DNA of 64,000 bases from Vitreimonas flagellata (GTDB lineage Bacteria; Pseudomonadota; Alphaproteobacteria; Caulobacterales; Aquidulcibacteraceae): assembly GCF_004634425.1 (NCBI RefSeq), contig NZ_SBJL01000001.1:1213001-1277000 (forward strand), in the 5' to 3' direction. Under the pieces are notes generated by a model. That model did not search any database and was not told the DNA's origin. It saw nothing but the letters and a program-made list of their open reading frames with translations. The position numbers and the translations under genes are program-made. Every line of letters begins with the position of its first letter. Position 1 is the stretch's first letter. This document shows positions 1 through 64,000 of this stretch, piece after piece.

Positions 1-261
1 TGGGGCTTTGCCGCCGGCATCGCCATCTCCACCAGCCGCACCATCACACAAGGCGCAGCCGAACCGCGCTATCTGGGGCGCGTGCTTGCCGTGTACTCGA
101 TGGGCTTTATGGGCGGCGCGCCGATCGGATCGATCGCTGTGGGCTACGCTGCGAGTGAGTTTGGGTCGCGGGCGGCGGCGCTTATTCCTGGGTTAGGATT
201 AGCGCTCGCCGCCGTCGCGTTAGCTTTGCTGACGCCGCTCTGGCGCTACCGGGCCGATTAG
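1..261 (+). CDS. MFS transporter, C-terminal fragment
   Basis: Frame 1 is open from the window edge to TAG at 259-261, giving 86 residues; the N-terminal part lies outside the window. The stretch with GRVLAVYSMGFMGGAPIGS followed by two hydrophobic helices is typical of the second half of major facilitator exporters of the EntS/MFS_3 type, where a loop motif of the form RGRVxSxYxMxFxGxxPxG precedes the last transmembrane segments. It would be an inner-membrane exporter; the substrate cannot be told. Its stop overlaps the stop of the convergent gene at 258-629. Confidence 0.75.
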   Translation, partial: WGFAAGIAISTSRTITQGAAEPRYLGRVLAVYSMGFMGGAPIGSIAVGYAASEFGSRAAALIPGLGLALAAVALALLTPLWRYRAD

Positions 262-629
262 TTGCGGCCGCGGCGCGCCGGCGCGCGTGCGTTGTATTCG
301 TCCACTTCAACTTGCCATGCGTCACGCGTGCCATTCAGCAGAGCAACGCCTGCGTTGTAAGCCGTTTCGGTCGCCGCGAGACGCGCACGCATCGCATCAA
401 CTTCGGCGCGGCATTGCTGCAGCTTCGCAGTGCCTGCGCTGTGCCAAGCGCGGAATTCGGTGTCCATCGTCGACATTGCTTCCGGGGTCGCGGTGGCGCC
501 ATCCGGAACAGTCGGTGCGGCGGCAAAGCCCACGCACACATCCGGTGCAGTCGCGGCAGTCGGCGTTTGGGCGAGAGCGGGCGACGCCATGAGCAGAGTG
601 GCGGCGGCGACGCCGATCAGAAACTTCAT
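258..629 (-). CDS. Small secreted protein of unknown function
   Basis: 123 residues with a clear signal peptide (about residues 1-20, ending SPALA before Q). The mature part begins with an Ala/Thr/Pro-rich stretch, then a mostly helical region with charged heptads (around residues 60-110) that could form a short coiled coil, and ends in a basic tail. An AGGAGAGG ribosome site sits 6-12 nt before the ATG. I recognise no family. It is convergent with the MFS gene and has no obvious operon partner. Confidence 0.7.
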   Translation of the reverse strand: MKFLIGVAAATLLMASPALAQTPTAATAPDVCVGFAAAPTVPDGATATPEAMSTMDTEFRAWHSAGTAKLQQCRAEVDAMRARLAATETAYNAGVALLNGTRDAWQVEVDEYNARAPARRGRN

Positions 630-729
630 ACCAGACCTCTCCTATTGGGGATCGTCTCTATAGCCCTCAATGGCCGCATGTGCGAGGCAAACGCGGCCAA
701 AATGCGGTCAACGCCGGATCACGAAAATC

Positions 730-1320
730 TCATTCGATGCGGAATGGCGCCACCATGCGATAGCGTCCTTCGGTCGGCACGCCGTCGCGTTCGGCGGGAA
801 CCATGCGGTAGTCGCGCGAAATGCGAAGCGCCGCTTCGGCAAAACCCCAATTGGCAGGCGTTTCTGACACCACGGCGCAACTGAGCGTGCCGGACGTCGT
901 GACCAGGCAGTCCAACATAACCTGCCCTTCGACGCCCCGCAGCAGCGCCCGGCGGGGATAATAATCCTCAAGCCCACTCGGCCGTTGCAGCCAGCGTGGG
1001 TTGGTGATCATGGGCGGCGAATATGGCGCGCCGATCACCTCGGTCGACGCGATGGGCTCCAGCGGTGCGGCATCAGTCGTCGGGAGCACCGTCTCGATTT
1101 GCTGAAACTCACTCGTCGGCGGCAACGTCCGCGGCGGCGTGTTCGTCACCGGCGGAGGCGGGTCCTCCGGCCGCTCAAAGATGGTGTCGATGATCGGCAC
1201 ATCCGGCAGCCGAAAACTTACGCTCGTAAATGTGGCCGTGAGCGCCGCAATCGCCGCCGCACTCAACAATCCGGCGGAGATCGCGAAGGACGCTGCGCGT
1301 ACGCGCATTTCATTCTGCAT
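730..1320 (-). CDS. TonB-like energy transducer protein
   Basis: 196 residues from the ATG at 1320, chosen because GGGAGG lies 6 nt upstream; a longer frame reaching 1401 lacks such a site. One N-terminal transmembrane helix (about residues 8-30), then a short Pro/Thr-rich periplasmic spacer, then a C-terminal domain resembling TonB_C (YPRRALLRGVEGQVMLDC, later FAEAALRISRDYRMVPAERDG). TonB couples the proton motive force harvested by ExbB-ExbD to outer-membrane receptors. This is the last of three TonB-like genes in the block and follows an ExbD paralogue (1432-1896), so the two may work as a pair. Confidence 0.8.
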   Translation of the reverse strand: MQNEMRVRAASFAISAGLLSAAAIAALTATFTSVSFRLPDVPIIDTIFERPEDPPPPVTNTPPRTLPPTSEFQQIETVLPTTDAAPLEPIASTEVIGAPYSPPMITNPRWLQRPSGLEDYYPRRALLRGVEGQVMLDCLVTTSGTLSCAVVSETPANWGFAEAALRISRDYRMVPAERDGVPTEGRYRMVAPFRIE

Positions 1321-1431
1321 ATTGTGCCTCCCATCTTTGCGTCGATCGATCGTCGGCGCTTGATGAGAGGCTGATCCGCGTTTCTCCTTCTCACAATTCA
1401 CAGGCGCGAGAACGCGATCACGCTTTAGCGA

Positions 1432-1896
1432 TCAATCATCCGCCGATTGCGCGAAGACAGACACCTTCTCGAAGCCATCGCGCTGCAACGTGTCGATCGC
1501 CTCCACGACATGCGTGTACGCGAGATCCATATCGGCGCGCACATAGACGCGCGATTCCGCGAACATCGTCGCATCGTCCAAACCGGCATTTTGTGCGGAG
1601 ATATGCTGTAAAACCTCTACTGTCAGCGCATCCCACGCCACGTCTTGCCCGTCGACAAGCACGCGCGCATCGCCACCGGCGCCGCGCACGACATCGATGA
1701 TTGTCGGCGCGATATCGACCGCGATTGGCATGCCGTCGCTCGGCAGATCGAGACGCAAATCGGTTGTGGGTTTTGGTGATGTCACCATGAAGATGATGAG
1801 CAGCACGAGCAGCACATCGATGAACGGAATCATATTCGGCTCTGCAGCCGGATGCATGCGCTGCGCACGTGCGCGCGACGCAAAGGCGATCGCCAT
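1432..1896 (-). CDS. ExbD/TolR family biopolymer transport protein
   Basis: 154 residues. A short cytoplasmic N-terminus precedes one transmembrane helix with the family signature PNMIPFIDVLLVLLIIFMV; its Asp is the proton-pathway residue of ExbD/TolR. The periplasmic domain ends with the usual region around YVRADMDLAYTHVVEAID. GGGAGG lies 5-10 nt before the ATG. No ExbB accompanies it, so it probably shares the ExbB encoded at 4232-5083. It lies between two TonB-like genes and is the most divergent of the three ExbD copies here. Confidence 0.88.
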   Translation of the reverse strand: MAIAFASRARAQRMHPAAEPNMIPFIDVLLVLLIIFMVTSPKPTTDLRLDLPSDGMPIAVDIAPTIIDVVRGAGGDARVLVDGQDVAWDALTVEVLQHISAQNAGLDDATMFAESRVYVRADMDLAYTHVVEAIDTLQRDGFEKVSVFAQSADD

Positions 1897-2009
1897 GCCT
1901 GCCTCCCATGCGCCGCGTCATGGAACGCGCGGCGTCCATACACGAAGGCTCACATGCGTCGCGCCATGCGCCAATTCACGCGCGCGCGAGCGCGATCACA
2001 CTTGCGAGA

Positions 2010-2555
2010 TCAATCGAGTGAAAACGGCACCACCATGCGATAGCGACCTCGCACTGGCGCGCCATTGATCGTGGCCGGCTGCATCACGTGCGCGCGCGCT
2101 ATCGCGAGCGCTGCATCGCCGAAGCCCTGCCCCGCTGGAGCCTCTTGTTCGATCGTGCAGGTCAGACGTCCATCCAACTCGACGAAGCACGCCAACGTCA
2201 CCTGCCCTTCAACGCCGCGCATGAAAGCGGCGCGCGGATAGAAGCGCTCGGGGCTCGGCGGACGCGAGAGCCAAATCGGATTGGAGATGTCCGGCGGCTC
2301 GCCGGTGTAGGGCGCGGGCGCGGCGGGCGCTGGCGTTGGCGCGGGTTGGACCTCCTCGCGCTGCGCCTCCGGCGGCTCGGGGCGCACTTGCTCCACATTT
2401 TGCGGTCGTGGCGCGATCTCACTCAGTACAGCGACCGGCGCAATCGGCGCGTCCAGTAGCATAGTAAATCGCGCGCTGAACGCCGCCCACAGCAAAGCTC
2501 CGACGACAAAGGTGGCGATCGTCAGCGCCGCCAAGCGTGTCTGCGCCTGCTGCAA
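2010..2555 (-). CDS. TonB-like energy transducer protein (TTG start)
   Basis: 181 residues. The only plausible start is TTG at 2555 with GGAG 8 nt upstream and an in-frame stop about 30 nt before it. One N-terminal transmembrane helix (about residues 9-28), a Pro/Glu/Ala-rich spacer (about 45-85), then a TonB_C-like domain (FYPRAAFMRGVEGQVTLAC, later FGDAALAIARAHVMQPA). It lies just after the terminator of the core exb operon, so it should have its own promoter in 2556-2621. It resembles the C-termini of the neighbouring TonB proteins, which suggests local duplication. Confidence 0.8.
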   Translation of the reverse strand: MQQAQTRLAALTIATFVVGALLWAAFSARFTMLLDAPIAPVAVLSEIAPRPQNVEQVRPEPPEAQREEVQPAPTPAPAAPAPYTGEPPDISNPIWLSRPPSPERFYPRAAFMRGVEGQVTLACFVELDGRLTCTIEQEAPAGQGFGDAALAIARAHVMQPATINGAPVRGRYRMVVPFSLD

Positions 2556-2621
2556 GCCTTGAGCTCCACCGTGCGCGCGAACCTAGCACACACGCGGGCG
2601 ATAGGCCGGAAAGCGGGCAAG

Positions 2622-2652
2622 AAAAAGGGCCGCCGGATCGCTCCGACGGCCC
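2622..2652 (-). terminator. Intrinsic terminator after the exbB-exbD-exbD-tonB operon
   Basis: Reading the minus strand, a 10-bp stem (GGGCCGTCGG / CCGGCGGCCC with one G-U wobble) and a 6-nt loop are followed by a TTTTTCTT tract. It lies 22 nt after the stop of the TonB gene at 2674 and separates the core operon from the extra TonB/ExbD genes downstream. Confidence 0.8.
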
Positions 2653-2673
2653 CATTCTAAGTCTCTACCGAGA

Positions 2674-3267
2674 TTAGTCGGGCAGAACCCACCGGATCGT
2701 GCGGCGAATACGACCGCCCGAGGTTGGAGCGCCATCACGCGTCGCAGGAGCGACACGGAAATGACGCGACACGCGAAGCGTCGCTTCACCGAAGCCCCAG
2801 CCAGGCGGGTCTTCGCTGGTGATCGTGCACGACAGACGACCGTCCGCGCCCACAATGCACTCGACCGTGGCGCGACCTTCCTGACCACGTTCCTGAGCAC
2901 GCTCAGGATAGTAGCGGGCGAAGTCACGTGCGTCCGGTTGCTCGGTGAACACCGCGTTGGTGATGACCGACGGCGTCGGCGGCGCTGGCGGCGGGTCAAC
3001 CGCAACCGGGATCGGCGTCGGCGTCGGCGGCGCAGACAGATCCGGCGGCGGCACGCGCTGCTCAGGCGGCGGCGGCGGCGGCGGACGATCCGGCGGCGGC
3101 GGCGGAGGTGGCGGTGGTTTCTCCTCCTCCTCGATTTCCACCTTCACGGCGTCCGATTCTTCAAACAGGTCGGTGATCGCGGAGAACTTTTGGTTCACCG
3201 CCATCCAGACCAGGGTCAAACAGATCGTAGCTGCGACCGCTAGCGACAATAAACGAAGAGGTACCAT
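2674..3267 (-). CDS. tonB: TonB family energy transducer
   Basis: 197 residues. An N-terminal anchor helix (about residues 5-22) is followed by an acidic patch (VEIEEEEK), then a long proline-rich spacer (runs of PPPPPPP, about residues 52-100) that spans the periplasm, and a C-terminal TonB domain with YYPERAQERGQEGRATVEC. It is the fourth gene of the operon exbB-exbD-exbD-tonB, 6 nt after the second exbD, and is followed by a terminator. It is the most TonB-like of the three paralogues and the likely main transducer for TonB-dependent receptors. Confidence 0.88.
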   Translation of the reverse strand: MVPLRLLSLAVAATICLTLVWMAVNQKFSAITDLFEESDAVKVEIEEEEKPPPPPPPPPDRPPPPPPPEQRVPPPDLSAPPTPTPIPVAVDPPPAPPTPSVITNAVFTEQPDARDFARYYPERAQERGQEGRATVECIVGADGRLSCTITSEDPPGWGFGEATLRVSRHFRVAPATRDGAPTSGGRIRRTIRWVLPD

Positions 3268-3273
3268 TAGCCG

Positions 3274-3732
3274 TTACCCCTCGCTCGCTAGTTCAGCGAA
3301 GATGCCGACTTTGACGAAGCCTTCTTCTTGAAGACGGCTCATCACGTCGACAACGTTGCCGTACGCAGTGCTCTGATCGGCGCGCACGAAGATGCGAGCT
3401 TCCGCGTAAATGTCCTGCACGTTGAGTGCGGGATTATTGCGGATCGCATGCTCCAACGTGACATCGCCGAGTTGCGACATCTCGACGACCTGCTCGTCCA
3501 CGAACACTTCCATGCCAGCCGCACCTTCACGGATGCCGACGACCGTGGGGTTCAAGCCCACGAGACGGATCGGCACCGGATTCGGCGGCGGCAGATCGAC
3601 ACGAATGTCGACGGTCGGAATCGGCGCCGTCACCATGAAGATGATCAGCAGCACGAGCAGAATATCGATGAACGGGATGACGTTCGGTTCGGAAACCGGG
3701 CCACCCTTGTTGCCTCCTACTTTGGCTCCCAT
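3274..3732 (-). CDS. exbD: ExbD family biopolymer transport protein
   Basis: 152 residues with the signature PNVIPFIDILLVLLIIFMV (about residues 17-35) carrying the proton-path Asp, then a periplasmic domain ending in RADQSTAYGNVVDVMSRLQ. It starts 3 nt after the upstream exbD stops, so the pair is surely cotranscribed and probably coupled. It forms the proton channel stator with ExbB. The two adjacent exbD copies suggest hetero-oligomeric ExbD in one complex. Confidence 0.92.
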   Translation of the reverse strand: MGAKVGGNKGGPVSEPNVIPFIDILLVLLIIFMVTAPIPTVDIRVDLPPPNPVPIRLVGLNPTVVGIREGAAGMEVFVDEQVVEMSQLGDVTLEHAIRNNPALNVQDIYAEARIFVRADQSTAYGNVVDVMSRLQEEGFVKVGIFAELASEG

Positions 3733-3735
3733 GAC

Positions 3736-4203
3736 CTACCTCCGCCGATCTTCGGCGACGAGGCCGATCTTGGTGAAGCCCTTGTCCTGGAGACGGTTCA
3801 TCACACGCACAACATTACGGTACGCCAGATCGCCATCCGCGCGGATGTAAATCCGTTGGTCGCGAATTTCAAAATCATCGCCGGCAATTGTCGGCGTGTT
3901 CAATTGAACCGCTTCGTACGTCCGCTCGCCGAGGTCGTTGATATTGACCTCATCGTTCATGACGTACACGTGCAACCCACCGGCATCTTCGTTCACCGAA
4001 ATCCAGGTCGGACGCGGCGGACGCTGAGACGGCATGATGCGCGCGTCTGGCATTTCCACTTGAATATCCACGCTCGAAATCGGCGCGGCGATCATGAAGA
4101 TGATCAACAGCACGAGCATGATGTCGATGAACGGGATCACGTTAGGATCCGCGTTGACATCCAGCCCTTTGCCGCTGCCACCTCCGCCTACTTTACCCGC
4201 CAT
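3736..4203 (-). CDS. exbD: ExbD family biopolymer transport protein
   Basis: 155 residues. A Gly-rich N-terminus (AGKVGGGGSGKG) precedes PNVIPFIDIMLVLLIIFMI with the conserved Asp; the periplasmic domain contains RADGDLAYRNVVRVMNRLQ near the C-terminus. It is second in the exbB-exbD-exbD-tonB operon, 28 nt after exbB. Compared with the next exbD it has a longer periplasmic insertion (YVMNDEVNINDLGERTYE), so the two are not recent copies. Confidence 0.92.
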   Translation of the reverse strand: MAGKVGGGGSGKGLDVNADPNVIPFIDIMLVLLIIFMIAAPISSVDIQVEMPDARIMPSQRPPRPTWISVNEDAGGLHVYVMNDEVNINDLGERTYEAVQLNTPTIAGDDFEIRDQRIYIRADGDLAYRNVVRVMNRLQDKGFTKIGLVAEDRRR

Positions 4204-4231
4204 TGGGGGTCCTCCAATGCTCGGTTAAAGC

Positions 4232-5083
4232 TCAACCAGCGCGACGGTCCATGTCGCGCGAAACCAGCGCGATGAATTCCGAGGCGAAGTCGTCGAGCTT
4301 CGTACCTTGCTTGGAAATTTGCTTGGCGGCGAAGTTGTAGATGAGCACGGCCGGGATAGCGGCGGCGAGACCAGCGGCAGTGGCGAGCAGAGCGCCGGCG
4401 ATACCCGGAGCAACGACGGCCAGCGACGTGGTTTGCGTCTTGGCGATACCGACGAAGGCGACCATGATGCCCCAAACCGTACCGAACAGACCGATGAACG
4501 GTGCGTTCGCGCCGATCGACGCGAGGAAGGTCATCGACGAACCCAGGTCATCCAGGTGCTCGTTCTGGCGGGTGGCCATCGCGGCGCTGACGCGCTGCAT
4601 GGTGTGGTCGCGGGCGTCGCGCATCGTGTAGAGGCCGAGGTCCTGCGTACGGCGGACTTCCGCCATGCCGGCGTCGAACATCGACTTGATCCCAGAGGCC
4701 GGCAGCTTGCGGACGATGGCTTCGGCTTCTTCAACCGAATTGGCCTTGCGGAACGAAGCCAGGAATTCCTTCGTCTGGCTCGAGGCCTTGCGCATCACGT
4801 AGATCTTTTCGAACAGCAGCGCGACAGCGTAGATCGCACAGAGGCCGAGGATCACCATGACGCCCATTTCAACACCGTTGAGGTGCTGAACGAGTTCGAT
4901 CATGGACACTTCTTGCTGGCCGGCCGCTTCAGCGGCGGCTTCAGCGCCACGCTGTTTCGCAGCTTCCAGTTCGGCCGCGGAGGTCGTGGCGGCCGGGGCC
5001 GCCGGAGCCGGCGCCGCAGCGCCTTCAGCCGCCGGAGCGGCGCTTTGCTGCGCGAACGTCAGCAAGGAATTCATCAACGTCAT
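4232..5083 (-). CDS. exbB: ExbB/TolQ proton channel protein
   Basis: 283 residues of the MotA/TolQ/ExbB family. An Ala/Pro-rich N-terminal extension (residues 10-55) precedes the first transmembrane helix (about 70-92), a cytoplasmic helical domain, then two helices carrying [15 protein letters not shown] and [22 protein letters not shown], the family's conserved pore segments. It is the first gene of the operon and the only ExbB in the window, so it may serve all three ExbD/TonB sets. The N-terminal Ala-rich extension is longer than in E. coli ExbB, as in many alphaproteobacterial homologues. Confidence 0.93.
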
Positions 5084-5459
5084 TGTCTGCCCTTTTGCCT
5101 GCCCTGAAATCTAATCTCGGCGGGGCGAGCGCGAGGCAATCGCGGCTCATCCCACCCCGGTTTGGTATGCGTGTTGTTGAAGGTCGCGATCATCCCGTGT
5201 GCCGGGGTGCGATGCGCTTCCTCCCACCGTGAACCGTTCCGGGCTGCCGCATTTGCGGTCTTCTTTCCCAGGCGGCTGTCGACGCCGGCGCCTAAATTTT
5301 CGGAAATGGCGCCCTTGTCAACGTCCTCCACGCAGTGGGCGATCTGTTTGGACCGCCCTCCCCCAAGCCTCCGCCTGATGCACCGAAGGCGCCAAGCTCG
5401 GCAACCAAAACTTTCGTGATCGTCACGTGTTCCCGAAACGGGCCATCCTCTGGTGGGGC
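5084..5459. other. Intergenic region upstream of exbB and bolA
   Basis: About 375 bp between divergent exbB and bolA. Open frames cross it (for example 5080-5331 on the minus strand) but they are rich in rare combinations, lack ribosome sites and match nothing I know. The part nearest exbB should hold the exb operon promoter; I found no convincing Fur-type palindrome in it. Confidence 0.5.
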
Positions 5460-5489
5460 TTGCCGCTCTTTTGGGCGCAAAATTATGCT
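5460..5489 (+). promoter_or_regulatory. Candidate promoter of bolA-grx operon
   Basis: TTGCCG at 5460-5465 and TATGCT at 5484-5489 are separated by 18 bp, each matching 4 of 6 housekeeping-sigma consensus bases. The start codon lies 31 bp further on, with AAGGAG between. Confidence 0.4.
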
Positions 5490-5520
5490 AAAGTGGCACA
5501 AAGTAAGGAGATTACCGCTC

Positions 5521-5754
5521 ATGGCTATGGCCGCGGACGAATTGGAAGGCTTGTTGCGCGAGGCCTTTGCCGACGCCGAAATCACCATCGAAGACCTCGC
5601 TGGCGACGGCGATCACTATCGCGCGATCATCCGGTCCAGCGCCTTCGCCGGGAAGAGCCGGGTCGCCCAACATCAGATGGTCTATGCCGCCCTCAAGGGC
5701 CGGATGGGCGGCGCGCTCCACGCCCTCGCCCTCGACACCGCCGCCAAGGCTTGA
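5521..5754 (+). CDS. bolA: BolA family protein
   Basis: 77 residues from the ATG at 5521, which is preceded by TAAGGAG at 10 nt. The fold motif is recognisable: [28 protein letters not shown] resembles the helix-turn-helix-like core of BolA (…F.G.…R…V…L). BolA proteins bind CGFS glutaredoxins through a shared [2Fe-2S] cluster and modulate iron signalling. The very next gene is such a glutaredoxin, 41 nt away, which fits that role. An in-frame ATG at 5527 is an alternative start. Confidence 0.88.
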
Positions 5755-5795
5755 TGCCGCCACGCCGGACCATTACCTCCGGCCAAGGAGTTCCT

Positions 5796-6122
5796 ATGTC
5801 CCACGCCATCGAGACCATTCGCCAAACCGTCGCCGACCACGACGTTGTGCTCTTCATGAAGGGCACCGCCGACCAGCCGGCCTGTGGCTTCTCGAACCAA
5901 GTCGTCCGCATCCTGGATCACATGGGCGTCGACTATTTCGACGTGAACGTGCTGGCCGATGACGACATCCGCCAAGGCGTGAAGGATTTCGCCAGCTGGC
6001 CGACGATCCCGCAGCTTTACGTGAAGGGCGAATTCGTCGGCGGTTGCGACATTGTCCGCGAGATGTTCCAGACGGGCGAGCTGCGCGAGCTGTTCGACGA
6101 AAAGCTCGGCGTCGCCTCTTAA
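5796..6122 (+). CDS. grxD: Monothiol glutaredoxin, CGFS type
   Basis: 108 residues, the usual length of Grx4. The active site CGFS is at residues 30-33, followed by [19 protein letters not shown], the cis-Pro and glutathione-binding loop. AAGGAG lies 6 nt before the ATG. The family carries and transfers [2Fe-2S] clusters, partly together with BolA, encoded just upstream in the same operon. The C-terminus ends against the convergent protease gene with a 4-nt overlap. Confidence 0.93.
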
Positions 6123-7126
6123 GCGTTCGCCTTCTCCGGCCGAGCAGTCACGGCCAGATCCAGCTTCACCAGATTGCCGTCGCGCAACACCTCAAGCGCC
6201 ACCCGCTTGCCGATGCGCTCGCGCGTGAGCAACTTATGCACCGCGTCCACCGTTGGCGTCGCAAAGCCTTCGAGCTTCAGCACGACATCGCCGACGCGCA
6301 ACCCGGCCGCATCCGCGGGCCCGCCAGGGCTCACGGCTACGACCAGCACGCCGCCTTCAACGCCAATACCCAAGCGGCGCACCAGAGCGCGCGACAGCTC
6401 TTGCGATTGGCCGGCAATGCCAAACCAGCCGCGCGTCACACGTCCATCGCGCATTAGATCGGGAATGATCGATTTCGCTGTATTGCTTGGCACGGCAAAG
6501 CAGATGCCCTGCGCGCCGCCGATGATCGCCGTGTTGATCCCAACCACCGCGCCGCGCGCATCGACAAGCGCGCCGCCCGAATTGCCAGGATTCAGCGCCG
6601 CATCCGTCTGGATCACATCCTCGATCAATCGCCCGCCGTCGCCGCGAAGCGTGCGGCGTAAAGCCGAGATCACGCCAACGGTCACGGTTGCCTGCAAGCC
6701 CAGCGGGTTGCCAATCGCGATTGAAAGCTCACCCACGCGCAGCGCGTCGCTATCGCCAAGCTCCGCCGTGTGATGCCCGCGCCCGTTCAAGCGCAGCAAG
6801 GCGAGATCTGTATCGGGATCAGTGCCGACGATTTCCGCCGGCACGACACTGCCATCGTGCAGCACGCCTTCAACGCGGCCCGCGCCTTTAACGACGTGAT
6901 TATTCGTCAGCGCATAGCCGTCCGGCGAAATGATCACACCGGAGCCCGCGCCATCATAGAGGTCGCGTGTGCGGCTCGTGCGCCGCACGCTGATCACGGC
7001 CGGGCCGATGTCATCGACCACGCGGATAATGGTTTCAGAAAAACTGTCCCGCGGACCGCGCGCCGGCGGCGCTGAGACAAAATCAGAGCGAGTGCGACCG
7101 AACATGCGCCATGAGGTAGGAACCAT
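6119..7126 (-). CDS. HtrA/DegP-like trypsin-type serine protease with PDZ domain
   Basis: 335 residues. The catalytic triad is readable: His77 in TNNHVV, Asp107 in DTDLALL, and Ser183 in [10 protein letters not shown] single PDZ domain follows (about residues 245-325, [20 protein letters not shown]). HtrA family members degrade or refold damaged envelope proteins. I see no signal peptide or anchor helix at the N-terminus (polar, Arg/Ser/Pro-rich), so it may be cytoplasmic or exported without a classical signal. A later Met at residue 8 does not change this. Confidence 0.88.
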
Positions 7127-7175
7127 GACAGAGCCACGCTAGCCCTCTGCGCTGCGGCGCCCTACATCCAAATCC

Positions 7176-7829
7176 ATGGATTCTCCCGCACCGCGGCAAC
7201 GCTTTGATTTCTTTGCGTGGCTGCGCAATTCCTTCCTAGCCGGCGTTGCCGTCGTTCTCCCGTTCGTGATCACGATCTGGGTGATCTGGATGGTGGTCAC
7301 CTTTATCGACAACAATGTCGAGCCGTTGGTGCCGAACCAACTCGCATTCCTGAAATCGTTCCCAGGCGGCGGCCTGCTGCTCGCTCTGCTGGCGCTCACG
7401 CTCGTCGGCGCGCTCGCCAGCAATTTCATCGGCCGCTGGAGCGTCGGCGCCGCCGACCGCGCCATCGCCAACCTCCCCCTCGTGCGCACCATCTATGGCG
7501 GCGCAAAGCAGGTGTTCAAACAGGTCGCCGCACCGGAGCGCACCTCGTTCAAGCAAGCCGTGCTGGTCGAGTTTCCGCTGCCAGGTTCCTACGCCTTGGG
7601 TTTCATCACCAACGAAGACACGAGCGAGGTCGCGGCGGACATAGGCGCCGATCTCGTCGCCGTCTACGTCCCGCAAGCGCCCATTCCAACATCGGGCTTC
7701 CTGCTCTACCTCCCGCGTAGCTCACTGAAGCCGCTAGCATTGCCGCCCGAGGACGCACTTAAGCGCGTCATCTCCCTGGGCATTATCCGAGACTCGGACA
7801 ACGCACCGCCTTCACTGCCGAGCAAGTAA
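7176..7829 (+). CDS. DUF502 family membrane protein
   Basis: 217 residues. A cytoplasmic N-terminus with RFDFFAWLRNSFLAG is followed by two transmembrane helices (about residues 22-45 and 62-85), then a soluble domain with VRTIYGGAKQVFKQ, FPLPGSYALGFITN and PTSGFLLYLPRS. These are characteristic of DUF502 proteins, widespread in bacteria and plants (COV-like), function not established. It is divergent from the protease and convergent with the PPK2 gene, with stop codons adjoining. Confidence 0.85.
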   Translation: MDSPAPRQRFDFFAWLRNSFLAGVAVVLPFVITIWVIWMVVTFIDNNVEPLVPNQLAFLKSFPGGGLLLALLALTLVGALASNFIGRWSVGAADRAIANLPLVRTIYGGAKQVFKQVAAPERTSFKQAVLVEFPLPGSYALGFITNEDTSEVAADIGADLVAVYVPQAPIPTSGFLLYLPRSSLKPLALPPEDALKRVISLGIIRDSDNAPPSLPSK

Positions 7830-8654
7830 TCACTCAACGACGTAGTCGGTCGGCTTCCACTCCACGACCGGATAGCGCGGGTTCATTTCCTCCAGCGTGC
7901 CGTGCACGATCGCGGCGATGATGGCGTTGCGCCGCCATTTTTTATCGGCGGGGATCACACGCCAGGGCGCATGCTCGGTAGAGCAACGATCGAGTAGCGT
8001 CTCGTACGCCGCCTGATACTCATCCCAGAGCTTGCGATCCTCGAGATCGCCCGCGTTGAATTTCCAATTCTTCTCCGGCTTATCAAGCCGCTCCTGCAAA
8101 CGCTGGCGTTGCTCCTCCTTCGAGATATGCAGCATGAACTTGAGCACGGTGACGCCGTTCTCGCTCAGGTGTTTTTCAAATGCATTGATCTGGTCATAGC
8201 GTTGCTCGATCGCGTCCTTCGGCGCTAGCCCGCGCACCTTCGCCACAAGAACATCCTCGTAATGCGAGCGATTGAACACGCCGATCATGCCCTTCTTGGG
8301 CACAGCGGCATGCACGCGCCAGAGATAGTCATGAGCGAGTTCTTCCTCGGTCGGCTTGCCGAAGGCCGTCACCGAAACGCCCAAGGGTCCGCATTGATTG
8401 AACACACCGCGCACCGTGCCGTCCTTGCCAGACGTATCGATCCCCTGCAGCACCACCAACAGAGCTCGCGAGCGCTCCGCCCACAAACGATCCTGCAAAA
8501 CATCGATCGCCTTGGCGCAATCCTTCAAAGCGCCCTCGGCCACCTCGCGGTCAGGAAGCAAATCCGCGCCCACGCACTCGCGCGCACGCAGCTTCGATTT
8601 CTTGCCGGGCTCGACGCGCACTGCCTCGTCGATCGCTTTCCAATCATGGGTCAT
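7830..8654 (-). CDS. ppk2: PPK2 family polyphosphate kinase
   Basis: 274 residues from ATG 8654. The nucleotide-binding Walker A is GIDTSGKDGT (about residues 70-79); downstream NRSHYEDVLVAKV is the Walker B-like region typical of PPK2, and a lid region with basic residues (RYDQINAFEKHL) follows. PPK2 enzymes move phosphate between polyphosphate and nucleoside mono- or diphosphates, in the cytoplasm. The single-domain length fits class I or III; which nucleotide is preferred cannot be read from sequence alone. Confidence 0.88.
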   Translation of the reverse strand: MTHDWKAIDEAVRVEPGKKSKLRARECVGADLLPDREVAEGALKDCAKAIDVLQDRLWAERSRALLVVLQGIDTSGKDGTVRGVFNQCGPLGVSVTAFGKPTEEELAHDYLWRVHAAVPKKGMIGVFNRSHYEDVLVAKVRGLAPKDAIEQRYDQINAFEKHLSENGVTVLKFMLHISKEEQRQRLQERLDKPEKNWKFNAGDLEDRKLWDEYQAAYETLLDRCSTEHAPWRVIPADKKWRRNAIIAAIVHGTLEEMNPRYPVVEWKPTDYVVE

Positions 8655-8680
8655 GTGCAAAGCTTAGCCCCCAAGCCGCA

Positions 8681-8712
8681 CAAACAAAAAGGCCCTCCGT
8701 TTCCGGAGGGCC
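8681..8712 (-). terminator. Intrinsic terminator of rpsD
   Basis: On the minus strand a perfect 9-bp stem (GGCCCTCCG / CGGAGGGCC, 8691-8699 with 8704-8712) with a 4-nt loop is followed by TTTTTGTTTG. It lies about 25 nt after the rpsD stop. Confidence 0.9.
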
Positions 8713-8737
8713 TGATCGTTTCGTCCGATGCGTCCAA

Positions 8738-9355
8738 TTACGACGCGTAATATTCGACGACGAGGTTCGGTTCCATTTGGACCGGGTACGGCACGTCGGC
8801 CAGAACAGGCACGCGCTGATAGCGCGCAACCATGCCCTTCGGATCGACTTCGAGGTAATCCGGCGTTTCGCGCTCGCTGCTTTGCAGAGCTTCGAGCACC
8901 AGCGCCATCGAGCGGGCTTTATCGCGCACTTCGATCACGTCGCCGACCTTCACGAGGTAGGACGGGATCGTCACGCGACGGCCGTTCACCTTCACGTGGC
9001 CGTGGTTCACGAACTGACGCGCCGAGAAAACAGTCGGCACGAACTTGCAGCGATAGACCACAGCGTCGAGACGGCTCTCGAGCAGACCGATGAGGTTTTC
9101 AGCCGTGTTGCCTTTGCGGCGCGCAGCTTCTTCGTAGGTCTTGCGGAACTGCTTTTCGGTGATGTTGCCGTAGTAGAGGCGAAGCTTCTGCTTGGCGACC
9201 AATTGCAGGCCGAAGTCAGAGGTCTTGCCCTTGCGGCGCTGGCCGTGTTGGCCCGGGCCGTACTGGCGCTTGTTGACTGGTGATTTCGGACGGCCCCAAA
9301 GATTCTGGCCGAAACGGCGGTCCGACTTGTATTTGGCTTGAATACGCTTCGTCAT
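8738..9355 (-). CDS. rpsD: 30S ribosomal protein S4
   Basis: 205 residues from the ATG at 9355, the normal length for S4 with the standard beginning [16 protein letters not shown]. The S4 RNA-binding domain is visible around residues 95-155 ([33 protein letters not shown]). S4 binds 16S rRNA first in small-subunit assembly. It is a lone gene here, not in the alpha operon, as is usual in alphaproteobacteria. A strong terminator follows. The leader between 9356 and 9518 has no gene. Confidence 0.97.
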
Positions 9356-9518
9356 GCGCTGTGAGCGCCTTCTTCTTCTGACGGGGACCGGCGATCTCAC
9401 AAACGAGGTCGCGACTGCCCTGGCGGTTGCCCGTCACCCAGCATGACCCGCCCCCGGAATGACCCAGGGTTCGGGAAAGCGGGGCTTTTGGCGGAAGGCC
9501 TGCCCCAAGTCAACCGGA

Positions 9519-10376
9519 TCAAGGCTCTGGATGGGCCTCCAGCTCGGCCAGCGTCCGCAGCAGGATCTGGTCGTAGCCGATGCGCCAGCCCTCCGGCTGC
9601 AGCACCCAGATCCGGCAATAATAGCCCGAGCCGCCTTCCCAGCGCGCCTGGCCGAGCGTGAATACCATGTCGCCATTGCCGCTGGCTTGGATGATCTGCG
9701 CAGGGCTGAAGCCGATCGCCCCCTCGCCCACCAAGGCCGCAACTGCATCTCGTCCCAGCGCCGTGGGTTGGTTGTCGCGATTCATCCGGCCTGTCTCGGC
9801 GAACACGGCCTGATAGGCGCGACCGGCGTTTGACGCGGCCGCCTGCGCCAACTCGCTCTCCTCGCGCAACACCGACTCCGTCGCCGCCATCTCCGTGCCC
9901 GCGCCGCGCGCACTGATCGGCAGCGCTTCGACTTGGGCGGCTGCGTTCACGGTGGTGGGCGTCGTTTGGTTCGTTCCGCCATCGTAAATCCATTTCCAGG
10001 CGCCATCGGCCTGGCGACGCCACACGGTGAAATACTGGCCGAACGCCGCGCCGCCGCCATTGTAGGGCCCGGTGGTGAACCCGAAATCGCCGCCGCTTGA
10101 AATGCCGGCGAACTCAGGGCCCCAATTGAGCGAAGTGTCGCCGCGATTGGCGGGATCGATGCCCGCCAGCGATTGACGCGCGTTGACCGGCCCCGCCTGC
10201 AGCACGATCGCGTCGGCGGTGGAGTAAGCCTCAAACGCTTCGACCCAGCCGTCAGCTTGAGCCGCCGCCGCAAACGCACGCTCGGCCTCCACGACCGGCG
10301 CGATATCGGGTTGAGATTGCGACTCGGATGAGCACGCGGCGGCAAGCGCTAAGAGCGCAAAAGCAAACATACGCAT
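9519..10376 (-). CDS. Lipoprotein with SnoaL/DUF4440-like fold (tentative)
   Basis: 285 residues from ATG 10376. A lipoprotein signal ends at the lipobox LAAAC (Cys15). Residues about 25-135 look like an NTF2/DUF4440-type domain (repeated small helix-sheet pattern ending with YFTVWRRQADGAWKWIYDGG), and a second similar half follows near the C-terminus (VFTLGQARWEG...GWRIGYDQI). So it may contain two tandem NTF2-like units in one envelope-anchored protein. No catalytic residues can be assigned. It is a single gene on the minus strand. Confidence 0.7.
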   Translation of the reverse strand: MRMFAFALLALAAACSSESQSQPDIAPVVEAERAFAAAAQADGWVEAFEAYSTADAIVLQAGPVNARQSLAGIDPANRGDTSLNWGPEFAGISSGGDFGFTTGPYNGGGAAFGQYFTVWRRQADGAWKWIYDGGTNQTTPTTVNAAAQVEALPISARGAGTEMAATESVLREESELAQAAASNAGRAYQAVFAETGRMNRDNQPTALGRDAVAALVGEGAIGFSPAQIIQASGNGDMVFTLGQARWEGGSGYYCRIWVLQPEGWRIGYDQILLRTLAELEAHPEP

Positions 10377-10517
10377 GTCGTTCAAGGGCGGCTCAACCGG
10401 CCTGCTCGTCAACCCCAATTGCATGCGCGGCCGCGGTCGCGCGACGAACCGCGCATCTCCCTTAACGCTTCCGCAACCACAGCGGCGCAGAGGCTTGGTT
10501 CAGGAGGCGGGGCACCC

Positions 10518-11000
10518 GTGTCGATCGTTTTGCGCCACAACGAGCAGCTTGAGCTCAATCGCGTCGAGTACAGCAATTCGGTGACTCTGGCCGAACTGAC
10601 CAAGCTCGTCGAATTCCAGGCCGCGAACCCGACATGGCTGACCTTCGATGCATTGGCGATCGTCACACCTGGAGCGGACTTCGCCACCATCGACAAGTCC
10701 GCACTCGATAAGCTCTACGCCAGCTACGCCGAACTCTTCTCATCCTTGCACTTCCTAATCCTGCGTCGTTCGGCCTGGATTTGCCTGAGCCCAGCCGCCG
10801 AAGAGCATGTGCGTTACTGGATCGGCGACCGCGACACGCGCGAGACGGTCTCCAGCGACCTGCGCCGGTTCGACACCTTCCCCGAAGCCGGCGACTGGCT
10901 CGTGCTCAATCAAAGCGCCGCTGCCGCGCTCGAAAACGGTACAGGCTTCCGCGAAATCTTCAGCTTTCACAGCCCGCCCGCGCGCGGCTTCGCACGATAG
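10518..11000 (+). CDS. Uncharacterised protein, tandem paralogue A (GTG start)
   Basis: 160 residues. GTG at 10518 was chosen because AGGAGG lies 10 nt upstream and because it aligns with the start of the next gene. Shared pattern with the neighbour: LRHNxxLExxRVEY at the N-terminus, NPxWLxFD near residue 35, RRSxWxCxSP near residue 90, and a final FDTFxxAxxWLxL, AAALxxGxGFxxI, ARxFAR. Identity is about 40-45% by eye. No signal or transmembrane segment; a cytoplasmic alpha/beta protein. I do not recognise the family. Confidence 0.75.
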   Translation: MSIVLRHNEQLELNRVEYSNSVTLAELTKLVEFQAANPTWLTFDALAIVTPGADFATIDKSALDKLYASYAELFSSLHFLILRRSAWICLSPAAEEHVRYWIGDRDTRETVSSDLRRFDTFPEAGDWLVLNQSAAAALENGTGFREIFSFHSPPARGFAR

Positions 11001-11008
11001 GATCGTCA

Positions 11009-11491
11009 ATGCCGATCCTGCTCCGTCACAATCAAAAACTCGAAATCAGCCGCGTTGAATATTTCGGCGCGATCCGCAGCGTCGATATGCACGATCACGC
11101 GACGTTCAATGCCGAAAACCCAGTGTGGCTTGGCTTTGACTGCATCAGCGTCATTCACGCTGACGTCGACGTCTCAGGTATTTCGCTCGGCGATCTCGAC
11201 GGCGTGTTTAAAACGCATCGTCAGCTGTTCGAGCCGCTGAACCTCATGTTCATGCGCCGCTCCGGCTGGGTTTGCGAAAGCCCGATCGGTCAGCGCTTCC
11301 TCAGCCATTGGATGGACAAGCGCAACGCTGACAAAAGCCCGTGGGCGGATGTCCGTCAGTTCGAGACGTTCGACGCCGCAAGCGAATGGCTCTTGCTGAG
11401 CCCCGAAGATGCAGCCGCGCTGAAATCGGGCGACGGCTTTGCAGACATCGCCCGTTTCGAAGCTTCCGCCGCGCGCGCTTTCGCGCGCTAA
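11009..11491 (+). CDS. Uncharacterised protein, tandem paralogue B
   Basis: 160 residues, exactly the length of the gene before it, which it follows by 8 nt, so they are cotranscribed. The same motifs occur at the same positions (LRHNQKLEISRVEY, NPVWLGFD, RRSGWVCESP, FETFDAASEWLLL). The duplication kept the length and the aromatic/Arg pattern while other residues drifted, so both copies are probably functional, perhaps as a heterodimer. It ends 4 nt into the convergent bacterioferritin gene. Confidence 0.78.
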   Translation: MPILLRHNQKLEISRVEYFGAIRSVDMHDHATFNAENPVWLGFDCISVIHADVDVSGISLGDLDGVFKTHRQLFEPLNLMFMRRSGWVCESPIGQRFLSHWMDKRNADKSPWADVRQFETFDAASEWLLLSPEDAAALKSGDGFADIARFEASAARAFAR

Positions 11492-11964
11492 CCTTCCATC
11501 TCGTACTGGCTTTGCAGATAATTCTGCAGGCCCATCTGCTCCAGATTTTGGAGCTGCGTCTCGATGAAATCGATATGCTCTTCGGTGTCGTCGAGAAGCT
11601 CCGTCAGCAGATCGCGCGTGACGTAATCCTTCTTTTCTTCGCAGAGCGTGATGCCTTCCTTGATCGCGGCATGGCCGTTCTTCTCGGCGGCGAGATCGCC
11701 CTGCAGCCGCTCCGGCACGCTTTCGCCGATCTGCAGCTTGTTCAAATTCTGGAGGTTCGGAAAACCCTCCATGAGCAGGATCCGCTTAATGATGCGGTCC
11801 GCGTGCTTCATCTCTTCGATGGATTCTTCGTACGTCTTCTTGCCGAGCTTGCCGTAGCCGTCGCTCTCGTACATCCGCGCATGCAGGAAATATTGATTGA
11901 TCGAGGTCAGCTCATTCGTGAGAATCTGATTGAGCTTCTTGATGACGTCCGGATCGCCCTTCAT
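11488..11964 (-). CDS. bfr: Bacterioferritin
   Basis: 158 residues, the standard Bfr length. Ferroxidase ligands are visible (Glu18 in LTNELT, Glu51, His54 in EMKHAD) and Met52, the residue that ligates haem between subunits in E. coli Bfr, is present. It stores iron as a 24-mer in the cytoplasm. It follows bfd by 4 nt in one operon, so storage and release genes are coregulated, probably by iron through the site at 12245-12259. Confidence 0.95.
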   Translation of the reverse strand: MKGDPDVIKKLNQILTNELTSINQYFLHARMYESDGYGKLGKKTYEESIEEMKHADRIIKRILLMEGFPNLQNLNKLQIGESVPERLQGDLAAEKNGHAAIKEGITLCEEKKDYVTRDLLTELLDDTEEHIDFIETQLQNLEQMGLQNYLQSQYEMEG

Positions 11965-11968
11965 CGCC

Positions 11969-12163
11969 TTACTCCGCGGCGACGAGACTCCGGGCCTTGC
12001 CCATCCCGCCGCAAGTGATGCCCTCAGCGATTTCGGGGAGGCATTGGCCGCAGCACGGCTCGCACCCATGATGGGCAAGCACTTGCTCTGGAGCCAACGC
12101 CCCGGCGGTGATGGCTTCATCCACCTCGGCCCGAGTCACGCCGTTACAATTGCAGACGTACAT
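11969..12163 (-). CDS. bfd: Bacterioferritin-associated ferredoxin
   Basis: 64 residues from ATG 12163. The Bfd cluster ligands are present: Cys4 and Cys6 (CNC) and Cys38 and Cys41 (CGQC), plus two extra cysteines at 34 and 37. Bfd carries a [2Fe-2S] cluster and delivers electrons to the haem of Bfr to release stored iron. It is the first gene of a bfd-bfr operon. Confidence 0.93.
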   Translation of the reverse strand: MYVCNCNGVTRAEVDEAITAGALAPEQVLAHHGCEPCCGQCLPEIAEGITCGGMGKARSLVAAE

Positions 12164-12244
12164 GCAGCTTTTCTCTGAACGCAAAAGCGAAATCGGCGAC
12201 TGACTCTCAGCCGCAAAGAAAATCTAGCCACTCGCGATCGTTTC

Positions 12245-12259
12245 TGCAAGTCATTCGCA
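12245..12259. promoter_or_regulatory. Possible Fur-type operator upstream of bfd-bfr
   Basis: Plus strand TGCAAGTCATTCGCA, a 7-1-7 imperfect inverted repeat (5 of 7 positions pair), 82 bp upstream of the bfd start. Its shape (TGC-AA-T around one central base) resembles alphaproteobacterial Fur sites as I recall them. The context of iron-storage genes makes it plausible; the match is imperfect. Confidence 0.3.
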
Positions 12260-12263
12260 GCAG

Positions 12264-12668
12264 CTATACCGCCGCACCCTCCAAATGCGTCCGCATGGCC
12301 GGGAGAGCCATGTCCACCATGCCGGCGATGGTCTCGGCCAAAGCGTCCGGCATGAGGTCGATAGTCCAGACCACCCGGCTTCCGGCGCCTTCCTCGAATA
12401 CCTCAATGGCCGCATTGTAGTGCGTGTATTTCGGCCCCGGCGCGATGGCGTACACCAAGCGCCGGCGCCCCTCTTCCAGCGACACCAAAGTCTCGCGCGC
12501 GCTCGCCCCATTGGCGAACGTCACCACCCGCACGCGCGGCTCCTCCAACACTGTGTTCGCGACAAAACCCGGCGCCAGCCGCGTATGCACCGCGCCAAAG
12601 TCGCTGAACGCGCTCCACACTTCGGCCGCCGGCCGGGCGATGCTGATCTCTTTGCGAATGGTCGCCAT
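12264..12668 (-). CDS. SRPBCC family protein
   Basis: 134 residues. The beginning (IRKEISIARPAAEVWSAFSDFGAVHTRLAPGF) is the hallmark of the START/Bet v1-like SRPBCC superfamily, with a hydrophobic ligand cavity closed by the C-terminal helix (AETIAGMVDMALPAMRTHLEG). Members bind or modify lipids and polyketides; no specific role can be inferred. It lies upstream of bfd on the same strand with the putative operator between, so it is probably separate. Confidence 0.8.
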   Translation of the reverse strand: MATIRKEISIARPAAEVWSAFSDFGAVHTRLAPGFVANTVLEEPRVRVVTFANGASARETLVSLEEGRRRLVYAIAPGPKYTHYNAAIEVFEEGAGSRVVWTIDLMPDALAETIAGMVDMALPAMRTHLEGAAV

Positions 12669-12822
12669 GCGTCTCTCCTGCGCCGATCATGGACCAGCGC
12701 CACCGGGCCGTCCGGCCATTTTCGGACCAAGCCTTTTGCAAAGGCGGTCAACCACGTCGGTGCGCTTGCCCTGGCCGCGCGGCTTGGGAAATCGCTCGCC
12801 CTGAGCTAGAAGCCCCGCCTCC

Positions 12823-14145
12823 ATGTCCGCCAAAGCCCCAACAATCGGCGTCGTTTCACTCGGCTGCCCAAAAGCCCTCGTCGACAGCGAGCGCATTATC
12901 ACGCGCCTGCGTTCCGAGGGCTATCAGCTCAGCGGCAGCTACGAAGGCGCCGACCTCGTTGTCGTGAACACCTGCGGCTTCCTAGATAGCGCCAAAGCCG
13001 AAAGCCTGGACGCCATCGGCGAAGCCATCGCTGAGAACGGCAAAGTCATCGTCACAGGCTGCCTCGGCAAAGAAGAGAGCCTGATCCGCGAAGCGCACCC
13101 GAAAGTGCTCGAGGTCACCGGCCCACACCAATACGAAGCCGTCGTCGGCGCCGTGCATACGCACCTGCCGCAGATGCACGATCCCAAAATCGATCTCGTG
13201 CCCGAAGGCGGCTTGCGCCTCACGCCGCGCCACTACGCGTATTTGAAGATTTCCGAAGGCTGCAACAATCGCTGCACCTTCTGCATCATCCCGAGCATTC
13301 GTGGCGACCTCGTATCGCGCCCCGCCAACGCGGTGCTGAAGGAAGCCGAGTCGCTGGTGAAAGCCGGCGTCAAAGAATTGCTCGTGATCAGCCAAGACAC
13401 GTCGGCCTACGGCGTCGATGTGAAATATGCAGAGAGCAAATGGAAGGACCGCATGGTCCGCGCCAAATTCTACGATCTCTGCAAAGAGCTTGGCGATCTC
13501 GGCGCCTGGGTGCGCCTCCACTACGTCTATCCGTACCCGCATGTCGATGAAGTCGTTGGCCTCATGGCCGAAGGCAAAGTGCTGCCGTACCTCGACATCC
13601 CATTCCAGCACGCGTCGCCAAATGTATTGAAAGCCATGCGCCGTCCCGCGAACCAGGACAAAGTCCTCGATCGCATCAAGACGTGGCGCAGCATCTGCCC
13701 GGACCTCACCATTCGATCGAGCTTCATCGTGGGCTTCCCCGGTGAGACCGAAGACGATTTCGAAACGCTGCTCGATTTCATCGAGGAAGCCGAAATCGAT
13801 CGCGCCGGCGTGTTCAAATACGAAAACGTCGATGGCGCCCCGTCACGCGATCTCCCCGGCCACGTCGATCAGGACGATGTCGACGAGCGCTACGATCGCT
13901 TCATGGAAGTGCAAACCGCACTTGCCCATCAGCGCCTCCAATCCATGATCGGCAAAACCGTCGACGCCATCTGCGACGGCTGGGACGAAGACGCCGAAGC
14001 CTACGCGTTCCGCACCAAAGCCGACGCGCCCGAAATCGATGGCGTCACTTACGTCGATAACGACGAAGAAGTCGCGCCGGGCACAATCACCCAGCTCGAA
14101 ATCCTCGGCGGTGAAGGCCACGAAATGGTCGCCGCTTTGAGGTAG
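12823..14145 (+). CDS. rimO: Ribosomal protein S12 methylthiotransferase RimO
   Basis: 440 residues. N-terminal MTTase domain with the three auxiliary-cluster cysteines (Cys15 in [12 protein letters not shown], Cys51 in NTCGF, Cys80 in TGCLGKEE); radical SAM motif CNNRCTFC (Cys147, 151, 154); C-terminal TRAM-like domain. The [12 protein letters not shown] motif separates RimO from MiaB. It methylthiolates the conserved Asp of ribosomal protein S12 using SAM and two [4Fe-4S] clusters. It is monocistronic. Confidence 0.95.
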
Positions 14146-14151
14146 GCGCGC

Positions 14152-14685
14152 CTACTTCTTCACCTTTGCTTCGCCGAGCGTCATAAAGATCACCGGCCCC
14201 TCCGTCGGCGCGCGATACACACCGTGGCTGGCGTTCACTTTCATCGCCAGCGCCGTCATCTGCCAGGCTTCCTGCTCGGTCATCTTGATCGATTTCTCGG
14301 TCAGCTCTTCGAGCCCATGCTTGTCGCCGAACCAGCGCGTGCGCTCGGCGTCGTTGCGCAGACGTTGCTGCACCATCGGGTGATCCCACCCCCAGCGGAA
14401 CATCATCGTGCGCGGATTCCACGCGCCAATGATCTGAACAGGCGCCGTCACCAGTGCGCCGTCCTTACGCTCGAACCGAATGATGCCGGCGTTTTGGTCC
14501 ACCATCCAAGGTGCGGTTTCGAGCTTCAGTTTTTTTGAAAGCCAACGCTGCCGGTTCAGCAGATCAATCCAGCTCTCGGCCCAGAAGCGATCGACATCGA
14601 CATGCTCGCCGCCCCACGGCACGAGCTCGCGCGATTGCGGCCGCGGTTCGGCTTTCTGCTCTGCTCGACGCTTGCTCTTCAGCAT
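14152..14685 (-). CDS. Conserved hypothetical protein, DUF6882-like
   Basis: 177 residues from ATG 14685 (a longer TTG start at 14712 has no advantage). Soluble, no signal peptide. Recognisable features are a conserved tryptophan-rich segment (IIGAWNPRTMMFRWGWDHP, about residues 83-101) and a helical C-terminal part ending GPVIFMTLGEA. The GWxHP segment reminds me of DUF6882 proteins, whose function is unknown; this is a weak assignment. Confidence 0.6.
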   Translation of the reverse strand: MLKSKRRAEQKAEPRPQSRELVPWGGEHVDVDRFWAESWIDLLNRQRWLSKKLKLETAPWMVDQNAGIIRFERKDGALVTAPVQIIGAWNPRTMMFRWGWDHPMVQQRLRNDAERTRWFGDKHGLEELTEKSIKMTEQEAWQMTALAMKVNASHGVYRAPTEGPVIFMTLGEAKVKK

Positions 14686-14751
14686 GCGGTCCCCGGTGGC
14701 GGTATTCGGCAATGTGGATAACCATTTCCCTCAAATCGGGAAAGTCATTTC

Positions 14752-15555
14752 CTAGACGTCATCCTTTTTCCGACCGCCGCGCCCGATCGTCAGCGCCTTG
14801 ATCACGCCGCGCATCGTTTGCGCTTCCTGCTGTGACAGCCGCGACCGCAAAAACAGCGCGCGCAGATTCCGCTTCATCAGCGGCGCCTTGTCCTCCGGAT
14901 GGAAAAAGCGTCCGTGTTCAAGCTCTTGCTCAAGATGTGCAAACATCGCCTCGAGCTCGGCCTGCGTCGCCGGCGGACTGTCTGGCGGCTGAAACCACGA
15001 GGGCAAGTCCGTGGCCTGCCGCGCCTCGGCATAGGCGTAACAAAACACACTCGCCGCATTGGCCAGATTGAGCGAGGCAAAGCCCGGATTGACCGGCAGC
15101 GTCAGGATCGCATCGGCGCGCGCAATCTCATCTGTCTCCATCCCCGACGCTTCCGGCCCAAACATCACGATGGCCCGCTCACCCTTGGCTTGGGCCGCCC
15201 GAATATTCTCCGCGGCTTGGCGCGGACCCCAGACCGGCTTCTCCAGGCCGCGCGGTCGCGCCGACGCGGCGATCACCAGTGTCGCATCCGCCAGCGCGTC
15301 TTCCAGCGTCCATTCCACCCGCGCGGTCTTCAGCACCACATCGGCGCCGACAGCCACCACCTCGGCCTTGGGGTTCGGCCACCGATCGCGCGGCGCGACC
15401 AGGCGCAGCGAAGTCAGGCCAAAGTTGAGCATCGCGCGCGCCACCGCGCCGATGTTCTCGCCCATTTGCGGGCGCACCAGGCAGATGGCGGGCCATGGCT
15501 CCTCGATCGGGGGCGGCATGTTGGCGGCGCGGGTCATTCGCTCGTCATTTCCCAT
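14752..15555 (-). CDS. trmJ: tRNA/rRNA 2'-O-methyltransferase, TrmJ-like (SpoU family)
   Basis: 267 residues with the trefoil-knot SPOUT signatures: N-terminal [19 protein letters not shown], middle [19 protein letters not shown], and [20 protein letters not shown] helical C-terminal extension (about residues 190-260) is the extra domain found in TrmJ. TrmJ methylates the ribose of nucleotide 32 in tRNAs with SAM. It is divergent from icd; the starts are 108 nt apart. Confidence 0.88.
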
Positions 15556-15663
15556 CGCGGCCCGCCCCGCAAGGCCGGCGATACCACCCGCCGCAGTTTG
15601 CGCTTGTCCGCCAAACTGCTACCACGCCACGCGAAATTTCCCCGAAACTGGAAGGTGCGGACG

Positions 15664-16881
15664 ATGGCGAAGATCAAGGTGGACAATCCGGTCGTCGATA
15701 TGGACGGCGATGAAATGACCCGGATCATCTGGGCGGCGATCAAAGAGCGCCTGATCCACCCCTATCTCGACATCGACCTCAAATATTACGACCTCGGCGT
15801 TGAAAGCCGCGACGCCACCAACGACCAAATCACGATCGACGCCGCCAACGCGACCAAGCAATACGGCGTCGCCGTAAAGTGCGCGACGATCACGCCGGAT
15901 GAAGCGCGCGTGAAGGAATTCAACCTGAAGGAAATGTGGAAAAGCCCGAACGGCACCATCCGCAACATCCTCGGCGGCGTCATCTTCCGCGAACCGATCA
16001 TCTGCAAAAATGTGCCGCGCCTCGTGCCGGGCTGGACGCAACCAATCGTCGTCGGCCGTCACGCCTTCGGCGACCAATACCGCGCCACCGATTTCAAATT
16101 CCCTGGCAAGGGCACGCTCACCATCAAGTTCGTCGGCGAAGATGGCCAGACGATCGAGAAGGAAGTGTTCAAGGCGCCGGGCGCAGGCGTCACCATGGCG
16201 ATGTACAATCTCGATGAGAGCATCAAGGAATTCGCCCGCTCGTCGTTCAATTACGGCCTGATGAAGAATTACCCGGTCTATCTCTCGACCAAGAACACGA
16301 TCCTCAAAGCCTATGACGGCCGCTTCAAGGACATCTTCCAAGAAATCTTCGACAGCGAGTTCAAAGCCGAGTTCGACAAGCGCAAGCTCACCTACGAACA
16401 CCGCTTGATCGACGACATGGTCGCCTCCGCGCTGAAGTGGAGCGGCGGCTATATCTGGGCCTGCAAAAACTATGACGGCGACGTCCAATCCGACACGGTC
16501 GCGCAAGGCTTCGGCTCGCTCGGCCTGATGACGTCGGTGCTGATCACGCCGGACGGCAAGACGATGGAAGCGGAAGCCGCGCACGGCACCGTGACGCGCC
16601 ATTATCGCGAACATCAAAAGGGCAACCCGACTTCGACGAACTCGGTCGCCTCGATCTTCGCCTGGACGCGCGGCCTCGCGCACCGCGGCAAGCTCGACAA
16701 CAACCAAAAGCTGATCGATTACGCGCTGCTCTTGGAAAAGATCACGGTCGACACCGTCGAAGCAGGCCAGATGACAAAGGATCTCGCGCTTCTCGTCGGC
16801 GACAAGCAATCCTGGCTCACCACCGAAGGCTTCCTCGACGCCGTCGGCGATAATCTCGACAAGGCGATGGCGAAGGCGTGA
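15664..16881 (+). CDS. icd: NADP-dependent isocitrate dehydrogenase
   Basis: 405 residues from ATG 15664. The beginning [20 protein letters not shown] and motifs such as [23 protein letters not shown]-like ([18 protein letters not shown]) and [15 protein letters not shown] place it in the eukaryote-like NADP-IDH subfamily common in alphaproteobacteria. It converts isocitrate to 2-oxoglutarate in the TCA cycle and supplies NADPH. A longer open frame upstream is not coding, being antisense to the methyltransferase. A GNAT gene follows with a GTGA overlap. Confidence 0.96.
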
Positions 16882-17321
16882 GCTTCGCGATCCGCGACAT
16901 ACGCAGAGAAGACCGGCCCCAATGGGAGCCCCTTTGGGCCGGTTATCTCGATTTCTACAACGCAACGCTCGCACCCGAGATCACCGACGCGACCTTCGCG
17001 CGCTTCCTTGATCCCAACTCAAATCTCTTCGCACTCGTCGCCGAGCGCGAAGACGGCGCCTTGCTCGGCATCGTGCAATGCGTGCTGCACGACCACGGCT
17101 GGTCTCAGAAGAAATTCTGCTACCTCGAAGACCTGTTCGTCTCCGCCGAGGCGCGCGGCGCAGGCGTGGGCCGTGCTCTGATCGAAGCCGTGTACGCGCG
17201 CGCCGATGCGAGTGATTGGGGCCGCGTCTATTGGCTGACGCACGAAACCAACGTCAATGCGCGCAAACTCTACGATCAAGTCGCCACGAACAGCGGCTTC
17301 ATCCAATATCGCTGGCCTTAG
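16878..17321 (+). CDS. GNAT family N-acetyltransferase
   Basis: 147 residues, GTG start overlapping the icd stop by 4 nt, so it is translationally coupled to icd. The acetyl-CoA-binding motif A is [23 protein letters not shown], and motif B ends [12 protein letters not shown]. It transfers an acetyl group to an amine; the substrate is unknown. The C-terminus (SGFIQYRWP) is like small GNATs acting on amino-acid derivatives or polyamines. Confidence 0.85.
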
Positions 17322-17452
17322 CTCTTCTTACGCTTGCCGCCCTGCAGCATGAGCCAGGCAAACAGCCCAAGCGTCAGCACCAGCACGGCGCCCAGAAAGC
17401 CAAGCGCCGTCAGCGCCAGCGGATCAACATTGAGGTTCGCGATGTTCGGCAT
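17318..17452 (-). CDS. 44-residue single-helix membrane protein
   Basis: ATG 17452 to TAA at 17318; TAGGGGGCGG lies just upstream as a strong ribosome site. The product starts PNIANLNVDPLALTALGF, has one transmembrane helix (about residues 13-36) and ends with a basic tail (GGKRKKS), so the C-terminus should face the cytoplasm. It overlaps the end of the GNAT gene by 4 nt. No family recognised. Confidence 0.6.
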   Translation of the reverse strand: MPNIANLNVDPLALTALGFLGAVLVLTLGLFAWLMLQGGKRKKS

Positions 17453-17519
17453 GACCGCCCCCTAGTTCGCAGGGATAAGCTTCGGTCCGCGCTTCACGCG
17501 CCGCTTTGATCGAACGCAA

Positions 17520-18398
17520 TTATGGCCTGAACGGCGGCGTTTTCCGCCACGGCCACGTATCCGGCAAATTGCGCGACACGCGGTCAGGATAGTTCGGCGC
17601 GCGCTTTTCCAAAAACGCCGTCACGCCTTCTTTCGCGTCACCCGATTGCCCGCGCGACACCATCCAGCGGCTCTCGATGCGGTGCGCTTCCATCGGGTGA
17701 TCCGCATCCAGCATGTCGAGGATCATGCGCCGCGCCAACGTCACCGAAACCGGCGCCGTATTGTCCGCAATCTCACGCGCCAATGCGCGCGCCGCCGGCA
17801 GCAGATCCTCTGGCTTGTGCAGCGAACGAATAAGCCCGCGCTCTTTGCCTTCTTCAGTCGTGAACACACGCCCCGTCATCGTCCATTCCAGCGCGGTTTG
17901 AACGCCGACCAAGCGCGGCAGGAAATACGACGACAACGTCTCCGGCACGATGCCACGCCGCGCGAATACGAAGCCCATCTTCGCACCTTCGACGGCCAAG
18001 CGAATATCCATCGGCAGCTGCATAGTCGCGCCCACGCCAACAGCCGGGCCGTTCATCGCCGCGATCACCGGCTTCAAGCTTTCATAAATGCGCAGCCCGA
18101 CGAGACCGCCGCCGTCACGCTCATTGGCCGGATCGAATTTCTCGCCACGCTCGCCCGCGCGCCGCTCATAATCGAACGTCGCGCCACCTGTGCCGAGATC
18201 CGCGCCCGCGCAGAACGCGCGCCCCGCGCCCGTGACGATCACCACGCGCACATCATCATTCGCGTCCGTCTCGTCGAACGCTGCGATCATGTCCATCGCC
18301 ATTTGCCCGGTGAACGCATTCATCCGGTCCGGACGATTGAGCGTCAGCGTGGCGATGCCGTCTTCGATCTCGAGCTTTACGGTTTCATACTCGGCCAT
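17520..18398 (-). CDS. Enoyl-CoA hydratase/isomerase (crotonase) family
   Basis: 292 residues from ATG 18398. The crotonase oxyanion-hole segments are present (RAFCAGADLGTGG and AAMNGPAVGVGATMQLPMDIRL), then FVFARRGIVPETLSSYFLPRLVG. An insertion after the first segment (about residues 75-105) is common in the HSDL/ECH subgroup acting on long or unusual acyl-CoAs. It would hydrate or isomerise enoyl-CoA in fatty-acid breakdown. It is a single gene. Confidence 0.88.
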   Translation of the reverse strand: MAEYETVKLEIEDGIATLTLNRPDRMNAFTGQMAMDMIAAFDETDANDDVRVVIVTGAGRAFCAGADLGTGGATFDYERRAGERGEKFDPANERDGGGLVGLRIYESLKPVIAAMNGPAVGVGATMQLPMDIRLAVEGAKMGFVFARRGIVPETLSSYFLPRLVGVQTALEWTMTGRVFTTEEGKERGLIRSLHKPEDLLPAARALAREIADNTAPVSVTLARRMILDMLDADHPMEAHRIESRWMVSRGQSGDAKEGVTAFLEKRAPNYPDRVSRNLPDTWPWRKTPPFRP

Positions 18399-18460
18399 GG
18401 GTCGCATCCTCCGGGTGTCGGGCAAAGCCTAACACCCTTCCGTTCCGCCAACGCAATGTC

Positions 18461-18802
18461 TTAGAGCCGAAGCAAATCCACTTCCGCCGCTTGGTACGGA
18501 TCGAGCCGATAGATCAGCTGACGGTGGATCGCCACCAGCGCCCCGGCGCCCCAATCCTCGATTAGCTCAGCGTCGTCACGTTCGCGCGCTTCCCATTGTG
18601 AGCCGTCCTCGCAGATTAGCACTTTGCCGCGCGCCATCACGGCGTCGATGGTCGAAACCACGCCCGACTGCGCGCCGGCGCCTAATCCGACTCGGAACAC
18701 AGAGAGAATCGCGTCACGTTGCGTGTGCGTGAGCTTCGCCCAATCGAGCCGTTGGAAAATGTCCGGCCCGAGATAGGCGGCCAGCGCATCATTCTGAGTC
18801 AT
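18461..18802 (-). CDS. Hypothetical cytoplasmic protein
   Basis: 113 residues from ATG 18802 (a GTG 15 nt earlier is an alternative). Acidic and soluble, with a helical first half (FQRLDWAKLTHTQRDAILSVFRVGLGAG) and a beta-rich second half (VLICEDGSQWEARERDDAELIEDWG). No recognised domain. It lies between a crotonase and a GNAT gene on the same strand with gaps on both sides. Confidence 0.6.
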   Translation of the reverse strand: MTQNDALAAYLGPDIFQRLDWAKLTHTQRDAILSVFRVGLGAGAQSGVVSTIDAVMARGKVLICEDGSQWEARERDDAELIEDWGAGALVAIHRQLIYRLDPYQAAEVDLLRL

Positions 18803-18877
18803 CCCGTGTCCCCACACCGAATCGAGTCGTCCAAAAACGATTGATTTGGTTTCCGAGACGTTACCGGTCCGGATCGA

Positions 18878-19390
18878 CTACAGCGTCAGCCGCCAGATGA
18901 AGTCGCGGTCGGCCACCCGGCCGACCATGAATTTGTGTTCGCCGACATGTTCGAAGCCATAACGGCGATAGAAGGCTTGCGCGCGCGTGTTGTTTTCCCA
19001 GACGCTGAGATACATGCGCTTAGCGCCCTTGCCGCGCGCCCACGCGAGCGCTTCATCCATCAGCGCTTGCGCAACGCCCGCGCCCTTCGCGCTACTGTCC
19101 ACGTAGAGTCGGTGCAGCTCTAGCGCGTCAGTCGCGTCGACCTCCATGTCGACCACGCCCACCTTGCAATAGCCGATGATGGAATCGCCGCGCAGCGCAA
19201 GCCGATAGCGTGTCTCAGGCTCGGCAATCTCCCCCGCAACGACACGCGCGCGATATTTCGCCTCGACGTAAGACGTCAGGTCTTCCGGCGGATAGAGATG
19301 GCCAAACGTCTCGGTGAAGGTGCGCTCCGCAAACGCGGCCAGGGCTTCAGCATCAGCCGCATCCGCATCACGATATTTAACGTCGCTCAC
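18878..19390 (-). CDS. GNAT family N-acetyltransferase
   Basis: 170 residues, GTG start overlapping the alaS stop by 4 nt. Acetyl-CoA motif: [26 protein letters not shown]; motif [28 protein letters not shown]. These match the RimI/YhbS-like GNAT subgroup often listed as acting on small molecules or protein N-termini. It is translationally coupled to alaS, an arrangement that hints at a housekeeping role, but the substrate is unknown. Confidence 0.87.
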
Positions 19391-22056
19391 GCGGCCAACG
19401 ATTGCAGCGCCGCGCGGATCGCGTCGATCGCCTTGCCGGCATCCCTGCCATTCGGCCCGCCGCCTTGCGCCATGTCGGGTCGCCCACCACCGCCTTGGCC
19501 ACCGACAGCCGCAACGCCCGCTTTCACCAGATCGACGGCGCTGATCTTGCCCTTGAGGTCATCGGTCACGCCAACCGCCAACGCCGCTTTGCCATCCTCG
19601 ACGCCAACGTACGCAATCACACCGGAGCCCAGAGATTTCTTGCCCTCATCGACGAGCCCGCGCAGCTCCTTCGCCGGCACGCCTTCGAGGACGCGCGCGA
19701 GCACGGAAACGCCCGCAACATTCTCCGGCCCAGCCGGCGCTGCTTGTCCGCCGCCGCCCGCGAGCGCCAACTTGGTTTTCACTTCGCTCAATTCGCGCTC
19801 AAGCTTGCGGCGCTCGTCGGCCAATTGCGCGACGCGATCCGGCAATTCCGCGAGCGGCGTTCTCAAATTCGCCGACACGGCTTTCGCGAGCGCCGCTTGC
19901 GCTTTGAGGTGCGCCAAGGCCGCCGCACCCGTCGCAGCCTCGATACGGCGCACGCCAGCGGCCACGCCGCTTTCGCTCAGCACTGCAAACACCGCGATAT
20001 CGCCCGTGCGCTTCACGTGCGTGCCGCCGCAAAGCTCGACCGAATAGGCCTTGCCGTCATGCGCTAGCGCATCACCCAAACGCAGCACGCGCACTTGGTC
20101 GCCATACTTTTCGCCGAACAGCGCCAATGCGCCTTCTTCGATCGCCTTTGCCGGCGCCATTTCCTTGATTACGCCTTCGGCGTTCTGGCGAATGACCGCG
20201 TTCACTTCATCTTCGACGCGACCGATCTCCTCGCCGCTGACCGGTTGGCCATGGCTGAAATCGAAACGGAAATAATCCGCCTCAACCAACGAGCCCTTCT
20301 GCGTCACATGCGGCCCAAGAGTGTTGCGCAACGCCGCGTGCAGCAAGTGCGTCGCCGAATGGTTCGAGCGGATTTTAGCGCGCCGCTCATGATCGATCTC
20401 AAGCTTGGCCGCATCGCCAACCTTGATCGATCCTTTCACCAAGCGGCCAACATGCGCGTGCAGCGCACCCGCTTGCTTCTGCGTATCCTCGACAACGAAC
20501 TCGGCGCCGTTGGCGAACTTGATGATTCCATGATCGCCCGCCTGGCCGCCGCTTTCGGCGTAGAACGGCGTACGATCGAACACGAGCGCGCCGCCCATAC
20601 CTTCGCGCAGATCGTGCTGCTCGGCGCCGCCGGCTACGATGCCGGTGACTTTGCCGTCGCCCACTTCGCCGCTGTAACCCAAGAATTCGTTGCCGTGCGT
20701 ACGCTCCAGGATCGAATGCCAGATCGCCGGATTGTCGGCGCCATCCGCGCCCTTCCAGCTCGCCGCGCCCTGATCCTTCTGTTCCTGCATCGCGACATCG
20801 TATTCAGCGACATCGACCTCGAGACTCTTGCCGCGCAGAATGTCTTGCGTGAGATCGAGCGGAAAGCCGAACGTGTCATAGAGCTTGAACGCCGTGCGGC
20901 CCGAAAGTTTCTGACCATGCTTCAAGCCGCTGATTTCGTCTTCCAGTAGACGCAGGCCATTCGCTAGCGTGCGGCGGAAGCGTTCTTCCTCTTCGCGCAA
21001 TTGCGCTTCGATCACGGGCTGCGCGCGCTTCAATTCGGGATAGGCATCGCCCATCTCAGCGATGAGCGTCGGCGCCAAGCGGTGCATCAAAGGCTCTTTG
21101 GCGCCCAGAATGTGCGCGTGCCGCATGGCGCGGCGCATGATCCGACGCAGCACGTAGCCGCGACCTTCGTTCGACGGCGACACGCCGTCCGCGATCAAGA
21201 AGCACGACGAGCGCAAATGGTCGGCGATGACATTGTGGCTTGGCGCCTGCTCGCCTTGCGCCTTCGATTTCGTCATTTCTTCCGACGCCGCCTTCAGCGT
21301 GCGGAAGAGATCGGTTTCGAACACGGATTCCACGCCCTGAAGCACGCAAGCCATGCGCTCCAAGCCCATGCCCGTATCGATCGACGGCTTCGGCAATTTC
21401 GCGCGCGGGCGATCGTCGCTGAATTGCTCGTATTGCATGAACACGAGATTCCAGAATTCGAGGAAGCGATCGCCGTCTTCGTCTTTCGAACCTGGGGGAC
21501 CGCCCCAGATGTGATCGCCGCGATCGATGAAGATTTCCGAGCACGGACCGCACGGCCCCGTGTCCCCCATCGACCAGAAATTGTCGTTGGTGGCGATACG
21601 GATGATCTTGTCGTCACTAAAGCCCGCGATCTTCTTCCAGAGCGCGGCCGCCTCATCGTCATCGTGATAAACGGTGACGAGCAGCTTATCCTTCGGAAGA
21701 CCAAGGTCGCGCGTGATCAGCGTCCAGGCGGCGTCGATCGCGCCTTCCTTGAAATAATCGCCGAACGAGAAATTGCCGAGCATCTCGAAGAACGTGAGGT
21801 GCCGCGCCGTGTAGCCGACATTGTCGAGATCGTTGTGCTTGCCGCCGGCGCGTACGCACTTTTGGCTGGTGGCCGCGCGCGGGAACGGTGGCTTCGCCGC
21901 GCCCGTGAAGTAATTCTTGAACTGCACCATGCCGGCATTGACGAAGAGCAAGGTCGGGTCGTCCTGCGGCACCAGCGACGACGAGCCCGGCAGCGCGTGA
22001 TCGCGCGAACCGAAGAAATCCAAAAACTGCCGACGGATGTCGTTGACGCTCGTCAT
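19387..22056 (-). CDS. alaS: Alanyl-tRNA synthetase
   Basis: 889 residues from ATG 22056, normal for bacterial AlaRS. Class II catalytic core at the N-terminus ([44 protein letters not shown]), editing domain with [11 protein letters not shown] and [15 protein letters not shown] (zinc-binding His/Cys that clear Ser- and Gly-tRNA-Ala), coiled coil about 730-770 and a C-terminal DHHA1-type domain ending [14 protein letters not shown]. recA lies about 730 bp upstream on the same strand, as is common in alphaproteobacteria. Confidence 0.97.
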
Positions 22057-22181
22057 CACTCTACCAAGCCGTATCCAAAGCCGTTCCGCGTTTGCGCGGA
22101 CGGCCAAATCAGGGTTCCGGTTTGGTATAGGTAGTGCAGCGCACAACGCCAAGCGGGCGGGCTGGACGTGGGCCGAGCGGA

Positions 22182-22203
22182 CCGCCGGCTTCCAGCCGGC
22201 ATC
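22182..22203 (+). repeat. REP-like short hairpin element
   Basis: GCCGGC-TTCCA-GCCGGC followed by AT: a 6-bp stem with a 5-nt loop in the gap between the VOC gene and alaS. The same pattern (GCCGGC, 5 nt, ACCGGC) occurs inverted at 32724-32744 and the flanking bases also match in part. Confidence 0.45.
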
Positions 22204-22230
22204 AAGTCCTTGTCGGCCCTGTCGCGCTAT

Positions 22231-22656
22231 TTACTCCGGTAGAACAAACGCCCCGTCCGCGCCGAGCGGTGCGAGTGGGTTCCAGGCCACCTCCCACAGG
22301 TGGCCATCCGGATCCGCGAAATAGCCGGAATGCCCGCCCCAGAACACGTCCTGTCCTTGCTTCACGATCTCGGCCCCCGCCGCGCGCGCTTCCTCCAGCA
22401 CGACGGCGACCTCTTGCTTGGTGCGGACATTGTGCGCCAACGTCATGCCGCGAAAACCACCGCCCGCGACGTCGATGCCGACGTCATGCGCTAACTCAGC
22501 ACGCGGAAAAATGGCTAGCGCCTGCGCGCCCGCTTGAAAGAATACGATGTCGCCCTGGCTCGCGGATGACGCCCGAAATCCAAGCGCTTCATAGAACGCC
22601 CGCGACCGCGCCAAATCCGCGACGCCCAACGTAATCAGGGAAACGCGCGGCTCCAT
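22231..22656 (-). CDS. VOC superfamily (glyoxalase-like) protein
   Basis: 141 residues. The two beta-alpha-beta modules of the vicinal oxygen chelate fold are visible: SLITLGVADLARSRAFYEALGF at the start and YFADPDGHLWEVAWNP near residue 115. The final Glu of the metal site is in LWEV. Members are lyases, dioxygenases or resistance proteins, so function is open. It lies between alaS and recA on the same strand. Confidence 0.85.
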   Translation of the reverse strand: MEPRVSLITLGVADLARSRAFYEALGFRASSASQGDIVFFQAGAQALAIFPRAELAHDVGIDVAGGGFRGMTLAHNVRTKQEVAVVLEEARAAGAEIVKQGQDVFWGGHSGYFADPDGHLWEVAWNPLAPLGADGAFVLPE

Positions 22657-22788
22657 CGTGCAAACTCCATAGAGATCAGATCAAGGAATCCGCCGGCCGG
22701 CCCAGGGATGCACCAGGGCATGGGGTCGGGTCGGTCACAGCCCCGAACCGGCCAGCGAAACTTGGATCGCGCGCGCGGCGACTTAATC

Positions 22789-23853
22789 TTAGTCTTTGTC
22801 TTCGTCGCCTTCAGGCGGAGAATACATGGCGTCGGCCACCGCACTCGACTTGCCACGAATGGCGTCCTCGATCGCAAGGGCGACGTCCTTGTGTTCCTTC
22901 AAGAACCGGCGCGCGGCTTCCTTGCCTTGGCCGATCTTCTGCCCACCATAGGCATACCAGGCGCCGGATTTATCGATCACGCCCGCCTTCACGCCGAGCT
23001 CGATCAATTCGCCCGTCTTGGAGATACCTTCGCCGTAAATGATGTCGAACTGCACCTGCTTGAACGGCGGCGCGACCTTGTTTTTCACGACTTTGACACG
23101 GGTTTCCGAGCCAATGACTTCGTCGCGTTCCTTGATCTGGCCCGTGCGGCGAATGTCGAGACGTACCGACGCGTAGAATTTCAGCGCGTTGCCGCCCGTC
23201 GTCGTTTCCGGGTTGCCGTACATCACGCCGATCTTCATGCGGATCTGGTTGATGAAGATCACCAACGTGTTCGACTTCGAGATCGAGGCCGTGAGCTTAC
23301 GCAGCGCCTGGCTCATCAAGCGCGCCTGCAAGCCCGGCAAGCTATCGCCCATCTCGCCTTCGATTTCCGCGCGCGGCGTCAGCGCCGCGACGGAGTCCAC
23401 CACCAGCACATCAACCGCGCCCGAACGCACGAGCGTATCGGTGATTTCCAAAGCCTGCTCGCCGGTGTCCGGCTGCGAGACGAGGAGATCGTCGAGATCA
23501 ACGCCCAGCTTGCGCGCATAGATCGGATCGAGCGCGTGCTCGGCGTCCACGAAGGCGCACACGCCGCCGCTCTTTTGCGCTTCAGCGATGCAGTGCAGCG
23601 CCAGCGTCGTCTTGCCCGAGCTTTCCGGGCCATAAATTTCAATGATGCGGCCCTTGGGCAGACCGCCAATGCCAAGCGCGATGTCGAGGCTCAAGGAGCC
23701 AGTGGAGATCGCCTCGATCTCAACCACGGGCTTCTCGCCCAGACGCATGACCGAGCCTTTGCCGAAGGCGCGATCAATTTGTCCGAGAGCTGCGGCCAAA
23801 GCCTTCTGCTTGTCCGTTTCCACTTCCGCCTCAACAAGCTTCAACTTGGCCAT
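22789..23853 (-). CDS. recA: Recombinase RecA
   Basis: 354 residues from ATG 23853. Walker [10 protein letters not shown] at 75-83, Walker [11 protein letters not shown]-type strand, L2 loop region [22 protein letters not shown], and the acidic C-terminal tail ending EGDEDKD. It mediates homologous strand exchange and LexA autocleavage. An open frame runs a further 58 codons upstream but lacks RecA similarity. The SOS box at 23946-23960 lies 93 bp upstream of the start. Confidence 0.98.
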
Positions 23854-23945
23854 ATGTCCGTCTCCCACTAGGTCGAGTCCATGCCCTGGACTACAGGCGC
23901 TGCGCATGTCCGCGTCAGGAATCGAATGTGCACTATTTGTTCTCG

Positions 23946-23960
23946 GAACACAAGGAGAAC
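23946..23960 (-). promoter_or_regulatory. LexA (SOS) box of recA
   Basis: Plus strand GAAC-ACAAGGA-GAAC, i.e. GTTC-N7-GTTC on the recA strand. This direct repeat is the established LexA-binding consensus of alphaproteobacteria. Both half-sites are perfect and the position upstream of recA fits. Confidence 0.85.
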
Positions 23961-24125
23961 ATGCGAGCACCGGCGAGAGGTCCAACTGACACAATACCTG
24001 GCGCGTCGTGCAGGCTCTCTTCCCCAATCCCTAGTCCCCAATCCCGAGAACAGCGCGCCCCCTATTCCCTTCCGGCCATATCCGGCCTTAATGGTTCCGC
24101 TGGTGGAATATGAGAGGATCGTCGG

Positions 24126-24356
24126 ATGGCTTCGTCGCTCGCGCCCCTGCCGCCCCGCGGCGGACATCCGCCCACGTTGGAATCGATGAATTCGTTCCGC
24201 GTGAAGACGGCCGCACTCTCGCGCCCAGCGACGCCCGCGAAAGGCGACCCCAATATGGTGCTCGTCACCTCGGCTGACGGCGGCGTCGTCGTTTATCCGC
24301 CGAGCAAGAAGCTCGCGATCCTCGCCGCCCGCCGCGAACGACGCACCGGCCGCTAG
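24126..24356 (+). CDS. Hypothetical small protein
   Basis: 76 residues, ATG 24126 with GAGAGG 8 nt upstream. N-terminal half is low-complexity (Pro/Ala/Ser), the second half has MVLVTSADGGVVVYPPSKKLAILAARR, which could form a small beta hairpin and helix. It is divergent from recA across 272 bp and convergent with the pirin gene (4-nt overlap). No family recognised; it could be spurious. Confidence 0.45.
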   Translation: MASSLAPLPPRGGHPPTLESMNSFRVKTAALSRPATPAKGDPNMVLVTSADGGVVVYPPSKKLAILAARRERRTGR

Positions 24357-25225
24357 GCGAACGCGCTGATATCGCCGAACTTGCCCGCGTTGAAATCCGT
24401 GATCGCCTGACGAATTTCGCCTTCCGTGTTCATCACGAACGGGCCGTATTGTACTACGGGCTCATTGATCGGTTCGCCGCTCAGCAGCAAGAGCTTCGCG
24501 TCGCTTTCCGCTTCGATCGCGATCGCGCCGCCTTCGCGCGCATAGAGCGCAAATTGCGACGGCCCAGCAGGCCGGCTATCCTCAAGCTTCACGTTGCCGC
24601 TTTGCGTCAGCAGCGCCAGCGTATGGCCTTCCGGCAGGTTGAACTCCGCCTTCGCGCCCGCCTTGAAGCGCACATCCCAAATGTTGATCGGCGTAAACGT
24701 CCGCGCCGGGCCTCGTGCGCCCGCATACTCGCCGGCGATCACCCGCACGCGGCCTGCCTCACCCGGCAAATCCACCGAGGGAATCTGGGCGTCGAGCAGG
24801 GTCTGATAGCCGGGCGGCGACATCTTGTCCTTCGCCGGCAAATTCACCCAAAGCTGCACCATCTCCATCGCGCCGCCGTTCTTCGTGAACGCTGCCGAGT
24901 GGAATTCCTCGTGCAAAATACCGGACGCCGCCGTCATCCATTGCACGTCGCCCGGCCCGATATGGCCGCCATTGCCGGTCGAGTCGCGATGGTCGACTTC
25001 GCCCGCATAGACAATCGTCACGGTCTCGAAGCCGCGATGCGGATGCACGCCCACGCCGCGCTTGTGCGTCGCCGGCGCGAACTCATAAGGCTGCGCGTAA
25101 TCGAGCAGGATGAACGGGCTCACGGCCGCGCCATGCGTTTGCGGCGAAAACATCGACCGCACCGGAAAGCCATCGCCCACCCAATGCGGGCGCGGCGCGT
25201 CGTGGAGAGCAAGGAGTTTTCTCAT
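24353..25225 (-). CDS. Pirin family protein
   Basis: 290 residues from ATG 25225. The N-terminal cupin carries the metal ligands of pirin: HPHRGFETVTIVYAGEVDHRDS (two His), then IGPGDVQWMTAASGILHEEF (His, Glu). The C-terminal cupin follows (VRFKAGAKAEFNLPEGHTL). Bacterial pirins include quercetinases and regulators of pyruvate metabolism; no target is evident. It is divergent from a lipoprotein gene. Confidence 0.9.
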   Translation of the reverse strand: MRKLLALHDAPRPHWVGDGFPVRSMFSPQTHGAAVSPFILLDYAQPYEFAPATHKRGVGVHPHRGFETVTIVYAGEVDHRDSTGNGGHIGPGDVQWMTAASGILHEEFHSAAFTKNGGAMEMVQLWVNLPAKDKMSPPGYQTLLDAQIPSVDLPGEAGRVRVIAGEYAGARGPARTFTPINIWDVRFKAGAKAEFNLPEGHTLALLTQSGNVKLEDSRPAGPSQFALYAREGGAIAIEAESDAKLLLLSGEPINEPVVQYGPFVMNTEGEIRQAITDFNAGKFGDISAFA

Positions 25226-25340
25226 GGCCTGAAAATAAGCGCGCGACCTTTCCGCGCAATAAGGCACACGCTTGACACCGCCCGCTGGAACAAGGCGCGC
25301 GGCCATCGGTTTTGCATCTCAATCAAACGAGGAACGCCCC

Positions 25341-25937
25341 ATGCGATTGCTTGCGACCGCCGCCATCGCCACCCTGCTCGCCGCCTGCGGTCAGCAAGCG
25401 ACGCCGCCCGAACCGATCGAACCACCGGCTGCTGAGACGCCAGCCGTTGACGCTAACGCAATCACGCCCGAAGGCTGGAATACATTGCGCGTCGGCATGA
25501 CCCGCGCCGAAGTCACCGCCGCAGTAGGCGCGACCGTGACACCCGGCGCTGTCGGCGGCCCCGATCCGGCTGCGTGCGATCTCTTCCACCCGGCCAACGC
25601 GCCCGAAGGCATGCTCGTGATGATCCAGCAGGACGTGCTGACCTCAATCAACCTGCGCAACAACACGACGCTCCGCACCGATCGCGGCTTTGGTGTCGGC
25701 AGCACCGCCGCCGAGATCAAAACCGCCTACGGCGCAAGCGCGGTGTCCGAGCCGCACAAATACATCGAAGGCGCGGAATACATCACGATCTGGAGCGTCG
25801 GCGGTCCAACCGCTGCCGCCCCCTTCGTCGAAGACGCAAACGCGCGCGGCATCCGCTACGAAACCAACGCGCAAGGCGTGGTCACCGCCGTACACGCGGG
25901 CGGCCCGAGCATTCAGAATGTCGAGGGGTGTTCATAA
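25341..25937 (+). CDS. Lipoprotein of unknown function
   Basis: 198 residues from ATG 25341. Lipoprotein signal with lipobox LLAAC (Cys16), then a Pro-rich linker and a domain with WNTLRVGMTRAEVTAAVG and GFGVGSTAAEIKTAYG. These two repeats of the type GMTxxEVxxxxG / GSTxxEIxxxYG resemble BamE/SmpA-like tandem half-modules, so a small outer-membrane-anchored alpha/beta protein is likely. No specific role can be assigned. Confidence 0.75.
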   Translation: MRLLATAAIATLLAACGQQATPPEPIEPPAAETPAVDANAITPEGWNTLRVGMTRAEVTAAVGATVTPGAVGGPDPAACDLFHPANAPEGMLVMIQQDVLTSINLRNNTTLRTDRGFGVGSTAAEIKTAYGASAVSEPHKYIEGAEYITIWSVGGPTAAAPFVEDANARGIRYETNAQGVVTAVHAGGPSIQNVEGCS

Positions 25938-25952
25938 CGCAAAGCTGACACC

Positions 25953-28478
25953 CTAAGCCGCCAGCAGCTCCTTAACCCGCCCCACGAGCTGCTCCATCGT
26001 CACCGGCTTGCTCATGTAGTGCACGGGATATTGCTCCAGCATGTGGCTGAAGCTTTCGGGCGCGTAGCCGGAGAGGAAGAGCACTTTCGCGGCGCCAATC
26101 ATCGCCGGATCGGCTTCCTGCAGCATCTCCGGGCCGGTCATGATCGGCATTGAGACGTCGGAGATGATGATGTCGTAGGCGCCCGGATTGCGGCCGAGCA
26201 CTTCGAGCGCTTCTTCACCGTTCTCCGCCTCTTCGACCTCGTAGCCGCACTCCTTGAGATTGCGCACGATTGAACGGCGCACCGCGGTTTGATCTTCAAC
26301 GAAGAGGATTTTGCCACGGCCCGCCACGTCCTTCGGCGGCGGCGCGATCAGCGCGCGCTCCTTCGCAGCGATTTCTTCCAGCTCTTCCGCCGTCGGGTCA
26401 TAGACCGGCAAGAAGATGCGGAACGTCGTGCCGACGCCCAGCTTCGACGAAAAGAAGATGTAGCCGCCCGATTGCTTGATGATGCCGTAGCTGGTCGCAA
26501 GGCCAAGGCCCGTGCCTTTGCCAGCTTCCTTGGTCGAGTGATACGGGCGGAAGATCTTCGCCGCGTGCTCCGGCTTGATGCCTGAGCCCGTGTCTTCCAC
26601 TTCGATCATCACGTACTGGCCATCTTCGATCGGGTTGTGGCCCAAGCCGCGCGCCGCTTCCGCACTGATCACGGATGTGCGCACCGTAAGCTTGCCGTCC
26701 TTCGGGATCGGCGAATCCTTCGGCGTCATCGCATCGCGCGCGTTGGTCGCCAGATTGATGAGCACGCGCTCAAGCTGGGTCTTGTCCACCTTCACATACG
26801 GCAGATCGCGGCCATGCCGGATTTCGTACTTGATCGATGCGCCCATGATGCGGCGGATCAGCTCTTGGCGTGAGCCAACGAAATCACCCACGTCGAACAC
26901 TTCGCGCGCAAATGTCTGCTGACGCGCATAGGCGCGCAGCATTTCCGAAAGCTCTTTCGCACTCGCCGCGTTGTCGGAGATTTCCTGCAGCGTCGGATAA
27001 TCCGCATCACCCACAGGGTGGCGGCGCAGCAGGTACGAGCAATTCTGCATCACCACCGTGAGCAGATTGTTGAAATCGTGCGCGACGCCCGCTGCGAGTT
27101 CGCCGATCTCGCGCATCTTTTCCGATTGCGCCAAACGCGTCTCAAGCTCGCGTTGTTGCGACACGTTGAGCAGATAGGCGATGCTGCGGCCATCGGCCGA
27201 GCGTGCGAGATGTACGTGCACCGCGATCGGCGGCGAGGTTGCCAGCGTGATCTCGGTCGGGTCGTTCATGGCTTGACGCAGACGCTGCGCCAAAGCTTGC
27301 GGGCCTTCCGAGGCTTCAAACAAATCTGCGAACGCCGCACTCGGCGTCGCGCGGCCTTGCGTCATCTCCATCAGCGACGCGTTGGAATCCAAGAGCGCCG
27401 CAGACGCCGGGTCCGCGCCATCGAGCACGGCAATACCAAGCGGCGCTTGCGCGAACACCTCATCCGTCTCGCCTGAACCGCGCGCACTTGGCGCAGCGGG
27501 TGCGGCTTCTGGAGCTTCCGCGTCCGAGAAAAACACGAACGAGCGCGACGTGCCGTCCACATCTTCCGCCGGCCAGAATGACAGCGTCGAGACTTGCGTC
27601 TCGTGCCCGTCGAGCCCGCGCAGCGTCACGCGCGCCGGCGTCGGCCCGAAGCCGCGGCGATCGCGGCGAAGAAGCTTTGACGGGTCTTCCTTCACGATAT
27701 CGCGCACGCGCAGGATCGCCGGGTCTTCACCCAAGCCGAGCACCGCGCGCAGCGCGCGGTTCATGTACGCAATCGTGCCGTCTGGGCGCGCGGCGAAGAA
27801 ACCAACCGGCGCATCGTCCAAGAAAATCTGTCGCGACGTGTCATCCGGCGCGCTCGCCTCGCCCGCACCCAGCTCACGCAAGCGCCACAGCACATAGCCG
27901 CCTGGGATCGGCCCAACGCAGGCTTCAAAGCGCGCGTGCTTGCCTGTGAGCGCCGCCGTCGCCGGCAATTCCTCGCGCCGTGTTTGGCCGAGCTGTGCAG
28001 CCTTCGACAAACGGAACATCGGCGCCGACAACATCGGGTCTGCGCCAAACAAGCGGCTCATCATCGGCGGGCGATCGCTCTCGCCCATCACGCCGGCGGC
28101 TTCCGCGATGTTGTAATACGCCACGTTCGCGACCAGCGGCGACAAATGCGTGTCGGTGACGAGCGCCGCTTCATCGAGCGCTTCGATCATCGCGTGCTCG
28201 TTGCGTCCGCCCAGCAGCGCGGACGCCGCGATCACGCCACGCTCTGGAAACGCACCGTGCTGACGCCCTGCGCCGCGCGACATCCAGAAGAACAGCACCA
28301 TGCCGACAGCCGCGACCAGCACGAGCAGCACCGCGCCCGCCTGGCCCACACTTGGCCCCGCCGTAATCGCAACGCCTGCCGCGCCGATGCCGACAGCAGC
28401 CGAGACCCAGAAAAGGATCTGAAGCGGATCGAGCCGCCCGCCGCCGCGCGGAGGTGGATTGTCTACGTGATCTGTCAT
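25953..28478 (-). CDS. cckA: Hybrid sensor histidine kinase CckA
   Basis: 841 residues from ATG 28478. Two transmembrane helices near the N-terminus (about residues 20-65), PAS-type sensor domains (about 115-440), histidine-containing dimerisation domain with ELAAGVAHDFNNLLTVVMQ (phospho-acceptor His467), ATPase domain (GTGLGLATSYGI), and a C-terminal receiver domain with IIISDVSMPIMTGPEM (Asp774). Domain order, the HDFNN box and position behind flhB identify CckA, which feeds phosphate through ChpT to CtrA. It follows flhB by 93 nt. Confidence 0.93.
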   Translation of the reverse strand: MTDHVDNPPPRGGGRLDPLQILFWVSAAVGIGAAGVAITAGPSVGQAGAVLLVLVAAVGMVLFFWMSRGAGRQHGAFPERGVIAASALLGGRNEHAMIEALDEAALVTDTHLSPLVANVAYYNIAEAAGVMGESDRPPMMSRLFGADPMLSAPMFRLSKAAQLGQTRREELPATAALTGKHARFEACVGPIPGGYVLWRLRELGAGEASAPDDTSRQIFLDDAPVGFFAARPDGTIAYMNRALRAVLGLGEDPAILRVRDIVKEDPSKLLRRDRRGFGPTPARVTLRGLDGHETQVSTLSFWPAEDVDGTSRSFVFFSDAEAPEAAPAAPSARGSGETDEVFAQAPLGIAVLDGADPASAALLDSNASLMEMTQGRATPSAAFADLFEASEGPQALAQRLRQAMNDPTEITLATSPPIAVHVHLARSADGRSIAYLLNVSQQRELETRLAQSEKMREIGELAAGVAHDFNNLLTVVMQNCSYLLRRHPVGDADYPTLQEISDNAASAKELSEMLRAYARQQTFAREVFDVGDFVGSRQELIRRIMGASIKYEIRHGRDLPYVKVDKTQLERVLINLATNARDAMTPKDSPIPKDGKLTVRTSVISAEAARGLGHNPIEDGQYVMIEVEDTGSGIKPEHAAKIFRPYHSTKEAGKGTGLGLATSYGIIKQSGGYIFFSSKLGVGTTFRIFLPVYDPTAEELEEIAAKERALIAPPPKDVAGRGKILFVEDQTAVRRSIVRNLKECGYEVEEAENGEEALEVLGRNPGAYDIIISDVSMPIMTGPEMLQEADPAMIGAAKVLFLSGYAPESFSHMLEQYPVHYMSKPVTMEQLVGRVKELLAA

Positions 28479-28571
28479 TGGCGCGCCTGTTAGCCCGGCA
28501 CTTGACCCCGATTCGGGGCGCGGATCACGTTGGGGCGCGGTAGGGAATCCATCCGCCATGTGTGTTCTCCG

Positions 28572-29654
28572 CTACAAGTTTCTTCTGGGCCGGCCGCGTC
28601 GGTGGGCCATACGCATGATGAAGCCGATGACCTTGGCCACCGCCTCGTAATGTTCCCGAGGTATCGGCTCGTCGATCTCGGCGGTCGCAAACAGCGCCCG
28701 CGCCAGCGGCGGTTCTTCCACGATCGGAATGTTATGTTCTTCAGCGATCTCACGAATTTTGAGCGCGGTCGCGTCCACGCCCTTCGCCAAGCACACCGGC
28801 GCACCGATTTCGCCAGGCTCATACCGTAACGCCACGGCGTAGTGAGTCGGGTTCGTAATGATCACGCTCGCCTTGGGCACGTTCTGCATCATGCGTTGCC
28901 GCGACCGTTCCATGCGGATTTGTCGCAGCTTGGCTTTGACCATCGGGTCACCGTCGTTCTGGCGGAATTCCTCTTTGATCTCCCGCCGGCTCATTTTCAT
29001 GCGTTCCATGTAGGATTGCCGCGTGAAGACGTAATCCACAGCCGCCAACAAGGCCGCCGCGCTCGCCAGCGCCATCAGCATCGCCACCACGCGATCCTGA
29101 ATCCACGGCAGCAGCGCGCCGGGGTCCAGCAGCGACATATTCTCGATCACCGCGTCGTGCGGCCACAGCACCCATCCCAAGACAGCGCCGACGAGCACAA
29201 GCTTCGCCAGCGACTTAAGAAACGTCGCAAACGCCTGCTTGCCGAAGGTGCGCTTGAAGCCCTCCATGGGATTGAGCTTGTCGAGTTTCGGCTGCAACCG
29301 CTCGGCGGTGAAGGTTGGGCGATCCTGCACATAGCGCGCGGCGATGCCGCTCACGGCGAGCGCGATCGCGGTGAGCCCGAAGATCGCCAACAGCTTGATA
29401 CCGATCGCGCCCATGATCACCGTGAGCGAGCGCGGGTCCGTCGAAAGCTGATCTGGCATGGCGAGGAAGCCGATGAAGCTCTCACCCATCTGCTTTGTGA
29501 TCGGCCCGGCCATGAACGCGACGAACGCTGTCGCGGCCACCAACGAGAGTGCAGCGCCCACTTCCGTCGAATAGACGATGTCGCCCTTCTCGCGCGCCTG
29601 ATCTAGTTTTCGCGGTGTCGGCTCTTCTGTTTTGTCATCATCATCAGCGGCCAT
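28572..29654 (-). CDS. flhB: Flagellar export switch protein FlhB
   Basis: 360 residues. N-terminal cytoplasmic segment (KTEEPTPRKLDQAREKGDI), four transmembrane helices (about residues 35-210), and the cytoplasmic FlhB_C domain with the self-cleavage motif NPTH at 268-271, which switches export from rod-hook to filament substrates. It comes 3 nt after fliR in the fliQ-fliR-flhB operon and is followed by cckA. Confidence 0.96.
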   Translation of the reverse strand: MAADDDDKTEEPTPRKLDQAREKGDIVYSTEVGAALSLVAATAFVAFMAGPITKQMGESFIGFLAMPDQLSTDPRSLTVIMGAIGIKLLAIFGLTAIALAVSGIAARYVQDRPTFTAERLQPKLDKLNPMEGFKRTFGKQAFATFLKSLAKLVLVGAVLGWVLWPHDAVIENMSLLDPGALLPWIQDRVVAMLMALASAAALLAAVDYVFTRQSYMERMKMSRREIKEEFRQNDGDPMVKAKLRQIRMERSRQRMMQNVPKASVIITNPTHYAVALRYEPGEIGAPVCLAKGVDATALKIREIAEEHNIPIVEEPPLARALFATAEIDEPIPREHYEAVAKVIGFIMRMAHRRGRPRRNL

Positions 29655-29657
29655 GCG

Positions 29658-30413
29658 TCACCTCACCCACAACGCATAGGATTGCATGCTGTCGAGCCAG
29701 ATCAGCATGCCCGTCGATAGACCGAGCGCGAACACCACCAAGCCGCCCAGGATTTGCAGCGGCATGATGATAAAGAACACTTGGATTTGCGGGATCAAAC
29801 GAGAGAGCACGCCCAGACCCACGCGAAAAATCAGTCCCGCCGCCACCACAGGCATCGCGATCTGAAAGCCAACGCGGAACGATGTCGCCGCTGTCGTCAG
29901 CGCCAAATCCGCCGCGTCGCCGACAGGTGGCGGCGCTCCTAGCGAGATTAAATCGTACGAGCCCACAACGCCTTGCAGAAACATGTGATGCAGGCCAGTC
30001 GCGAACATCAGCGCCAGACCAAGCATGCTCAAGAACACCGACGTGAGCTGACCGGATTGCGTCATCGTCGGGTCAGCCGTTTGCGCGAACGCCAGGCCAA
30101 TTTCCAGGCCGACGATCTGACCCGCCGTCGCCAACGCCGTCATCAAGAAACGCGCAGCCCCGCCGATTAAGATACCGATCAAAGCTTCGCTCGAGACTTG
30201 AAACGCCATGCCCCATGCGCTCGTCGCCGCATCTGGCACGCGATCGGCAAGCGTCGGCGCCAAGCAGATCGCCAACACCAACGCAAAACCCAAGCGCACG
30301 CGCGCGGGAATCGCCGGTTCACTGAAGCCGGGCAGCAGCATGATCACGCCAGCAATGCGCGCGAATAGGAGCGCCGCGCTCCAAACATCGACGCCGTAGA
30401 GCGAGAGCTCCAT
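29658..30413 (-). CDS. fliR: Flagellar export protein FliR
   Basis: 251 residues, start ATG at 30413, overlapping the fliQ stop by one base (TGATG). Six hydrophobic helices with the family segments LLPGFSEPAIPARVRLGFAL, VGLEIGLAFAQTADPT and GVLSRLIPQIQVFFIIMPLQI. FliR with FliP and FliQ forms the export gate of the flagellar type III system. Its single-base overlap with fliQ suggests coupled translation. Confidence 0.95.
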   Translation of the reverse strand: MELSLYGVDVWSAALLFARIAGVIMLLPGFSEPAIPARVRLGFALVLAICLAPTLADRVPDAATSAWGMAFQVSSEALIGILIGGAARFLMTALATAGQIVGLEIGLAFAQTADPTMTQSGQLTSVFLSMLGLALMFATGLHHMFLQGVVGSYDLISLGAPPPVGDAADLALTTAATSFRVGFQIAMPVVAAGLIFRVGLGVLSRLIPQIQVFFIIMPLQILGGLVVFALGLSTGMLIWLDSMQSYALWVR

Positions 30414-30676
30414 CAGTAATTCGCGATGCGTTCGAAGATGCCGTCCATGAAGCCGCCGAGAAGGCCGCCCATGATCGGCAGGAAAAGTAGGATGGCGAAG
30501 AAGATCGCGAGGATCTTCGGCACGAACACGAGCGTCTGCTCCTGGATCTGGGTGAGCGTCTGCAGCAAGGACACGACAAGGCCGACCACGAGGCCGACGA
30601 TCATCGGCCCCGCCGCCACCAGCACCGTCACCCAGATCGCCTCGCGCCCAAGGTCGAGGACTTCTGCTCCGGACAT
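30413..30676 (-). CDS. fliQ: Flagellar export protein FliQ
   Basis: 87 residues, two transmembrane helices (about 15-38 and 50-72), with the conserved stretch VVSLLQTLTQIQEQTLVFVPKI. Small inner-membrane part of the export gate. It is the first gene of fliQ-fliR-flhB(-cckA). A degenerate CtrA-like half-site lies upstream at 30739-30753. Confidence 0.95.
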   Translation of the reverse strand: MSGAEVLDLGREAIWVTVLVAAGPMIVGLVVGLVVSLLQTLTQIQEQTLVFVPKILAIFFAILLFLPIMGGLLGGFMDGIFERIANY

Positions 30677-30803
30677 ATTCGCTCCCGCGCGGACCCGGCA
30701 AATTCTGCCGAGCGTCGCTCCAAGGACGCCATTCGTGGTTAACGAGTGGTTTCCGCCGGGCGTCGCGCTGCTAAAGAAGCGGAAAGATCAATGGGGAGAC
30801 GCC

Positions 30804-32600
30804 ATGAACATCACCCGCCGCCACGCCCTGCTTACCGCTTCCGCCCTGGCCGTCGCTGGTTGTAGCACCGCAACGGAGATGACCGATCCGGGTTCGGAAT
30901 TAGGCGCCTTCTTCGAGGAGCAATTCGAAGCCGTCGTCGCCTCCTCCCCAGAGCTCGCGACCCAACTCGGCGACCGGCGCGGCTATGATCGCTGGGACGA
31001 CGAGACAGAGGCCTTCGCCGAAGCTCAATTGCAGCGCGCCCGCACCGCGCGCGAATACATGCTCTCGCATTTCGACCCCGCGCGTCTTACGCCGCAGGAT
31101 CGCCTCTCCTATCGCCTGTTCGACATGGGCGTCGCGCGCCAGGAAGAGAATTGGCGTTGGCGCAATCACGGCTACATCTTCAATCACCACGCCGGCGCGC
31201 AATCGAACCTGCCCGCGTTCCTGATCAACGCGCACCAAGTCACCAACGTCTCTGACGCCGAAGCCTATGTCGCGCGCCTCAACGGACTGCGCGCCAAGAT
31301 GGATCAGCTGATCGCCAATTCCGAAGCCGCCGCAGCACAAGGCATTATGCCGCCGCGATTCTCCTACGAAGGCACGCTGTCTTCGAGCCGTAACGTCATC
31401 GCCGGCGCGCCATTCGGCGAAGGCCCCGACAGCCCGCTCTGGGACGATTTCCAATCCAAAGTGAGCGCGCTGCAGATCGCGCAAAGCGACCAGGATCGCT
31501 TGCTTGGCGACGGCCGCGCCGCGCTGCTCAATTCGGTGAAGCCAGCGTATGAGCGCCTCATCGCCGTGCTCACCGCCCAACAAGCACGCGCCGGTGACGA
31601 TGACGGCGCGTGGAAATTGCCGGACGGTGACGAATATTACGCGGCCCGCCTGCGCCTCTTCACCACCACGAACATGAGCGCTGACGAGATCCACAACACC
31701 GGTCTCGCCGCCGTCGCCCGCATCCACGAGGAAATGCGCGGCGTCATGCGGCAGGTCTATTTCACCGGCGACCTCGCGGCCTTCTTCCAATTCATGGAAT
31801 CCGACCCGCGCTTCTACGTCGCCGACACCGTCGAGGGCCGCGCCGATTATGTGCGCCGAGCCACCGCCGCGATCGACGCGATGCGCGCGCGTCTGCCGCA
31901 ATATTTCGGCCGCCTGCCGCGCGCGCCGTTGGAAGTGCGCCCGGTCGAGCCGTTCCGCGAACGCGCCGCGGGCCTTGCCTTCTACGAGCGCCCCGCCGCC
32001 GACGGCTCACGCCCGGCGATCTATTACGTCAACACCTTCGATGTGCACGCCATCCCGACCTACCAGCTCGAAGCACTCGCCTATCACGAAGGAATCCCTG
32101 GCCATCACATGCAGATCGCCATCGCCCAGGAGCTGGAGGGCGTGCCGCGCTTTCGCCGCTTCCTGACCTTCTACACCGCCTACACTGAAGGCTGGGGCCT
32201 CTACGCCGAACGCCTCGGCAAGGAAATGGGCGGCTATCAGGACCCGTATTCGGAGTTCGGCCGCCTCGTGCTCGAGCTCCGCCGCGCTATCCGCCTCGTC
32301 GTCGACACAGGCCTCCATTCCAGGCGTTGGACCCGACAGCAAGCGATCGACTACATTCTGGCGAACCAGCCGGCCGGCGAACGCGAGGCCGCCCGCGACA
32401 TCGGTCGCTACATCGTCAACCCAGGCCAAGCGACCGCCTACATGGTCGGTCAAATGGAAATCCTGCGCCTGCGCGAAGCAGCCCGCACCGCGATGGGCGC
32501 GCGCTTCTCGCTCTCGGGTTTCCACGACGCGGTGCTCGCCAATGGCGCAGTGCCGCTCGAAGTGTTGGGCGAACTCGTCCGCGACTGGAGCCGCGCCTAA
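30804..32600 (+). CDS. DUF885 family protein (putative metallo-hydrolase), exported
   Basis: 598 residues from ATG 30804, GGGGAG 6 nt upstream. Twin-arginine-like start (NITRRHALLTASALAVAGC) that ends in a lipobox (AVAGC). The DUF885 core has HEGIPGHHMQI (about residues 430-440), FYTAYTEGWGLYAERLG, and a conserved Arg/His-rich C-terminus; the HxxxxGHH...EGW arrangement looks like a zinc site, and the family is grouped with peptidases. It may be a periplasmic metallopeptidase. It sits between fliQ and fliP but is unrelated in function. Confidence 0.88.
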   Translation: MNITRRHALLTASALAVAGCSTATEMTDPGSELGAFFEEQFEAVVASSPELATQLGDRRGYDRWDDETEAFAEAQLQRARTAREYMLSHFDPARLTPQDRLSYRLFDMGVARQEENWRWRNHGYIFNHHAGAQSNLPAFLINAHQVTNVSDAEAYVARLNGLRAKMDQLIANSEAAAAQGIMPPRFSYEGTLSSSRNVIAGAPFGEGPDSPLWDDFQSKVSALQIAQSDQDRLLGDGRAALLNSVKPAYERLIAVLTAQQARAGDDDGAWKLPDGDEYYAARLRLFTTTNMSADEIHNTGLAAVARIHEEMRGVMRQVYFTGDLAAFFQFMESDPRFYVADTVEGRADYVRRATAAIDAMRARLPQYFGRLPRAPLEVRPVEPFRERAAGLAFYERPAADGSRPAIYYVNTFDVHAIPTYQLEALAYHEGIPGHHMQIAIAQELEGVPRFRRFLTFYTAYTEGWGLYAERLGKEMGGYQDPYSEFGRLVLELRRAIRLVVDTGLHSRRWTRQQAIDYILANQPAGEREAARDIGRYIVNPGQATAYMVGQMEILRLREAARTAMGARFSLSGFHDAVLANGAVPLEVLGELVRDWSRA

Positions 32601-32921
32601 TCCGGAGCGCCTGCGCCTGGCCGGCAAGAGCTTGCGCATCCGCGCCAGAATGAGAGCAAAGCACGCGAGTTAGGTGCGTGGGGCAGCTGTGCGATCGAAG
32701 CATCAACGGCGCGGAGGCCATGCATGCCGGCGAGACACCGGCGCGCCGAGCGTTCAACGCAGACGAAAACGTGCTTTACACATCACACTGTGACTATCTT
32801 CCGACTGGAAGCATCCAATTTACCGAATCCACCTCATCTTAGGTTCAGGCGCGCCGGAAACTATCGGACGTGCCCGCGCGTAGAATATCTGCGCGGACAA
32901 AAAGAACTTAGGGGAAATCCG
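32601..32921. other. Intergenic region with a REP-like element
   Basis: About 320 bp after the DUF885 gene and before a 34-residue frame. It carries the short hairpin at 32724-32744; otherwise I see only AT-richer sequence around 32770-32860 that may be a promoter for the small gene. No convincing gene. Confidence 0.5.
32724..32744 (-). repeat. REP-like short hairpin element
   Basis: GCCGGC-GAGAC-ACCGGC within ATGCCGGCGAGACACCGGCG. On the minus strand it reads like the element at 22182-22203: a GCCGG box, five variable bases, then GCCGGCAT. Confidence 0.45.
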
Positions 32922-33026
32922 ATGAGCGCCTTCCAATCCATTGCCGCCTTCTTTCGGGGCCTGTTCGGTCGCAAGGACGACGACTTCAAGACGCTGCTGA
33001 TGTCTGACCTGGGCATCGAACGCTAA
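32922..33026 (+). CDS. 34-residue small protein
   Basis: ATG 32922 with AGGGGA 7 nt upstream, TAA at 33024-33026. Residues: amphipathic N-terminal helix (FQSIAAFFRGLFGRK) and an acidic-hydrophobic tail (DDDFKTLLMSDLGIER). No signal or transmembrane helix. The good ribosome site and helix make it plausible, but nothing is known of it. A GC-rich 8-bp hairpin starting 9 nt later overlaps the end of fliP. Confidence 0.45.
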   Translation: MSAFQSIAAFFRGLFGRKDDDFKTLLMSDLGIER

Positions 33027-33044
33027 ACTCTGCCCCCGCCGGCC

Positions 33045-33872
33045 CTATCCGCCCGGCGGGACACCCGCGTTGAAGCTCTCCACCAGGGAGCCCGCCACCA
33101 ATCGCCATCCGTCCACCAGGACGAAGAAGATCAGCTTGAACGGCAAGCTTACGGTCACAGGCGGCATCATCATCATACCCATGGCCATCAGCAATGAGGC
33201 CACCACGAGATCGATGATCACAAAGGGTATGAACAGCATGAACCCGATCTCGAACGCCCGCCGCAGCTCCGAAATCATGAACGCCGGCGCCATCACCCGC
33301 AGCGGCACATCCGTCGCGCTCTGAGGCGGCGTTTCCAGACGCGCCATATCGATGAAGAGGGCCAGATCGTCTTCCCGCGTTTGCGACGCCATGAAGGCTT
33401 TCAGCGGCTCCACAATCCGCGGGAACGCCTCGTCGAGCGGCATTTCCTCGCGCATCACCGGCCCAATGCCCGCTTCATAGGAGGCATTCCAAACCGGCTG
33501 CATCACGAACGCCGTCAAGAACAGAGAAAGCGAGATGATCACCACGTTCGGCGGCGCCTGCTGCAGGCCGATGGCAGTCCGCAACAGCGAGAGCACCACC
33601 ACGATGCGCACGAAGCTTGTCGTCATGATGATGATCGACGGCGCCAGCGAAAGCACCGTGATCAAAGCCGTCAGCTGTAGCACCCGCGCCGTCAGCCCAT
33701 CGCCGGTGCCAAGATCAATCGACAGCGCCGGCCCCGCCGCCGCAAACGCATACGTCGCGCCCGACAGCGCTGACATCAGCACCGAGGCGAACAGAATGGT
33801 CCGCACCGCGCCCTTGAACTCAGGCTTGCGGAAAATGCCCTGCTTGGGCGGCTTCGACTGATCAGCGCTCAC
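33045..33872 (-). CDS. fliP: Flagellar export gate protein FliP
   Basis: 275 residues with GTG start overlapping the fliO stop by 4 nt. Four transmembrane helices and the family blocks APSIIIMTTSFVRIVVVLSLLRTAIGLQQAPPN and PAFMISELRRAFEIGF. An N-terminal extension and helix (about residues 20-45) replaces a classical signal peptide. Core of the FliPQR export gate. It is downstream of fliO in a two-gene unit divergent from flgB. Confidence 0.95.
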   Translation of the reverse strand: MSADQSKPPKQGIFRKPEFKGAVRTILFASVLMSALSGATYAFAAAGPALSIDLGTGDGLTARVLQLTALITVLSLAPSIIIMTTSFVRIVVVLSLLRTAIGLQQAPPNVVIISLSLFLTAFVMQPVWNASYEAGIGPVMREEMPLDEAFPRIVEPLKAFMASQTREDDLALFIDMARLETPPQSATDVPLRVMAPAFMISELRRAFEIGFMLFIPFVIIDLVVASLLMAMGMMMMPPVTVSLPFKLIFFVLVDGWRLVAGSLVESFNAGVPPGG

Positions 33873-34165
33873 GCCCCACTCTCCGCACCAGTCGCGCTCG
33901 GCGCAGCTTCAACAGCTTGGGTCTCGCCCACCACCACATCGCCCGCCGGCGACAACAGCATCAGATGTTCGCGTCCATCGCAGCGCACGATCACTAGACG
34001 CCGGCGCGGATCGATCATCAGGCTCTCGGATATCTTGAGTCGGCGCGGGCCTTGTGCGGTCGGTTGCAGCATGCCGAGCCGCCGCGCGCCGTAAGCCACA
34101 CCTAAGATCAGCGCCAGGGTCGCAATCAGCGCAAACAAGCTGCGCGCCCAATCCAACAATTCCAC
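33869..34165 (-). CDS. fliO: Flagellar assembly protein FliO
   Basis: 98 residues, GTG start with ACGGAGG upstream. One N-terminal transmembrane helix (about residues 10-28), then a small domain with RRLKISESLMIDPRRRLVIVRCDG, typical of FliO, and a variable Ala/Glu-rich end. FliO helps assemble the FliP ring. The gene is the first of fliO-fliP, reading away from flgB. Confidence 0.85.
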   Translation of the reverse strand: MELLDWARSLFALIATLALILGVAYGARRLGMLQPTAQGPRRLKISESLMIDPRRRLVIVRCDGREHLMLLSPAGDVVVGETQAVEAAPSATGAESGA

Positions 34166-34245
34166 GGAACGCCTCCGTTCTGGAGTTCAGGCGTCCATGA
34201 CCTCAGCCGGTTTGGTAAATGAGGGATTAATTTTCCCACCCGAAA

Positions 34246-34260
34246 TTAAGTCGCGCTTAA
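34246..34260. promoter_or_regulatory. CtrA binding site between fliO and flgB
   Basis: TTAAGTCGCGCTTAA, a perfect TTAA-N7-TTAA, followed by CC. It is 50 bp upstream of the flgB start and 80 bp upstream of fliO. This is the established full CtrA consensus in Caulobacter and relatives. An extra TTAA at 34227-34230 lies nearby with a different spacing. Confidence 0.8.
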
Positions 34261-34309
34261 CCATACCGCACTCAACTAGGCAAAGTTTGCAGCCCTTGAG
34301 TCGAACGCA

Positions 34310-34726
34310 ATGGACCTCGCCAATTCCCCGTTCTTCGGATTGTTGCGCCAACGACTCGACCATTTGTCTGAGCGTCAGCGCCTCATTTCCGAGAACATCG
34401 CCAATGCGTCGACGCCCGGTTATCGCCCGCGCGACCTCGACACGACGAGCTTTGACCGCATGCTCGCTTCGGCCGCCAATAGCGGCGGCGTGACGGTCGC
34501 CCGCACCAATCCCGGCCACATGAGCAGCGGCGGCGGCGGCGGCGGCTCTGGCGTGCAGGTCGTTACGCGTGATGACTCCGAAACCACGATCGACGGCAAC
34601 GCAGTCGTGCTCGAAGAGCAGATGGCGCGCGCCGCCGAGACGCGGATGCAATTCGAAACCGGCTTAGCGCTCTACCAAAAAGGCCTAGACCTCGTGCGCC
34701 TCGCATCGCGCGCGCCAGGAAGATAA
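34310..34726 (+). CDS. flgB: Flagellar basal-body rod protein FlgB
   Basis: 138 residues. N-terminal rod motif (LRQRLDHLSERQRLISENIANASTPGYRPRDLD) and a C-terminal helix (MQFETGLALYQKGLDLVRLA). A Gly/Ser-rich stretch (about residues 65-82) fills the middle. It forms the proximal rod above the MS ring. The ribosome site is weak. First gene of flgB-flgC-fliE, with the CtrA site upstream. Confidence 0.95.
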   Translation: MDLANSPFFGLLRQRLDHLSERQRLISENIANASTPGYRPRDLDTTSFDRMLASAANSGGVTVARTNPGHMSSGGGGGGSGVQVVTRDDSETTIDGNAVVLEEQMARAAETRMQFETGLALYQKGLDLVRLASRAPGR

Positions 34727-34729
34727 TCC

Positions 34730-35140
34730 ATGACCGATATCAACTCAGCCATCGCCGCTGCAGCTTCCGGCATGCGCGCCCAAACGGTGCGGATGCGCGT
34801 CGCCGCCGAAAACGTGGCCAACGCCAACTCCACCGGCGCCAATCCGAACGAAGAGCCCTTCCGCCGCCGCGTGCCGCTGCTCGAAAGCACGACGCTGGCG
34901 AACGGCGCTCAAGGCGTCGAAGTGCAGGGCACCGCCTATGACATGAGCGACTTTCGCCAGGAATATAACCCCACGCACCCGGCCGCTGATAGCGACGGTT
35001 ATGTGCGGCTGCCCAACGTCGATACGCTCGTTGAGATGATGGACATGCGCGAAGCCACGCGCGCCTACGAAGCAAACTTGAACATGATCGAAGCCGCGCG
35101 AGGCATGACCAATCGCGCGCTCGAATTGCTGCGGAGATAA
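34730..35140 (+). CDS. flgC: Flagellar basal-body rod protein FlgC
   Basis: 136 residues starting 3 nt after flgB. Starts AIAAAASGMRAQTVRMRVAAENVANANST, contains YVRLPNVDTLVEMMDMREATRAYEANL and a C-terminal helix. It forms the rod with FlgB, FlgF and FlgG. Confidence 0.96.
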   Translation: MTDINSAIAAAASGMRAQTVRMRVAAENVANANSTGANPNEEPFRRRVPLLESTTLANGAQGVEVQGTAYDMSDFRQEYNPTHPAADSDGYVRLPNVDTLVEMMDMREATRAYEANLNMIEAARGMTNRALELLRR

Positions 35141-35144
35141 GTAA

Positions 35145-35450
35145 ATGGCGGTTGATCCCCTTTCAGCAGCGCGCGCCTATCAACAAGCCGCGCAGGCGAT
35201 GCAACGCAGCGGCGAAGCTGCGGGCGCGGACCAAATGGATTTCGGCGCGCTCGTGCAAGATGCCGTGCGCCAGGCTGGCCAAAGCGCTGGCGTTGCCGAA
35301 CAACAATCGCTGGCGGTCGCTGCAGGCCAGGCTGACATCGTCGATGTCGTGACCGCGATTGCGGCGGCGGAAACGCAGCTGCAAACCGTGATCGCCGTGC
35401 GTGACCAAGTGATCAGCGCGTACCAAGAAATTCTGCGGATGCCGATCTAA
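35145..35450 (+). CDS. fliE: Flagellar hook-basal body protein FliE
   Basis: 101 residues, 4 nt after flgC. The central helix (MDFGALVQDAVRQAGQSAGVAEQQSLAVAAG) and the end (VVTAIAAAETQLQTVIAVRDQVISAYQEILRMPI) match FliE, which links the MS ring to the rod. Last gene of the flgBC-fliE unit; repeats follow immediately. Confidence 0.93.
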   Translation: MAVDPLSAARAYQQAAQAMQRSGEAAGADQMDFGALVQDAVRQAGQSAGVAEQQSLAVAAGQADIVDVVTAIAAAETQLQTVIAVRDQVISAYQEILRMPI

Positions 35451-35451
35451 C

Positions 35452-35538
35452 GGCAATAGGCAGTGGGCAATGGGCAGTAGGTTTTGCCTGCGCTCGTTTC
35501 TATTGCCTATTGCCCACTGCCCACTGCCCACTGCCTGG
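35452..35538. repeat. Inverted heptamer-repeat element
   Basis: Two arms of about 30-39 bp built from imperfect 7-bp units of the form GGCARTR. The left arm (35452-35481) is GGCAATAGGCAGTGGGCAAT and so on; the right arm (35500-35538) is its reverse complement by units. Related short units occur again at 37036-37067 and 37090-37098. Confidence 0.7.
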
Positions 35539-35596
35539 AACCTCTCCCCTGAACTGACGTTCATCGCTCGTCAGTTTCGTGAACGGAGAATTTCCC

Positions 35597-36034
35597 ATGC
35601 TTGGCTGGGCGATTGGTTTCTTTGTTGCTGCACTCGTTGCAGCGATTTTCGGTTTTGGCGGCATCGCATCGGCGTTTAGCGGGATTGCTGTGCTGCTGTT
35701 CTGGGTGTTCCTCGCCCTCTTCGTGCTTTCGTTGCTCTTCAACACATTCGGCGGCGCGCATGCTGCAACGCATAGCGGCAGCGGCCGGACGTTTGCGACA
35801 TTTGCGCTGATCGGGGGCGTTGCGCTCGTTACGTATGCGTGGGTTGAGAACGATATGTCGGCCGAACGCGCCGGCCGCGTGATCGATCGCGAAACCGTCC
35901 AACTCGTCGAGGCGACGGGCGATGCGCTGGCCCAAGCCGGCAATCGCGCCGAGAATGTAGTCGATGAAGCTGGTGACGACATTCAACGCGATTTGAATTC
36001 AGCTGACGAGCGCGCCGAAAACGCCTTCAACTAA
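35597..36034 (+). CDS. DUF1328-type membrane protein with helical extension
   Basis: 145 residues from ATG 35597 with GGAGAA upstream (an upstream in-frame GTG at 35579 is weaker). Two transmembrane helices ([21 protein letters not shown] and [20 protein letters not shown]) identify a DUF1328/YtjA-like core, normally about 50-60 residues. It is extended by a third hydrophobic segment (about 70-85) and a long acidic helix (about 95-145). The extension is unusual for the family. A strong terminator follows. Confidence 0.7.
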
Positions 36035-36060
36035 CAGAACCCCTCGCATACTCCCCTCCG

Positions 36061-36088
36061 GCCCGCGTGAAAGCGCGGGCTTTCTTTT
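36061..36088 (+). terminator. Intrinsic terminator
   Basis: GCCCGCG-TGAAAG-CGCGGGC, a perfect 7-bp stem with a 6-nt loop (36061-36080), followed by TTTCTTTT. It lies 27 nt after the stop of the DUF1328-type gene. Confidence 0.88.
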
Positions 36089-36095
36089 GCGCGTG

Positions 36096-36800
36096 TTACC
36101 CAATTCTTTGCGCCAGCTCCCTCAACAAGGCCCCGCCGTCTCCGCGCCAGGCGCTGCCGTGCATGCAGGCGAGAGTCTCGGGCTTGAGCGCGGCGAGTTT
36201 GTCGAGGCCGGCGCGGGTGTGCGGGGCGTGCGCGAAATAATCCAAGGGGCCACGAAACGCTTCGCTGGGGCCGAGGATGTCGCTCTCGATCACCGGCGCG
36301 TGGCCCTTGCCGCCTTGCGTGAAAAGATCGCCGCAGAAAAGGAGCTTACGCGTCTCATCGAACACGAGGCCGCAATCCCACCCGTGCGGCAGATGCGGCG
36401 TGTCGTACCAGGCCAGCCGCGCGCCGCCGATATCCAGGACTTCGCCGTCGGCCAAAGCGCGCGGCGGTGCGTTGGCCACGTCGCCGATCGACACCATCGC
36501 GCCGATGCGGCCGCATACGGGCCGCGCATTGGGCGCAACGGCGATAAACTCATTGAGCGCGCCGCACTCGTCGGCCTCGAAATGCGAAAAGCCGAGCCAA
36601 CGCAATTTTGAAGGCGCGAGCACGCGGGCAATGGCGGCGTGGGTGGCGTCAAACAAACGGCGCGGGCCGGTGTGCCAGAGCAGCGGCTCGTCAGCGGCGA
36701 TGAGATATTGGTTGAAGGAAAAGCCAGCGCCATCAGGAGTATCGACATCGGAGGCGATGCGATAAACGCTCGACGCAATTTCATCGATACGCGTCTGCAT
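36096..36800 (-). CDS. MBL-fold protein, flavodiiron/ODP-like
   Basis: 234 residues. The region SHFEADECG (residues 72-80) resembles the HxExDH metal motif of flavodiiron proteins, but the last His is Glu here (HxExDE). Other elements are fairly standard: LLWHTGPRRLFDA, DTPHLPHGWDCG, LLFCGDLFTQGG and a final His in CMHGSAW. Presumably a di-metal hydrolase or oxygen-binding protein; the substitution makes catalysis uncertain. It stands alone, convergent with the upstream terminator. Confidence 0.82.
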   Translation of the reverse strand: MQTRIDEIASSVYRIASDVDTPDGAGFSFNQYLIAADEPLLWHTGPRRLFDATHAAIARVLAPSKLRWLGFSHFEADECGALNEFIAVAPNARPVCGRIGAMVSIGDVANAPPRALADGEVLDIGGARLAWYDTPHLPHGWDCGLVFDETRKLLFCGDLFTQGGKGHAPVIESDILGPSEAFRGPLDYFAHAPHTRAGLDKLAALKPETLACMHGSAWRGDGGALLRELAQRIG

Positions 36801-36905
36801 GGGTAGCCCTCGCCCTCTGCGGTCTTACGGGGCGGACGCAGTTGGCGCACTGCACCTAAAGCGTCAGCGCCCTGCTTGCCCCCCGCAAGGATACAAATCC
36901 AAGAC

Positions 36906-37004
36906 CTAGCTCTTGGCGCCGCTCGTGCTCGTGCCGCCCTTTGGCGCTTTGTCCTTCTTGGGTTTGCGCTTCTCTTTGTTGGAGCGCATTTGGCCTTTCG
37001 CCAT
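36906..37004 (-). CDS. Lys-rich 32-residue small protein
   Basis: ATG 37002-37004, TAG at 36906. Sequence begins MAKGQMRSNKEKRKPKKDK and ends in Gly/Ser/Thr. GGAG lies 8 nt before the ATG. Very basic, so probably nucleic-acid or ribosome associated. Similar MAKGQMRSNKEKKKPK-type short proteins occur in many proteobacteria as unnamed hypothetical proteins, which supports reality. Confidence 0.7.
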   Translation of the reverse strand: MAKGQMRSNKEKRKPKKDKAPKGGTSTSGAKS

Positions 37005-37104
37005 GATTCAATCTCCGTCGCTATGGGCGACGGAGATTAGGCAGCAGGCGATGGGTGTTAGGCAATAGGAATTTCAGCGGGTCGATCACCTACTGCCTCC
37101 GCGC

Positions 37105-37311
37105 TTATTGCGGCGGACGGCGGTTGCTGTCGTTGCAATCGCTGTCGAGCAGGCCTTCGTCGTTCGGGCCGTTGCAGACGTCATTGTCGTCAGAGAAATA
37201 ATCGACGGCGGCGGCGCCGACCGCCGCGCCGGCGGCGAGAGCACAGCCGCTGGCCAAGGGCGCTGTCAGGCCAAGCAGAATGAAGAGTGCGGCGCGCGTG
37301 CGTGATTTCAT
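37105..37311 (-). CDS. Small putative lipoprotein
   Basis: 68 residues, ATG 37311, GGAG upstream. Signal peptide with lipobox LASGC (Cys23), then a Gly/Ala-rich short helix (AAGAAVGAAAVDYFSDD) and an Asp/Asn-rich tail with two further cysteines (DVCNGPNDE, DSDCND). It may be a small envelope protein with a Gly-zipper-like segment. No family recognised. Confidence 0.65.
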   Translation of the reverse strand: MKSRTRAALFILLGLTAPLASGCALAAGAAVGAAAVDYFSDDNDVCNGPNDEGLLDSDCNDSNRRPPQ

Positions 37312-37449
37312 GATGGGACTCCTTCGATGAAGGCGAACCCCGGAGATGGCGCGCTAGTTCCGAAAACTGCTCAACCGTTTACGGGGGAGCTGTCGGCGCG
37401 CGTGAGCGCGATGACTGAGGGGGTGGCGCGAGGTTTGGGCGGACTTCCC

Positions 37450-37472
37450 CCTCCCCTCGCTTGCGGGGGAGG
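37450..37472. repeat. CCTCCCC/GGGGAGG hairpin repeat
   Basis: CCTCCCC-TCGCTTGCG-GGGGAGG: 7-bp stem with 9-nt loop, just after the dxs stop (minus strand). No T tract follows, so it is a repeat rather than a plain terminator. A similar hairpin lies at 52808-52830. Confidence 0.5.
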
Positions 37473-37474
37473 AG

Positions 37475-39385
37475 TTAAGCCCGCGCCTCGTTCACGCCGC
37501 GGCCGAGCGCCAGCAGTGCTGCGTTGGCGATGGCGTCGGCGTCGAGGCCTGCGGCGGCGTACATGGCTTCCGGCTTGTCCTGATCCTGGAAGATGTCGGG
37601 CAGCGTGAGCGTGCGGATTTTGACGCCGCGGTCGAGCAAGCCGTCGCGCGCCATGAAGTGCAGCACGAACGCGCCGAAGCCGCCCTCCGCGCCCTCTTCG
37701 ATCGTAAGCAGAACTTCGTGCTCGCGTGCGAGGCGGCGGATCAGATCTTCGTCGAGCGGCTTGGCGAAACGCGCGTCAGCCAGCGTTGTCGAAAGCCCCA
37801 TCGCGGCGAGCTTGTCGGCGGCCTTGTTGGCTTCCGACATGCGCGCGCCGAAATTGAGCAGCGCCACGGACGTGCCTTCGCGCAGGATGCGGCCCTTGCC
37901 GATTTCGAGCGGCGTGTCGCAATCGGGCCCGAGCACGCCGTCGGCGTCGCCGCGCGGATAGCGGAAGGCGCTGGGCGCATCGTCGATCGCGGCGGCGGTG
38001 GCGACCATGCGCGAGAGCTCGTTGCCGTCAGCGGCGGCCATCAGCACCATGCCCGGCAGCGCGCCCATGAAGCCGACGTCGAAGCTGCCCGCGTGCGTCG
38101 GGCCGTCCGCGCCGACGAGGCCGGCGCGATCCATGGCGAAACGCACGGGCAGCTTTTGGATGGCGACGTCGTGCACGACTTGGTCGTAGCCGCGCTGCAG
38201 GAAGGTCGAATAGATCGCGGCGAACGGCTTCATACCGTCAGCGGCAAGGCCCGCCGCGAACGTGACCGCGTGCTGCTCGGCAATGCCGACGTCGAAGGTG
38301 CGATCCGGGAATTGCTTGCCGAAAATGTCGAGCCCGGTGCCTGACGGCATCGCGGCGGTGACGGCGACGACGCGCTTGTCCTTCTCGGCCTGGCGCACGA
38401 GCGATTGCGCGAACACTTTGGTGTAACTCGGCGCCGATGCGCCCTTGGCTTGCTCGCCGGTAAAGACGTTGAACTTGGTGACGCCGTGATATTTGTCGGC
38501 GGCGTTCTCCGCCGGCGCGTAGCCCTTGCCCTTCTTGGTGACGACATGGATCAGCACCGGGCGATCGGTGAATTCCTTGGCGTTCTTGAGGATCAGCGTC
38601 AGCGTATCGAGATCGTGACCGTCGAACGGCCCGAGATAATGGAAGCCCAGCTCTTCGAAGAAGGTGCCGCCGGTGACGAGCGTGCGCGCGTATTCCTCGA
38701 CCTTCTTGCCCACATCATGGATCGGCGCCGGCAAATGCTCTGCCACCGATTTCGCCGTCTTGCGCAGGCGGCGATAGGTCTTCGAGGACGCCAGACGACC
38801 GAGATACGAGCTCATGCCGCCCACGGGCGGCGCGATCGACATATCGTTGTCGTTGAGAATGACGATGAGCCGCTTGGTGCTCTCAGCCGCGTTGTTCATC
38901 GCCTCATAGGCCATGCCGGCCGAGATCGAGCCGTCGCCGATGACGGCGATCACGCTGTTGTCGTCACCACGCTTATCGCGCGCGACCGCAAAGCCAAGCG
39001 CTGCGCTGATTGAGGTCGCGGCGTGCGCTGCGCCGAACGGATCGTATTCGCTCTCGGCGCGCTTGGTGAAGCCGGAGAGGCCGCCGCCGGTACGCAATGT
39101 GCGAATGCGATCGCGCCGGCCGGTCAGGATTTTGTGCGGATAGGCTTGGTGGCCGACGTCCCAGATGACGATGTCGCGCGGGGTGTCGAACACGTAGTGC
39201 AGCGCCACCGTGAGCTCGACGACGCCGAGGCCCGCGCCCAGATGGCCGCCCGTGGTTGAGACGGCGCTGATGGTTTCGGCGCGCAGCTCGTCCGCCACTT
39301 GTTGCAACTGGTTCGCATCAAGCTTGCGGAGGTCCGCCGGGAACTTGATTTGGTCGAGCAAGGGGGTCGAATTCTGCGGGGCCAT
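37475..39385 (-). CDS. dxs: 1-deoxy-D-xylulose-5-phosphate synthase
   Basis: 636 residues, normal for DXS. Thiamine-diphosphate motif [19 protein letters not shown] (about residues 145-165), [18 protein letters not shown] near the N-terminus, and the C-terminal transketolase part with [17 protein letters not shown] and [15 protein letters not shown]. It joins pyruvate and glyceraldehyde-3-phosphate, the first step of the non-mevalonate isoprenoid pathway. ispA is 183 bp upstream on the same strand, so the two pathway genes are adjacent. Confidence 0.96.
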
Positions 39386-39568
39386 GCAGCCTCTAAACGT
39401 CCGAGATTGGTCAAAAGGCTACCCCCGTTTGAGGCGAAAAGCGACGCCGCCGCTCAGGCTGGATCGAGGATATTTCTAGGATTTTCGTGCGGCACGGGCG
39501 CGCACGCGCCGCAGGTGCGCCGTGCAAACGCCAATGGGCCCGCGTTCCGACCCTGGCGCCATACGCAA

Positions 39569-40456
39569 CTAAAAGCGCCGCTCAACCACGAAGTCCACGG
39601 CTTCGACCAACACGCGTGCGCGCGGGCCAAACATGGCGAGGTGGCGCTTGGCTTGGTCGGCCAACATGCCGACGCGTTCGCGCGTGGCTTCGACGCCCAT
39701 CACGGTGACGAAATTTACCTTGCCGCGATCCTTGTCCTTGCCGACCGCTTTGCCGGTGTCGCGCACCACGCCTTCGGCGTCGAGCAGATCGTCCACCATC
39801 TGGAATGTAAGGCCGATATCGTGCGCGTAGCGATTGAGCGCGGTGCGCTCCGCTTCCGAGCAGCAACCGATCAACGCGCCGGCGTCGACGGCAAAATTGA
39901 TCAGCGCGCCCGTCTTCAATCGGTTCATGCGCGTCACCGCGATGAGATCCGAGCCGATGTCTTCGCCGGCCATGTCCGCGGCTTGCCCCGCCACCATGCC
40001 GACAGCGCCGGACGCCTTCGCAAGTCCCGCGATCAACTTGCAGCGCATTTGCGGATCGGAGTGCGTCGCAGGATCGGCGAGCACTTCGAACGCGAACGTC
40101 AGCAACGCATCGCCCGCGAGCACGGCCGTCGCCTCATCGAACGCCTTGTGCAAAGTCGGCCGGCCGCGACGCAGATCGTCATCATCCATGCACGGCAGAT
40201 CGTCGTGAATGAGCGAGTACGTGTGCACGCACTCAAGCGCTACACCCGTGCGCAGCAGATACGTCTCGTCCGCATCAAACAAGCGTCCCGCTTCGAGCGT
40301 GAAGAACGGACGCAAGCGTTTGCCGCCGTCGAGCGCGGAATAACGCATCGCGCTCATCAGGCGCGCCTCGGAACCCTGCTCGCGCGGCAGCAAGCCATCC
40401 AGCGCAGCGTTAACCCTTTCGGCGGCTTCTTTGAGGCGGGTTTCGAATAGAGACAT
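39569..40456 (-). CDS. ispA: Farnesyl diphosphate synthase (polyprenyl synthase)
   Basis: 295 residues. First Asp-rich motif DDLPCMDDDD (Asp85 onward) and second motif FQMVDDLLD (Asp222, 223, 226), GGKRLRP before, and KTGALINFA. The residue before the first motif (HTYSLIHDD) and the length fit a C15-type synthase. It makes farnesyl diphosphate for ubiquinone and undecaprenyl synthesis in the cytoplasm. Sits upstream of dxs. Confidence 0.93.
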   Translation of the reverse strand: MSLFETRLKEAAERVNAALDGLLPREQGSEARLMSAMRYSALDGGKRLRPFFTLEAGRLFDADETYLLRTGVALECVHTYSLIHDDLPCMDDDDLRRGRPTLHKAFDEATAVLAGDALLTFAFEVLADPATHSDPQMRCKLIAGLAKASGAVGMVAGQAADMAGEDIGSDLIAVTRMNRLKTGALINFAVDAGALIGCCSEAERTALNRYAHDIGLTFQMVDDLLDAEGVVRDTGKAVGKDKDRGKVNFVTVMGVEATRERVGMLADQAKRHLAMFGPRARVLVEAVDFVVERRF

Positions 40457-40664
40457 GGGGCACGCTCGTTAGCAGAGCGCCCGCCGCGCGCAAGCGTCAT
40501 GCGCCGCGCCCCGTCCGGGAGAATGATTTGGGCATAGGCCCATCTTCCCAACACCCTGTTTTCTCGGGCATCATTGCCCAGCTGGGATGTTTCGGGCGGG
40601 ACGGCCAAATTAGGCCGCGTTTCCTGCCTAGGCCTGTGGCCGGAAAGAACGGGGTACGAATTCG

Positions 40665-41783
40665 ATGGCAAGCGTTGTGGTCATTCACGCCGCGGACGAC
40701 ACGCTGCCGGCGCGTGCGCTGGCCGAAAAGCTGCGCCAGTCGCAGCTCAACGTGATCATCGAACGCCAAGGCGAAGAGCTGCGCAACGCCATTCGCAACG
40801 CGGTGGTGACGATCGCGCTCTGGTCTCCGCGCTCTAACACGCAAGCAGAACTGATCGATGAGGTCACCGCCGCACGCTCGATGGGCCACGTCATTCACGC
40901 CGGCATGCAGAGTGCTGCAGCGCCCGAGCAATTCCGAGGCGAGCAAATGGTGAACCTCACCGGCTGGCGCGGCGAAGACGATTTCCCCGCCTGGCGCGAG
41001 CTGGCGCATTTGGTGACGAGCAAAGCTGGCGTGGCGCCCTTGCCTGAGCCCGGCCCGCGCCCGGCGTCCGGTTTCTTCCAACCCGGCCGCGCCGCCGACG
41101 CTGCGCCCGCGCCACAACAGCCGCGCCCAGCGCAGCAACAACGCCCGCCACAAGCCGCGCCGCAACAAGCGCGTTCGCAGCCGCAAGCCGCGCAGCGCCC
41201 GGCGCCTGAGCCGCGCCCGATTCCGCGCGATGACGAACCGAAAAAGGACGGCAATGGTTTGGTGATCGGCGTGATCGCCATCGCCGCACTCGCGGTGCTC
41301 GGCGGCGGCGCATATTTCTTCATGACCCAACAAGGCGGCCAAAGCGGCGCTGCGTGGGAGCAAGTCGATCGCAACGATCCAGACGCGCTGCGCGCCTTCA
41401 TCGAAAACGCCAGCGGCGACGCGCGCACCGAAGCGCAAGCCGCGCTACGCGCGCTGGAAAACAGCGCGTACGAAGAAGCCCGCGCCGCCGGCACGATCGA
41501 AGCGCTGCAAAGCTTCCTCGATGATTTCCCAAACAGCGAGCACTCGATCGCGGCACGCGGCCGTATTGCCGAACTGCAATCGCTGCCGCCGACGCCGGTT
41601 GAAGGCGAAGCGCCGCTCGGCGAGTTGCCGCCGACCGATCCGAACGCACCGGCCGTCGATCCCGATCTCGTGCCACCGAATGCGACCGCGCCAGACGCGG
41701 GCGGCGCGCCCGTGCCTCTGACGCCAGCGCCGGCCGACAACGAGCCGCTGCCGGAGCCCGGCACGGAAACCCCGACCAACTAA
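40665..41783 (+). CDS. TIR-like domain protein with transmembrane helix
   Basis: 372 residues. Residues 1-115 look like a TIR/SEFIR fold: VVVIHAADD strand, ARALAEKLRQ helix, LNVII strand, AVVTIALWSPRS strand-loop, QAELIDEVTAAR helix (Glu62 in the position of the TIR catalytic Glu), HVIHAGM, and LTGWRGEDDFPAWREL. Then a Pro/Gln/Ala-rich linker (125-190), one transmembrane helix (198-219), and a C-terminal domain of short helical repeats (VDRNDPDALRAFIENAS, FLDDFPNSEHSIAARGRIAEL) ending in a Pro/Glu tail. So the TIR-like domain is likely cytoplasmic and the repeats periplasmic. Ancestry is a fold guess. Confidence 0.6.
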   Translation: MASVVVIHAADDTLPARALAEKLRQSQLNVIIERQGEELRNAIRNAVVTIALWSPRSNTQAELIDEVTAARSMGHVIHAGMQSAAAPEQFRGEQMVNLTGWRGEDDFPAWRELAHLVTSKAGVAPLPEPGPRPASGFFQPGRAADAAPAPQQPRPAQQQRPPQAAPQQARSQPQAAQRPAPEPRPIPRDDEPKKDGNGLVIGVIAIAALAVLGGGAYFFMTQQGGQSGAAWEQVDRNDPDALRAFIENASGDARTEAQAALRALENSAYEEARAAGTIEALQSFLDDFPNSEHSIAARGRIAELQSLPPTPVEGEAPLGELPPTDPNAPAVDPDLVPPNATAPDAGGAPVPLTPAPADNEPLPEPGTETPTN

Positions 41784-41834
41784 AAGCTAGACAAATCGTT
41801 CGGCGCGGTTGAACCGCTTCGCCAGGGGATTTCC

Positions 41835-43676
41835 ATGAGCGAAGCGGCGGCAACGCGCACACGTTTGCACGGCTACGACCTGGCGCGCGCCATCGCCATT
41901 TTCGGCATGGTGCTGATCAACTTTCCGATCTTCTTCGCCGCAATCGATGAAGCCGTCAGCACGCCGCTGGCGTGGATCGCCAACATTCACTTTGGCCGCG
42001 CGGCCGCTCTGTTCGTCACGCTAGCCGGCGCCGGCATTGCGCTGATGGCGGACGGAGCCAAGCCTTGGCGCGTGCGCAAGACGCTCTTGCTGCGCGCGCT
42101 TTTTCTGTTGGTGCTTGGCAGCACATTGCTCGCGCTGGGCTGGGGCATCGACATCCTGCATCATTACGCGTTCTACCTGGCGCTCGCGGCGCTGCTCTTC
42201 ATCACGGCGCCGCGCTGGGTGTTGCTGACGTTCGCGATCCTGATCGCCGTCGCGACGTTGGCGCTCAGCGCAGCGTTTCCCGAACTCGATCTGAGCGTCT
42301 CGACCGATTTTCCGCCGGGCGGCGAGAGCGCGAGCTATTGGTCGCCGCTTGGTCTGTTGCAGAACGCGTTCGTGGGTGGCGTTCATCCGGTACTGCCGTG
42401 GTTCGCATTTTTGCTGATGGGCATGTGGACCGGCCGACATGATCTGACGGACGCCGCAACGCGCGCGCGGCTGATAGTTTTGGGCGGCGGGCTCGCAGTG
42501 TTGGCGCCGCTGCTCTCCATCGCCCTGGAGTACGCGACGGTGGCGGAAATTTTGCCAGATCAAACGCTGAACTATCTCGGCGTCGTGCACGCGCCTTCGC
42601 CACTTTACGTGGCCGGCGCCGTCGGCAGCTCGATCTTCATGATCGCGCTCTGCCAAGCCATCGTCGCACGCTTGCCGGCGAACCTGATCGTGCGCGCACT
42701 CATTCACGCCGGCCAATTGGCGCTGACCATCTACGTCGCGCACGCGCTGCTGGGCGTCGTCATTCCGCGTGACGTTTTCGGAATTGAGACTTTCGATCTG
42801 GTCTTGGTGCTCGCCTACGCGCTCACTTTCTGCGCCGTCGCGGTGATCGCAGCGCATCTCTATCGCCGCAAATTCAGCCGCGGCCCGATCGAAAGCCTGA
42901 TGCGGATGCTAACGGGCGGCACACCCGAAAAGGACGCAGCGCCCATCCGCGCACAGGCGACCGCGCCGCAAAAATATTGGCTCCAAGTTCTGGCCACCGC
43001 CGCATTGGCGCTACTCGCGATCCAATTCACCGGCGCGCCGCCGCACTTCGACTGCGCAACGCCAGCGCTCGACACACGCACCACCGGCGCGCTTTCCCTC
43101 CTCTGCCCGCGCCAAAGCTTCGATGTGAGCGTGCCCGCACGCACCGATGTCGTGTTCGAAACCCATTCAAGCCGCGATCTTTATCTGGAGCTCCGCCGCG
43201 ATGGCGAAACCATCGCGCAAAACGACGATGGCGGCAGCGGCGCCAATGCGCGGATTGCGACCACGCTTGAGCCTGGCGCCTACACGCTGCTCGTCCGCCC
43301 CTACGAATCCGCGCACGGCGTCTTTGCACTGACGCGAGTCGATAGCCCGCCCACAGTGGCGACGCTGCTCCCCGGCCAGATCTGTTCGGACTCATGCGCC
43401 AGCGCGCGCGATGGCGAGTGCGATGATGGCGGCGCCAATTCGCTCTACGCCGTCTGCGATCTCGGTAGTGATTGCGGCGATTGCGGCATCCGCACCGAAG
43501 AAGAATTCCGTGCGCAGCTCGATGCCAACGGGCGCCAATGCCAAAACACCTGCGCCTACGCCAACGACAAAGAATGCGACGACGGCGGCGCAGGCTCACT
43601 CAACAGCCTGTGCGCCTATGGCAGCGATTGCAACGATTGCGGACCGCGCGAACCGCGGCTCAGCTCAATGCGCTAA
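41835..43676 (+). CDS. Multispanning membrane protein (DUF418/DUF1624-like) with C-terminal cysteine-rich repeats
   Basis: 613 residues. The first about 350 residues form roughly ten transmembrane helices starting RLHGYDLARAIAIFGMVLIN, as in DUF418/DUF1624 acyltransferase-type proteins. A further hydrophobic helix (about 378-395) and a beta-rich, PPC-like region (about 425-500) follow. Then two 35-residue repeats (517-551 and 569-603), each CxxxCAxAxDxECDDGG then CxxGSDCxDCG. These Asp/Cys-rich repeats look like calcium- or disulphide-stabilised external modules, so they should be periplasmic. Such a fusion is unusual. Confidence 0.7.
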   Translation: MSEAAATRTRLHGYDLARAIAIFGMVLINFPIFFAAIDEAVSTPLAWIANIHFGRAAALFVTLAGAGIALMADGAKPWRVRKTLLLRALFLLVLGSTLLALGWGIDILHHYAFYLALAALLFITAPRWVLLTFAILIAVATLALSAAFPELDLSVSTDFPPGGESASYWSPLGLLQNAFVGGVHPVLPWFAFLLMGMWTGRHDLTDAATRARLIVLGGGLAVLAPLLSIALEYATVAEILPDQTLNYLGVVHAPSPLYVAGAVGSSIFMIALCQAIVARLPANLIVRALIHAGQLALTIYVAHALLGVVIPRDVFGIETFDLVLVLAYALTFCAVAVIAAHLYRRKFSRGPIESLMRMLTGGTPEKDAAPIRAQATAPQKYWLQVLATAALALLAIQFTGAPPHFDCATPALDTRTTGALSLLCPRQSFDVSVPARTDVVFETHSSRDLYLELRRDGETIAQNDDGGSGANARIATTLEPGAYTLLVRPYESAHGVFALTRVDSPPTVATLLPGQICSDSCASARDGECDDGGANSLYAVCDLGSDCGDCGIRTEEEFRAQLDANGRQCQNTCAYANDKECDDGGAGSLNSLCAYGSDCNDCGPREPRLSSMR

Positions 43677-44041
43677 TAGAGACGGCCGCCGCTTAGCGCC
43701 GGACGATCGACGTTCAGCAGCACGACATTGCCATTGCGATCCGGGAAGCCGAGGCAGAGCACTTCCGACATGAACTTGCCGATCTGCTTCGGCTCGAAAT
43801 TCACGACAGCGGCGACGCGACGGCCGAGCAATTCGCCAAGGTCATAATTCTGCACGACTTGCGCGCTGGATTTCTTCACGCCGAGCGGATCGCCGAAATC
43901 GATCCACAGCTGATACGCAGCCTTTTTCGCTTCCTCGAACACCTTCACGTCGATGATGGTGCCCAGGCGGATATCCACCTTCAGGAAATCCTCCATCGAG
44001 ATCAGCGGCAGGCGCGCATTGTTTTGCGGATCGTCGGCCAT
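43673..44041 (-). CDS. csaA: tRNA-binding domain protein, CsaA-like
   Basis: 122 residues. The OB-fold tRNA-binding domain has FLKVDIRLGTIIDVKVFEEAKKAAYQLWIDFG, SAQVVQNYDLGELLGRRVAAVVNFEPKQIG, and FMSEVLCLGFPD. This is the CsaA pattern, a dimeric protein-export chaperone. The gene ends 4 nt into the convergent membrane-protein gene. Confidence 0.9.
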   Translation of the reverse strand: MADDPQNNARLPLISMEDFLKVDIRLGTIIDVKVFEEAKKAAYQLWIDFGDPLGVKKSSAQVVQNYDLGELLGRRVAAVVNFEPKQIGKFMSEVLCLGFPDRNGNVVLLNVDRPALSGGRLY

Positions 44042-44063
44042 TTTCCTTACTCGTCCTTCCCTA

Positions 44064-44309
44064 TTACTGCCCGAGCTTCGCGGGCTCGGTGCGTGGGCCG
44101 TCTGGGCCCATCACGATTTGATCGACTTCCAACTGCGCGTCCTTCAGCTGGCCTTCGCAGCGCGCCTTCAAGGCTGCGCCGCGCTTGTAAATACGAATCG
44201 AGTCCGCCAACGGCACATCGCCCCGCTCCAGATGCGCGACGATTTTTTCGAGTTCCGCCAGGGAGTCCTCGAACGATAGCGTAGACGGGTCAGCAGCTGT
44301 TTGGCTCAT
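44064..44309 (-). CDS. xseB: Exodeoxyribonuclease VII small subunit
   Basis: 81 residues from ATG 44309. The signature FEDSLAELEKIVAHLERGDVPLADSIRIYKRG is diagnostic of XseB; it ends with the usual helix and a basic stretch. With XseA it degrades single-stranded DNA in repair. Its usual neighbours ispA/dxs are 4 kb away here, separated by the TIR-like and cysteine-repeat genes. Confidence 0.93.
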   Translation of the reverse strand: MSQTAADPSTLSFEDSLAELEKIVAHLERGDVPLADSIRIYKRGAALKARCEGQLKDAQLEVDQIVMGPDGPRTEPAKLGQ

Positions 44310-44380
44310 GGCGCTAAAAATATGGCTCCAGCGGGCGAACGGCAATCAAATGCGTACCGAGCCCTGCGAAAACAATCATT

Positions 44381-44992
44381 TCACTTTTCGTAGCGGCGGT
44401 GGGACCAGTAATAATCCCCGCAATCCTCGACCTCGCGCCAGCCTTGGCGGCGCAAAACGGGACGCATCATCCGGTTGAACCAGCCGTGCGCGCACAGCAG
44501 CACATTCTGGCCGCGCAGCGCCTGGGCGGTAAGCGTTGCTACGGCAGCCTCGGCGCGCAATTCCGCGTCCTCGCGGCTTTCACCGCCCTCGTGGCGGCCC
44601 AGCATCCAGGCAGCGCGCGCCCACACGCCCCAAGCGCCAGGGCTGCGGTTCCCCCAGATCGGCGGCGGCGGCAAGGGCGCTTCGACGAAGACAGGATCGG
44701 TGATGATTTCGCGCCCACCAGCCACCATTTGCGCGGTGTGGATCGCACGCTGCAACGTGGACGCGTAAATCACGTCGCTCGCCTCAGCGAGGCGCAGCAA
44801 TTTCTCCGGTGGTTTTTCGTCCGGATGCAGGCCGCTCAAATCGTAATTGGCCCACCAGTCGCGATAGCCGCGATGATCGATGCGCACAGTGCGATCGACG
44901 TGCGGCATACCATGCCGCGCGATCACAATTGTGCCGATCCGCGCGCTAATACGGCGATCTAGCGTCTCTTCCGGCGCCATGGTCGTCGTCAT
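44381..44992 (-). CDS. Histidine phosphatase family protein
   Basis: 203 residues. Phosphohistidine motif VIARHGMPH (about residues 23-31), then STLQRAIHTAQ, and a late LLCAHGWFNR with the second catalytic His. Member of the phosphoglycerate mutase-like superfamily. An insertion with PLPPPPIWGNRSPGAWGVWARAAWM suggests a hydrophobic pocket, so the substrate is probably not a sugar phosphate. Confidence 0.85.
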   Translation of the reverse strand: MTTTMAPEETLDRRISARIGTIVIARHGMPHVDRTVRIDHRGYRDWWANYDLSGLHPDEKPPEKLLRLAEASDVIYASTLQRAIHTAQMVAGGREIITDPVFVEAPLPPPPIWGNRSPGAWGVWARAAWMLGRHEGGESREDAELRAEAAVATLTAQALRGQNVLLCAHGWFNRMMRPVLRRQGWREVEDCGDYYWSHRRYEK

Positions 44993-45037
44993 TCTGACCC
45001 TTCGCGCGACCGCTCGCCCTCTCCCCGTGAGCGGGAT

Positions 45038-45958
45038 CTAGCCGTGCTGGAGCGCCGTCACATAGGCCTGGGCCGATCTGGCGAGCGCCCTCAAATCGTA
45101 CCCGCCCTCCAGAGTCGAGACAAGTTTGCCCTGACAGTGGCGTAATGAAAGTTCGCGCAAGTTGCTCGCGGCCCAGGCGAAATCCGTCTCGTCGAGTTCC
45201 ATCTGCGCGAGCGGGTCGGCTTTGTGCGCGTCAAAACCCGCTGAAACCAGGATCAATTCGGGTGCGAAAGCGTCGAGTGCCGGGAGCACACGCGTCTCCA
45301 TCGCCTGCCGCCATTGCGCACTGCCCGCGCCGGCCGGAAGCGGTGCGTTGATCACATTGCCCGCGATCCCAGTTTCGCGCGCGTCGCCGGTTCCGGGATA
45401 GAGCGGCGCTTGGTGCGTGGAGGCGAACAAGAGCCGCGGTTCCGCCTCGGCCACCGTTTGCGTGCCATTGCCGTGGTGCACGTCGAAATCGACGACAGCG
45501 ACGCGACTGAGCCCATGTGCTTCGAGTGCATGCAGCGCGCCGATCGCGACATTGTTGAAGATGCAAAAGCCCATCGGCGAAACTGGTTCAGCGTGGTGCC
45601 CCGGCGGACGCACGGCGCAGAACGCCATTTCGTCTTCGCCCGCCATCACCGCATCGACCGCGGCGGCGCACGCGCCAGCGGCGCGATAGATGGCCTCACG
45701 CGAGCCTTCGGAGAGATAGGTGTCGGGATCGAGCCGCACACGCGCCCCTTCCGTTTCGGCAAATGCAGGCTCCAGCGCTTCGACATAGCGCGATGGGTGC
45801 ACGCGTGTGATCGCGTCGACGGTTGCGTACGGCGCTTCGCGACGGTCGAAGCTCAGGCCTTCAAAGGCGTCGAGCACCGCCTGCAGACGGCCAGCATGTT
45901 CGGCATGGCCGGGCGGCGGTTCGTGGCGCAGCATCGAAGGGTGCGTGAAGAGCAACAT
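45038..45958 (-). CDS. Histone deacetylase family (acetylpolyamine amidohydrolase-like)
   Basis: 306 residues. Class II HDAC features: VRPPGHHAEP, GFCIFNNVAIGAL, VVDFDVHHGNGTQ with zinc-binding Asp/His, and TLEGGYDL near the end with the catalytic Tyr. Bacterial members deacetylate small molecules such as acetylpolyamines or act on acylated proteins. The 306-residue length is that of single-domain HDAC enzymes. Confidence 0.92.
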   Translation of the reverse strand: MLLFTHPSMLRHEPPPGHAEHAGRLQAVLDAFEGLSFDRREAPYATVDAITRVHPSRYVEALEPAFAETEGARVRLDPDTYLSEGSREAIYRAAGACAAAVDAVMAGEDEMAFCAVRPPGHHAEPVSPMGFCIFNNVAIGALHALEAHGLSRVAVVDFDVHHGNGTQTVAEAEPRLLFASTHQAPLYPGTGDARETGIAGNVINAPLPAGAGSAQWRQAMETRVLPALDAFAPELILVSAGFDAHKADPLAQMELDETDFAWAASNLRELSLRHCQGKLVSTLEGGYDLRALARSAQAYVTALQHG

Positions 45959-45988
45959 GCACCCGATCTAGCGCGCCACTTACGGCGT

Positions 45989-46048
45989 TCAAATCAGAAA
46001 CGAGCGGCTGGAGGCGGAATAGAGCCAGGAAAAGAATTGAGCGAGCAT
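45989..46048 (-). CDS. 19-residue peptide ORF (candidate)
   Basis: ATG 46048 with a strong GGGAGGG 6 nt upstream, stop TGA at 45989. The peptide is amphipathic and aromatic (MLAQFFSWLYSASSRSFLI). It lies between the histone-deacetylase gene and the 11-bp inverted repeat at 46093. The ribosome site is among the best in the window, but the frame is very short. Confidence 0.35.
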   Translation of the reverse strand: MLAQFFSWLYSASSRSFLI

Positions 46049-46092
46049 GTGATCCCTCCCGAGGACAACGTGGGATCAGCATGCGCGGCATA

Positions 46093-46134
46093 GGCTGAAC
46101 GGCATACGAATAGAGATTCAGAAGCCGTTCAGCC
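46093..46134. repeat. 11-bp perfect inverted repeat
   Basis: GGCTGAACGGC (46093-46103) and GCCGTTCAGCC (46124-46134) with a 20-nt spacer. On the plus strand it is followed by GCAATTTTT, on the minus strand it lies just after the DUF3833 gene and before the peptide ORF. No plus-strand gene precedes it, so an operator or mRNA structure is possible. Confidence 0.6.
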
Positions 46135-46155
46135 GCAATTTTTCCGAAGCGCCGA

Positions 46156-46713
46156 TTACTGCGCCGCCACCGCCGCAGCCTCCGTTTCGCGCGCGATCGT
46201 GAGTTCCACCTGCGCCACGCGCAGGCCCCACAGACCGACATTCGCCCGGTTCAAAACCGCGCCTTCCGGCGTCAGAACCATCACGTCGCGAAAACGAACC
46301 TGACGTCCGGGCGTGCCGTCCGCATTGGTCAAGCGCACGTCGTATTCGAGCCGGAAAGCGCGCCCGTCTTGGTAGCCGCGCGCCTGGCCGACGACATCCT
46401 CGCGCGTGCCGACATATGCGCCCGGCCCCACACGTTCGAGCCGCCAGGTTTTGCGGTCGCGCTGGCCGTCATCGAACTCGAAATCCTCGACCAACGTGAA
46501 AGTGCGCCCATCCCAGGTCCCATCGAGATGCGCCGTGAACCCGCGTCGGACGCCGTTGATGGCGCGGAATTCGCCGCGCGCACTGGTGCGCCCGGCCAGG
46601 TCTTCCTCGATGACAAAGGTATCTTCCGCAGTTTCGCGCGGCAGCGGCGGGCGCGTGGCGCAGGCGGCCAGCAACAGCAATCCCGCAAGCGCTGCGATCA
46701 CATAGGCGTTCAT
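46156..46713 (-). CDS. DUF3833-like lipoprotein
   Basis: 185 residues from ATG 46713. Lipoprotein signal with lipobox LLAAC (Cys18). The beta-rich mature part contains FTAHLDGTWDGRTFTLVEDFEFDDGQRDRKTWRLE, VGTREDVVGQARGYQDGRAFRLEYDV and FRDVMVLTPEGAVLNRANV, the pattern of DUF3833 proteins of unknown function anchored in the cell envelope. Confidence 0.82.
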   Translation of the reverse strand: MNAYVIAALAGLLLLAACATRPPLPRETAEDTFVIEEDLAGRTSARGEFRAINGVRRGFTAHLDGTWDGRTFTLVEDFEFDDGQRDRKTWRLERVGPGAYVGTREDVVGQARGYQDGRAFRLEYDVRLTNADGTPGRQVRFRDVMVLTPEGAVLNRANVGLWGLRVAQVELTIARETEAAAVAAQ

Positions 46714-46888
46714 CGCTATCTCCATTCTGCACCTGATACGGCGCACCGGGAACAGCGGATTAGAGGTGCGTTGGGCGCGAGGGGTGCGGCCCCCTCGCGC
46801 CCGCGCCTAGCCGACGGACCAAATATTGGCTGCGGCTGCAATGACGATGGCAGGCACGCGATCGCCAAAGCACTTTCGGGTGTTTCGC

Positions 46889-47215
46889 TTAACGGTTGCG
46901 GCCGCCGCGACGATTGTGGTCGTCGCCATGGCAATCGTCGTCGCTTTCGCTGCGCACGATTTCGCCAGAGCTGCGGTTCAGATGCAGTTCCACACAGCGG
47001 TTCTGAGCGTCGAACGCCTTCACCTCATACAAGCCGTCATCGCGCTCGATTTCGACAACGCGGAAGCCCTGACCTGACAGGCGGCTTTCGATCTGGCTCA
47101 GCGAGAGTTCAGGCTGGGTATTGTTAGATTGCGCATAGGCCGGCACGGCGAACGCGCCGACGAGCACCAAAGCAGCGGAAGCGGCGGCGATGCGTGAGCG
47201 AACGTTATTGAGCAT
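46889..47215 (-). CDS. PepSY domain protein, exported
   Basis: 108 residues, ATG 47215 with AGAGGG upstream. Signal peptide (AVPAYA before Q, about residue 29), then a single PepSY-like domain (LSLSQIESRLSGQGFRVVEIERDDGLYEVKAF, CVELHLNRSSGEIVRSESD) and an Asp/His/Arg-rich tail. PepSY proteins often modulate peptidases or sensors in the periplasm. It is divergent from a second PepSY gene that leads a two-component operon. Confidence 0.8.
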   Translation of the reverse strand: MLNNVRSRIAAASAALVLVGAFAVPAYAQSNNTQPELSLSQIESRLSGQGFRVVEIERDDGLYEVKAFDAQNRCVELHLNRSSGEIVRSESDDDCHGDDHNRRGGRNR

Positions 47216-47302
47216 GAGTTTTCCCTCTGGGTTGCGCCGCGGGAGGAGCGACGTTGCATCCCGTTTCGCACAAGCCCGCTGACACGAGGGCGCCGCGTGC
47301 CG

Positions 47303-47335
47303 TCAGGCCGCTGTCAGGTTCACTGGTTTATAAAT
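47303..47335 (+). promoter_or_regulatory. Candidate OmpR-type operator and -10 of the PepSY-regulator operon
   Basis: Direct repeat GTCAGG-CCGCT-GTCAGG (47303-47319), period 11 bp as bound by OmpR/PhoP-type regulators, overlapping the expected -35. TATAAA at 47330-47335 fits a -10 box only 4-7 nt before the ATG, with no Shine-Dalgarno between, suggesting a leaderless mRNA. Confidence 0.45.
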
Positions 47336-47339
47336 TGTC

Positions 47340-47666
47340 ATGATGAAGCGTCTCCGCCCCGCCCTTCTCGCCCTGGCCGCCGGCCTTGCGTTCGCCGCGC
47401 CGGCGTTCGCGCATGGCGATCGTGGACGCAGCGGCGACCACGACGACGCGCGACGCGCTGTCGAAATGCGGCAAGCGCTTCCCCTCACGCGCATTATGAG
47501 CATCGCGCAAGAAGCCGTGCCTGGCGAAATCATCGAGATCGAACTTGATCACGATGGCGATCAGCTGATCTATGAGGTCAAGATTCTCGCCCGTAACGGC
47601 CGCGTCCGTGAGGTCGAGATCGACGCGCGTTCGGGCGCGGTGCTGAAGGTCGAAGACGAGGATTAA
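47340..47666 (+). CDS. PepSY domain protein, exported
   Basis: 108 residues from ATG 47340 (or 47343). Signal peptide ending AFAAPAFA, then a His/Asp-rich stretch and one PepSY-like domain (LTRIMSIAQEAVPGEIIEIELDHDGDQLIYEVKILA, VREVEIDARSGAVLKVEDED). Same length as the divergent PepSY gene though sequence differs. It overlaps the response regulator start (TAATG), so it is part of that operon and may influence the sensor from the periplasm. Confidence 0.82.
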   Translation: MMKRLRPALLALAAGLAFAAPAFAHGDRGRSGDHDDARRAVEMRQALPLTRIMSIAQEAVPGEIIEIELDHDGDQLIYEVKILARNGRVREVEIDARSGAVLKVEDED

Positions 47667-48325
47667 TGCGCGCGCTTCTGGTTGAGGATGACGACGACAT
47701 CGCCGACGATGTCGCGCGAGCGCTCACCAGCGCCGGCTACCTAGTCGAACGCGCCGCCGATGGCGAGAACGCGTGGTTCCTCGGCGATACGGAAGATTTC
47801 GCCGTCGTCGTGCTCGATCTGGGTTTGCCCGTGCTGGACGGCATCTCGGTTTTGAAGCGTTGGCGCGCGGCCGACCGCGTTATGCCCGTGCTCATCCTCT
47901 CTGCGCGCGGCGCGTGGACGGAAAAGGTCGACGGCATCGAAGCCGGCGCTGACGATTATCTCGCGAAACCCTTTGAGATCGGCGAATTGGTCGCGCGCGT
48001 GCGGGCGTTGACGCGGCGCGCGGGCGGCCACGCCAGTTCAGTGCTCACCATCGGCAAGCTCGCGCTCGACACGCGGCGCATGGCGGTGCTGGTCGAAGGC
48101 GTGCCGCAAAAGGTCTCGCCGCTTGAATATCGCCTGCTCGATTATCTCGCGCACCAACAAGGCCGCACCGTTTCGGCTGGCGAACTCGCAGACCATTTGC
48201 ACGGCGCCGACGGCGCGGTGGACGCGAACGCGATCGAAGCTTTGGTCGCACGTATTCGCCGCAAGATCGGTCGCGACGTGATCGAGACGCGCCGCGGCTT
48301 TGGCTATGTGCTGAGCGGCGCCTGA
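47666..48325 (+). CDS. OmpR/PhoB-family response regulator
   Basis: 219 residues. Receiver domain with acidic pocket (EDDD, residues 7-10), phospho-acceptor Asp51 (VVLDLGLPVLDG) and Lys101 (LAKPFE). C-terminal winged helix with VSPLEYRLLDYLAHQQGRTVSAGELADHL and a final IRRKIGRDVIETRRGFGYVL. Its ATG overlaps the upstream PepSY stop, and its stop overlaps the sensor kinase start. QseB/PmrA-like in type. It probably autoregulates through the repeats at 47303-47319. Confidence 0.95.
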   Translation: MRALLVEDDDDIADDVARALTSAGYLVERAADGENAWFLGDTEDFAVVVLDLGLPVLDGISVLKRWRAADRVMPVLILSARGAWTEKVDGIEAGADDYLAKPFEIGELVARVRALTRRAGGHASSVLTIGKLALDTRRMAVLVEGVPQKVSPLEYRLLDYLAHQQGRTVSAGELADHLHGADGAVDANAIEALVARIRRKIGRDVIETRRGFGYVLSGA

Positions 48326-49644
48326 TGCAACGCTCGCTGCGCGTCCGTCTGCTGATCGGCGGCGCGTTCGCCGTGTTCGCAGCGCTTGCTGTCGCTTGGG
48401 CCGCGATGGGCGTGCTGTTCGAACGCCATTTGCAGCGCCAGGTCGAAGCGGATCTCACCGCGCGTGGGCTTGAAGTGATCGCGACGCTCGGCCCCAATCC
48501 CGAAGGCGCGCTCGCCGTGCTCTCACCGCCGAGCGATCCGCGCTTCGGCGCGCCAGCGAGCGGGCTCTATTGGCAAGTCTCCGGCGAGGGCGTGCTGCTG
48601 CGCTCGCGCTCATTGTGGGACGCCACACTCGCTACGCCCGGCCCGCCCCGCGCGGACGCATGGACCAACGGCCAGATGGAAGGCCCGTACGAGCAGCGCC
48701 TCGTTTATGTGGAGCGCGAGATTAGGCTCGACGCCCAAAGCGCGCCGCTAACCGTGCTGCTCGGCGCCGACTATCAAACAGTGCAAACAGCGCGCGAAGC
48801 GTTTGCGCGCGAGCTTGGCCTCTTCCTTGTTCTGCTCTGGGCGGTGCTTTCGGCGGCGGCATGGGTGCAAGTCGAGCTCGGCCTGCGCCCACTCGAGCAC
48901 GTGCGCGCAGCGCTTGGCGCATTGCGCAGCCAAGCCTCGGCGCGCCTCTCTGAGCGCGACTATCCAACGGAAGCCGCGCCGCTCGCCAACGCCATCAACG
49001 AGTTGGCCGAAACACGCGAACGCGATCTGGAACAAGCCAAGCATCGCGCCGCCGACCTCGCACACTCACTCAAGACACCGCTCGCCGCCCTTTCCGCGCA
49101 AAGCCGCCGCGCCCGCGAAGCCGGCGCGACTGACGCAGCTGACGGCCTCGACCGCGCGATCGCCGCCGCAACCCGCGCCGTCGAACGCGAACTCGCCCGC
49201 ACGCGCGCCGCCGCCACACGCGGCGCCAGCAGCAATGCGCGCACGATCATCACGCGCGTGCTGCAAGTGATCGAGCGCACCGAAGCGGGCCAGCGCATCC
49301 GCTTCGAAAACAATCTGAGCGATGCGTCGCTGCCCGTCAGCGACGACGTGCTCATGGAAATGACCGGGCCATTGTTGGAGAACGCCACGCGCTACGCCAC
49401 CAGCCGCGTGCGCGTCAGCGACGATGGCGGCGCGCTGATGATTGAAGACGACGGGCCGGGGCTTGATCCGTCACAAGCGGAAGCCGTGCTGGAGCGCGGC
49501 AAACGGCTCGATGAGAGCGGCCACGGGCTCGGCCTCTCCATCGCCAACGATCTCGCGCAAGCTACGGGTGCTGACTTAAGCTTAGATCGCGCGCCCGAAC
49601 TCGGCGGGTTGCGCGTGACTTTGCGCTGGCGCACGGCCAGCTAG
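48325..49644 (+). CDS. Sensor histidine kinase, PhoQ/QseC-like
   Basis: 439 residues. Two transmembrane helices (about 9-30 and 162-183) bracket a periplasmic sensor of about 130 residues; a HAMP-like segment follows, then the phospho-acceptor His247 in ADLAHSLKTPLAALS and the ATPase domain with ALLENATRY-type N box and GHGLGLSIANDLAQ. The HSLKTPL box is of the PhoQ kind. Partner of the regulator immediately upstream. The stop is followed by a weak 6-bp hairpin with a T tract. Confidence 0.93.
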   Translation: MQRSLRVRLLIGGAFAVFAALAVAWAAMGVLFERHLQRQVEADLTARGLEVIATLGPNPEGALAVLSPPSDPRFGAPASGLYWQVSGEGVLLRSRSLWDATLATPGPPRADAWTNGQMEGPYEQRLVYVEREIRLDAQSAPLTVLLGADYQTVQTAREAFARELGLFLVLLWAVLSAAAWVQVELGLRPLEHVRAALGALRSQASARLSERDYPTEAAPLANAINELAETRERDLEQAKHRAADLAHSLKTPLAALSAQSRRAREAGATDAADGLDRAIAAATRAVERELARTRAAATRGASSNARTIITRVLQVIERTEAGQRIRFENNLSDASLPVSDDVLMEMTGPLLENATRYATSRVRVSDDGGALMIEDDGPGLDPSQAEAVLERGKRLDESGHGLGLSIANDLAQATGADLSLDRAPELGGLRVTLRWRTAS

Positions 49645-49723
49645 GTCCAGACATGCGAAGGACGCGGAAGCCCAAGCGTCCGCGCCCTTTCTTTTGACCG
49701 CCAAGTCAAAAATCGTTCGAAGC

Positions 49724-49816
49724 TTATGCGACGATCTGGGCGGCTTGGTTCAACGTGGCCATCGCCATCGGGGCGAACACGGCGCAGGCGGCGATCAGGG
49801 CGTAAAACTTGGTCAT
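49724..49816 (-). CDS. 30-residue exported peptide, tandem copy A
   Basis: ATG 49814-49816, TAA 49724-49726. MTKFYALIAACAVFAPMAMA then TLNQAAQIVA. The first half is a signal-peptide-like hydrophobic segment after a Lys, and an AxA site (AMA) precedes TLNQAAQIVA. GAGAG lies 7-11 nt before the start. The last eleven residues (ATLNQAAQIVA) equal those of the copy upstream at 49845-49940, with four synonymous and no amino-acid differences. It could be a tiny membrane protein or precursor of a secreted decapeptide. Confidence 0.72.
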   Translation of the reverse strand: MTKFYALIAACAVFAPMAMATLNQAAQIVA

Positions 49817-49844
49817 TGGAATGCTCTCTGAAATTCGGTTGCGA

Positions 49845-49940
49845 TTAGGCGACGATTTGCGCGGCTTGGTTCAGCGTGGCGTAGGCGAACGGCGCGAACG
49901 TCAGAGCGGCGATGATCAGGCTGAAGAACTTGGCGGTCAT
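49845..49940 (-). CDS. 31-residue exported peptide, tandem copy B
   Basis: ATG 49938-49940, TAA 49845-49847, GGGAG 9-13 nt before the start. MTAKFFSLIIAALTFAPFAYA then TLNQAAQIVA. It has the same plan as copy A: short Lys-containing head, hydrophobic core, AxA site (AYA), then the same ten residues. A strong ribosome site and codon-level conservation argue for translation. It is first in transcription order, 28 nt before copy A, so they are likely cotranscribed. Confidence 0.75.
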   Translation of the reverse strand: MTAKFFSLIIAALTFAPFAYATLNQAAQIVA

Positions 49941-50124
49941 TGGTCTTGCTCCCGGAAGCCCGTCGCTTCCATGAGTTGAAGGTACTAGGCGCTTGGGCAT
50001 AACGATGTGACGTCGGTCACAGGGCGCGATCCGGCGTGCTGGGCCGCCGGTTTGCCGAAATCCCATTGCCCTGCGAGACCGAGGCCGGGCCTAGTGACGG
50101 CCTAGATTCTGGGGACGTCTCGCC

Positions 50125-52716
50125 ATGAAATTCCGCTCATTCGCCGTCGTCGCGGCGCTGTTGCTGTTCGCGCCTGTCGCAGACGCGCAAACTAGCGAGC
50201 GCCAATGGTTCGAGGGCGGGCCGAACCCGCTGCGCTACGAGATCGCGATCACGCCCAACGCCGAGGCCGCCACCTTCGCCGGCGAAGCGCGGATCACGAT
50301 CGAGGTCACTGAGCCCACCCAGGTTCTCACCATGAACGCGCTCGGCCTCGATGTGTCGCGCGTGCGTATCGACAACGCGACCGCCGCTTTCTCCACCAAT
50401 GAAGAAGCGCAAACCCTGAGCCTCACACCGCGCCGCGCCCTGCGGCCGGGGCGGCACACGATTGAGATCACCTACACGGGCGTCATCCAAGACGAAGCCT
50501 ACGGTCTTTTCCGTGTCGAATACCAGGACGACGGCCAAACCAAGCGCGCGCTGGCGACACAATTTGAGCCGGGCGATGCGCGCCGGTTCGCACCGATGTG
50601 GGATCAACCCAATCGCCGCGCAGTATTTTCGCTCACGGTGACGGCGCCGACCAATCAAATGGTTGTCGGCAACATGCCGGCAGCGGAGACGGCCCAGCTG
50701 CGCGGCGGCCTCACCCGCACACGCTTTGCCGACACGCCCTCCATGCCGAGCTACCTGCTCTTCCTCGCGGTCGGCGATTTCGAGCGCGTGACGCGCGACG
50801 TCGATGGAGTTGAACTTGGCGTGGTCGTGCGCCGCGGCGAAACCCATCGCGCACAAGAAGCGCTCACCGCGGGCGAACAATCGCTACGCTATTTCACCGA
50901 GTATTTCGGCATTCGTTACCCGCTGCCGAAGCTCGATATGATCGGCGTGCCCGGCGCCGGCGGCTTTGGCGCGATGGAGAATTGGGGCGCCATTCTCTAT
51001 TTCGACCAATATCTGTTGGTCGATGAGAATTCATCGGAAGCCGAGCGGCAGAACGTGTTCGGCATTGTGGCGCACGAAATCGCGCACCAATGGTTTGGCA
51101 ATCTCGTCACCATGAATTGGTGGGATGATCTGTGGCTCAACGAAGGCTTCGCCTCGTGGATGGCGGCGAAAGCAACGGAAGCCGTGCACCCGGATTGGAA
51201 TCCGTGGCTGGCGCAAATGATCGACGGCACATCCACCGCCATGGCGCTGGACGCCCGCCAGGGCACTCATCCGGTCGTGCAAACCGTCAACACGCTCGAT
51301 GAGGCGAACCTCGCCTTCGACACCATCACCTATGAGAAGGGCTTGGCCGTCATCCGCATGCTTGAGGCGTATGTCGGCGAAGAGGATTTCCGCACGGGCG
51401 TGCGCAATTATCTGAACAGCCGCCTTTACGGCAACGCTCGCACCGAGGATTTGTGGACCGCAGTGCAAGCGGCGTCCGGCCAGCCCGTGCTCGACATCGC
51501 GCGCAGCTTCACCGGTCAGTCGGGCTTCCCGCTCATCACGGCAGAGAGCGCCGATTGCATCACGCGCCGCGGCGCAGGCATCACGCTCACGCAACGTCGC
51601 TTCGCCATGGATGAATCCGCGCGCACCGATCAGCGTTGGGAAATCCCGATGGTCGTCCGCCGCGTCGAAGGCAATGAAGCGCGCCTCGTGTTTCCGGCGA
51701 CGGCGACGACAAGCGCCGAAGTGCTGTTCACCTGCCAGCCCTATCTCGTGAACGCCGGCCAAAGCGGCTTCTTCCGCGTGCTTTATGACCGCGCCAATTT
51801 CGCGCGCCTCACCCGCAGCTTCGCCGCCCTCGAAGATTCCGATCAACTCGGCCTCCTGCTTGATTACTGGGCCTTCGGTCGCAGCGGCGATGCGCCGTTC
51901 ACCGATTATCTCGAACTGGTCAATGTCATCCCGGCCGACGCCAATCCGATCATCGTCATCGACACGATCGGCTCGATGCAAGCGCTCGCGGACTATGCTG
52001 ACGGCCGCCCGAGCGAGGCCGCGATCAAGGCTTACGGCTTGCGCTTGCTGCGCCCCCATTTCGAGCGCACGGGCTGGACCGCCCGCGCGGGCGAAACCTC
52101 CAACGACTCGCAATTGCGCGCCTCACTCATCGCAGCGCTTGGCGATCTCGGCGACGAGAGCGTGATCGCCGAAGCGCGCCGACGCGTGCGCAGCGGCGAA
52201 GCGATCCCCGCCGGCATTCGTAACGCCGTGCTGGGCGTCTATGCCGCGAACGCGACAGCTGCGGATTATGATTCACTACTCGCCCAAGCCCGCGCCGCGT
52301 CTGACTTCGTCGAGCAGCGTCGTTTGTGGCGCCAACTGGCTTCGGCGCAGGACGCAACGCTCGCCCGCCGCACCTTGCAGACGACATTGGGCGACGAGAT
52401 TCCGCGCCAAATTCGTACGCAAGTGATCGCGGTCGTCGCCGGCTCGCATCCGCGCTTGGCCTGGGATTTCCTGGTCGCCAACCGCGCCGCGATCGAGAAC
52501 TATCTCGATCCGCTGCAACGGCTCGAATTTCCGGCCGGCATCGCGGGCGTGAGTTCCGATCCCGCGATGGTGGACGAACTCGAGCGCTACGCCGCCAATT
52601 TCCCAGAAGGCGCACGCCCGACGGTCGTTGCGGCGCAGGCGCAAATCAGGCTTCGCGCACAAACGATCGCCGAGCGTATGCCAGCGGTGGAAGCGTGGGT
52701 CGCGCAACGGCGCTAA
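50125..52716 (+). CDS. M1 family aminopeptidase, exported
   Basis: 863 residues with a signal peptide (PVADA before QT). M1 motifs: GAMEN at 282-286 and the zinc site HEIAH at 317-321 with the third ligand Glu340 in LWLNEGF. N-terminal beta domain and a C-terminal ERAP1-type helical repeat region (about residues 540-860) follow the standard order. It would cleave N-terminal residues of peptides in the periplasm. It is divergent from the tandem small peptides, which end or begin about 185 bp away, and is therefore a neighbour worth noting. Confidence 0.95.
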   Translation: MKFRSFAVVAALLLFAPVADAQTSERQWFEGGPNPLRYEIAITPNAEAATFAGEARITIEVTEPTQVLTMNALGLDVSRVRIDNATAAFSTNEEAQTLSLTPRRALRPGRHTIEITYTGVIQDEAYGLFRVEYQDDGQTKRALATQFEPGDARRFAPMWDQPNRRAVFSLTVTAPTNQMVVGNMPAAETAQLRGGLTRTRFADTPSMPSYLLFLAVGDFERVTRDVDGVELGVVVRRGETHRAQEALTAGEQSLRYFTEYFGIRYPLPKLDMIGVPGAGGFGAMENWGAILYFDQYLLVDENSSEAERQNVFGIVAHEIAHQWFGNLVTMNWWDDLWLNEGFASWMAAKATEAVHPDWNPWLAQMIDGTSTAMALDARQGTHPVVQTVNTLDEANLAFDTITYEKGLAVIRMLEAYVGEEDFRTGVRNYLNSRLYGNARTEDLWTAVQAASGQPVLDIARSFTGQSGFPLITAESADCITRRGAGITLTQRRFAMDESARTDQRWEIPMVVRRVEGNEARLVFPATATTSAEVLFTCQPYLVNAGQSGFFRVLYDRANFARLTRSFAALEDSDQLGLLLDYWAFGRSGDAPFTDYLELVNVIPADANPIIVIDTIGSMQALADYADGRPSEAAIKAYGLRLLRPHFERTGWTARAGETSNDSQLRASLIAALGDLGDESVIAEARRRVRSGEAIPAGIRNAVLGVYAANATAADYDSLLAQARAASDFVEQRRLWRQLASAQDATLARRTLQTTLGDEIPRQIRTQVIAVVAGSHPRLAWDFLVANRAAIENYLDPLQRLEFPAGIAGVSSDPAMVDELERYAANFPEGARPTVVAAQAQIRLRAQTIAERMPAVEAWVAQRR

Positions 52717-52724
52717 CGAGAAAA

Positions 52725-52836
52725 CCTCCCTCCCCCTTGCGGGCAGGGCGCGGTGGGGGTGAAGGCGCCGACTCTTCAGAATGTCGCGCTTGCACCCCCT
52801 CCTCCAACTCCTCCCCGCAAGGGCGAGGAGGGCAGG
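52725..52836. repeat. Paired CCTCC/GGAGG hairpin repeats
   Basis: A C-rich element at 52725-52748 (CCTCCCTCCCCCTTGCGGGC) and a hairpin at 52808-52830 (CTCCTCCCC-GCAA-GGGCGAGGAG, a GNRA-type loop) lie in the gap before the crotonase gene in inverted orientation. The hairpin resembles the one after dxs (37450-37472), so this is a genome-wide repeat family rather than a local duplication. Confidence 0.55.
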
Positions 52837-52840
52837 TGCT

Positions 52841-53584
52841 TCACTTGCGACCAAGGAACGCCGCGAACGCCGCAACCGCTTCCGGCGATTTCAAACGCTC
52901 AGCGAAAATCTCGCCCTCGTGCAACATGCGCGTGATCAGCGTTTCCGGATCGCGCATCAGGCCCTTGGTGAGCTTCAGCGCCTCGGCCGGCTTCTTCGCC
53001 AGCGCATGTGCGGCGGCGCGCGCGCGCGGCTCCACTTCAGCCGACGGCAGCGCCGCATTCGCGACGCCCCAGGCGGCAGCGTCCTTACCGAACAGCGGCT
53101 CATTGGCGCCGAGCAGCGCGAACGCGCGCACATAGCCAAGCCGCGCAACGATGGTGAGGCTCGACGCGTTTTCCGGCACGAGCCCCAGATCAATGAACGG
53201 CGTGGTGAGCTTCGCGGTCTCAGCGATGTAAACCAGATCGCAATGAAACAGCATCGTCGTGCCGACGCCGACGCCATTGCCTTGCACCGCCGCCACGATC
53301 GGTTTCTTGGCCTTGATCATCACATCGAGGAAGCGACCAACCTCGCGCCGGCCAGTAAACGCGCCCGACGATTGCGACGCAAAATCCATAAGATCGTTGC
53401 CGGCGGAGAAGAAATCGCCTTCGGCCGTGAACAACACCGCGCGGATGTCGTCGCTCTGCTCAGCCTCGGTGATCGCATCGGCCATCACGCCATACATCGC
53501 ATTCGTGATGGCGTTCTTCTTGGCTGGGCGGTTGAAGCGGATTTCGAGCACGGCGCCGTCGCGGCTCACCAGGATGTCACTCAC
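52841..53584 (-). CDS. Enoyl-CoA hydratase/isomerase family
   Basis: 247 residues, GTG start overlapping the MarR stop by 8 nt. Crotonase segments FFSAGNDLMDF and AVQGNGVGVGTTMLFHCDLVY, then VPENASSLTIVARLGYVRAF. This NDLMDF-type group includes enoyl-CoA isomerases and dienoyl-CoA isomerases. It is the second gene of a MarR-crotonase operon, which suggests acyl-CoA or aromatic catabolism under MarR control. Confidence 0.88.
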   Translation of the reverse strand: MSDILVSRDGAVLEIRFNRPAKKNAITNAMYGVMADAITEAEQSDDIRAVLFTAEGDFFSAGNDLMDFASQSSGAFTGRREVGRFLDVMIKAKKPIVAAVQGNGVGVGTTMLFHCDLVYIAETAKLTTPFIDLGLVPENASSLTIVARLGYVRAFALLGANEPLFGKDAAAWGVANAALPSAEVEPRARAAAHALAKKPAEALKLTKGLMRDPETLITRMLHEGEIFAERLKSPEAVAAFAAFLGRK

Positions 53585-54014
53585 GGGCTTCCTCCTTCAA
53601 ATCGATCATGTGTTGCAGCCAACGGGCGACAACCGCCTGCTCTTCGCTGCTGAAGCCGCGCGTGGCGGCGGAATTCATGCGCTGGGCGCGTTCGATGGCC
53701 TTGGCGCGGAGCGTCCGGCCGCGCGTTGTGAGCGTGAGCAAGACGGCGCGGCGGTCGTTCAGATCGGTTTGGCGCTCGATCAGCCCCGCTTGCTCCAGCC
53801 GTTGCACGAGCACTGAGGCCGCACTTTGCGCGAGGCCAAGGCCTTCGCTCACGGCATTCACGCTCGCTCCGCCCTCGTTCGGAATGAGAAAGAGCACGCC
53901 CGATTGCGCGGAGGTGAGCCCGACATCGGCGAGGCCGGCGTCGGCTACGACCTGCGCGGCGCGTGCGGCACGGGTTAGCAAATGCAAAAAACGGGGCGCA
54001 CGAGCTTTGCTCAT
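53577..54014 (-). CDS. MarR family transcriptional regulator
   Basis: 145 residues. Winged-helix core with LTSAQSGVLFLIPNEGGASVNAVSEGLGLAQSAASVLVQRLEQAGLIERQTDLNDRRAVLLTLT, the MarR wing. Flanking helices form the dimer. Its promoter carries two perfect palindromes (54040-54071), as expected for an autoregulated MarR. It overlaps the crotonase gene downstream, so both are likely derepressed by the same ligand. Confidence 0.93.
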   Translation of the reverse strand: MSKARAPRFLHLLTRAARAAQVVADAGLADVGLTSAQSGVLFLIPNEGGASVNAVSEGLGLAQSAASVLVQRLEQAGLIERQTDLNDRRAVLLTLTTRGRTLRAKAIERAQRMNSAATRGFSSEEQAVVARWLQHMIDLKEEARE

Positions 54015-54039
54015 GCGCCCCGTTTAGCTTGATGATATT

Positions 54040-54071
54040 ACATCGTCAACGATGTATCGCGTACGATACAT
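54040..54071. promoter_or_regulatory. Palindromic operator of the MarR-crotonase operon
   Basis: ACATCGT-CA-ACGATGT (54040-54055) overlaps ATGTATCG-CGTA-CGATACAT (54052-54071), both perfect inverted repeats. On the minus strand TTGACG and TAAACG are spaced 17 bp in the same interval, so binding would block the MarR promoter. Confidence 0.7.
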
Positions 54072-54081
54072 TGCCGTTATG

Positions 54082-54843
54082 TCAGCTTTTGAGCCGATAG
54101 CCGGTCTTAAATATCCACCAGACTGCGCTGAAACAGGCGACGAGGAACACGCTGATTGCCAAGAGGCTGAGGCCGATATCGACATCCGAGACGCCGAAGA
54201 AGCTCCAGCGGAAGCCGCTGATGAGATAGACCACTGGATTGAACAACGCGATCTTCTGCCAAAGCTCGGGCAGCATGTTGATCGAATAGAACGTGCCGCC
54301 CAGGAACGTCAGCGGCGTGATGATCAGCATCGGCACGATCTGCAGCTTCTCGAAACCATCGGCGATGACGCCAAGGATGAATCCGAACAAGCAGAACGAG
54401 AGCGACGTCAGCACCAAGAAGAGCAACATCATCGCCGGGTTCTGCACTTCGTACGCTACGAAGAGCCGCGCCGTGGCGAGGATCACCAAGCCGATGATGA
54501 TGGATTTCGTCGCCGCCGCGCCCACGTAGCCCATCACGGCCTCCAGCGCCGAGACAGGCGCCGAGAGCAATTCGTAAATCGTCCCCGCCCAACGCGGCAT
54601 GTAGATGCCGAACGAAGCGTTTGAGACGCTCTCGGTCAGGATCGACAACATGATGAGCCCCGGCACGATGAACGCGCCATAGCTCACGCCGTCGATCTCC
54701 ATCATGCGCGAGCCGATGGCCGAGCCGAAGACGATGAAATAAAGCGAGGTCGACAGCACCGGCGAGAACAGGCTCTGCCCGATGGTGCGAAACCAGCGCG
54801 CCATTTCGAAGCGATAGATCGCTTGAACACCGTGGAAATTCAT
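54082..54843 (-). CDS. ABC-2 type transporter permease
   Basis: 253 residues, ATG overlapping the upstream ATPase stop by 4 nt (ATGA). Six transmembrane helices; the ABC-2 signature region is [36 protein letters not shown]. YadH-like: exporter of lipids, polysaccharide or drugs. Forms a two-gene operon with the ATPase. Confidence 0.9.
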
Positions 54844-55766
54844 CGGCTGTGCACCAGGCTAACGAAGATATCCTCGAGCGAGGATTGTTCGGTGTGGAGA
54901 TCTTTGAAATCGACGCCGAGTTCGCTGAGGCGACGCAGCAGCCCAGGTATGCCGGTGTCTTCGGCATTGGCGTCGAACGAATAGATCAGCTGACGGCCCT
55001 CGCCGGCGAGCTCGATGTGATAGCCGTTCAGCCCTTCCGGCACCGCGCTTAGCGGCGCCTGCAAATCGAGCGTGAGCTGTTTCTTGCCGAGCTTGCGCAT
55101 CAGCGCATCTTTCTCCTCGACCAGGATAAGCTCGCCCTTGGAAATCACGCCGACGCGATCGGCCATTTCCTCGGCCTCTTCGATATAGTGCGTGGTCAGA
55201 ATGATGGTGACGCCGTTTTCGCGCAGCCCACGCACCATCTCCCACATATCGCGCCGCAGCTCGACGTCGACGCCGGCCGTCGGCTCATCAAGGAACAGAA
55301 TCTTCGGCTCGTGGCTGAGCGCCTTGGCGATCATCACCCGGCGCTTCATGCCGCCTGAGAGTTCCATGATCTTGGAATTGCGCTTCTCCCAAAGCGAGAG
55401 GTCGCGCAGCACCTTCTCAATGTAAGCGGGGTTCGGCGCGAAGCCGAACAGGCCACGCGAGAAGTTCACCGTGTCGATCACCTTCTCGAACGCGTCCGTG
55501 TGCAGCTCTTGCGGAACCAGGCCGATCTTTTTGCGGGCGGGTTTGAAATCGCGCACGATGTCATGGCCGTCCGCAATGATCACGCCGCTCGATGGATTGA
55601 CGATGCCGCAAATGATCGAGATGAGCGTTGTCTTGCCGGCGCCGTTTGGCCCCAGCAGCGCGAAAATCTCGCCCTTCTCAATTTCCAGATTGATCGGCTT
55701 CAGGGCCTGCAAGCCAGACTTATACGTCTTGCTCACATCCCGAATGGATATGATCGGTTCGGCCAT
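54840..55766 (-). CDS. ABC transporter ATP-binding protein
   Basis: 308 residues from ATG 55766. Walker [10 protein letters not shown], signature [15 protein letters not shown], Walker [14 protein letters not shown], and switch His in [13 protein letters not shown]-terminal extension (about 230-308) is normal for YadG/CcmA-like exporters. It is first in the two-gene operon and powers the permease encoded downstream. Confidence 0.94.
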
Positions 55767-55892
55767 ACGAAAATCGTCTCTCCCCGCGAAGCGCCGCACA
55801 TAGGGGCGCGGCCGGCCAAACGCTAGGGGCGTTCGACATTCCGCAAACCGATTGCGGAAATTGCGCAGCAGGCGCCCTATCTTTTCAAGACG

Positions 55893-56909
55893 ATGCAGCC
55901 GGCTCAAATCCTACATCCGCGCCCGGAAGGCCTCTATTGCCCGCTTGCGGACCTTTACATCGACCCCGTGCGCCCCGTGGCGCGGGCGTTGATTACACAC
56001 GGACATTCCGACCACGCCCGCGCCGGTCACGGATCTGTGCTGGCGACTGCCGACACGTTAGCGATCATGGCCGCGCGATACGGGCCGGATTTTGCGGGCT
56101 CGCAACAATCTCTGACTTATGGCGAAAAGCTCACGCTGAACGGCGCGCGCTTCTCGTTGCATTCAGCAGGCCACGTGCTCGGTTCCGCGCAGGCGTCCGT
56201 GGAAGCGGGCGGCTGTCGCATCGTCGTCAGCGGCGACTACAAGCGCCAACCTGATCCCACCTGCGCGCCGTTTGAAGTCACGCCCTGCGATGTCTTCATC
56301 AGCGAGGCGACGTTCGCGCTGCCGGTGTTCAATCATCCGAGCGCCGAGCATGAAGTGCGCAAGCTGCTCGCCTCCGTCGCGATGTTTCCGGAACGCGCGC
56401 ATATCGTCGGCGCGTATGCGTTGGGCAAAGCGCAGCGCGTGATGGCGGAGCTGCGGCGCTGCGGCTGGGACAAACCGATCTTCGTCCACGGCGCGCTGAT
56501 GGAGCTGACCGCGCTCTACAAAGCGCGCGGCGTCGACCTGGGCGACGTGCGCCATGTCGAAACAGCGCCGAAGAGCTTTTATGCGGGCGCGATCGTGCTT
56601 TGCCCGCCGGGCGCGTTGCAGACGCCGTGGGTGCGCCGCTTCCCCGATCCGGTTACGGCAGTGGCGTCGGGCTGGATGCGCATCCGCGCGCGGGCGCGCC
56701 AGCAAGGCGTCGAGCTGCCGCTGGTGATTTCGGATCACGCGGATTGGGGCGACCTGCAGCGCACGATTAAAGACGCCGGCGCCGGCGAGATCTGGATCAC
56801 GCACGGCGAAGCAGACGCGCTGGCGCATTGGTGCGATACGCAAGGACTGAAGGCGAAGGCGCTGCATCTTGTCGGCTATGGCGATGAGGAGGAGCCGAGC
56901 GCGGCATGA
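55893..56909 (+). CDS. Ligase-associated DNA exonuclease (MBL/beta-CASP fold)
   Basis: 338 residues. Metal motif HGHSDH (residues 36-41), later [10 protein letters not shown] and IVVSGDYKR, and a beta-CASP-type region with THGEADAL. This matches the exonuclease that accompanies an ATP-dependent DNA ligase in many proteobacteria (the TIGR04122 group, as I remember). The stop overlaps the ligase ATG by 4 nt. Metal-dependent 3'-end processing before ligation is the expected role. Confidence 0.88.
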
Positions 56910-58546
56910 ATCGCTTCGCAGCCCTCCTTGATCGCTTGGCCTACGAGCCGCGCAGGCTCGGCAAGCTCGCGTTGCTTGAAACCTATTTTCGCGACACGCC
57001 CGATCCCGATCGCGGCTGGGCGCTGGCGGCGATGACGGGCGGGCTCACCTTCAAGCACGCGAAGGCCGGCCTGATCCGCAATCTGGCGGCCGAGCGCACC
57101 GATCCGGTGCTGTTTGGTCTCTCCTACGATTTCGTCGGCGATTTGGCGGAGACGGTGTCGCTGATGTGGCCCGCGAATGAAGCGCGCGCGAATGCGGAGC
57201 TGACGATTACTGATGTGGTCGAAGGCCTGAACACGACGCCAAAGGATGAACTCCCGGCGCGTGTCGCCGATTGGCTGGATCGCCTCGATGAAAATGGTCG
57301 CTGGGCGTTGCTGAAGCTGATCACCGGCGCCTTGCGCATCGGCGTCTCCGCTCGATTGGCGCGCACGGCGCTCGCGCAATTTGGCGGCAAGTCCGCCGAC
57401 GAGATCGAAGATGTTTGGCACGCGGATGCGCCGCCCTACACGCATCTCTTCGCCTGGCTCGAAGGCCGCGCCGAAGCGCCGAGCACGGCGACGCTGACGC
57501 GATTCTATCCGCCGATGCTCTCACACCCGATCGAGCCGGAAGAGTTCGCCCCGCTCGACCCCGCCGAATTCAGCGCCGAATGGAAATGGGATGGCATCCG
57601 CGTTCAAGCCGCGGCCGGTCGCGATGCGGGTGGCAAGCACGTAGCGCGGCTCTATTCACGCACTGGCGAAGACATATCCAAATCATTCCCCGATCTCGTC
57701 GCAGGCTTCGACTTCGACGCCGTGCTTGACGGCGAATTGCTGATCCGCCGCGAAGGTCGCGTGCAGGATTTCAACACGCTGCAACAACGTCTCAACCGCA
57801 AAAGCGTCACGCCCAAGCTGATTGCAGAGTTTCCGGCGTTCATTCGCTGCTATGACATCCTAGCGCTGGGCCAAGATGATCTGCGTGCGCTCCCCTTCAT
57901 CGAACGCCGCGCGAAGCTTGAGCCTTTCATCGAACAACACCCGTCCGCGCCGATCGATCTCTCGCCCCTGATCCCGTTCGCGACATGGGATGCATTGACG
58001 GCGGCGCGCGCCGACCCAGCAACGGGCGGCGCAGGTGTCGATGCGGAAGCGGTCGAAGGCGTGATGATCAAGCGCCGCAACGCGCCCTATCTCGCCGGCC
58101 GCCCCAAGGGCTATTGGTTCAAATGGAAGCGCGATCCGATGGTGATCGACGCCGTGCTGATGTACGCCCAGCGCGGCTCGGGCAAACGCAGCTCGTTCTA
58201 CAGCGATTACACGTTCGGCGTCTGGACCGAAACTGGCGAACTCGCGCCTGTCGGCAAAGCCTATTTCGGCTTCACCGATGAAGAGCTAATCGAACTCGAC
58301 AAATTCGTCCGCAACAACACCAACAATCGCTTCGGCCCGGTCCGCGAAGTCACGCACACCAAAACCAAAGGCCTCGTGCTCGAAGTCGCCTTCGAAGGCT
58401 TGCAACGCTCCACGCGCCACAAGAGCGGCGTCGCGATGCGCTTCCCACGCATCTCCCGCATCCGTTGGGACAAAGCGCCCAAGGACGCGGACACGCTGGA
58501 AGATTTGTCGAAATTCCTTAAGACGACGCTCGAAGCCGAACGCTGA
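56906..58546 (+). CDS. ATP-dependent DNA ligase
   Basis: 546 residues. The adenylated Lys227 lies in AEWKWDGIRVQA. Nucleotidyltransferase motifs III-V are seen as FDFDAVLDGELL, CYDILAL and EGVMIKRRNAPY, with GYWFKWKRDP close behind; an OB-fold domain follows (about 420-540). An N-terminal DNA-binding domain of about 190 residues precedes. It joins nicked or broken DNA with ATP. It is coupled to the exonuclease upstream. The other two genes usual in this cluster (Lhr-type helicase, phosphoesterase) are not in this window. Confidence 0.92.
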   Translation: MNRFAALLDRLAYEPRRLGKLALLETYFRDTPDPDRGWALAAMTGGLTFKHAKAGLIRNLAAERTDPVLFGLSYDFVGDLAETVSLMWPANEARANAELTITDVVEGLNTTPKDELPARVADWLDRLDENGRWALLKLITGALRIGVSARLARTALAQFGGKSADEIEDVWHADAPPYTHLFAWLEGRAEAPSTATLTRFYPPMLSHPIEPEEFAPLDPAEFSAEWKWDGIRVQAAAGRDAGGKHVARLYSRTGEDISKSFPDLVAGFDFDAVLDGELLIRREGRVQDFNTLQQRLNRKSVTPKLIAEFPAFIRCYDILALGQDDLRALPFIERRAKLEPFIEQHPSAPIDLSPLIPFATWDALTAARADPATGGAGVDAEAVEGVMIKRRNAPYLAGRPKGYWFKWKRDPMVIDAVLMYAQRGSGKRSSFYSDYTFGVWTETGELAPVGKAYFGFTDEELIELDKFVRNNTNNRFGPVREVTHTKTKGLVLEVAFEGLQRSTRHKSGVAMRFPRISRIRWDKAPKDADTLEDLSKFLKTTLEAER

Positions 58547-58556
58547 GCGGGGACAC

Positions 58557-58847
58557 ATGGTCTGCGAACATCTGAGCGCGCTGGAGCGCGAGATTTTGGA
58601 GCAGGGCGTCAAAGAAACGTATCGCGGCCAAGCCTGGAGCGATAATTGCCGCGAGTGGGTCTATTTCGAATGCGTCCTCGATCTCGCCGCGCTGCGCGTG
58701 CGCCTCGATTTCGCGCCTTGCGTCACTGACCACGTGCATCGCGGCACGCACGACGGCGCCGAGGCCGGCTTTGTCTGCAATCAATGCCATGACGGCATCA
58801 TGGGCGCACATTCGGACGTGAACGCCCATTGGCCGCGCTATAAATAA
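58557..58847 (+). CDS. Small conserved-looking hypothetical protein with CxxC
   Basis: 96 residues, ATG 58557, 10 nt after the ligase stop, with GGGGA upstream. Features are an N-terminal helix (LSALEREILEQGVKET), a central WVYFECVLDL strand, and FVCNQCHDGIMG, a CxxC-H set that with the early Cys3 and another Cys could bind a metal. It may be in the ligase operon. No family recognised, though spacing and coding pattern look real. Confidence 0.7.
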   Translation: MVCEHLSALEREILEQGVKETYRGQAWSDNCREWVYFECVLDLAALRVRLDFAPCVTDHVHRGTHDGAEAGFVCNQCHDGIMGAHSDVNAHWPRYK

Positions 58848-58906
58848 GCGAACGCGGGAACCAAGCCCCCGTGTAGAAAGTTCCGAGCCGGAACTGGAGA
58901 CGCCTC

Positions 58907-59386
58907 ATGCTCAAATACGCCGCCGCCGCTTGCGCCCTGCTCAGTCTCGCCGCCTGCGGCGATCGCGAAGGCTCCGTGGGCGAATTCTCCAACGACTTCC
59001 TCGGCAATGAGATCATGGTCGAGGCGTTCGCCGATCCGGAAATTCCGGGCGTGGTTTGCCACGTCTCCTATTTCGACCGCAGCGCGCTCGATCGCCTGCG
59101 CCAGGGTAATTGGTTCGAAAACCCGTCGAACTCGGCCGTCGCATGCCAACGCATCGGACCGATCAGCTTGGCTGGCGCCGATGAAGGGCGCTCCGGCGAC
59201 GAGATTTTCAACCAGCGCCAAAGCCTCTTCTTCAAAAACGTCGCCGTGCGCCGCATCATCGATCTGGAACACAGCTCGATCGTCTATGTCTCGCACTCGC
59301 GCGAGGTCGTAGAGGGCTCCGCCAAGATCGACATCTCGACGGTTGCGCTGACGCCGGAAGAGGTCGCCGCCGCGCGGGCTGGCTAA
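58907..59386 (+). CDS. creA: CreA family lipoprotein
   Basis: 159 residues. Lipoprotein signal with lipobox LAAC (Cys18). The mature part contains GEFSNDFLGNEIMVEAFADPEIPGVVCHVSYF and RQSLFFKNVAVRRIIDLEHSSIVYVSHSREVVEGSAK, the CreA signature. Function in E. coli is unknown. It is a single envelope protein here. Confidence 0.9.
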   Translation: MLKYAAAACALLSLAACGDREGSVGEFSNDFLGNEIMVEAFADPEIPGVVCHVSYFDRSALDRLRQGNWFENPSNSAVACQRIGPISLAGADEGRSGDEIFNQRQSLFFKNVAVRRIIDLEHSSIVYVSHSREVVEGSAKIDISTVALTPEEVAAARAG

Positions 59387-59439
59387 GCGCCAGTCGCCGG
59401 TTGAGGGATCCAAACCACGAGCTTCTGCGTAGAGCCATT

Positions 59440-59964
59440 ATGCACTTACTCAAGCCTTTGCTGCTCGCCGCCGCGCTCCTCAGCGTCGCCTCACCCGCGT
59501 TCGCACGTCATCCGGAGCTGACCCAAGCCATCCCCAGCGCCCAGCAAGTGGGCGCCGGGCGTTACAGCGTGCTCTCTATCCCGGTGTTCCAAGCGGAGCT
59601 TTGGACGTCTAACGGCGCCTTCTCCTGGGAACGGCCGTTCGCCCTGTCACTCATCTACGAGCGTTCGATCCGCGCCAATGCGCTCGTCAACCGCACCATC
59701 AGCGAGATGCGTCAACGCGGCGCCGGCAGCGAAGCATCGTTGCAGCCGCTTCGCGCGCCCCTCACCGCCTGCTTCGCCGACGTGCAAAGCGGCGACCGCA
59801 TCACCGGCGTGAGCACCGGCCCAAACACCGCGCGCTTTTATCTTAACGGCGCGCAACGCTGCGAAATCGAATGGCCCGGCTTCCGCCGCCACTTCTTCGG
59901 CATCTGGCTCGACGCCCGCGGCAGCCAGGCTGCGCTCAGCGCGCAACTGCGCGGCGGCGCCTAA
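59440..59964 (+). CDS. Chalcone isomerase-like family protein, exported
   Basis: 174 residues from ATG 59440, chosen over an upstream TTG because a good signal peptide starts there (AALLSVASPAFA). Domain features resemble the bacterial chalcone isomerase-like periplasmic family: VGAGRYSVLSIPVFQAELW, PFALSLIYERSIRANALVNRTISEM, GDRITGVSTGPNTARFYLNG and a final WPGFRRHFFGIWLDAR. Its physiological substrate is unknown. It is convergent with the SDR gene (4-nt overlap). Confidence 0.8.
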   Translation: MHLLKPLLLAAALLSVASPAFARHPELTQAIPSAQQVGAGRYSVLSIPVFQAELWTSNGAFSWERPFALSLIYERSIRANALVNRTISEMRQRGAGSEASLQPLRAPLTACFADVQSGDRITGVSTGPNTARFYLNGAQRCEIEWPGFRRHFFGIWLDARGSQAALSAQLRGGA

Positions 59965-60827
59965 GCCGCCGGACTCATTTTGATCTCAGCGGGCAAAGGC
60001 GTGTTTTCCGGCACGAAAAAATCTGGCATCAACGACTTCGTCGGATCGACGCGATATTTATCGAACTCACGAACACCAGCTTCGTACAGCACCAGATCGT
60101 CGATGAAGAAATTGCCGGTGCAGTCGCGCGACGGTTTGGTGAAGATCGCGTGCGCGGCGTCGGCCATGATGTCGGGTGTGCGGCAATGCTTCATGCCTTC
60201 TTCGCCGGCCAGCGCGAATTCGATCGCGGCGGTGGCGATGCCGGTGCGCGGCCAGAGCGCGTTGAACGCGACGCCTTGATCGCGGAATTCCTCGGCCATG
60301 CCGAGCACGCACATGCTCATGCCGTACTTCGCCATCGTGTAGGCGACGTGATTGCCGAACCAACGCGGGCTCATGTCGAGCGGCGGCGACAGCATCAGTA
60401 CGTGCGGGTTCGACGCCTTCAGCAGATACGGCAAGCACGTGCGCGAGACGATGAACGTACCGCGCGCATTGACCTGGCTCATCAGGTCGTAGCGGCGGAT
60501 ATCGGTTTGCAGCGTGCCGGTGAGTTGGATGGCGGAGGCGTTGTTGACGCAAATATCGATGCCGCCGAAGCGCTCGACCGCGGCTTCCACGGCCGCCTTC
60601 ACATTGTCCGGCTCGCGCACGTCGACGACCAGCGGCAGCGCTTGGCCGCCGGCCTTCTCGACCTCCTCGGCCGCCGAATAGATCGTGCCCGGCAGCTTCT
60701 TGTGCGGCTCGGCCGTCTTCGCCGCGATCACAATATTGGCGCCATCGCGGGCCGCGCGCAGGGCAATCGCGAGACCGATCCCGCGGCTAGCACCTGTAAT
60801 AAATAGAGTTTTTCCAGCCAAGCTCAT
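59961..60827 (-). CDS. SDR family oxidoreductase, HSDL2-like
   Basis: 288 residues from ATG 60827 with GGAGG 8 nt upstream. Rossmann motif TGASRGIG (about residues 11-18), NNAS in CVNNASAIQ, active-site Ser/Tyr/Lys including AYTMAKYGMS. The extended C-terminal part (RVDPTKSLMPDFFVPENTP) is typical of hydroxysteroid dehydrogenase-like HSDL2 type proteins. Substrate probably an acyl or steroid-like alcohol; not determined. Confidence 0.88.
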   Translation of the reverse strand: MSLAGKTLFITGASRGIGLAIALRAARDGANIVIAAKTAEPHKKLPGTIYSAAEEVEKAGGQALPLVVDVREPDNVKAAVEAAVERFGGIDICVNNASAIQLTGTLQTDIRRYDLMSQVNARGTFIVSRTCLPYLLKASNPHVLMLSPPLDMSPRWFGNHVAYTMAKYGMSMCVLGMAEEFRDQGVAFNALWPRTGIATAAIEFALAGEEGMKHCRTPDIMADAAHAIFTKPSRDCTGNFFIDDLVLYEAGVREFDKYRVDPTKSLMPDFFVPENTPLPAEIKMSPAA

Positions 60828-60956
60828 GCGCGCATCCTCCAATTGGCGCCCATCTTAGGCGCTTCCGCACACGGTTCCAGCGCCACCGCGCCCCCTTGAC
60901 GACGCGGACATGAAGCGGAGATTCCAGTCCTAAGGGACAAGGTTTGGAGGAATGTC

Positions 60957-61565
60957 ATGCGCGCGATCGCACTTGCGGCGGCTATCTGTGTTGGAATGAG
61001 CTTTAGCGGCGTCGCCGCCGCGCGCGAATGGACCGATCCGGCCGGCCGCCTACGCTTTGACGCGCCAAATGGTTGGACCACAACGCAAGAGCGCGGCGCT
61101 ACCCCAAGCGACACATTCACCTACGTCATCTCCGGCACCGCCAACAACGAATGCCACTTCCTCGCTCAACCAAATGCCGGCACGGCGAGCGCGTCGGTCG
61201 ATGCGGTGCGCCGCGCCGCGCAAGAGCCGGCCCGTTTCAACACTGAGTTCTGGACCACAACGCTGAACGGCATTGCCAGTGTGTTCCCTGGCAATTCCGC
61301 GACGGTGAACTCCACGACGATGGAAACGGACGGTCGCTGGCCGATTCAGCGCGCAGAGGCGACGTCGCCGCGCCGCCCGGTGCATGCAGCGCTGCAGCTG
61401 CGTCCCGGTTCTGATCTGATCACGCTCTGCATGAGCTATGATGGGTCTGACCCGGTGGAGCTCTACAACAACGTGATCCGCTCGGTTGGTCACCCAAACG
61501 ACGCCGCCTTCGAAGCCGCCGCCACGCCCGCGGCGCCGATCCCGACGCCCGCGCCGACGAATTAA
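60957..61565 (+). CDS. Exported hypothetical protein
   Basis: 202 residues, GGAGG 6 nt before ATG 60957. Signal peptide (about residues 1-21, GVAAA). The mature part has REWTDPAGRLRFDAPNGWTTTQERG, ECHFLAQP and DLITLCMSYDGSDPVELYNNVIRSVG, with two Cys that could pair; it ends in a Pro/Ala/Thr tail. The opening WxxDxxGRLxFxxPxGW is common in DUF-type periplasmic proteins with a PsbP-like fold. No function assigned. Confidence 0.7.
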   Translation: MRAIALAAAICVGMSFSGVAAAREWTDPAGRLRFDAPNGWTTTQERGATPSDTFTYVISGTANNECHFLAQPNAGTASASVDAVRRAAQEPARFNTEFWTTTLNGIASVFPGNSATVNSTTMETDGRWPIQRAEATSPRRPVHAALQLRPGSDLITLCMSYDGSDPVELYNNVIRSVGHPNDAAFEAAATPAAPIPTPAPTN

Positions 61566-61631
61566 CAAAACCCTACCGGCGATCATCGTAAACGCTTGGT
61601 TATCTTAGCATTTACGCGCAATTCACGACGT

Positions 61632-61651
61632 TGGTTCATGTGTATGAACCA
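61632..61651. repeat. 8-bp perfect palindrome at a start codon
   Basis: TGGTTCAT-GTGT-ATGAACCA, perfect 8-4-8, ends on the A of the ATG at 61651. There is no Shine-Dalgarno before that ATG, and an in-frame TGA precedes it. Confidence 0.65.
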
Positions 61652-62385
61652 TGATCGCGAAACGCCCAGACTTCACAGCAGCCTTTACCGCCGCGCCTGA
61701 GAGCGTCGGCCACGGTTCAGCCTCTTGGTTTGCCCTGGCCATTGCCCTCGGCGCCGGCATCTCTGCATTCGTTGCGCCAGCGTTCTCGCTGTTGATTTTG
61801 GCGGCGCTGGCGGCGCACGCTTTGATGCGCGCCGAAAAGATCCGCCTTCAGCCGCTCAGCCTCGCGGGACCTATCTTTGCGGCTTTGATTGTCGGCGCCT
61901 TCACCGGCCTGGCTGGCGGAATCGGCGTGCTCTTTGTCTGGCGCATGTTCGCCGACACGCGCTGGAGCGTTTCTGAAGCGCAACGTCTGGCGCTCGCCGC
62001 CGGTCGACCGGGCGAAACCTCATGGCGCGCGCTCGCGCACGCTTGGGCGACGCCGCTCTTTGGCTTGACGCTTGTCGCTTACACCGCGCCGCACATGATC
62101 GCTGGGCTGCCGCTCGACCTGCCGCATGTGCCGACGTGGGTTCCGATGATCGCCGGCGGGTTGGCCATCGGCGCCGTCGTGGATTGGGCGCTGCAGCGCG
62201 CGGCCGATTGGCGCCTAGGCGAACTCGCGCCTGCGCCCGCGACTCACCTGCTTACGCACCACGTGCTTTTCATCCTGGCCTTCGGCCTGCTGATCGATGT
62301 GTCCGCGGGCATCGTGACGCTGGCCGCATGGCGCTTGGCGCACGCAGCACCCTTGCGTCAGGCAAGCTTAACGGCCGTTCCGTAA
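61651..62385 (+). CDS. Integral membrane protein of unknown function
   Basis: 244 residues from ATG 61651. Five to six transmembrane helices (about 25-55, 70-95, 130-150, 160-178, 200-225). A cytoplasmic loop after helix two contains the polar SVSEAQRLALAAGRPGETSWR. Translation start is enclosed by the palindrome at 61632-61651. The 3' end overlaps antisense with the ybjQ-type gene by 28 nt. No family recognised. Confidence 0.65.
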   Translation: MIAKRPDFTAAFTAAPESVGHGSASWFALAIALGAGISAFVAPAFSLLILAALAAHALMRAEKIRLQPLSLAGPIFAALIVGAFTGLAGGIGVLFVWRMFADTRWSVSEAQRLALAAGRPGETSWRALAHAWATPLFGLTLVAYTAPHMIAGLPLDLPHVPTWVPMIAGGLAIGAVVDWALQRAADWRLGELAPAPATHLLTHHVLFILAFGLLIDVSAGIVTLAAWRLAHAAPLRQASLTAVP

Positions 62386-62675
62386 GCCAGCACTTCCGTC
62401 GCTTGGCCTTGGCCGGCGTCGGTCGTTTCCAAACGCACGCCAATCACAGCGTCCGCGCCCAAGGATTGCGCGTGCTGGATCATGCGATCGAGCGCTTGCT
62501 CGCGGCTCTCGGCCAATAGCTTCGTATATTCGTGGATCTCGCCGCCCACGATCATGCGCAAATTCGCGACGATATCGCGCCCGATAAAGCGCGAGCGCAC
62601 GACATTGCCGCGCACGAGGCCGAGGTGCTGACCTAGCGTGCGGCCGGGGACGTCAAAGGTGGTCGAAAGGATCAT
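62358..62675 (-). CDS. ybjQ: YbjQ/UPF0145 family protein
   Basis: 105 residues. The signature VRGNVVRSRFIGRDIVANLRMIVGGEIHEYTKLLAESREQALDRMI and LGADAVIGVRLETT is diagnostic of UPF0145 (YbjQ) proteins, small ring-forming putative heavy-metal-binding proteins. The gene heads a run of short minus-strand genes, and its 3' end overlaps the membrane-protein gene. Confidence 0.9.
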   Translation of the reverse strand: MILSTTFDVPGRTLGQHLGLVRGNVVRSRFIGRDIVANLRMIVGGEIHEYTKLLAESREQALDRMIQHAQSLGADAVIGVRLETTDAGQGQATEVLAYGTAVKLA

Positions 62676-62689
62676 GTGGCTTCCCTAAC

Positions 62690-62995
62690 TCAGCGCTCGA
62701 CGTCGCGGTAGCGCTTTTCTTCGGCGTTGTCGGTTTGGTCGGCGACGACGCGGACGAGCATCCATATTCCGCCGGTCGCCATCATGATAAAACCGGCAAC
62801 GCCAGCAAGCGCGATGCCAATTGCGGCGAACAAGCCGCCGACGACGGCCGCCGGATCGCCGCCGCTCATCGCCGCACCGATCACCGCGCCAATGCCCAGC
62901 ACATACGCGAGCCCGCAGAGCCCCGCGCCAATGCAAAAGCACAGCAACGCGTTGTTGGAGCGATATTCGAGATTGCGCGGCTCAGGTGGTGACAT
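62690..62995 (-). CDS. Small membrane protein
   Basis: 101 residues, ATG 62995. Two transmembrane helices (about 18-42 and 50-80) with Gly/Ala packing. The N-terminus SPPEPRNLEYRSNN resembles that of the next gene (KPPEPRIRRVRS), suggesting a shared leader. No family recognised; likely inner membrane. Confidence 0.6.
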   Translation of the reverse strand: MSPPEPRNLEYRSNNALLCFCIGAGLCGLAYVLGIGAVIGAAMSGGDPAAVVGGLFAAIGIALAGVAGFIMMATGGIWMLVRVVADQTDNAEEKRYRDVER

Positions 62996-63007
62996 CAGTC
63001 GAGCATT

Positions 63008-63280
63008 CTACGTTCGCGGTTGAGCTACAAGATGGCGCGTGAACCAGAATGCGGCACCTAAGCACAACACCGCGAAGACCGCGCTCATGCCTGCCAACAA
63101 AACGACAGGAATGAGGATGGCAGACGCAAAGAATGCATCGTCGATATCCATGCCGCGGCCAAAAATGAGATCAACTCTAGAGACGTCGCGCAAGTAGATG
63201 CCGAACGCCGCCAAACCGGCGAGCAATCCGCCCATCAAGCCGCTCCTAACGCGCCTAATCCGCGGCTCAGGCGGCTTCAT
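63008..63280 (-). CDS. Small membrane protein
   Basis: 90 residues, ATG 63280, overlapping the MBL gene end by 14 nt. Two to three transmembrane helices (about 14-30, 48-76). It ends in a basic short tail. Paired with the next gene (62690-62995), with a similar PPEPR start. Confidence 0.6.
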   Translation of the reverse strand: MKPPEPRIRRVRSGLMGGLLAGLAAFGIYLRDVSRVDLIFGRGMDIDDAFFASAILIPVVLLAGMSAVFAVLCLGAAFWFTRHLVAQPRT

Positions 63281-64000
63281 AATAGGTCACCCCGTCTTTC
63301 ATGACGGCGCGCGCGAGGCCGCGGCCGATCAGGCAATTGACGTGGGCGATGGCTTCGCCCGTGGCCATGCTCAAGAGATCCGCACCAATCTTGCGTGCAA
63401 ACAACGCCACGAAGAGATCGGTGGCGCGCTTGGGGCCCTGGCGCAGGCGATGCAGCACGCGGGCGAGCGCGCGTTCGTGGCCGTCGATCAGATTGTTCAA
63501 GCGTTCGTGCAGACCGTGGAACGGTTCGTTGTGCGCCGGCAGCACGAGCACGTCGTTCGGCATCGCCAGCAACAATTTCTTGCAAGACGAAATCCAATCT
63601 GCGAGCGGATCGCCTTCAGGCTCCGTAGGAAACACCGAGACGTTCGACGAAATGCGCGGCAGCACTTGGTCGCCCGAGATGAAGAGCTTGGCCTCTTCCT
63701 GCCACAGACACACGTGCTCCGGCGAATGGCCGTTGCCAGTGATGACGCGCCAGATGCGGCCGCCAATCTCGATCTCGTCGCCATCGGCCAGACGGCGATA
63801 AGCATCGGGAATTTTCGACACGGCTTTGCCGAACCCGCCGAAGCGCACCTTGTAGGAATCGAGCGCGTCTTCGTCCCAACCGGCGGCACGATAGAAGCGT
63901 ACGCCCTCTTCCGGCGCCTCGCGGCCCGTGTCGGCGACGAGCACGCGGCCGGTGATGTATTCGAGCCGGCTCATGCAGAGCGGCGCGTCGAACTTGCGAC
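63267..64000 (-). CDS. MBL-fold hydrolase, 5' end outside the window
   Basis: The frame is open to the window edge: codons before the Met at 63974 read RKFDAPLC, as in typical proteins of this group, so that Met is internal. The visible part (about 243 residues) starts after the HxHxDH motif, which must lie beyond 64000. It includes TGNGHSPEHVCLW with a metal His, LFISGDQVLPRISSNVS with the bridging Asp, VLPAHNEPFHGLHERL, and a C-terminal winged-helix-like domain (FVALFARKIGADLLSMATGEAIAHVNCLIGRG). This fits MBL hydrolases of the LACTB2 type with a C-terminal DNA- or substrate-binding helix domain. Confidence 0.82.
   Translation of the reverse strand, partial: RKFDAPLCMSRLEYITGRVLVADTGREAPEEGVRFYRAAGWDEDALDSYKVRFGGFGKAVSKIPDAYRRLADGDEIEIGGRIWRVITGNGHSPEHVCLWQEEAKLFISGDQVLPRISSNVSVFPTEPEGDPLADWISSCKKLLLAMPNDVLVLPAHNEPFHGLHERLNNLIDGHERALARVLHRLRQGPKRATDLFVALFARKIGADLLSMATGEAIAHVNCLIGRGLARAVMKDGVTYYEAA

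What the first reader, a model, noticed from the sequence alone, without database searches (positions are those of the whole stretch)
49724..49940. Tandem tiny exported peptides ending in an identical ten residues
Two genes of 30 and 31 codons in one transcription unit share a design: short Lys-containing head, hydrophobic core, AxA site, then TLNQAAQIVA. Over the shared eleven codons (ATLNQAAQIVA) there are four synonymous and no amino-acid differences, while the hydrophobic halves have diverged strongly. That is the pattern of selection on the C-terminal peptide. If signal peptidase cuts after AMA or AYA, both release the same decapeptide, which would suit a secreted signal, a bacteriocin-type factor or a modulator; a membrane micropeptide is the alternative. 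I know no family with this ending. An exported aminopeptidase (50125-52716) and a two-component system (47666-49644) flank it.
Basis: partly seen in the sequence, partly recalled or inferred. Interest (0 to 1): 0.75.

Follow-up and report, generated by a model that had tools for sequence, protein, structure and literature searches.

The report
CRP-driven multicopy membrane micropeptide family
The two tiny genes belong to a large unnamed family of about 30-residue hydrophobic peptides, present in up to about 25 copies per genome in one lineage of Caulobacterales bacteria, most of them behind the same activator-type promoter and a hairpin leader, which makes them a testable case of why bacteria multiply tiny membrane peptides.

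Summary
The two ORFs are real, selected genes. The host genome holds about 25 copies in about 18 dispersed units; 29 of 30 same-genus genomes and four other genera of the same family carry it. No protein or RNA library searched matches over its cut-off.

Of 51 leading genes, 43 have a CRP-type palindrome (GTGAC-N4-GTCAC). In all 43 a TA follows at the one spacing that centres the palindrome at -41.5, the class II activator position. The leader then forms a covarying hairpin. A promoter-only model finds almost only these genes and, in other genera, diverged relatives. A CRP-like protein with a GTGA-type recognition helix is distributed nearly alike and in two genomes stands beside a family gene.

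Selection acts on the whole peptide; in one orthologue set the hydrophobic half is more constrained than the tail. The proposed cut is not a family trait: 35 of 40 leading genes read in other genera have proline at the residue before it. I favour CRP-activated inner-membrane micropeptides with tight, toxin-like expression control but no RNA antitoxin found. Regulator, topology and membrane action are inferred.

The parts
50007..50020 (.). CRP-type palindrome GTGACCGACGTCAC (on the minus strand), centred at -41.5 from the inferred start
   Evidence: promoter-model match G000:C1:1262971-1263021 minus, E 4.2e-9 (this promoter was one of the 34 in the model)
49979..49984 (-). -10-like hexamer TACCTT; T and A at -12/-11 are the same in 43 of 43 promoters
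   Evidence: position inferred, no transcript data
49941..49972 (-). Leader from the inferred start (A, 49972) to the base before ATG, with hairpin TGGAAGC-N5-GCTTCCG at 49971-49953 and ribosome-site-like GGGAG at 49953-49949
   Evidence: covariation over the family
49845..49940 (-). First gene, 31 residues, MTAKFFSLIIAALTFAPFAYATLNQAAQIVA
   Evidence: orthologues and dN/dS
49817..49844 (-). 28-nt spacer before the second gene, with AGAGAG as a possible ribosome site
   Evidence: by eye
49724..49816 (-). Second gene, 30 residues, MTKFYALIAACAVFAPMAMATLNQAAQIVA
   Evidence: own-genome copies; orthologues and dN/dS

Best explanation
The pair is one unit of a lineage-restricted, multicopy family of about 30-residue membrane micropeptides. 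Most units have their own class II CRP-type promoter. I propose that a CRP-like activator (here the 229-residue protein at contig C1:1319756-1320442) binds GTGAC-N4-GTCAC at -41.5 and switches on many units together. Each short mRNA opens with a hairpin and is translated into one or two peptides. These insert into the inner membrane after translation, N-terminus with K3 inside, as one bent helix of about 27 residues, and act there uncut, by assembling with themselves or with a membrane complex. Shown: the family, its selection, the promoter and its spacing, leader covariation, near co-distribution with the regulator. Inferred: regulator identity, ligand, start site, topology, lack of cleavage. 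Not known: the effect on the cell.
For: Multicopy family; purifying selection on the whole ORF, dN/dS 0.24 in both orthologue sets. 43 of 51 first genes have the palindrome 64-88 nt before ATG, and 43 of 43 have T-12 A-11 at fixed spacing although picked on the palindrome alone. At E<1e-3 the promoter model finds 38 sites in four genomes: 35 at family units, two at a 44-residue peptide, one at a 25-residue ORF; own-genome recovery is partly by construction. It finds 40 diverged leading genes of the same design in other genera. CRP-like protein with SREKVNR helix: >=50% identical homologue in 10 of 11 family-bearing genomes and 1 of 13 without; a unit stands beside it in G020 and G042. Hydropathy maximum over 19 residues 1.96 and 1.87, and 74 of 75 P16-type members have no D/E and no K/R after residue 8.
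Against: P16-type members look like signal peptides: P at -5, A at -3, and A or S at -1 in 70 of 75 (filtered on P and A18). A cut after residue 18 would be possible in 26 of 31 P20-type members. No conserved helical face was found. 8 of 51 first genes lack the palindrome. In G052 the family is present but the CRP-like gene was not found (83% complete), and G044 has a 52% homologue without the family. Near the CRP-like gene no unit was seen in G036, G038, G039, G045 or G049. No transcript, protein or phenotype data.
Confidence: 0.55

Rival explanations
1. Type I-toxin-like peptides: membrane-active and harmful at high level, kept off by an activator-dependent promoter and by a leader that hides the ribosome site in longer transcripts, perhaps with an overlapping antisense RNA. 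This may be the effector side of the best explanation rather than an alternative to it.
For: 29-residue ZorO is tandemly duplicated, hydrophobic, and its 5' UTR hides the ribosome site (PMC8309996 passages). Here too: about 30 residues, tandem, and the -10..-1 segment pairs with its own ribosome-site region better than with shuffled ones (z -6.4 and -3.9).
Against: No nearby antisense partner: longest complement to the leader in flanks averages 8.87 nt against 8.82 for mismatched units (39 units). A fully overlapping antisense RNA could not be tested. The outer pairing is weak in the window's own unit. No toxicity data.
Confidence: 0.3
2. Exported peptide: the head is a signal peptide, and signal peptidase I releases the tail (TLNQAAQIVA and variants) into the periplasm or medium as a signal or modulator.
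For: P16-type sequences fit the signal-peptide rule. Across own-genome paralogues the tail is more constrained than the head (0.19 against 0.39).
Against: V or T at -1 in 5 of 75; proline at that residue in 35 of 40 leading genes of other genera; head more constrained than tail in the second-gene orthologues; many slightly different tails within one genome.
Confidence: 0.25
3. RNA genes: the units are small RNAs and the ORFs are incidental.
For: Short units with covarying leaders; Gln-24 codon is CAA in 70 of 75 while the genome is 48:52, so some nucleotide-level constraint lies inside the ORF.
Against: dN/dS 0.24 in both orthologue sets; nearly constant length (67 of 75 have exactly 15 residues from P16 to the end). 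No Rfam match.
Confidence: 0.04

Closest known systems
ZorO/OrzO and other membrane type I toxins (Ldr, Ibs, DinQ) of E. coli
   Same: Small hydrophobic peptide of similar length, tandem copies, leader structure against the ribosome site (ZorO: PMC8309996 passages; DinQ: abstract start of PMC3567139)
   Different: No antitoxin RNA found, CRP-type promoter instead, up to about 25 copies, no sequence match, toxicity untested
Class II CAP (CRP)-dependent promoters such as gal
   Same: Activator site centred at -41.5 (PMC7192510 passages) with a GTGA/TCAC palindrome
   Different: Here nearly all strong sites of the model lead to one micropeptide family; start site and binding untested
Enterococcal pheromone and pheromone-inhibitor precursors (recalled)
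   Same: Very short signal-peptide-like precursors whose short tail is the product
   Different: Gram-positive and few copies; here the cleavage point is not conserved

Membership tests
Type I toxin-antitoxin system | Small hydrophobic membrane peptide, typically under 60 residues | tested here: met
   30-31 residues; 19-residue hydropathy maximum 1.96 and 1.87; membrane location itself untested
Type I toxin-antitoxin system | Antisense or trans RNA that pairs with the toxin mRNA | tested here: inconclusive
   No complement to the leader above background within about 650 nt; overlapping antisense RNA not testable from sequence
Type I toxin-antitoxin system | Overproduction stops growth or depolarises the membrane | not testable with these tools
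   Needs an experiment
Sec signal peptide released by signal peptidase I | Small residues at -3 and -1 of one conserved cut point | tested here: not met
   For the cut after residue 20: -1 is V/T in 5 of 75 and P in 35 of 40 leading genes of other genera. A different cut point is not excluded
Class II CRP-type promoter | CRP-type palindrome centred at -41.5 with a -10 hexamer and no need of a -35 | tested here: met
   43 of 51 first genes; T-12 A-11 in 43 of 43. Start site and binding not tested
Any family of Pfam, NCBIfam, PHROGs, PADLOC or Rfam | Match over the library's cut-off (PHROGs and PADLOC have none: any match at E<=1) | tested here: not met
   Window pair: none; DNA 49600-50130: none; five relatives: only sub-cut-off matches, best VraH family 14.3 bits against 40

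The most novel reading that the evidence does not exclude
A chromosomal system in which one CRP-like regulator is devoted largely to a dispersed array of 10-25 near-redundant membrane micropeptide units. The leader of many units is built to be silent in read-through RNA, so promoter control plus self-silencing takes the place of an antitoxin, and all units fire together as a dosage-amplified membrane response to an energy or carbon signal.
Probability: 0.3. Interest if true: 0.85.

Novelty: new variant of a known kind. Interest (0 to 1): 0.7.

Why it matters
A gene family with up to about 25 copies per genome, its own promoter class and a matching candidate regulator is absent from the curated libraries searched here. 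It shows that a regulator-first search can find micropeptides whose sequences drift too far for protein searches: in G042 the first protein profile found 4 matches (E<=0.01) and the promoter model 20 (E<=0.1). It gives a clean test case for why bacteria amplify tiny membrane peptides, and for whether an activator plus a leader hairpin can replace an RNA antitoxin.

Tried and rejected
Conservation on one helical face: not significant (p 0.78, 0.085 and 0.25 for P16-type, P20-type and both). Nearby antisense partner: none above background. Mobile-element origin: no match in plasmids or phages by tblastn at E<=1, and none in viral contigs for one 30-base pattern. Of 22 units from three relatives (one of them the 44-residue unit), 19 had some flank match to the 14 own-genome regions compared; 14 had their best match within about 1 kb of an own-genome unit, so many units are inherited in place; 3 had no match. 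Link to the flanking genes as partners: dropped, since other copies lie between unrelated genes. RNA gene with incidental ORF: rejected on dN/dS.

Literature: no paper in the held PMC library contains TLNQAAQIVA or NQAAQIVA, MTKFYALIAA or KFYSLIAA. Topic searches listed no description of such a family; of those listings I saw titles and abstract starts only. Passages only were seen of PMC8309996, PMC12700997 and PMC7192510.

Rows dropped: of 78 distinct ORFs, one (L049 at 1589) overlaps a real family gene out of frame and is left out of the 51 first genes. In one search two real members without the pattern P.A.{5}QA are outside the 75; that pattern was the filter, so P16, A18, Q24 and A25 are invariant there by construction. 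The promoter model used 34 of the 43 promoters. One search kept first genes of 26-36 residues without D or E, with K, R or H near the start and a listed type of end; it left out the 37-residue ORFs in L261, L243, the 53-residue ORF in L258, the contig-cut L218 and all second genes. Of its 40, 35 have proline at residue 20; four repeats leave the 31 distinct sequences. In one search, five weak matches (E 3e-4 to 0.2) are beyond the 20 strong ones and at least one (C4:199969) may be chance.

Full report
What is there. Two minus-strand ORFs of 31 and 30 codons (49845-49940 and 49724-49816) are as described. The 11 final codons differ by four synonymous changes only, read.

How large the family is. 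A protein query finds 25 matches in the own genome (3.91 Mb, 16 contigs) at E<=10, 20 of them at E<=1e-5; the other window gene finds 24. By my count these are about 25 ORFs in about 18 units, six of them clear tandem pairs. A profile of 16 members matches 36 of 101 genomes (own and relatives), including 29 of 30 of the own genus with 1-24 matches each; G028 (57% complete) has none. A profile of 47 members matches 49 of 398 genomes of the order at E<=0.01: 36 in family f1 and 13 outside it, each of those with one match at E 4e-4 to 9e-3. About 3-4 such matches would be expected by chance from per-genome E-values, so a small excess stays unexplained and was not examined. In the class, 2 of 385 match at E<=1e-3: the own genome and one other at 6e-4. 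Named relatives found through the neighbouring aminopeptidase are mostly Hyphomonadaceae and Caulobacterales MAGs among the close ones. Of the 80 loci of that search, seven show the tandem pair near it (L073, L074, L075, L077, L082, L083, L092).

Selection. Among nine orthologues dN/dS is 0.24 for the first gene (head 0.25, tail 0.21) and 0.24 for the second (head 0.12, tail 0.43). Among 22 own-genome paralogues it is 0.39 in the head and 0.19 in the tail. So the ORFs are under selection as proteins and the whole peptide is constrained. The tail-only pattern holds between paralogue types, not within one gene.

Promoter. Of 51 real first genes, 43 (40 from the own genus, 3 from g10) have GTGAC-N4-GTCAC (>=9 of 10) 64-88 nt before the ATG. 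In 229 kb of own-genome DNA, itself including family units, 19 such sites occur. Picked on the palindrome alone, all 43 have T and A at the same distance downstream, and 42 have T at the last hexamer position. Counting those as -12, -11 and -7 puts the palindrome centre at -41.5, the class II CAP position (PMC7192510 passages). A is at +1 in 36 of 43. Of the 8 first genes without the palindrome, 7 show GCATCC-N16-GCATCT instead, read by eye in the listing.

Leader. A hairpin opens at the inferred start. Its arms pair with their own partner better than with shuffled partners (z -6.5 in the 43; z -4.1 in 37 promoters from other genera). The -10..-1 segment also pairs with its own ribosome-site region (z -6.4 and -3.9). 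Two upstream control segments were tested in each set: three of four results are near zero and one is z -2.4 (first seen). Relatedness can inflate such numbers. The outer arm lies upstream of the inferred start, so it could act only in longer transcripts; I read it as a guard against translation of read-through RNA, untested. In the window's own unit the outer pairing is weak.

Promoter-first search. The 52-nt model finds 38 sites at E<1e-3 in four genomes: 14 in the own genome (13 family), 11 in G023 (10), 9 in G020 (8) and 4 in G027 (4). The other three lead to a 44-residue peptide with a hydrophobic stretch (own genome and G023) and to a 25-residue ORF (G020) (family places). The model was built from own-genus promoters, so part of this is by construction. 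Of 20 further genomes, those of g8, g10, g11 and g14, which carry the family, gave 3 to 20 hits at E<=0.1. Those of g2, g3, g5, g6 and g13 gave none below 0.05; g9 gave one partial hit at 8e-4 and one at 0.06; three genomes of other families gave at best 0.086. From these loci 40 leading genes of the same design were read after a filter.

What the relatives say about processing. 35 of the 40 (31 distinct sequences) have the proline at position 20 instead of 16, the residue before the proposed cut. In the 75 P16-type members that residue is A in 67, S in 3, V in 4 and T in 1. Cleavage after residue 20 is therefore not a family property. A cut after residue 18 would be possible in 26 of the 31, so export is not excluded. 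AlphaFold2 gives one helix, residues 2-29, mean pLDDT 95.3, pTM 0.46; a signal peptide would also model as a helix. No conserved helical face was found.

Regulator. The own genome has 12 matches to the Crp-type HTH family, 8 over the cut-off. Of the 8 proteins read, one, at C1:1319756-1320442, has a recognition helix SREKVNR and a cyclic-nucleotide cassette like those of CRP (motif reading recalled). Homologues of >=50% identity occur in 10 of 11 searched genomes with the family (not found in G052, 83% complete) and in 1 of 13 without it (G044, 52%; G050 has one of 30%). The 24 genomes were chosen by hand. In G020 a family promoter starts 148 nt after the gene; in G042 a unit stands directly before it on the same strand; in G027 one lies 2.3 kb away. 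In the own genome and G023 a weak promoter-like stretch without a family ORF follows it. In G036, G038, G039, G045 and G049 none lies in the 5 kb read.

Setting. Copies sit between genes such as parAB/gidB, enolase/pyruvate dehydrogenase and argJ/secA (names from my reading of translations). Of 22 units of three relatives, 14 have their best flank match within about 1 kb of an own-genome unit, so the family is chromosomal and largely vertical.

Mechanism. I commit to CRP-activated inner-membrane micropeptides acting uncut at the membrane (0.55 as a whole; family, selection and promoter near certain; uncut about 0.6). A toxin-like action and an exported tail are the main rivals. Nothing here shows the effect on the cell.

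Noticed in passing
G000:C1:962787-962837 minus (L195), G023:C1:1730308 (L199), and L261 (G045): The same promoter and a leader hairpin precede a different 44-residue peptide with one hydrophobic stretch (MTAAMTEMAHDARNTLQSALVFVLCIGAGMVLPIVLAVLGFQAL); two similar 37-residue ORFs follow such promoters in G045. A second micropeptide family of the same regulon.
   Followed up: partly
L017 at 513 and 963, L069 at 1500 and 1771, L071 at 1500 and 1773, L072 at 1500: 7 of the 8 first genes without the palindrome have GCATCC-N16-GCATCT before them (by eye), perhaps the promoter of an alternative sigma factor.
   Followed up: no
Gln-24 codon of the family: Gln-24 is CAA in 70 of 75, Gln-27 is 30:27, the genome is 48:52; in other genera the same Gln is CAA in 18 of 20. 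A nucleotide-level constraint inside the ORF, unexplained.
   Followed up: partly
L196 at 2477 (G000) and L288 at 2990 (G023): A weak promoter-like stretch just after the CRP-like gene without a family ORF, where G020 has a working-looking unit: possibly a lost unit.
   Followed up: partly
L248/L228 (G042:C55 about 50260-52300): Three near-identical units in a row about 960 nt apart, a local amplification.
   Followed up: no
L191 (G020:C1:1951800) and L040 (G000:C2:814255): Family-like ORFs with an altered end: a 25-residue ORF without the QAA tail, and one read with an early stop inside the tail and a longer N-terminal frame.
   Followed up: no
window 46889-47215 (-) and 47340-47666 (+): Two divergent small exported acidic proteins of 108 residues beside the two-component system; they look like PepSY-type proteins (label recalled).
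   Followed up: no
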